20,941 nucleotides of DNA, from positions 1 to 20,941 of the IMG/VR virus record IMGVR_UViG_3300025646_000464, one strand, 5' to 3'. The notes beneath the pieces were generated by a model that did no database searches, was not told the DNA's origin, and was given only the letters and a program-made list of their open reading frames with translations. Within the stretch, counting starts at the first letter, position 1. Each line of letters opens with the position of its first letter. The position numbers and the translations under genes were made by a program. This stretch comes from a virus. Of this stretch, positions 1 through 20,941 are shown in pieces.

Positions 1-806
1 CGGGTCAATTGATCCGGGCGCAAGCCCGTGACAGCTTGGCGGACAACTGGGAAGTCATTGAATTTCCTATGGAAATGCCGTCCGGCAAGCCTTTGTGGCC
101 GCAATTTTGGTCATTTGAGGAGATGCAGGCGGTAAAGGCGTCGATTCCACTGCCCAAGTGGAACGCGCAGTACCAACAAAACCCGACCGGCGACGAAAAC
201 GCGATTATCAAGCGAGAGTGGTGGAAGGTGTGGGATAAGCAGAATATCCCGCAGTTACAGTATGTCATTCAGAGTTATGACACGGCGTTTTCCAAAAGCA
301 CCCGAGCGGACTATAGTGCGATAACGACGTGGGGTGTGTTTTATCCAGAGGAAGGCACGGTAGCGGCGTTGATTTTGCTGGACGCCAAAAAAGGTCGCTG
401 GGATTTCCCGGAGTTAAAACAGATGGCGATGGAGGCGTACAAGTTTTGGGAGCCTGAAACGGTCATTATTGAGGCCAAGGCGAGCGGTATGCCTTTGACC
501 CATGAGCTACGAAACATGGGAATTCCTGTGGTAAACTTTACCCCTAGCCGAGGAAACGACAAAGTGTCAAGGGTTCACAGTGTTTCTACTTTGTTTGAGA
601 GTGGGATGATTTGGGCACCGGACGAGTCGTGGGCACACGAAGTTATTGAGGAGTGTGCTGCGTTTCCTAATGGAGAGCATGATGACTTGGTGGATAGCAC
701 CACGCAGGCATTGATGCGGTATAGGCAAGGTAACTTCATTCAGTTGCCTTCGGATTATTGGGAAGATGAAGGATCTTCTTTAAAAGTTAAACAATATTAC
801 GGGTAA
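1..806 (+). CDS. terL: Large terminase subunit (TerL), C-terminal nuclease part, 5' truncated
   Basis: This is the DNA-packaging motor subunit that cuts concatemeric phage DNA and, through its missing N-terminal ATPase, drives it into the prohead. The reading frame is open to the left edge (first full codon at base 3), so about 267 residues of the C-terminal half are visible. The RNase H-like nuclease domain shows its three acidic blocks: SYDTAF (Asp codon 279-281), VIIEAKASG (Glu codon 471-473) and EHDDLVD (Asp codons 681-686). Upstream, WNAQYQQNP and REWWKVW are typical of the linker between ATPase and nuclease. The ATPase Walker motifs would lie outside the window. It is followed 4 bases later by the next gene. 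Identification as TerL is strong; the subfamily is not determined. Confidence 0.95.
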   Translation, partial: GQLIRAQARDSLADNWEVIEFPMEMPSGKPLWPQFWSFEEMQAVKASIPLPKWNAQYQQNPTGDENAIIKREWWKVWDKQNIPQLQYVIQSYDTAFSKSTRADYSAITTWGVFYPEEGTVAALILLDAKKGRWDFPELKQMAMEAYKFWEPETVIIEAKASGMPLTHELRNMGIPVVNFTPSRGNDKVSRVHSVSTLFESGMIWAPDESWAHEVIEECAAFPNGEHDDLVDSTTQALMRYRQGNFIQLPSDYWEDEGSSLKVKQYYG

Positions 807-810
807 TTTT

Positions 811-1737
811 ATGGCTGAACCCTATGACTACAGTTCGGACACGGCTCTTCAGGATTTGCTAAACCAACTATATAATCCGTACCAGCAAGACATTTTGTTG
901 GCGTATGGGTATCAACCTTCGCCGGGAACTCCGTCGATAACAAATCCCGGAGATTACATTGACCCGGACCCCGGTGGAAATGTTCCGTTACCGCCGCCGG
1001 GAGGTTACACGCCTCCCCCCGTGATTCCGCCTCCCGGTCCCGACCCGACCCCGCCTCCGCCTCCACCACCTAATCCATGCCCGGCGGGATATGTCATGGG
1101 TCCGGACGGCGTGTGCATAATTGATCCTGATACGGGAGGCCCGCAGCCCCCACCGCCTCCGCCCCCGGAGCCCCCACCGCCGCCCCCACCACCGCCTCCG
1201 CCGCAACCGCCTACCGGTTATGTTAGGCCCGCAGACATGAAGGACTATGACCCGTTCATGCACGGGAGACGGAATAAGTTTTACGGCATGGATGTTCTTG
1301 CGGGGTCTAGGCAAGAAGTCAGTGCGGATGAGTTTAATCGTCTTTTGGGTGGCACAGAAGGTAAGTATGGTCAGGGTGCTTTTTACGATCCCGAGCGCGG
1401 CTCTATTTATCAAAACATAGACGATGATAAAGTGTCGCAAGAAAATTCATCGTATGTGCCATACGGAGTTGATCCCAGCAAGTACACGGATGTGCAAAGG
1501 CTACAAGCCGCACACATGGGTATAGGCGATCAAGAGGGAAGATCGCGAAACCCTATTTACACTAGCCAAAGGATTGGCGACAAGATGTATTTTGTCGATA
1601 ACGGTAAAGTATATTCGTATGACGTTAGAGACATTGAATATGGAGAGGGATCGCCTACGTTTGCAAGAGGCGGAGCGGTTAGTCCTGTAGCAAGAAGCGG
1701 TATTGGAGCGTTGTTTGCTAAGGAGGTTATGCGCTAA
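811..1737 (+). CDS. Polyproline-rich phage protein of unknown function
   Basis: The 308-aa product is not recognised. Residues 58-135 are dominated by proline, with uninterrupted runs at about 81-87, 113-119 and 121-131. They are split by a small Cys-containing island with the pattern CPAGYVMGPDGVC (residues 90-102). The C-terminal half (140-308) looks globular and charged. The C-terminus carries FARGGAVSPVARSG, a form of a short GG motif found in several other proteins of this window. It starts 4 bases after terL and its TAA overlaps the next ATG by one base (TAATG), so it is probably translationally coupled to its neighbours. Polyproline stretches of this length would be expected to stall ribosomes and need EF-P. 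A virion or ejected role is only a guess from position. Confidence 0.85.
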   Translation: MAEPYDYSSDTALQDLLNQLYNPYQQDILLAYGYQPSPGTPSITNPGDYIDPDPGGNVPLPPPGGYTPPPVIPPPGPDPTPPPPPPPNPCPAGYVMGPDGVCIIDPDTGGPQPPPPPPPEPPPPPPPPPPPQPPTGYVRPADMKDYDPFMHGRRNKFYGMDVLAGSRQEVSADEFNRLLGGTEGKYGQGAFYDPERGSIYQNIDDDKVSQENSSYVPYGVDPSKYTDVQRLQAAHMGIGDQEGRSRNPIYTSQRIGDKMYFVDNGKVYSYDVRDIEYGEGSPTFARGGAVSPVARSGIGALFAKEVMR

Positions 1738-3200
1738 TGGGGTTCATTTCCAACGCATTTGACTTTGACGAATTACGTAGACGAGCCGTTCAAGGGGGCC
1801 TAGCAAATTTAGCCCCCTTTGACTTTATTAACGTTGACAATGGTCGAATAACATTTAAACCCGGAACATCTAACGCTCAGCTTTTGCAGGTTATGAAGGC
1901 TACCGGATTAATTTCCGATGATGATGCAATGTGGTTTTCTCAGTTTTTTACTGATCCGAAAGACGATTGGTTAGTTCGTCGGTTTAACGATACAGAGCGT
2001 TTGTTTGATTACACGCGAAATGATTTTTCTGGCTTAAACGATGAGAATTGGGCGCGAATGTCGCGCTTGCAAGACACGTTAAACAAATATACTGAAACAG
2101 GCTCAATTCCTGTCACAAGTGAGTTTAAACGAAATTTTCCGTCATCTGCTATTCAATCTTATACACCGGTTGGAAGAGACGCGGAAGGTAATTTACTACC
2201 TTCTCGACCGGATTCAGCGGCACAGCGGCGTCAGGCCATAGACGATGTTGTAGTAACACAAGATGAAATGTCCCAGTACGACAACATTGTTGTAGACCCG
2301 TTCGACATTCCGGATGATCCGCCCCCGCCGCCCCCAAAAGACCCCGGAGACGTGCTTCCCCCGCCGGAAGATCCCGTTCTTCCTCCCGGAGACGTGCTTC
2401 CCCCGCCCACGGACCCCGTTTTGCCTCCCGGAGACATTTTCCCGCCGGGGACCATGCCGCAATTTAATTTACCAGATTTCGGAAACATAAGCGCGTACAT
2501 GCAAAACAAGCCTTTGGATGTACCGCAAATGTCTGAAGAAGAGTTACGGCAAATACGGCAGGGAGGTTTTTTGGGCCTCGTGAACCGTGGTCCGGGAGGT
2601 TTGCCTGAAGAGTATCGACCGCCGTCTAATTCTCCTTTTGCAAAGTTTCCCGGAATAGTGGGAGGTGGTTTATCCGGTTTTGACCCTTCTGTTATTCAGC
2701 AGTTAATTCAAAAATATTTGTCGGACCGCGGAATTGATCCACAGGATCTTAACTTGCCTGCGGAGGGTGCGGATGACGTTCCTGTTCCCGCAGATTCGGA
2801 AGAAGAAGTTATAAAGATGAAAGATGGTGGGGGCATTGCCAGCTTGATGGTGCAAGACAATTCTCCTGCTCGGGGTGAAGGGATTGAAGCCTTTTTGGCA
2901 CCAGTGGACAAGGATGCTCCGATTAGTCGTGATCGACGGAAGGCGGCTTTGATGCGAACGATGCAGCGTCTTGAGCAGGAACAGCAGCAACAGATGATGC
3001 AACAGCAGCAACAGGTGGCGCAGCAGCAACAACCACCGCAAGGTATGCCTCCACAGGGGATGATGCCTCCCGGTATGCCCCCGCAGGGGATGATGCCTCC
3101 CGGTATGCCCCCGCAGGGGATGATGCCTCCCGGACCACCGCCCACGGCCCAAGGACCAGTGCCCACGATGCAACAGGGCATCATGCCCATGGCTCGTTAA
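1737..3200 (+). CDS. Pro/Gln-rich repeat-containing phage protein
   Basis: The 487-aa product is of unknown function. Residues 1-150 look globular. Residues 195-240 are proline-rich with a tandem 14-aa repeat (PGDVLPPPEDPVLP form). Residues about 350-385 contain the acidic and MKDGGGIASLM segment. From about 405 to the end it is first helical and glutamine-rich, then made of PPQGMMPPGM repeats encoded by three 30-bp direct repeats. Gene start is TAATG-coupled to the upstream gene. The combination of disorder, repeats and position between terminase and portal suggests a minor virion or assembly protein, but there is no diagnostic domain. Length of the repeat tract is likely to vary among relatives. 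Confidence 0.85.
   Translation: MGFISNAFDFDELRRRAVQGGLANLAPFDFINVDNGRITFKPGTSNAQLLQVMKATGLISDDDAMWFSQFFTDPKDDWLVRRFNDTERLFDYTRNDFSGLNDENWARMSRLQDTLNKYTETGSIPVTSEFKRNFPSSAIQSYTPVGRDAEGNLLPSRPDSAAQRRQAIDDVVVTQDEMSQYDNIVVDPFDIPDDPPPPPPKDPGDVLPPPEDPVLPPGDVLPPPTDPVLPPGDIFPPGTMPQFNLPDFGNISAYMQNKPLDVPQMSEEELRQIRQGGFLGLVNRGPGGLPEEYRPPSNSPFAKFPGIVGGGLSGFDPSVIQQLIQKYLSDRGIDPQDLNLPAEGADDVPVPADSEEEVIKMKDGGGIASLMVQDNSPARGEGIEAFLAPVDKDAPISRDRRKAALMRTMQRLEQEQQQQMMQQQQQVAQQQQPPQGMPPQGMMPPGMPPQGMMPPGMPPQGMMPPGPPPTAQGPVPTMQQGIMPMAR
2343..2450 (+). repeat. Tandem 42-bp coding repeat (14-aa PGDVLPPP unit)
   Basis: There are two full in-frame units (2343-2384 and 2385-2426), then a partial third that diverges (PGDIFPPG). 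The units encode PGDVLPPPEDPVLP and PGDVLPPPTDPVLP. This is a simple tandem duplication inside the Pro-rich part of the 487-aa protein. Confidence 0.85.
3042..3131 (+). repeat. Three 30-bp tandem direct repeats
   Basis: Units lie at 3042-3071, 3072-3101 and 3102-3131, encoding a GMPPQGMMPP-type decapeptide. Units 2 and 3 are identical and unit 1 differs at two third-codon positions, indicating recent slippage or recombination expansion. The following bases diverge. Confidence 0.9.
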
Positions 3201-4730
3201 GTGTCCACGCCTACGCTTACATTTGCGGAAAAAGAACGTCCGGTTGAGCAAACTATGACGCCAGAAGAGCAGTACGGCGTTATTAAAGCCCCTGATTCGC
3301 CTTTGATGGCTAAGGCCGCTGAGATTTTTCGTGGAATAGAGCGTCGTGTCGAAGGCAGTCCCGCAGAGTTTGTATTACCCGGCGGGGGTATAGCTACTGT
3401 CTTGGAGCGTAAAGCTTACGGCGAAGATCCTTCTGCTCTTGAGTATGGTTTTGCTGCGTTAGACGCCGCAGACGTAACACCGGTAGGTAAATTCTTTGCT
3501 ATTTTTGGAGGTTTAGCGGCAAAAGGCGCTAAGAACATACAACAGCGGGTAGATAAACTTCGGGAACAAGGGTTAGAGGGGCAAGATTTATGGAATGCCC
3601 AAGCTAACCAAAGTAAACGAGGGTATTACGACCCGTCTGATGGCCAGTTTCGGGTTGAATTTGACACCGCTAACGCGGATATCAAAGCCAGTTTTGAAGC
3701 CTCTGACGGTAAAACTCTTTTTGGTCCGGGCTTTAGTAGCGGTGAAACATTAAAACTAGATGATGTTTTAGACTTTCCACAAATTTTTGACGCATATCCA
3801 CAACTCCGTGAAATCACAGTAAAACCAGTTCCTTTGATGGATATAGATACAAAAGGAGCTTACGACCCAAAAACAAAAACGATGTATCTTCGGGCAAGCC
3901 AAGACAGAGAGGCGGTGGTTTCTACCGCCTTGCATGAGCTACAACACGCCATACAGACTGAGGAAGATTTTAGGAAAGGCGCATCGCCCTCTAATTTTTT
4001 GCCGGAAAACTTCGTAGAGATAGACAAGGAAGTTAGGGACAGAAAGAAAACGCTGGAAGAAGAGCTTAAAAAAGAAGTTGCTCGTAAGCTAGATGTAGAA
4101 AAAGTGTCCTATCAGGTCCCGGACCAATTAGCTCTTGTTTTCGGATTAGTTCGTAAAAATAAAAATGTACCGGACATATTACGAGACGTAGAGGAGTTGT
4201 CTGAAATAACCGATGTTTCTAGAAAAGTAGAGCTTCGCGATACCATAGACAAAAAAACTGGGGGCGGCTTTAACGAACGATACGAGTTAGAAGCCTTAAT
4301 GAAGACTTTTGGGAATGACCCAGAAGCTGTTTTGGAGATGGTGAACACCGTCCGGCCTCTTTTGCCGCTTTACAGCGAAGCTACTGAGGATTATTTCAAA
4401 AACAGGACTAGATACTACTCGGCTATACAGCAATACAGGGCGGTTCCCGGCGAAGTTGAAGCTAGGAATGTCCAAGCTAGGCGCGAAGATCCTGACTTAA
4501 AACAACAATATCCGCCCTCAACCGCAGAAGTTAGCGCGGAAAAAATGATATACCCCATAGACCCTAACTACCGTAGGCCCTATCTAAAGATAGGCCAACA
4601 AGGCCCAGAGCCTGAAGGAATGGCCATGGGCGGCGGCGTAGGCAGCCTTGCTCCTGTTGCGAGAAACATGTTTAATGTATCTGATATCAAGCGCGGCGTC
4701 GGCGCGTACATCCCGTATACTAGGAGATAA
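3201..4730 (+). CDS. Putative zinc-metallopeptidase-like (HELQH) phage protein, LPD23-like
   Basis: The 509-aa product has a central region (about 190-260) in which a pattern ending FDAYPQLREI, then GAYDPKTKTMYL, then TALHELQHAIQ is seen. The HExxH zinc motif is His245, Glu246, His249. This order (tyrosine/proline helix, GxY strand, HE(L/I)QHAIQ helix) matches, from memory, a large polyvalent protein-associated domain (LPD23-type) found in phage and mobile-element polyvalent proteins. Residues 270-345 are strongly charged and probably coiled coil. The C-terminus has MAMGGGVGSLAPVARNMF, a version of the shared GG motif. The start is GTG immediately after the previous stop; an ATG at 3255 (residue 19) is an alternative, since neither has a good Shine-Dalgarno. 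It may be an ejected or head-maturation protease; activity is unproven. Confidence 0.8.
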   Translation: MSTPTLTFAEKERPVEQTMTPEEQYGVIKAPDSPLMAKAAEIFRGIERRVEGSPAEFVLPGGGIATVLERKAYGEDPSALEYGFAALDAADVTPVGKFFAIFGGLAAKGAKNIQQRVDKLREQGLEGQDLWNAQANQSKRGYYDPSDGQFRVEFDTANADIKASFEASDGKTLFGPGFSSGETLKLDDVLDFPQIFDAYPQLREITVKPVPLMDIDTKGAYDPKTKTMYLRASQDREAVVSTALHELQHAIQTEEDFRKGASPSNFLPENFVEIDKEVRDRKKTLEEELKKEVARKLDVEKVSYQVPDQLALVFGLVRKNKNVPDILRDVEELSEITDVSRKVELRDTIDKKTGGGFNERYELEALMKTFGNDPEAVLEMVNTVRPLLPLYSEATEDYFKNRTRYYSAIQQYRAVPGEVEARNVQARREDPDLKQQYPPSTAEVSAEKMIYPIDPNYRRPYLKIGQQGPEPEGMAMGGGVGSLAPVARNMFNVSDIKRGVGAYIPYTRR

Positions 4731-4733
4731 AGC

Positions 4734-5576
4734 ATGAGATTTGTTTTTGGATTGTTGTGTGCGATAGCGGTAACTGGTTGTTCTTCAAGCACTTCTCAAT
4801 ATTACGAAGCGGTGCAGGCGGCGGCTCAAGCTAACGCGGCGGCTTCTCAGGCTAAATTTGACGCGTTGTCCAAGATTGCTGCTGCGGGAGACGGGCAAGC
4901 GGCTAGTGCGGCGGTGATGGCTTTGGCGTTGACTCAGACCCCTTCGGTGACACCTGTTCCGCAACAGTCTCAGGCGCTTCAATGGGCGTCAATTTTGGCT
5001 ACTCCTGTGACCAGTTTAGGCATGATGTGGATGCAGTCAGATTCGGCCAAGACGATGGCCAAATATAATGCGGATGTCAGCCTTGCGCGGGTAGCGGCGA
5101 CGGCGGAATCTAATCAAGCTTTGTATGGTGCTTTTGTTGACGCAAATCAGATTACGGGGGACGTTGCGGTGGCCGGTATGAATTCGGCGGGCAACGTGGA
5201 TTATTCTGCGTTTGTTGATGGTTTGGTGACTTTGGGTACTACGGGCATGACCGAGTTAGGTGATTTGGGCTCGGCGGGTTTTGATTCTAATGTAGCAATT
5301 TCTGGCGCGGCGATCACGGGTCTTGTTGATTTAGGTAACGCGGGCTTGGATGCTTCTACGACGTTAGGCACGGCTGGGATTACGGGTGTGTCGAATGTTG
5401 CGATTGAAGGTTATAAGACCATGTTGACTTTAGATCAAGGCAACAACGACCTTATGGGCACAGTTTGGACCGATTATACGGCGGCCATTCAGAATATAAT
5501 GGACAGCGTTCCGCAACTTAGTTGCACGGTTACTAACAATGCTGACGGTACATCTACGGTTAGCTGCACACCGTGA
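4734..5576 (+). CDS. Predicted phage lipoprotein, Ala/Gly/Thr-rich
   Basis: The 280-aa product begins with a short basic residue, a hydrophobic stretch and a lipobox ending V-T-G-C at Cys16, followed by CSSSTSQYY. This predicts a signal-peptidase II lipoprotein anchored in the host envelope. The mature part is alanine-rich and predicted helical (17-125). It then has loosely repeated Gly/Thr/Asp segments such as LGTAGITGV and GLVDLGNAGL (about 160-225), and two Cys near the C-terminus. AGGAG at 4722-4726, seven bases from the ATG, fixes the start. It sits between the HELQH gene and the portal gene. Roles such as superinfection exclusion, envelope modification or lysis are possible. It lacks the small size of a typical outer spanin. 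Function unknown. Confidence 0.85.
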   Translation: MRFVFGLLCAIAVTGCSSSTSQYYEAVQAAAQANAAASQAKFDALSKIAAAGDGQAASAAVMALALTQTPSVTPVPQQSQALQWASILATPVTSLGMMWMQSDSAKTMAKYNADVSLARVAATAESNQALYGAFVDANQITGDVAVAGMNSAGNVDYSAFVDGLVTLGTTGMTELGDLGSAGFDSNVAISGAAITGLVDLGNAGLDASTTLGTAGITGVSNVAIEGYKTMLTLDQGNNDLMGTVWTDYTAAIQNIMDSVPQLSCTVTNNADGTSTVSCTP

Positions 5577-5582
5577 TAGAAT
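5574..5582 (+). promoter_or_regulatory. Weak candidate extended -10 promoter before portal gene
   Basis: TGATAGAAT combines a TGn extension with a hexamer TAGAAT (5 of 6 to TATAAT). It overlaps the stop codon of the lipoprotein gene and lies 26 bases before the portal ATG. No convincing -35 is seen. It is one of three similar candidates in the few gaps of the window. Confidence 0.25.
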
Positions 5583-5607
5583 AGTGCTTAAAATCTAAGG
5601 GTTACTT

Positions 5608-8058
5608 ATGGCAAACGGTGACGATAAAGCACTTCTTTCGTCTTTGATGGATAGTACGGCGGGACCGGAAATAGACGAAGCTGAGATGGAGCTTGATATA
5701 GAGATCGCGGCTCCCGGCACTTTTGTGGGCTCTTTCAACGACGTGTTGCCAGAGGGCATAGAGATTGAGGAGCAAGAAGATGGTGGAGTTATTGTTGACC
5801 TTGATCCGTTGGCCATGGTTGGTGTTGGCGGTGGCGATTTCGATGCTAACTTGGCAGAGGAGTTGGACGATAGAGCGCTTGGTGGGTTGGCTTCAGATTT
5901 AATTGGGGATTTTGAGGCTAACAAAGCCTCGCGTTCTGAGTGGGAAGATGCGTATTCCAAGGGTTTGGAGCTTTTGGGTTATACCTATGAGGAGCGCACG
6001 ATGCCGTTTCGGGGAGCGACGGGTGTTACGCATCCGTTGTTGGCGGAAGCGGCCACGCAGTTTCAGGCGCAGGCATTTAATGAGCTTTTGCCGCCTTCGG
6101 GTCCTGTCCGCACACATGTTGTGGGGGAGAAGACCAAGGAAAATGAGGCGCAGGCGTACCGTGTAAAGGAATTTATGAACTACTACATTACGAATGTAAT
6201 GGAGGAGTATACACCTGAGTTTGATCAGATGTTGTTTTATTTGCCTTTGGCGGGGTCCACTTTCAAGAAAGTGTACTTTGATGCGGCGATTGATCGGGCG
6301 GTAAGCAAGTTTGTTCCGGCGGAGGACATTGTGGTTCCTTATGGGGCCACGGACCTTGATTCATGTGAGAACATCACACAGGTTGTGAAGATGTCCATGA
6401 ATGATCTACGTATTCGTCAGGTTATGGGTTTTTATCGGGACATTCCGGTGTTGCCGTCACAGTCTGATAGCGACGACGTATCAGACGAGATGGACAAGTT
6501 AAGTGGTGTTGAGCCCAGCAACTTAGATTATGAATGTACGTTGTTGGAGTGCCACGTTAATTTGGATCTGCCCGGTTTTGAGGACATGGGGGAAGATGGT
6601 GAACCAACAGGAATTAAAATTCCTTACGTTGTTACGATTAGTGAGGATAATGGACAGATACTTGCCATTAGACGAAATTATAAAGAGGACGACCAAAGAA
6701 GACGAAAGATTCAGTATTTCGTCCATTACAAGTTTCTTCCGGGATTCGGGTTTTACGGGCTGGGCCTCATCCACACTATTGGCGGATTGTCCAGAACGGC
6801 CACGGCGGCTCTTCGCCAGCTTATTGATGCTGGTACTCTCTCTAATCTTCCTGCTGGTTTCAAAGCTAGAGGACTTAGGGTCAGAGATGATGAGGAGCCT
6901 TTACAGCCGGGTGAATTTAGGGACGTAGACGCGCCGGGTGGGGCGATTCGGGATTCTTTGATGCCGTTGCCATTTAAGGGGCCTGACGGCACTTTGATGC
7001 AGCTTTTGAGTTTTGTGGTGGATGCAGGCCGTAGGTTTGCCACTATCACGGACATGAAAGTTGGGGACGGCAACCAGCAGGCTCCTGTGGGCACCACCGT
7101 AGCGTTGTTGGAACAGGGCTCACGGGTCATGAGTGCGGTGCATAAGCGTATGCACTACAGCATGAAGCAAGAGTTTAAGCTTTTGGCTCGGGTGATGTCT
7201 GAGTATTTGCCGCAAGAGTACCCATACGCTGTTTCTGGTGGGGATCGCACGGTTATGCGGGAGGATTTTGACGACCGCGTTGATGTGGTTCCGGTGTCTA
7301 ATCCGAATACATTTTCTCAGGCTCAGCGCATTGCGATGGCGCAGTCGCAGCTTGAGATGGCCCAGCAAGCGCCGCAGCTTCATGACTTGCACGAAGCTTA
7401 TCGTCGCATGTACGAAGCGTTAGGAATCAATGACATAGATAAGCTACTTATAGCGCCTTCTTCTGATGAGCCGATCCCGAAAGATCCGGCGCAGGAGAAC
7501 ATGGATTCTATGGACATGGTTCAGATGAAAGCGTTTGAGGGTCAGGATCACGACGCTCACATTCGTACACACCTGACTTTTGCATCCTCGCCTATGTTGC
7601 AACAGTTGCCACCGGTAGGTTTAGCTTTGCAGAAGCACGTCATTGAGCATGTGAAGCTGAAATCGCAAGAAATTGCCATGGCGCAAATGTTGCAACAGAC
7701 GGGAGGCCAACCTTTGACCCCCGATTTAGAGCTTCAATTGGAGTCTATGGTGGCGCAGATTAACGCGCAGGAGTTTCAGAAGCTCAAGCAAATTGCCGCA
7801 GAAGTAAGCGGTCAGGGTCAACAAGGCCCCGATCCTTTGATACAATTAAAGCAACAAGAGCTTCAGATAGATCAGCAGAAAATGCAGCAGGACGCTCAGA
7901 TGGATCAAGCAGAGTTGCAGCTTGACCAGCAACGTATGCAAAACAAAGCTACGGAGTTCCAGCAAAGGCTTGCTAGCCAAGAGCGACAGACGCAGGCACG
8001 TATTGATGCCGCATTAGATCGTGAACTACTCAAACAACAGTTTGACAGGAATAAATGA
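5608..8058 (+). CDS. Portal protein (P22-like podoviral type)
   Basis: The 816-aa product is the expected size for a podovirus portal, the dodecameric ring at the capsid vertex through which DNA is packaged and to which the tail attaches. An acidic N-terminal 100 residues precede the conserved core. Typical segments are ERTMPFRGATGVTHPLLAEA (128-147), FNELLPPSGPVRTHVVG, then YPFxL-like LFYLPLAGSTFKKVYFD. A region around FGFYGLGLIHTIGGLSRTATA follows, and then TDMKVGDGNQQAPVGTTVAL. The last ~130 residues are Gln-rich and predicted coiled coil, like the barrel of P22 gp1. TAAGGG at 5596-5601 is the likely ribosome site. The next gene follows after one base. Portal identity is confident; P22-like grouping is from pattern memory. 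Confidence 0.93.
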   Translation: MANGDDKALLSSLMDSTAGPEIDEAEMELDIEIAAPGTFVGSFNDVLPEGIEIEEQEDGGVIVDLDPLAMVGVGGGDFDANLAEELDDRALGGLASDLIGDFEANKASRSEWEDAYSKGLELLGYTYEERTMPFRGATGVTHPLLAEAATQFQAQAFNELLPPSGPVRTHVVGEKTKENEAQAYRVKEFMNYYITNVMEEYTPEFDQMLFYLPLAGSTFKKVYFDAAIDRAVSKFVPAEDIVVPYGATDLDSCENITQVVKMSMNDLRIRQVMGFYRDIPVLPSQSDSDDVSDEMDKLSGVEPSNLDYECTLLECHVNLDLPGFEDMGEDGEPTGIKIPYVVTISEDNGQILAIRRNYKEDDQRRRKIQYFVHYKFLPGFGFYGLGLIHTIGGLSRTATAALRQLIDAGTLSNLPAGFKARGLRVRDDEEPLQPGEFRDVDAPGGAIRDSLMPLPFKGPDGTLMQLLSFVVDAGRRFATITDMKVGDGNQQAPVGTTVALLEQGSRVMSAVHKRMHYSMKQEFKLLARVMSEYLPQEYPYAVSGGDRTVMREDFDDRVDVVPVSNPNTFSQAQRIAMAQSQLEMAQQAPQLHDLHEAYRRMYEALGINDIDKLLIAPSSDEPIPKDPAQENMDSMDMVQMKAFEGQDHDAHIRTHLTFASSPMLQQLPPVGLALQKHVIEHVKLKSQEIAMAQMLQQTGGQPLTPDLELQLESMVAQINAQEFQKLKQIAAEVSGQGQQGPDPLIQLKQQELQIDQQKMQQDAQMDQAELQLDQQRMQNKATEFQQRLASQERQTQARIDAALDRELLKQQFDRNK

Positions 8059-8059
8059 T

Positions 8060-8260
8060 ATGAAAGTTAAAGTTGATGGTGCGCCTGCGGCAAATGCTCC
8101 TACGCCCGTAAACAAAGCGGTTATTGATGGGCAAGGTTCCATTCCTTACGCTTCTTCAAAAGCAGAAAAAACGCCCGATATTGCAATGGGCAAAAAAACC
8201 ACGGGCAAAAAACGGGGCATGGGTGCCGCGTTACGTGGCTCTCGTTTTACTAGCTGCTAG
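8060..8260 (+). CDS. Small basic hypothetical protein
   Basis: This 66-aa protein uses the ATG one base after the portal stop; the same frame is open further upstream inside the portal gene, but no good start is there. It is rich in Lys, Ala, Pro and Gly, with a Lys-rich tract AMGKKTTGKKRGMGAALRG and a terminal FTSC. It is not recognised. Its size, basic character and position immediately after the portal resemble the small DNA-binding or head-completion proteins common in such operons, but this is inference only. Confidence 0.7.
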   Translation: MKVKVDGAPAANAPTPVNKAVIDGQGSIPYASSKAEKTPDIAMGKKTTGKKRGMGAALRGSRFTSC

Positions 8261-8269
8261 GTAATAATT

Positions 8270-9514
8270 ATGCAAATTGCGTACAGTTCTCCTTTTGCTA
8301 ACCCGATGAGAGGCCGCATGGGACCTCCGATAACAGGCGGTGCGCGACCCATGCGGCCTCCGATAACAGGCGGTGCGCGACCCATGGGCCCTCCCGGATT
8401 AATGCAGGAGCTTCCTCCGATAACAGGCGGTGCGCGACCCATGGGCCCTACCGGAAGAGACTTTCAGGCAGAGCTTCAGACTTTAAGCCGTCCTTCCCAG
8501 AAACCCGATATTAAAAACCCTTTTGCAGGTACGCCGTTGGAAGGAACAGGAGGAATTAGACCCGTAAATGACCTTCCCATTTCCACTCTTCGCGCCGTTA
8601 TGTCGGACGACACCGGTTTTTTTGGGCCGCAACCTCCGGCTCCTCCTCCCCCTGAAACAGGGGGTCCTTTTCCGCCGACAATTTCACAACCGCCAAGACC
8701 TTTTGGCGGTAATCAATTTGGTGGGATTGGGGGTTTTTTTAATCAGTTAGCCATGATGTCCCCAGAGCAATACGACATGGGGATGGACCGTTATAACCAA
8801 TTTAATCAACGGTTTGGTCCTTCTATGGGCGGCGGTTATGGCATGTTTAATCAATTAGCTCAATTATCCCCAGAGCAATACGACATGGGGATGAACCGCT
8901 TTAACCAATTTAATCAACGGTTTGGAGGATTTCCCCCACAAAATTTTGCGCCGCCTCCGATGATGCCACAACCGCAATTTAATCAATATGGTGGCGGTTT
9001 TGGTGGTCAAAGATTCCAGCCTCCGATGATGCCACAACCGCAATTTAATCAATATGGTGGCGGTTTTGGTGGGCAAAGATTCCAGCCTCCGATGATGCCA
9101 CAACCGCAATTTAATCAGTTTGGTGGGGGTTTTGGTGGTTTTAACCAAGCGCCCAATCCGTTTGGCGGAAGTTTTAACAGCCCTCTAAGACAGTTTATGG
9201 GTCCGCAAATTTTGCCATTTAACATGCAACCAATGATGGGGCAACCGCAAACGTCAACGCCAATGCCACCCCCTAATATGACGCCTACGCAAGGACAACC
9301 GCAAACGTCAATCCCAATGCCACCTCCTTCGGGCGGCATGATTGGCACTACCAACCCAGACGGCACCCTCACTGTTGGCGCAGGTCAATTCCCCGCTGGA
9401 GACGTCATTCAGGGTAACCCTCTTCAGGGCGGCGGCATGATGGCCACCACTAATCCGGATGGCACTACCACCGTTGGCGCAGGCGTGCCCGCGCCCGCTG
9501 CAACAATGTTCTGA
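8270..9514 (+). CDS. Low-complexity Gly/Pro/Gln/Met-rich repeat protein
   Basis: The 414-aa protein is almost entirely built from repeats. PPITGGARPM occurs three times near the N-terminus. A 36-aa duplication contains SPEQYDMGM and FNQRFG (about residues 157-220). Units of 22 aa begin PPMMPQPQFNQ and continue with a GGGFGG segment (about 229-292). Two TNPDGT..TVGAG segments lie at the C-terminus. No membrane segment or enzyme motif is seen. TGATG coupling joins it to the holin gene. It may be an intrinsically disordered virion, tail or condensate-forming protein; the high Gln/Asn/Gly/Phe content is prion-like. Function is unknown. DNA identity between some repeats suggests ongoing expansion and contraction. 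Confidence 0.8.
   Translation: MQIAYSSPFANPMRGRMGPPITGGARPMRPPITGGARPMGPPGLMQELPPITGGARPMGPTGRDFQAELQTLSRPSQKPDIKNPFAGTPLEGTGGIRPVNDLPISTLRAVMSDDTGFFGPQPPAPPPPETGGPFPPTISQPPRPFGGNQFGGIGGFFNQLAMMSPEQYDMGMDRYNQFNQRFGPSMGGGYGMFNQLAQLSPEQYDMGMNRFNQFNQRFGGFPPQNFAPPPMMPQPQFNQYGGGFGGQRFQPPMMPQPQFNQYGGGFGGQRFQPPMMPQPQFNQFGGGFGGFNQAPNPFGGSFNSPLRQFMGPQILPFNMQPMMGQPQTSTPMPPPNMTPTQGQPQTSIPMPPPSGGMIGTTNPDGTLTVGAGQFPAGDVIQGNPLQGGGMMATTNPDGTTTVGAGVPAPAATMF
8324..8443 (+). repeat. Three identical 30-bp direct repeats (PPITGGARPM)
   Basis: Identical 30-mers lie at 8324-8353, 8357-8386 and 8414-8443, all in frame. They encode PPITGGARPM with spacers of 3 and 27 bases. Perfect identity at the DNA level points to recent duplication. 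Confidence 0.9.
8738..8925 (+). repeat. Tandem duplication, 108-bp period (36 aa)
   Basis: Copy 1 starts at 8738 and copy 2 at 8846. Both encode FNQLAxxSPEQYDMGMxRxN followed by QFNQRFG. The second copy has several synonymous and conservative changes, so it is older than the 30-bp repeats. Confidence 0.85.
8954..9145 (+). repeat. 66-bp tandem repeats (22 aa, PPMMPQPQFNQ unit)
   Basis: Two nearly identical units (8954-9019 and 9020-9085) are followed by a third that diverges toward its end (9086-9145). They encode PPMMPQPQFNQ[Y/F] followed by a GGGFGG segment. Confidence 0.9.
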
Positions 9515-9915
9515 TGTTACAGGCGCTTATTGGCCCAGTAACGGGGCTTTTAGACAAGTTCATCCCGGATGCAGATGAAAAAGCGAGGCTTGCTCATGAA
9601 ATTGCAACAATGTCAGAGCGACACGCACAGGAGCTTGCTAAGGGACAGTTGGAAATTAACAAGGCTGAAGCAGCGCATAAATCGTTGTTTGTTGCAGGCT
9701 GGCGACCATTTGTTGGGTGGACTTGCGGTGTTGCTTTGGCTTGGCACTTTGTTGGTCAGCCTCTCGTTGTTTTTGGTATTGCGGTGGCTGGTGTTGACAC
9801 CCCTGACCTTCCTGTATTTGAAATGGAAAGCTTACTTACAGTATTGCTCGGAATGCTCGGTCTTGGTGGTCTTAGAACCTTTGAAAAAACTAAGCAGATA
9901 GCACGAGAACGATGA
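9514..9915 (+). CDS. Holin of the 3-TM / gene-transfer-agent holin family
   Basis: The 133-aa protein matches the layout of the Holin_3TMs family: an N-terminal amphipathic or hydrophobic helix (1-17), a charged helix (20-58), then AGWRPFVGW, which opens a membrane region (about 66-92), and a final membrane helix with LLGMLGLGGLRTFEK (105-125) and a basic tail. It would form lesions in the inner membrane that trigger lysis and let endolysin through. It overlaps the preceding stop by one base (TGATG) and the next gene by four bases (ATGA), and forms a lysis cassette with the two genes downstream. Family assignment is by characteristic motifs recalled from related phages. Confidence 0.88.
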   Translation: MLQALIGPVTGLLDKFIPDADEKARLAHEIATMSERHAQELAKGQLEINKAEAAHKSLFVAGWRPFVGWTCGVALAWHFVGQPLVVFGIAVAGVDTPDLPVFEMESLLTVLLGMLGLGGLRTFEKTKQIARER

Positions 9916-10106
9916 CGCCAGAGCAATTAAATTCATGGCGAATTATTCCAAGGTTGTTGATGTTTGCCATGATAGGCATGACGTACCGCACCGTCGAGTG
10001 GTTTATGTCTTTACCGGACCCTAATCCGGAACAGGCGGCATTGGTTTCAGTAATGACAGGTGCGCTTACGGGCGCTTTTGGGTTGTTTCTTGGCAAAAAA
10101 GAATGA
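9912..10106 (+). CDS. Small two-TM membrane protein of lysis cassette
   Basis: This 64-aa protein has two predicted membrane helices (about 12-32 and 41-60), a short MTPEQLNSWRIIPR head and a GKKE basic end. MTYRTVEWFMSLPDP is a pattern seen in many marine phage lysis regions. It overlaps the holin by four bases (ATGA) and the peptidase gene by four bases. It may be a holin partner, antiholin or second holin. The sequence alone cannot choose between these. Confidence 0.8.
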   Translation: MTPEQLNSWRIIPRLLMFAMIGMTYRTVEWFMSLPDPNPEQAALVSVMTGALTGAFGLFLGKKE

Positions 10107-10450
10107 GCTACAAATATTTTAAAGAAGAAGAGTTTGTTTGCTCTGAAACCGGTGAAAATGAAATATTGCCCGAATTTATCCATAGATTAGATGCACTTCG
10201 TGAAGCTTGTAATTTTCCTTTTCACATAACCTCGGGGTACAGGTCCCCAAACCACACCATAGAAAAAGCCAAAGTCAAACCCGGCACTCATTCACAAGGA
10301 ATTGCCGCAGATATTCACGCGGATAACGGCATAGAACGTCGTAAAATTGTCGAAGAAGCGTTAAAACTAGGTTTTGGCGGCATAGGTGTGGCAAAAACGT
10401 TTGTGCATGTGGATATACGGACTACCAGCCCTGTAATGTGGACATATTAG
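10103..10450 (+). CDS. Endolysin, M15-type (D-Ala-D-Ala carboxypeptidase-like) peptidase
   Basis: The 115-aa single-domain enzyme carries the peptidase M15 signature: SGYRSPNH (residues 44-51), a zinc block THSQGIAAD (His63, Asp70) and FVHVD with the third zinc ligand His102. It would cleave peptide bonds of peptidoglycan, as do Peptidase_M15_3 phage lysins. No signal peptide or cell-wall-binding domain is present, so it should need the holin for access to the wall. It overlaps the upstream membrane-protein gene by four bases. The 12 bases between Asn50-His51 and Lys57 differ from common M15 lysins, but all zinc ligands are intact. Confidence 0.9.
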   Translation: MSYKYFKEEEFVCSETGENEILPEFIHRLDALREACNFPFHITSGYRSPNHTIEKAKVKPGTHSQGIAADIHADNGIERRKIVEEALKLGFGGIGVAKTFVHVDIRTTSPVMWTY

Positions 10451-10479
10451 TTGCTCAGATTAGATTGTCGTGTTATATA
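10451..10479 (+). promoter_or_regulatory. Candidate extended -10 promoter before co-chaperonin/scaffold genes
   Basis: TTGCTC (10451-10456, 3 of 6 to TTGACA) is separated by 17 bases from TATATA (10474-10479), which is preceded by TGT, giving an extended -10 form. It lies in the 56-base gap after the endolysin, one of the few gaps in the window. It could drive the GroES-scaffold-capsid block separately. Consensus match is moderate. Confidence 0.4.
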
Positions 10480-10497
10480 GATAAGACATTCTAAGAT

Positions 10498-10501
10498 GGA
10501 G
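10498..10501 (+). promoter_or_regulatory. Ribosome binding site selecting a GTG start
   Basis: GGAG is five bases before GTG at 10507. The ATG overlapping it at 10505 opens a frame that stops after six codons, so the GTG is the productive start. Confidence 0.6.
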
Positions 10502-10506
10502 CGCAT

Positions 10507-10704
10507 GTGGATTCTTTATACTTAGCTCAGTTTATTCAACGAGCCATAAAAGATCGCCGTGTTCAAATTTTAGAGTTGTTAGAAAACAACCATGTAAAGT
10601 CGATGGAGCAGTATCAAAACTTGATGGGCGAACTATCGGCGCTTAATTTTATTGCACAGGAACTCTCGGGCCTGCTAGAGCAACAGGAGCAACTAAATGA
10701 CTGA
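10507..10704 (+). CDS. Small helical hypothetical protein
   Basis: This 65-aa protein is predicted to be all helix (QFIQRAIKDRRVQILELLEN and a C-terminal LLEQQEQLND). It starts with GTG after GGAG at 10498-10501. It overlaps the co-chaperonin gene by eight bases, and the AGGAG for that gene lies inside its 3' end, suggesting coupled expression. No family is recognised. The heptad-like pattern suggests oligomerisation or a small adaptor role. Confidence 0.7.
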   Translation: MDSLYLAQFIQRAIKDRRVQILELLENNHVKSMEQYQNLMGELSALNFIAQELSGLLEQQEQLND

Positions 10705-11143
10705 TTTGGCTGAAAAAGTCGATCTTGAAGCCGCCGCAGAAGGCGTAAAATCTTTGTACAAAACACCGCAACCAAAAGTCTTAGATCCTGATTCTATGGA
10801 TAAAAGTCTTTTGTCTCGTATGCCTCAACCCACCGGGTGGAGAATGCTAATTCTTCCGTATCGGGGAAAAGAAACCACCGATGGCGGCATTTACATCCCT
10901 AACAAAGTGTTGGATGACACGCAAATTCAGACGGTAGTCGGATATGTGATCAAACAAGGCCCGCTTTGTTACAAAGACACCGAAAAATTTCCCGAAGGAG
11001 CGTGGTGTCAGGAAAAAGATTGGGTAATTTTTGCCCGATATGCGGGGTCTAGATTCCGTATTGACGGCGGAGAATGCCGAATTTTGAATGATGATGAAAT
11101 TTTAGCAACCATAGATGACCCAGAAGATATTCTGAGTCTTTAA
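10697..11143 (+). CDS. GroES-like phage co-chaperonin
   Basis: The 148-aa product has an N-terminal extension of about 45 residues, then a Cpn10 fold. GWRMLILPYRGKETTDGGIYIP (47-68) aligns with the first strand and mobile loop, with GGIYIP at the GroEL-contact tripeptide position. VVGYVIKQGP follows, then DWVIFARYAGSRFRIDGGEC and DDEILATI at the C-terminus. Phage GroES homologues such as T4 gp31 replace host GroES to fold the capsid protein. The gene's place directly before scaffold and capsid supports that role. No GroEL gene is visible, so host GroEL would be the partner. AGGAG at 10685-10689 is seven bases from the ATG. Confidence 0.88.
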   Translation: MTDLAEKVDLEAAAEGVKSLYKTPQPKVLDPDSMDKSLLSRMPQPTGWRMLILPYRGKETTDGGIYIPNKVLDDTQIQTVVGYVIKQGPLCYKDTEKFPEGAWCQEKDWVIFARYAGSRFRIDGGECRILNDDEILATIDDPEDILSL

Positions 11144-11148
11144 GGAGG
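11143..11148 (+). promoter_or_regulatory. Strong Shine-Dalgarno before scaffold gene
   Basis: AGGAGG, overlapping the co-chaperonin stop codon, is nine bases before ATG 11158. It is one of the best ribosome sites in the window and fits high scaffold output. Confidence 0.8.
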
Positions 11149-11157
11149 GTAATCAGC

Positions 11158-12033
11158 ATGGCTAATGCTGCGGAAGAAGCTCAATTTGAGTTAGATGTAG
11201 GGGATGCTCAAGAAACTGAGGTAGAACTTGAGCAAGGGGTTGAAGAACCTGTTTCCGCTCCAGAAGAGCAGGAAATGGAGCAATACAGCGAATCTGTTCA
11301 AAAGCGCATCAATCGTCTCACGAAAAAAATGCGCGATGCGGAACGAGAGCGGGAAGAGGCGTTAAATTACGCTAAAAACGTTCAAGCCGAAGCTGTTCAA
11401 ATTCGTCAAAGAATGCAGAATTTGGATCAAGGTTACATGTCTGAATATGGCGGACGCTTGGCTTTGCAACAGCAACAGGCAGAAGCAAAGCTCCGCAGAG
11501 CCGTAGAACTTGGGGACGCCGACGCCACGGTAGAGGCCCAAAAAGAGTTAACTAATCTTTCGGTAGCCGTTAATAATTACGCCACGGCTCAGCGCCAAGC
11601 TCAGCACCAAGCTCAATATGCTCAGCAGTATTATGAGCAGGCCGCCCAACAGTCGCAGCAACAGGCCCAACAACAAGTTAAACCTGACGCTAAAGCGGAA
11701 GATTGGGCAGGCCGAAACAAATGGTTTGGTCAAGATGAAGCTATGACGTTTGCTGCTTTTGGGATTCACAAGAAACTTATTGAAGATGAAGGATTTGATC
11801 CCACAAGCGATGATTATTATAATGAGCTAGACTCTAGAATTAAGCGGGAATTCCCGCATAAGTTTGGAGAAGGGCAATCCACTAGCCGCAGACCCGCTCA
11901 GACCGTGGCTGGTGTTTCCCGCTCTAGTTCATCTGGGCGCAGTAAAAGGGTCAAACTCTCCCCGACCCAAGTAGCAATTGCTAAAAAGTTGGGAGTGCCG
12001 CTTGAAGAATACGCGAAATACGTAAAGGAGTAA
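11158..12033 (+). CDS. Putative capsid scaffolding protein
   Basis: The 291-aa protein looks like a scaffold: an acidic N-terminus (1-45), a long coiled coil starting ESVQKRINRLTKKMRDAERE, a Gln/Ala-rich helix (104-175), a conserved patch DWAGRNKWFGQDEAMT (182-197), and a basic Ser/Arg linker. The C-terminus is SPTQVAIAKKLGVPLEEYAK (268-287). A basic helix-turn-helix-like C-terminus binding the coat protein is a known scaffold feature (P22 gp8). Its position before the capsid gene, after GroES, fits. Scaffold function is inferred from architecture and order, not from a proven domain. Confidence 0.8.
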   Translation: MANAAEEAQFELDVGDAQETEVELEQGVEEPVSAPEEQEMEQYSESVQKRINRLTKKMRDAEREREEALNYAKNVQAEAVQIRQRMQNLDQGYMSEYGGRLALQQQQAEAKLRRAVELGDADATVEAQKELTNLSVAVNNYATAQRQAQHQAQYAQQYYEQAAQQSQQQAQQQVKPDAKAEDWAGRNKWFGQDEAMTFAAFGIHKKLIEDEGFDPTSDDYYNELDSRIKREFPHKFGEGQSTSRRPAQTVAGVSRSSSSGRSKRVKLSPTQVAIAKKLGVPLEEYAKYVKE

Positions 12034-12037
12034 TACT

Positions 12038-12520
12038 ATGTCCGAAGAGAAGAAAGGCTTTGAGGGCATTAAGCGCTCCTCACGTGAAGCAGCGTCAAGG
12101 GAGAAACAGGGACGGCGTAAACCTTGGGCTCCTCCGTCTATGTTAGACGCACCGCCTGCACCAGAAGGCTTTAAACATCGTTGGATTCGTGCAGAAGTTC
12201 GTGGTTTTGATGACACGAAAAACATTTCTGCAAGGTTGCGGGAAGGCTATGAGCTAGTACGGCAAGATGAATATCCCGAGTTTGAAGCTCCGGTAATTGA
12301 TTCAGGTAAATATGAAGGTGTGTTTGGCGTGGGTGGACTAATGCTTGCTCGCATACCAGTGGAAACAGTTAAAGAACGCGCTGACTATTTTGCTCAACGA
12401 AACGCGGATCAAATTGAAGCTGTTGAAAGTGATATGCTGCGAGAAAACGCTCATCCAACTATGACAATCGGCAAACCCGAGCGTCAAAGTCGTGTAACTT
12501 TTGGCGGCCCCAAAAAATAG
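12038..12520 (+). CDS. Conserved head-region hypothetical protein
   Basis: The 160-aa soluble protein has a basic N-terminus with SREAASREKQGRRKPWAPPS. A conserved-looking core follows, with APEGFKHRWIRAEVRGFDD, NISARLREGYELVRQDEYP and FGVGGLMLARIPVETVKERA. This pattern is familiar from marine phage genomes next to scaffold and capsid genes, but no function is known to me. AAGGAG at 12025-12030 overlaps the previous gene's end. An inverted repeat spans its stop codon (12504-12526). A head assembly or minor head role is inferred from neighbours. Confidence 0.8.
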   Translation: MSEEKKGFEGIKRSSREAASREKQGRRKPWAPPSMLDAPPAPEGFKHRWIRAEVRGFDDTKNISARLREGYELVRQDEYPEFEAPVIDSGKYEGVFGVGGLMLARIPVETVKERADYFAQRNADQIEAVESDMLRENAHPTMTIGKPERQSRVTFGGPKK

Positions 12521-12526
12521 GGCCGC
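12504..12526 (+). other. Inverted repeat spanning a stop codon
   Basis: GCGGCCC (12504-12510) and GGGCCGC (12520-12526) form a perfect 7-bp GC-only stem with a 9-base A-rich loop; the TAG stop is inside the structure. No U-tract follows, so it is not a classic terminator. It could be an mRNA-stabilising or processing hairpin before the abundant virion genes. Confidence 0.6.
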
Positions 12527-12546
12527 ACAGAACGAGGAAATAACTC

Positions 12547-13197
12547 ATGGCAAATCAAGAAACTGCCTTTGGTCTTCGTCCTGTTGGTCTAGTAGGAAGC
12601 GGTGTTAATAGCACCGGTGTTACTGAGTATGAAATTGCCAGTAACAACACAAATGCTATCTATAACGGTGCAATTGTTGTTCCTCTTGCGGCAGGCGTAA
12701 TTGACCAAGCTGGAGATACTGCGGGCGGCACTACGCAAGCCCTTGGTGTTCTCGTCGGGGTTCAGTATCACGATTCGACCCAGAAGAAGCCGGTTTGGCT
12801 CAACTACTGGCCCGGATCAGGTAGCGTGTCTGTAGACACTAACTACCCGGTAAAAGCTCTTGTAGCTGACAACCCCAATCAACTGTTCGTCGTAGCGGCG
12901 GATGCTACCCTCACTGACCGAGCTACTGCACTGGCTACTGTTTTCGCCAATGCAAGCCTTGGCACTTCTGCGCGTACAGGCTCTACCGACACTGGTAAGT
13001 CTAACTCGCAGCTTTCTGTGTCTAGTGTTGCTACCACGGCTACTTTGCCGTTGCGTATCGTAGGTTTGGTCGATGATGACGCTAACAATGATTATGCGTC
13101 AGCAGGGGCTCATCTTCTTGTTCGACTGAACGCTCACTTCAACGCGGGCAGCCGTCGTTTTGATTCTCAAACGACTGCCGACTCAACTGGTATTTAA
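12547..13197 (+). CDS. Virion-type protein, possible head decoration/stabilisation protein
   Basis: The 216-aa protein starts MANQETAFGLRPVGLVGSGVN and is rich in Ala, Thr, Ser, Asn and beta-prone segments, with few charged residues and no signal peptide. Segments such as IYNGAIVVPLAAGVID and LGVLVGVQYHDSTQKKPVW suggest a beta-barrel or jelly-roll type fold. It directly precedes the major capsid gene, where decoration or head-stabilising proteins are often found. Codons resemble those of the capsid gene, with more C-ending codons than upstream genes, consistent with high expression. Function is inferred from position and composition. Confidence 0.8.
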   Translation: MANQETAFGLRPVGLVGSGVNSTGVTEYEIASNNTNAIYNGAIVVPLAAGVIDQAGDTAGGTTQALGVLVGVQYHDSTQKKPVWLNYWPGSGSVSVDTNYPVKALVADNPNQLFVVAADATLTDRATALATVFANASLGTSARTGSTDTGKSNSQLSVSSVATTATLPLRIVGLVDDDANNDYASAGAHLLVRLNAHFNAGSRRFDSQTTADSTGI

Positions 13198-13210
13198 GGG
13201 AGATTAAGTA

Positions 13211-14116
13211 ATGGCTATTTCTCGCGCACAATTGGCGAAGGAGCTTGAGCCCGGACTGAACGCTCTCTTCGGCCTTGAGTATGATCGCTACGAAAAAGAG
13301 CATTCTGAGATCTTCGACGAAGAGTCTTCAGACCGTGCTTTTGAAGAAGAAGTAATGCTTTCTGGCTTCGGCACTGCGCCGGTTAAGTCAGAGGGTGGTG
13401 CAGTATCGTTTGATGACGCGCAGGAGACTTTCACTGCTCGTTATACTCACGAGACTATCGCTCTTGCCTTCTCTATCACAGAGGAAGCAATTGAAGATAA
13501 TCTGTATGACCGGCTTGCTTCTCGCTACACCCGTGCTTTGGCACGATCTATGTCACAAACCAAGCAGATTAAGGCCGCTTCAATTCTGAACAACGCCTTT
13601 AGCACTTCGGCACCTGTGGGTGACGGAGCCGCACTCTGCTCTTCTGCTCACCCCTCTCTGTCAGGCAACCAGCGTAACCAATTGTCTGTAGCGGCTGATC
13701 TCAACGAAACTTCTCTTGAGCAAATGCTGATTGACATCGCTGGTTTCACCGATGAGCGCGGTTTGAAGATTGCGGTACGTGGCATGAAGCTGATTATCCC
13801 GAAGGAACTGCAATTTATTGCAGAGCGAGTAATTAACTCCAACCTTCGTCCGGGTACGGCTGACAACGACCTTAACGCCATGAAGTCTATGGGAATGCTC
13901 CCTGACGGCGCTGTTGTAAACCATTTCTTGACCGATACTGACGCATTTTTCATTAAGACTGATGCGCCTAACGGCTTTAAGTTGTTTAACCGCAGCCCCA
14001 TCAAGACTGCTATGGAAGGCGACTTCGACACTGGCAACATGCGCTTTAAGGCGCGTGAGCGTTACAGTTTCGGCGTTTCTGATTGGCGTTGTGTGTTTGG
14101 CACACCGGGTGCCTAA
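13211..14116 (+). CDS. Major capsid protein (HK97-fold, Mu gpT-like)
   Basis: The 301-aa protein matches the Mu gpT-like major head subunit pattern: N-terminal helix LEPGLNALFGLEYDRYE, E-loop-like FDDAQETFTARYTHETIALA, SITEEAIEDNLYDRLASRYT, then GDGAALCSSAHPSLSGNQRN. RGLKIAVRGMKLIIP and a C-terminal RFKARERYSFGVSDWRCVFG follow. This is the main shell protein, assembled on the scaffold two genes upstream and probably folded with the phage GroES. AAGGGAG at 13196-13202 provides a good ribosome site. An intrinsic terminator immediately follows. Capsid identity is strong; the gpT-like family is from memory of motifs. Confidence 0.9.
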   Translation: MAISRAQLAKELEPGLNALFGLEYDRYEKEHSEIFDEESSDRAFEEEVMLSGFGTAPVKSEGGAVSFDDAQETFTARYTHETIALAFSITEEAIEDNLYDRLASRYTRALARSMSQTKQIKAASILNNAFSTSAPVGDGAALCSSAHPSLSGNQRNQLSVAADLNETSLEQMLIDIAGFTDERGLKIAVRGMKLIIPKELQFIAERVINSNLRPGTADNDLNAMKSMGMLPDGAVVNHFLTDTDAFFIKTDAPNGFKLFNRSPIKTAMEGDFDTGNMRFKARERYSFGVSDWRCVFGTPGA

Positions 14117-14118
14117 AA

Positions 14119-14146
14119 AAGAGAGCCGCCTTCGGGCGGCTTTTTT
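14119..14146 (+). terminator. Strong intrinsic terminator after major capsid gene
   Basis: AGCCGCC (14124-14130), TTCG tetraloop, GGCGGCT (14135-14141), then a T-run to 14146; an A-run at 14115-14120 lies upstream and can extend pairing. The stem is 7 bp with a UUCG-type loop, placed 7 bases after the capsid stop. It would separate high capsid transcription from downstream tail genes. Confidence 0.93.
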
Positions 14147-14174
14147 GTTCCACGTGGAACATTTGTGATATTAT
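14145..14174 (+). promoter_or_regulatory. Candidate extended -10 promoter for downstream virion/tail genes
   Basis: TTGTTC (14145-14150, 3 of 6 to TTGACA), an 18-base spacer, then TATTAT (14169-14174, 5 of 6 to TATAAT) preceded by TGA, giving an extended -10 form. The putative start near 14181 would give a roughly 50-base leader. It is placed directly after the terminator, and its spacer contains the parS-like palindrome. A 6-bp stem, CAGCCT (14188-14193) with AGGCTG (14201-14206), lies in the leader. Confidence 0.5.
14146..14161. promoter_or_regulatory. parS-like: Perfect 16-bp palindrome matching a parS (ParB-binding) site
   Basis: TGTTCCACGTGGAACA is a perfect palindrome. It differs from the Bacillus-type parS consensus TGTTTCACGTGAAACA by one symmetric pair of bases, and from memory is the form reported for chromosomal parS in Pseudomonas. 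It lies in the gap after the capsid terminator, overlapping the -35/spacer of the candidate promoter. It could bind host or phage ParB for segregation, or act as an operator. No parA or parB gene is seen in this window. Exact chance occurrence of a given 16-mer in 21 kb is very unlikely. Confidence 0.75.
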
Positions 14175-14231
14175 TTTTATTTCCTGACAGCCTTATCCAG
14201 AGGCTGACACTAGCCACGACAGGAGACTCAC

Positions 14232-14633
14232 ATGGCTAACACTACCTTTAACGGACCCGTTCGATCAGAAAACGGTTTTCAGTCCGTATCTAAAAACGCG
14301 ACTACTGGCGCTATTACAGTAGGCACTTCTTACAGCGACATCATCACGGGTTCAGTGCAATCTCTAAGTGGTGCGGGGGCTGTCAACCTTACTGATTTGA
14401 TCACCGAAGTAACCACAACGGGTGCAGATGCACTAACCCTTGCTGACGGATCAGCCGGTCAAGTTAAGATTATTACAATGGTCGTAGATGGAGGAGACGG
14501 AACGCTTACTCCAACAACCCTTGCCGGTGGTACTACAATTACCTTTAATGATGTTGGCGATGGCGTAGTTCTTGTTTACGGCACAACCGCAGGTTGGGTA
14601 GTTGTGGGCAACAATGGCGCAACGATTGCATAA
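14232..14633 (+). CDS. Virion-type beta-rich protein, possible head fibre/decoration
   Basis: The 133-aa protein starts MANTTFNGPVRSENGFQSVS and is rich in Thr, Gly, Val and Ala, with repeated TG[AT] turns. The pattern GPVRSENGF is familiar from structural proteins of marine phages. It is the first gene after the terminator-palindrome-promoter region, with AGGAG at 14221-14225 six bases from ATG. No charged catalytic motif is seen. A surface-exposed head or tail decoration role is plausible, but unproven. Confidence 0.8.
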   Translation: MANTTFNGPVRSENGFQSVSKNATTGAITVGTSYSDIITGSVQSLSGAGAVNLTDLITEVTTTGADALTLADGSAGQVKIITMVVDGGDGTLTPTTLAGGTTITFNDVGDGVVLVYGTTAGWVVVGNNGATIA

Positions 14634-14642
14634 GGAATAGTA

Positions 14643-14915
14643 ATGGCTAATTCAGACGTAAAAGCAAAACGTCTGACCGGGACAGGCTCCGCTGGTGTGG
14701 GGCCTGCTCGTATACGCCAGATTCAAGTGTTAACCACTACGGGAACCCCGCGTTTAACTGTAACTGACGGGAACGGTGGAGCTACTGTTCTAGACTTGGA
14801 TTTTGTCGCTAGCGAGACGCACTCGGTCAACATCCCTGATGAGGGAATCAAAGTGTCTGATATTTATATTGGAACGCTGACTAATATCACTGCATTAACA
14901 GTGTTTTACAGCTAA
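14643..14915 (+). CDS. Small virion-type protein
   Basis: This 90-aa beta-rich protein contains ARIRQIQVLTTTGTPRLTVT and SVNIPDEGIKVSDIYIGTLT, giving a compact all-beta prediction. It sits between two virion-type genes with short gaps (9 bases each), AGGA overlapping the previous stop. The composition resembles small head-decoration or tail-completion proteins. Function is unknown. Confidence 0.75.
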   Translation: MANSDVKAKRLTGTGSAGVGPARIRQIQVLTTTGTPRLTVTDGNGGATVLDLDFVASETHSVNIPDEGIKVSDIYIGTLTNITALTVFYS

Positions 14916-14924
14916 GGTACTGAT

Positions 14925-15728
14925 ATGGCTCGCGAAGTTTCTTCAATTAGTCGAATAGGCACCAGTGAGCCTTTTGAGTTACAAGTGGCTAGGGGCCAGA
15001 TTGCCTATCATAAGTCCATTTACAAGTTCGGAAACAATCCGCAAGTTGCTAATTCCGTTGAAACCATTTGGCCTCAAGGCGGTTTGTATTCATACCTGTC
15101 TGCGGCGACCGTGTTGACGGTTTCTAGTAGCTCTACCAACGATACCTCAGCGGGGACCGGCGCCAGAACCGTTGAATTGTTCGGGTTGGATGGCGATTAC
15201 AACGAAATATCCGAGGTTGTGACCTTAAACGGTCAAACAGCAGTAAATACCACCCAGTCTTATTTGCGAATAAACAGAATGATTGTTCGCTCTGCGGGTT
15301 CGGGTGGCGCAAATGCGGGAATCATTTACGCAGGCACAGGCACTGTTACCACGGGCGTCCCGGCAAACATTTATGCCACCATCAATGGCGATGGTACAAA
15401 CCAGACCCTGATGGCGCTATGGACTATCCCGGCAGGCTACACGGGTTACTTGATGCAGTATGACGTGTCCAACGGCACAACCTCAAACACGCCTGCTGTA
15501 TGCAAGTTGTTGCTTGTTGCTAGACCGTATGGAGAGGTGTTTCAAAGTAAAGATGTTAAGTCTCTTACCACGGGAATGCACATCGAAAACTCCTTGGTTG
15601 TTCCGTTAAAATTCACAGAAAAAACTGACATTGAAGTACGGGCTGTTTCTTCTTCAGCAAGTGTCACATTTGATATCTCTGCCGCTTTAGAGATCATTTA
15701 CATCAAAAACGGTGAAGAATTGGCATAA
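14925..15728 (+). CDS. Virion structural protein of unknown role
   Basis: The 267-aa protein begins MAREVSSISRIGTSEPFELQ, followed by ARGQIAYHKSIYKFGNNPQV. Segments such as LDGDYNEISEVVTLNGQTAV, MALWTIPAGYTGYLMQYD and VPLKFTEKTDIEVRAVSSSA indicate an all-beta, jelly-roll-like protein. This sequence type recurs in T7-like cyanophages and uncultured marine phages, annotated as structural. It overlaps the next gene by one base (TAATG). Whether it is head decoration or tail-associated cannot be decided here. Confidence 0.8.
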   Translation: MAREVSSISRIGTSEPFELQVARGQIAYHKSIYKFGNNPQVANSVETIWPQGGLYSYLSAATVLTVSSSSTNDTSAGTGARTVELFGLDGDYNEISEVVTLNGQTAVNTTQSYLRINRMIVRSAGSGGANAGIIYAGTGTVTTGVPANIYATINGDGTNQTLMALWTIPAGYTGYLMQYDVSNGTTSNTPAVCKLLLVARPYGEVFQSKDVKSLTTGMHIENSLVVPLKFTEKTDIEVRAVSSSASVTFDISAALEIIYIKNGEELA

Positions 15729-16012
15729 TGGCGACCACTAAAGACGTAAAAAGGCTTCCTTCTGGCCGTTTGCAATATCGCGGTGAAACGTTTTCCGGTT
15801 ACAACAAGCCCAAGAAAACGCCCGGAAAATCCAAAAAAAGCGCGGTTTTGGCAAAAAAAGGCAGCGAAGTAAAGCTCGTTCGTTTTGGCGACCCCAATAT
15901 GTCAATTAAAAAAGATCAACCGAGCCGTAGGAGCAATTTCCGGGCTAGGCACTCTTGTGATACGGCCAAGGACAAGTTTACGGCTAGGTATTGGTCTTGC
16001 AAAGCGTGGTAG
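15728..16012 (+). CDS. Small basic protein with conserved FGDPNM and RARHxCD motifs
   Basis: The 94-aa protein is strongly basic in its N-terminal half. It then shows LVRFGDPNMSIKKDQPSRRS, FRARHSCDTA and a C-terminal ARYWSCKAW; Cys77 and Cys91 are the only cysteines. This C-terminal block is widely conserved in marine phages and phage-like sequences (a domain of unknown function). Two cysteines with a nearby His could form a metal or disulfide site. It begins a run of small Lys/Arg-rich proteins up to 17715. A packaged nucleoprotein role is possible but unproven. Confidence 0.85.
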   Translation: MATTKDVKRLPSGRLQYRGETFSGYNKPKKTPGKSKKSAVLAKKGSEVKLVRFGDPNMSIKKDQPSRRSNFRARHSCDTAKDKFTARYWSCKAW

Positions 16013-16014
16013 AC

Positions 16015-16218
16015 ATGAGAGTAGAAGAAGTTTTATCTCGGCTGGAAAAACACGAGGCAGAATGTAATTTGCGTTATAAGCGCATTGAAGAGCGTTTAGA
16101 TGACCAAAAAGACATGGTGTCAAAGAACTCTGAAGCGTTAACGCGCTTAGATATGAAGATTTGGGGACTAGCCATATTGATCATTGTCTCGCCATTTGCG
16201 GCCAAGCTTTGGAGTTAA
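16015..16218 (+). CDS. Small coiled-coil/TM protein, XhlA-like layout
   Basis: This 67-aa protein uses ATG 16015, two bases after the previous stop. Residues 1-45 are charged and helical (VLSRLEKHEAECNLRYKRIE), and 49-65 form one membrane helix (WGLAILIIVSPFAAKLW). This N-coil/C-membrane arrangement matches XhlA-type haemolysin/holin-accessory proteins by layout only; no sequence family can be proven. It lies outside the main lysis cassette. Alternatives are a spanin-like or membrane-tether protein. The ribosome site is weak. Confidence 0.75.
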   Translation: MRVEEVLSRLEKHEAECNLRYKRIEERLDDQKDMVSKNSEALTRLDMKIWGLAILIIVSPFAAKLWS

Positions 16219-16219
16219 C

Positions 16220-16456
16220 ATGGGCGTTTGTGGATCAAGGGTAAAAACAGGGCCAAAAAAAACCAAAGTTCAAGTCACTTACATGAAAAAAGGTGGCGAG
16301 GCTTCCAGTAAAAGCAAAGGAAGCAAAATTTGCCCTGAAGGCAAAGCATGGGCAAAGCGCACTTTTGACACATACCCTTCTGCTTACGCAAATATGGCGG
16401 CCAGTAAGTATTGCAAAGACCCTAATTATGCTAAGAAAGCAAAAGGCAAAGCCTGA
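16220..16456 (+). CDS. Small basic Cys-containing protein (ICPEGKAWAKR motif)
   Basis: The 78-aa protein starts at ATG 16220 after GGAG at 16211-16214. It is Lys-rich and has KICPEGKAWAKRTFDTYPSA (37-56) followed by YANMAASKYCKDPNY. The motif set (CPxGKAWAKR, YPSAYAN, KYC) recurs in small proteins of marine phages and some large DNA viruses, with unknown function. It carries MKKGGEA, a variant of the window's shared GG motif. TGATG links it to the next gene. Cys4, Cys38 and Cys65 could bind metal. Confidence 0.85.
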   Translation: MGVCGSRVKTGPKKTKVQVTYMKKGGEASSKSKGSKICPEGKAWAKRTFDTYPSAYANMAASKYCKDPNYAKKAKGKA

Positions 16457-16779
16457 TGGGCGAATTAGCTAAATGGCGCAATCAAAAATGGGTTCGCATC
16501 GACAGTAGTGGCAACATTGCTGGCGAATGTGGCACGTCTAAAAACAAGAAAAACCCGGATCGCTGTCTACCGCGCTCCAAAGCGGAAAGTCTTAGCAAAT
16601 CGGAACGTGCTGCTACGGCGCGTAAAAAGAAAAAAGCCGGATCCGGAGGACAGCAAGTTGTTGCAAATACTAAAGCTGCCAAAGTTAAAATGGCGGCTAG
16701 GGGCGGTGAAGTCCGGAAAAATCACAAAGGTTGTGGCGCGGTCATGTCTAATCGAAGAAAACGGACTAGGTATGCCTAA
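16456..16779 (+). CDS. Small basic Cys-containing protein (KKNPDRCLP motif)
   Basis: The 107-aa protein is very rich in Lys, Arg and Ser. Residues 7-40 include WRNQKWVRIDSSGNI and GECGTSKNKKNPDRCLPR. It continues with SLSKSERAATARKKKKAGSG and ends GCGAVMSNRRKRTRYA. The CGTSKxKKNPDRCLP and ERAATARKKKK blocks are familiar from many marine phage genomes, function unknown. It holds MAARGGEV, another GG motif copy. TGATG couples it to the upstream gene. Its basic nature suggests binding to DNA or to the acidic capsid interior. Confidence 0.85.
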   Translation: MGELAKWRNQKWVRIDSSGNIAGECGTSKNKKNPDRCLPRSKAESLSKSERAATARKKKKAGSGGQQVVANTKAAKVKMAARGGEVRKNHKGCGAVMSNRRKRTRYA

Positions 16780-16781
16780 AA

Positions 16782-17345
16782 ATGGACGTAGAACGCCAGA
16801 TAATGGAGGAAATTCGAGGCTGGTCTGAACATGCCTTGGAAGTTCCAAACCCCTTTTTTAATAATTTGCCTGCGTGTCCTTACGCCAAAAGCGCGTGGCT
16901 AAATGACAAAGTTGGCTTTGCATTTAGCTATCAAAAAGAAAACCAAACGTTGTATACCACGTTGTCTCAGTTTGATGACACATATGACATTGTGTGTTGC
17001 GTTCATCTTCAGTACGAAGAAGATTCAGAACAATTTCACAGTTACATAGGTGCTTTAAACGAGGCCATATCCATGGGTATTTTTATTCAAAAAGACTTGT
17101 GGGCCATGGGCTTTCACCCAGACGACGACCAAAACGGAGAAGTTTTTGACCAATCGTTTGAGCCGATAACGGACGCGATATATGCGATAACGTTTGTTCA
17201 AAGACTTTCAAAACTGGAAATATCCGCAGAAACATTAAGAAAAAAAGGGTATTATGACAATTATTTAAGCAACCCCGAGACGGCTCATCTTTGGGATGAA
17301 CGTCAAGACCTTTACAGGAGACTATGCGATGCCGGGAATGAATAG
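16782..17345 (+). CDS. Conserved hypothetical protein with PxCPYAK motif
   Basis: The 187-aa protein is acidic and cytosolic-looking. It is unlike the basic proteins around it. It has VPNPFFNNLPACPYAKSAWL (21-40), then a beta-rich part (VGFAFSYQKENQTLYTTLSQ) and an extended helical C-terminal part ending WDERQDLYRRLCDAGNE. The N-terminal PxCPYAKxAW motif seems conserved in related marine phage proteins, but no function is known to me. It overlaps the start of the next gene by 17 bases. It could be an enzyme or regulator; no catalytic motif is evident. Confidence 0.8.
   Translation: MDVERQIMEEIRGWSEHALEVPNPFFNNLPACPYAKSAWLNDKVGFAFSYQKENQTLYTTLSQFDDTYDIVCCVHLQYEEDSEQFHSYIGALNEAISMGIFIQKDLWAMGFHPDDDQNGEVFDQSFEPITDAIYAITFVQRLSKLEISAETLRKKGYYDNYLSNPETAHLWDERQDLYRRLCDAGNE
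17316..17320 (+). promoter_or_regulatory. Ribosome binding site selecting start of basic protein gene
   Basis: AGGAG is eight bases before ATG 17329 and inside the previous gene, favouring that ATG over upstream in-frame starts and giving a 17-base overlap. Confidence 0.6.
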
Positions 17346-17715
17346 AAAGATGCCTAAAAAAATGCGTGGCGGCGGAATGGCGGCCCCAAAAGCAATGCCG
17401 TTAAAAAAAGGCGGCGGCTTGCGTTCGGGAGGCGCTAAAAAAAGCTCGCGTATTGTTCCTGACGAATCCGGCGGTCGTAAAAAAGCACCGCTTGGCATGG
17501 AAATATCGCTCGGAAAGAGGCCTGATCCGGTGGTTCCAGATGAGTCTGGGGGCCGTAAAAAGTTAAAGCCTGCTCCTAACAAAGGGGCCTCCATGTTGCC
17601 AAAAAATGTGCGAAACAAGATGGGTTTTATGCGGGATGGCGGGGCTGTGAAAAAGAAAAGCGGCGGCGGAGTTAGCAAGTCTGCCGTTCGTAGTTGTTCC
17701 AAGAAGCCGTTGTAA
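17329..17715 (+). CDS. Basic Gly/Lys-rich protein with repeated VPDESGGRKK peptide
   Basis: The 128-aa protein starts at ATG 17329. It is rich in Gly, Lys, Arg and Met, with MRGGGMAAPKAM and LKKGGGLRSGG near the N-terminus. The peptide VPDESGGRKK occurs twice, at 43-52 and 69-78. The third copy-like region near the end is FMRDGGAVKKKSGGG. A single Cys lies at 123. It is disordered by composition and probably nucleic-acid binding or packaged. It overlaps the next gene by one base (TAATG). It is not assigned to a named family. Confidence 0.8.
   Translation: MPGMNRKMPKKMRGGGMAAPKAMPLKKGGGLRSGGAKKSSRIVPDESGGRKKAPLGMEISLGKRPDPVVPDESGGRKKLKPAPNKGASMLPKNVRNKMGFMRDGGAVKKKSGGGVSKSAVRSCSKKPL
17455..17562 (+). 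repeat. Duplicated 30-bp coding segment with synonymous divergence
   Basis: Copies at 17455-17484 and 17533-17562 both encode VPDESGGRKK, but 7 of 10 codons differ, all at the third position. The peptide, not the DNA, has been conserved. Confidence 0.85.
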
Positions 17716-18383
17716 TGGCTGTTTCTGGTTCTACAGACTTTGAACTTGATGTAAGTGATTACATTGAGGAGGCGTTTGAGCGGTGTGGGCTTGAAGTTCG
17801 CACCGGCTACGACTTAAAAACAGCCAAGCGGTCTTTAAATTTAATGTTGGGCGATTGGGCTAATAGGGGCTTGAATCAATGGACTATTGAGCAGGCCACC
17901 GTGTCCTTGACTCAAGGCACAGGTGACTATGCTTTGGGGGCGTCTACCATTGATGTTTTAAACGCCGTGGTGAGACGAAGCGGCACGGATTATGCTTTGG
18001 AAAGAATTAGTCGTAGTGATTACATCAACATTCCTACTAAAACAACGCAGGCTAGACCTTCTCAATTTTTTGTAGATCGTCAAATTGACCCCACGTTGAA
18101 GTTGTGGCCTGTCCCTGAAAACAGCACAGACACTGTCATTATTGATAAGCTTGTCCGTATGGATGATGCGGACACATACACAAATACGATGGATGTTCCG
18201 TTTCGTTTTTACCCGTGCTTGGCTGCGGGCTTGGCATACTATATCGCCATTAAACGCGCTCCAGACCGTGTACAGCTTCTGAAAGCGGTGTATGAGGAAG
18301 AGTTTGAAAGAGCTGCATCTGAGGATAGGGACCGAGCTTCGTTTAACATCCAGCCGTCTATGGCGTATTCAAGGCTTCTTTGA
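17715..18383 (+). CDS. Head-tail adaptor, P22 gp4-like (tail accessory / DNA stabilisation)
   Basis: The 222-aa protein shows DVSDYIEEAFERCGLEVRTG, YDLKTAKRSLNLMLGDWANR and GLNQWTIEQ near the N-terminus. Further on are PSQFFVDRQIDPTLKLWPVP and FYPCLAAGLAYYIAIKRAP. These are typical of P22 gp4-type proteins, which bind the portal ring and close the DNA-filled head. ATG 17715 is preferred, overlapping the previous stop by one base. It precedes a second adaptor-like gene, as in many podoviruses. Family assignment comes from recalled patterns and order; tail tubular protein A-like is an alternative name. Confidence 0.78.
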   Translation: MAVSGSTDFELDVSDYIEEAFERCGLEVRTGYDLKTAKRSLNLMLGDWANRGLNQWTIEQATVSLTQGTGDYALGASTIDVLNAVVRRSGTDYALERISRSDYINIPTKTTQARPSQFFVDRQIDPTLKLWPVPENSTDTVIIDKLVRMDDADTYTNTMDVPFRFYPCLAAGLAYYIAIKRAPDRVQLLKAVYEEEFERAASEDRDRASFNIQPSMAYSRLL

Positions 18384-18688
18384 TGGGACGTTTTGCTACA
18401 GGCAAGTTTGCTTATGGCATTTCTGATCGCTCTGGTCAGAGATATAAGCTTAATGAGATGAAGCGCGAGTGGAACGGGCTATTGGTGGGTCGGGACGAGT
18501 ATGAGCCCAAGCAACCGCAATTAGAGCCTCGTAGAAAAGTGGTAGATCCACAGGCACTACAAAACCCGAGGCCGGATCGGGTGGAGCCTTTGGACGTGTT
18601 TGTAGCCACGATTTTAGTAGAAGGCCCTGATTTTAGGCCAACCGTAGGTTATGCGGTTGTTGGAACAGTTACGGTGACAACATCATGA
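18383..18688 (+). CDS. Conserved small tail-region protein
   Basis: The 101-aa protein begins MGRFATGKFAYGISDRSGQR, then EMKREWNGLLVGRDEYEPKQ and QLEPRRKVVDPQALQNPRPD. These blocks recur in marine phage genomes between the two adaptor genes; function is unknown. It overlaps upstream by one base (TGATG) and downstream by four bases (ATGA). A role in head-tail joining is suggested by its neighbours. Confidence 0.82.
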   Translation: MGRFATGKFAYGISDRSGQRYKLNEMKREWNGLLVGRDEYEPKQPQLEPRRKVVDPQALQNPRPDRVEPLDVFVATILVEGPDFRPTVGYAVVGTVTVTTS

Positions 18689-19335
18689 GTTTTACATACT
18701 CAGAGTTAAAACAAGCTATTCAAGATTACGCTGAAAACGACGAAACGTCGTTTGTTAACAATCTGGATATTTTCATAAAAAACACAGAAGAACGAATTCT
18801 TAAAAACGTTCAACTTAGCCTTTTCCGCAAGAACGCCTCTGGAACAATGACAAACGCCAACCAATATTTGGCGTGTCCAACTGATTTTTTAGCTCCGTTG
18901 TCTTTATCTTTTGTAGACGGCAGTAGCAATAAGGTGTTTTTGGAGCTAAAAGACCCGGATTTTATACAGACCGTCAACCCGAACAGTGCGACTACGGGCG
19001 CTCCAAAGTATTACGGCGTCTATGACGTAGACAATTTTATTATTGGCCCTACGCCGGATTCTTCTTATACGGTGCAACTAAATTACTTTTATCGTCCCGC
19101 AAGCCTTACGGCGGGGGCTGATTCAGGCACCACGTGGCTCAGTGAAAACGCGCCTATGACCATGCTTTATGGTTGTTTGATTGAGGCGTACACCTACATG
19201 AAAGGCGAGCCAGATGTTCTTCAAAATTACCAGCAACAATTTATGCAGGGTCTTCAAGGCCTAAAATTGTTTGGAGAATCTAAAGAAACCACCGACCAAT
19301 ACAGGACCGGAATGGTTATAAGGGCTAAACAATGA
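18685..19335 (+). CDS. Phage adaptor protein (SU10-adaptor-like)
   Basis: The 216-aa protein starts MSFTYSELKQAIQDYAENDE, with FIKNTEERILKNVQLSLFRK and NQYLACPTDFLAPLSLSF next. Then YYGVYDVDNFIIGPTPDSSY and YFYRPASLT are seen, and finally APMTMLYGCLIEAYTYMKGE. This helix-beta-helix order with late AYTYMKGEPDVLQNYQQQF fits the phage SU10-type adaptor family (gp11/gp4-like). It would connect portal and nozzle of the short tail. It overlaps neighbours by four bases on both sides. Confidence in adaptor role is good, exact structural layer uncertain. Confidence 0.82.
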   Translation: MSFTYSELKQAIQDYAENDETSFVNNLDIFIKNTEERILKNVQLSLFRKNASGTMTNANQYLACPTDFLAPLSLSFVDGSSNKVFLELKDPDFIQTVNPNSATTGAPKYYGVYDVDNFIIGPTPDSSYTVQLNYFYRPASLTAGADSGTTWLSENAPMTMLYGCLIEAYTYMKGEPDVLQNYQQQFMQGLQGLKLFGESKETTDQYRTGMVIRAKQ

Positions 19336-19622
19336 TGGTAGAAGGCGGTAAAATAAGCTCTGGAATAGTGGATGTTCACACAACGAGCAACCGGGGTTTT
19401 AGTCCCGAAGAAGTTGCTGACCGATGTTTGGACAAAATCGTACATGTTTCGGAGTCCGCTCCGCCTGTTATTAAAGAGCAGGCGTTGGCCTATAGAGGCC
19501 GCCTTCGTCACGTGCTTTCACATTATATGCGAGAGGCGATCAACAGTGATCGCACCACTATTTATAACGCTCTGGTTGATGCAGGGCAAAAAGACCTAGC
19601 CGAAGCGATCAGGAGGCTTTAA
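19332..19622 (+). CDS. Conserved small helical phage protein
   Basis: The 96-aa protein has a conserved N-terminal turn (VDVHTTSNRGFSPEEVADRC) and a helical body LDKIVHVSESAPPVIKEQAL. The C-terminus is SDRTTIYNALVDAGQKDLAE. This SPEEVA...DKIxHVS...SDRTTxYNxL pattern is very common in marine phage tail modules and has no known function to me. It overlaps upstream by four bases (ATG at 19332, with a second in-frame ATG at 19335). AGGAGG at 19611-19616, inside its 3' end, serves the next gene. Confidence 0.85.
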   Translation: MMVEGGKISSGIVDVHTTSNRGFSPEEVADRCLDKIVHVSESAPPVIKEQALAYRGRLRHVLSHYMREAINSDRTTIYNALVDAGQKDLAEAIRRL

Positions 19623-20057
19623 ATGGCATTTACCGGAAACTACATGTGCACCTCCTTTAAGCAGGAGCTAATGGAGGCCGTACACAACTTCAAGCTGTCG
19701 GGCGGTAGCACCTTCAAGCTGGCAATGTATGACAACAACGCCAGCTTTACTGCGGCGACCACGGCCTATACCGCGACAAACGAGGTTAGCGGCACGGGTT
19801 ATAGCGCAGGCGGTGGCACCCTAACTCGGGTAGATCCGACTACTTCAGGAACAACGGCGTTCACAGATTTTGCTGATCTCACGTTTAGCACAGCGACTGT
19901 GACTGCTCGCGGGGCCTTGATCTATAACGACTCGGCGGCGGGCGATCCCAGTGTTGTGGTTTTGGATTTTGGCTCTGACAAAACATCTACAGCGGGCGAC
20001 TTTACTATTGTTTTCCCTACTGCGGATGCCAGTAACGCGATTATTCGGATAGCGTAA
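19623..20057 (+). CDS. Phage tail/virion beta-rich protein
   Basis: The 144-aa protein begins MAFTGNYMCTSFKQELMEAV, then HNFKLSGGSTFKLAMYDNNA. A beta-strand-rich, Thr/Ser/Ala-rich body follows. MCTSFKQELMEAxHNF is a familiar start of small structural proteins next to tail-fibre genes in marine phages. AGGAGG six bases before the ATG gives a strong ribosome site, so an abundant virion component is likely. It overlaps the next gene by one base (TAATG). The exact virion location is unknown. Confidence 0.82.
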   Translation: MAFTGNYMCTSFKQELMEAVHNFKLSGGSTFKLAMYDNNASFTAATTAYTATNEVSGTGYSAGGGTLTRVDPTTSGTTAFTDFADLTFSTATVTARGALIYNDSAAGDPSVVVLDFGSDKTSTAGDFTIVFPTADASNAIIRIA

Positions 20058-20824
20058 TGACGGATGTCGTCGTCCCATTAACCGGCTGGGGCCGAGGCGC
20101 GTGGAGCGATCTTGGCTGGGGCGAAGGCAGTGTTACCAATGCGGGGGCTACGGGTAATGTAGGCTCCGTCACAGTAATAGCAGAGGCCAATGTCAATGTA
20201 ACAGGGCTTTCTGCGACGGCGGCGGTAGGAGCCGTCACTGTAACGGCAGACGCCAACACAAGTGTCACCGGGCTTGAAGCAACCGGTGCGGTAGGCTCAG
20301 TAGCTGTCATTGCTGAAGCGAATGTGGCAGTGACCGGCCTTGCAGGTACATCTGCGGTGGGTTCAGTAACTGTCACCGCCGATGCCAACACAAGCGTCAC
20401 TGGGCTTGAGGCGACCGGCGCAGTGGGGTCGGTAACCGTAACTGGCATTGCGAATGTGTCGGTTACGGGATTGGCGGCTACTGCCGCCGTTGGCTCTGTC
20501 GCGGTCAGAACCGTCAACAATGTAAACGTTACCGGCGTTTCTGCGACGGGCTCTGTTAGCTCAGTTACCGTTGTTGCTCCGGCCAATGTATATCCCGTAG
20601 GGATATCTGGAACCGGAGAGGTTGGACCCGTTTTGGTTTGGGGCGTTATTGTGCCGGACCAAACGCCAAACTATGTCAATGTGACGCCGTCGCAGTCTCC
20701 GGGTTGGTCGGTAATAACGTCGTCGCAGTCTCCGGGGTACGCGACGATCAGTCCGTCGCAGTCTCCGGGTTGGTCAGGTGTGGAGCCGTCGCAGACGCCA
20801 AACTATGAAGATATTGCGGCATAA
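20057..20824 (+). CDS. Tail (fibre-like) protein of tandem repeats
   Basis: The 255-aa protein has a Trp/Gly-rich head (TGWGRGAWSDLGWGEGS, residues 9-25), then seven 22-aa repeats of the type AVGSVTVTADANTSVTGLEA plus two residues (34-187), and a short link. Five 11-aa units based on PSQSPGWS follow (200-254). Such repeated beta elements are expected in elongated trimeric fibre shafts or host-contact proteins. It follows a strong virion gene and precedes the probable tail fibre gene with a 13-base gap. The role is inferred; no receptor domain is identified. Confidence 0.8.
   Translation: MTDVVVPLTGWGRGAWSDLGWGEGSVTNAGATGNVGSVTVIAEANVNVTGLSATAAVGAVTVTADANTSVTGLEATGAVGSVAVIAEANVAVTGLAGTSAVGSVTVTADANTSVTGLEATGAVGSVTVTGIANVSVTGLAATAAVGSVAVRTVNNVNVTGVSATGSVSSVTVVAPANVYPVGISGTGEVGPVLVWGVIVPDQTPNYVNVTPSQSPGWSVITSSQSPGYATISPSQSPGWSGVEPSQTPNYEDIAA
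20156..20617 (+). repeat. Seven 22-aa (66-bp) tandem repeats
   Basis: Units start at residues 34, 56, 78, 100, 122, 144 and 166 of the tail protein. Units 2 and 4 differ by one residue, and units 2-3 resemble units 4-5, showing a 132-bp higher-order duplication. Units 6-7 are degenerate. Confidence 0.9.
20654..20818 (+). repeat. Five 11-aa (33-bp) repeats, PSQSPGWS type
   Basis: Units are PDQTPNYVNVT, PSQSPGWSVIT, SSQSPGYATIS, PSQSPGWSGVE and PSQTPNYEDIA. An aromatic residue and proline recur at fixed positions, consistent with a surface or tip-binding repeat. Confidence 0.9.
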
Positions 20825-20837
20825 AGAGGATTAACGA

Positions 20838-20941
20838 ATGCCTAGCACATACACTACAAATCTTGGTATTGAGAAGATTGCTACTGGTGAGCAGTCAGGT
20901 ACATGGGGAACCACCACCAATACCAACTTTGATCTGATTGA
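20838..20941 (+). CDS. Probable tail fibre / virion protein, 3' truncated by window
   Basis: Thirty-four codons are visible, beginning MPSTYTTNLGIEKIATGEQS and continuing GTWGTTTNTNFDLI. The T[GT]E.SGTWG..TNTN signature is typical of the N-termini of phage tail fibre or tail-associated virion proteins in marine podoviruses. AGAGGA at 20825-20830 is seven bases upstream of the ATG. The rest lies beyond the window, so total length and the receptor-binding region are unknown. Confidence 0.8.
   Translation, partial: MPSTYTTNLGIEKIATGEQSGTWGTTTNTNFDLI

Follow-up and report, generated by a model that had tools for sequence, protein, structure and literature searches.

In phage T4, a short capsid targeting sequence directs diverse internal proteins to the head, from which they are later ejected. 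These targeting sequences are N-terminal and are cleaved, whereas the tag described here is mostly C-terminal.

Phage polyvalent proteins have been argued to be packaged and injected (Iyer et al., 2017; PMC5512222). Their metallopeptidase (MPTase) is described in that paper as having an HEXXH motif and, separated from it by variable inserts, a Glu contributed by the second C-terminal helix. The locus studied here resembles this system in its zincin MPTase domain with HEXXH, a predicted later-helix Glu and a variable insert, and also in lying near virion genes, a setting for which injection together with the DNA has been proposed (PMC5512222). Polyvalent proteins are typically large and multi-domain, whereas the proteins of this locus are smaller and join a constant short tail to an exchangeable body; a constant tail or loading tag is not described in the available part of PMC5512222.

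The MuF polymorphic toxins of temperate phages are likewise portal-adjacent and combine a constant part with a variable effector part, and a metallopeptidase domain is present in 20% of the putative MuF toxins (PMC5576092). Their constant MuF domain is N-terminal and they are encoded downstream of the portal gene (PMC5576092), whereas the constant part seen here is a C-terminal tail encoded upstream of it; a Pfam search of the protein under study gave no match to a MuF family at E ≤ 0.1. The HTVC023P-type pelagiphages and phage DSL-LC04 also hold unrelated accessory proteins in the interval between TerL and portal (PcfJ-like, 202 aa, 484 + 893 aa, and 616 + 752 aa), but the tail and the 12-residue tag were not found there. 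Among the titles and opening lines of abstracts in the literature searched, no constant-tail cargo system or tag of this kind was found in phages. Within the literature and sequences searched, the arrangement seen here, in which a constant short tail is joined to an exchangeable body in a fixed terminase–portal slot, is a new form of phage polymorphic or polyvalent effectors.

Gene Layout of the Terminase–Portal Interval

The window analysed here is the whole 20,941-nucleotide stretch of IMG/VR virus record IMGVR_UViG_3300025646_000464. By portal and MCP, its closest relatives are DSL-LC04 and the HTVC023P-type pelagiphages, and we infer that the window phage belongs to a marine podovirus-like group, the word marine resting on these relatives.

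The interval, hereafter the slot, is bordered upstream by the gene for the terminase large subunit (positions 9–806, 5' end cut by the record; Pfam and PHROGs) and downstream by the portal gene (5608–8058; PHROGs), and the slot genes g2–g5 lie on the plus strand, as do these two. The slot begins with g2, which encodes a proline-rich protein with the C-terminus ..GGAVSPVARSGIGALFAKEVMR (811–1737), and g3, which encodes a proline/glutamine-rich protein with the conserved end ..PTMQQGIMPMAR (1737–3200). These are followed by g4 (3201–4730), which has a GTG start and homologues in relatives and encodes the 509-aa candidate cargo protein with a HELQH zincin-like domain, and by g5 (4734–5576), a lipoprotein-like ORF of 280 aa between g4 and the portal gene. 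The order TerL - g2 - g3 - g4 - (g5) - portal was repeated in a first set of relatives, comprising twelve IMG/VR loci; among the matches listed, their portals were 82–100% identical and their MCPs, where present, 95–100% identical. The sequence-only reading had placed the HELQH protein next to the portal. This is correct for many relatives, in which the g4-type gene abuts the portal gene directly, but in the window itself g5 intervenes.

As other loci either lack g5 or have an unrelated 148-aa ORF in its place, it is a second swapped unit. In many loci, a lipoprotein-like or 148-aa ORF was located downstream of the tail-bearing gene, where it may be a candidate for the cognate immunity gene expected of a polymorphic toxin. 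The g5 product has a lipobox-like start (VTGCSSS) plus repeats. Conserved short ends are also carried by g2 (..GIG-x-LF-x-KEVMR) and g3 (..PTMQQGIMPMA[RG]), and the two genes form one ORF in several relatives (L007–L009 and L014).

The g4 protein could be divided into several segments. The N-terminal module, N2, was recognised from relatives and occupies approximately residues 10–95 (3228–3485; VEQTMTPEEQYGVIKAPDS...). Apart from a short partial match of 76%, it is 78–98% identical in the relatives found with it. It also precedes another zincin subfamily, is missing in other alleles, and was modelled by AlphaFold2 with a pLDDT below 50. Approximately residues 113–160 (3537–3680) are the counterpart of the LPD23-like stretch of relatives and gave no LPD23 match themselves. 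The zincin-like, DUF6782-type domain, delimited from Pfam, the model and structure alignment, covers approximately residues 186–423 (3756–4469). The HELQH motif that the sequence-only reading had pointed to is indeed encoded there, as H245-E246-L247-Q248-H249 (3933–3947), with H245 and H249 as putative zinc ligands and E246 as the putative general base. A third zinc ligand may be supplied by E418 or E420 of G417-E418-V-E420-A-R422 (4449–4466) at the predicted start of the second helix, and a long helical insert is predicted to separate the HExxH helix from this second ligand site. The protein ends in a constant tail (residues 477–509, GGGVGSLAPVARNMFNVSDIKRGVGAYIPYTRR; 4629–4727) that is common to unrelated bodies in related phages, and within which the 12-residue tag GVGSLAPVARNM (4635–4670) and a second motif, RGVGAYIPY (4692–4718), are located.

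Family Assignment of the HELQH Domain

A Pfam search of the g4 protein returned DUF6782 (PF20573, putative metallopeptidase) with 30.5 bits against a cut-off of 27, over just 46 residues (216–261). Relatives L008, L010, L014, L020 and L085 scored 14.4–26.2 bits for the same family, under the cut-off, and IrrE-type M78 also stayed below its cut-off in g4 (19.4 versus 22). NCBIfam gave no match for the g4 protein. The HExxH motif was kept in all 26 members of the HELQH-domain family among the tail-bearing proteins, which answers the concern, raised with the original claim, that homologues might lack these residues; the stricter second-site pattern GExEA[RS] was kept in 23 of the 26, the non-matching proteins being those of L019, L071 and L109. 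In the alignment of 21 homologues, with identity to the g4 protein down to 32%, residues H245, E246, Q248, H249, Q252, E255, G417, E418 and E420 were invariant. A chance occurrence of HExxH was considered and rejected, given the above-cut-off DUF6782 match and the conservation of the motif throughout the family. The g4 sequence has the features by which the zincin-like MPTase of polyvalent proteins is recognised, HEXXH and a Glu on what is predicted to be the second C-terminal helix. The g4 gene probably encodes a zinc-dependent protease.

The sequence-only reading had further described the domain as LPD23-like. Membership in this family was not borne out, as no LPD23 (PF18838) profile match was obtained in the g4 protein, nor anywhere in the record at E ≤ 10; sub-threshold matches were seen in two relatives of g4, L008 (E 0.023) and L093 (E 0.007). 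A tblastn search with the domain matched 42 phage records, 39 of them Pseudomonas phages. The stretch homologous to the domain lies at approximately residues 2192–2334 of a 3799-aa protein in Pseudomonas phage Epa33, where it begins within an LPD23 domain (2165–2221), and inside a 5145-aa protein in phage 8P. Both of these proteins, from the two matching records examined, are annotated as 'structural protein'. The g4 protein itself has one recognisable enzymatic domain, and relatives combine DUF6973 with HEYRH or HEARH with DUF6884. The broader proposal of a metallopeptidase-like domain of the polyvalent-protein type stands, on the strength of the DUF6782 match, the homologous stretch in giant polyvalent proteins and the matches among viral structures presented below; the g4 domain is of a known kind, a polyvalent-type zincin.

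Predicted Structure of the Domain

In the AlphaFold2 model of the full protein, residues 151–410 were mostly well modelled, and residues 1–150 and 415–509 had pLDDT values below 50. The domain alone (residues 98–452) was modelled with a mean pLDDT of 75.6. This model placed the HExxH motif on a helix at 139–157 and the G-E-x-E residues at the start of a later helix at 319–332 (domain numbering), the Glu region being of moderate confidence (block pLDDT about 68–71). In the structural check that had been suggested for the domain, both of these helices were present in the model; Foldseek found no match in the PDB at E ≤ 1e-3.

The VIA alignments to 6mdw (Z 5.4, 3.3 Å, 83 aa, 22% identity), selecase (Z 5.0), lethal factor (Z 4.9) and 8sln PprI (Z 4.8, 4.0 Å, 90 aa) all covered the sheet and the HExxH helix. 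We take these four, of which 6mdw is a DNA-protein crosslink repair protease, to be zincins. The zincins stood among VIA rows at Z 4.5–5.4, values that were equalled by helical-bundle rows matching the insert alone. The best matches among predicted viral structures (BFVD), at E 7.6e-8, 4.0e-6 and 8.0e-5, were to proteins annotated as 'Large polyvalent protein associated domain-containing'. With modest confidence, the modelled fold of the g4 domain can be called zincin-like.

Census of the Slot and Its Constant Tail

With the final 49 residues as the query, 25 loci were returned, and with an alignment of 13 tails, 66. The tail HMM detected 99 ORFs, corresponding to 78 distinct proteins, 77 of which had a delimited C-terminal tail. 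The conserved C-terminal tail is approximately 35 residues long and is predicted to be disordered. Tail proteins with a complete 5' end ranged in size from 165 to 1190 aa. Of the 77 tail-bearing proteins, 34 lacked the HExxH motif; when only those encoded with an intact 5' end were counted, the figure was 21 of 52.

When the census was anchored on the portal, a tail-bearing gene was present in 49 of the 53 loci whose sequence extends 1.5 kb or more beyond the portal on its upstream side, a figure that is skewed to close relatives because the best 80 of 597 portal matches were taken (53 of these 80 reach that far) and that includes the tail gene of L094, added by eye. The tail gene was absent in L046, L053, L054 and L098; the slot locus is therefore not essential. 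In L046 (307–2189), three unrelated ORFs precede the portal instead of g2–g5, two of them with signal-peptide-like starts.

A scan of genome contigs for bacterial carriers returned solely L037 (NZMJ01000019.1), a contig of 5392 bases binned with a Maricaulis MAG. This contig matches phage contig L014 in length and match position, and is likely misbinned or else a hint at the host.

Exchange of Bodies on the Constant Tail

The bodies seen in front of the tail comprised the HELQH domain (four subfamilies), a HEYRH protein, DUF6973 (PF22322, up to 32.3 bits versus 27), DUF6884 (PF21818, 37.9–59.9 bits versus 30), a HEARH segment and an EIQSD domain. PHROG and Pfam searches gave nothing informative for the EIQSD body, and Pfam gave no match for the bodies of L146, L150 and L153. 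The N-terminal part of the L146 and L150 proteins is, to our eye, reminiscent of an ADP-ribosyltransferase, an assignment that we do not assert. A blast comparison with module references yielded 31 module strings plus 'none' over the 78 proteins, some of the strings being 5'-truncated copies of one architecture.

Homology between the HEYRH module and the HELQH domain was considered, and no signal was obtained (hhalign probability 0.1); the two are therefore treated as unrelated at the profile level, and a zincin fold common to both is possible. By hhalign, the region upstream of EIQSD is a homologue of the zincin domain (probability 95.7, E 9.1e-9), with an LAIQD/LALQS-type sequence at the position of HELQH. 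The HExxH motif has thus been lost there, which indicates that the fold can persist without the site. This pseudoenzyme region was seen in L016, L027, L052, L056, L058, L059, L061, L075, L092, L104 and L117.

For bodies of at least 100 aa, 1920 of 2850 tail-protein pairs had no body similarity at blastp E 1e-3. Loci L015, L022/L023 and L024 have portals that are 99.755% identical and tails that are 100% identical, and their bodies are unrelated, being a HELQHW zincin, DUF6973+HEYRH and EIQSDWHQ (all three ORFs 5'-cut by the contig). The island of identical tail DNA spans 101 bases between L015 and L022 and 107 bases between L015 and L024; it starts at, or just before, GGG codons, and the sequence upstream is unrelated. 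In the L015 comparisons, the gene after the tail is also unrelated, and identity is back at 98.7–99.4% before the portal. The tail is therefore an isolated island in L015 versus L022, as the genes on both of its sides are unrelated.

The g4 gene is one allele of a locus with a swappable body and a constant tail, which the sequence-only reading had missed. A constant part joined to an exchangeable effector part is the architecture of polymorphic effectors and toxins, with a putative trafficking role for the constant part.

The 12-Residue Tag and Selection on the Tails

Aligned and divergent tails yielded the tag pattern G-x-[GASNTQ]-[SAGT]-[LM]-x3-A-[RKT]-x-M. Across 1654 distinct ORFs (439,546 aa), this pattern had 80 matches, in 70 ORFs, versus 0.20 in residue shuffles, a count that shows confinement and copy number and not independent discovery, because the pattern was written after the tails had been seen. 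On the plus strand of the loci up to L129, the tag was carried by 86 ORFs, namely 85 tail-HMM ORFs and the slot gene of L094, and none was found outside the cargo genes of these loci. It was present in 66 of the 78 distinct tail proteins, the remainder having variant or half-deleted tails. Several proteins carry it more than once: those of L094 and L152 have three copies (in the chain, after DUF6884 and at the end), that of L153 has two at the N-terminus, and those of L092, L093, L095, L144 and L155 have two at the C-terminus. Within the sensitivity of tblastn for a short query, no tag was found in 50,697 phage records.

Tails on unrelated bodies had a median dN of 0.285, a median dS of 1.380 and a median dN/dS of 0.196 (929 usable of 1378 pairs), and changes affected 0.268, 0.265 and 0.534 of sites at codon positions 1, 2 and 3, respectively. 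The low dN/dS and the third-position excess indicate that the amino-acid sequence is what the tails keep. Among 1674 pairs whose bodies are unrelated, tail identity was correlated with portal identity (Spearman 0.67); its correlation with body identity was weaker (Spearman 0.35, 811 pairs). In a Mantel test over 71 proteins, 0 of 200 permutations gave a tail–portal correlation as high; the physical linkage of tail and portal gene could by itself give rise to this correlation.

Resemblance to DNA-Ejection Proteins

A looser motif, M1 (G[IVM][GASNQ][SA][LMYF]), was counted in four long contigs and the window. It occurred 18 times in slot genes versus 0.63 expected, 8 times in homologues of an ejection protein (phrog_4287) versus 0.27 expected, and 8 times in all other genes versus 7.96 expected, ratios that are descriptive because the classes were drawn after the matches had been seen and the genomes are related. 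The phrog_4287 homologues with G[IV]G-type motifs are located at L132:4352–5587, L135:14781–15728, L142:23096–23980 and L143:23766–24602; two of these four were scanned against PHROGs and matched phrog_4287 with E 5.7e-5 and 2.5e-9. The ejection-protein motifs QGVGAFQPF, RGIGAFMNPF and EGVGSYEPF resemble RGVGAYxPY of the tail.

The ejection homologue of DSL-LC04 (phrog_4287, E 6.9e-9) contains QGIGGYQPY and GIGAL. The counts in cultured relatives were mixed: M1 occurred 9 times in DSL-LC04 (2.14 expected), twice in HTVC023P (1.50 expected), twice in the part of HTVC027P (0.40 expected), one of these in a slot gene, and once in the part of 023Pt (0.62 expected). No M1 was found in the slot genes of DSL-LC04 (PcfJ-like), HTVC023P and 023Pt_psg01. 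We tentatively propose that the 12-residue, copy-number-variable tag loads interchangeable proteins into the head, as a delivery system for polymorphic effectors of marine podovirus-like phages, and that RGVGAYxPY may mimic the ejection-protein motif, thereby docking the cargo in the ejection apparatus, a proposal that we regard as plausible but somewhat doubtful.

Interpretation of the Locus and Alternative Explanations

The slot proteins differ and yet share one short tail, which suggests plug-in protein loading and injection. On balance, we consider it somewhat probable that g4 is an allele of a polymorphic cargo locus, in which a virion-loading tail carries an ejected effector, here a zinc protease. 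We infer loading, ejection and proteolysis, and from the context, an ejected effector is presumably the best reading of g4. The tail would dock the protein inside the assembling head, on the portal, the ejection proteins or the scaffold, and the g4 protein would leave the particle together with the DNA. In the new host cell, the zinc protease of the g4 allele would cleave some protein of the host or of a defence system, or its own chain, and other alleles would deliver other activities. Exchange of the body would then change the effector without altering the loading interface.

A conserved tail next to a variable body might also be expected if g4 were an ordinary accessory gene that evolves fast in a hot spot of mosaicism and encodes a stand-alone metallopeptidase of the polyvalent type, the tail being where conserved downstream sequence begins and serving as a recombination anchor rather than for loading. 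Recent swaps with tails that are 100% identical in DNA are what a recombination anchor predicts, and the tail is linked to the portal gene. However, distant tails diverge synonymously while the protein is kept, an edge effect cannot place the tag at N-termini, in tandem or between modules, and in L015 versus L022 the gene that follows the tail is unrelated too. We hold this account to be unlikely, although it deserves serious attention. Under the cargo reading as well, part of the conservation of the tail could be due to recombination anchoring or to the ribosome-binding site of the next gene. It is improbable that the zincin serves self-processing, cutting [FY]A-x-GG-x-[VA]-type linkers of its own chain or of a neighbour, in the head or after ejection. 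The modules of relatives are joined at GG-containing linkers (a regex count of 84 in 78 proteins, given without a control expectation), and P1 DdrB offers a precedent, module release having been proposed for polyvalent proteins (Iyer et al., 2017; PMC5512222). Proteins free of HExxH nevertheless carry the same linkers and tail, so that linker cleavage there would be independent of such a cis protease.

The pseudoenzyme upstream of EIQSD, in which HELQH is replaced by LAIQD or similar, shows how the domain might serve as a catalytically dead structural or binding module; with HExxH intact in every member of the HELQH family proper, this is very improbable for g4. The sequence-only reading had also offered a prohead maturation protease, and its remark that no other such protease was evident agrees with the scans of the window ORFs (10 with Pfam, 10 + 2 with PHROGs). 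This absence among the ORFs scanned and the position in the packaging/head region are in line with that role for the phage group. Against it, a prohead protease would be expected to accompany its head genes, yet phages with 99.8%-identical portals carry unrelated bodies, HExxH-free replacements stand beside nearly unchanged portal and downstream genes, the motif is absent from 34 of the 77 tail proteins, and the tail gene is missing in 4 of 53 loci. As near-identical-portal phages swap the body and many bodies are HExxH-free, heads of this lineage can mature without the domain, and we give this role almost no credence.

If the tail is a loading tag, as the polymorphic cargo reading proposes, it would constitute a portable address into the phage head, with natural interchangeable payloads at one site. 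This would make it possible to test by what means tailed phages other than the T4-like ones sort non-structural cargo into their heads, and would give access to early-infection roles of the uncharacterised DUF6782, DUF6973, DUF6884 and EIQSD domains in marine bacteria. Candidate phage effectors could then be collected as whatever precedes the tail.

Elsewhere in the window, a GroES-like co-chaperonin is encoded in the virion module (10697–11143); DSL-LC04 and those HTVC023P-type phages that were examined also have it annotated. A scaffold candidate lies at 11158–12033. Within 16184–17715, three short basic ORFs (16184–16456, 16456–16779 and 17296–17715) contain repeats of KKGG/RGGG motifs.
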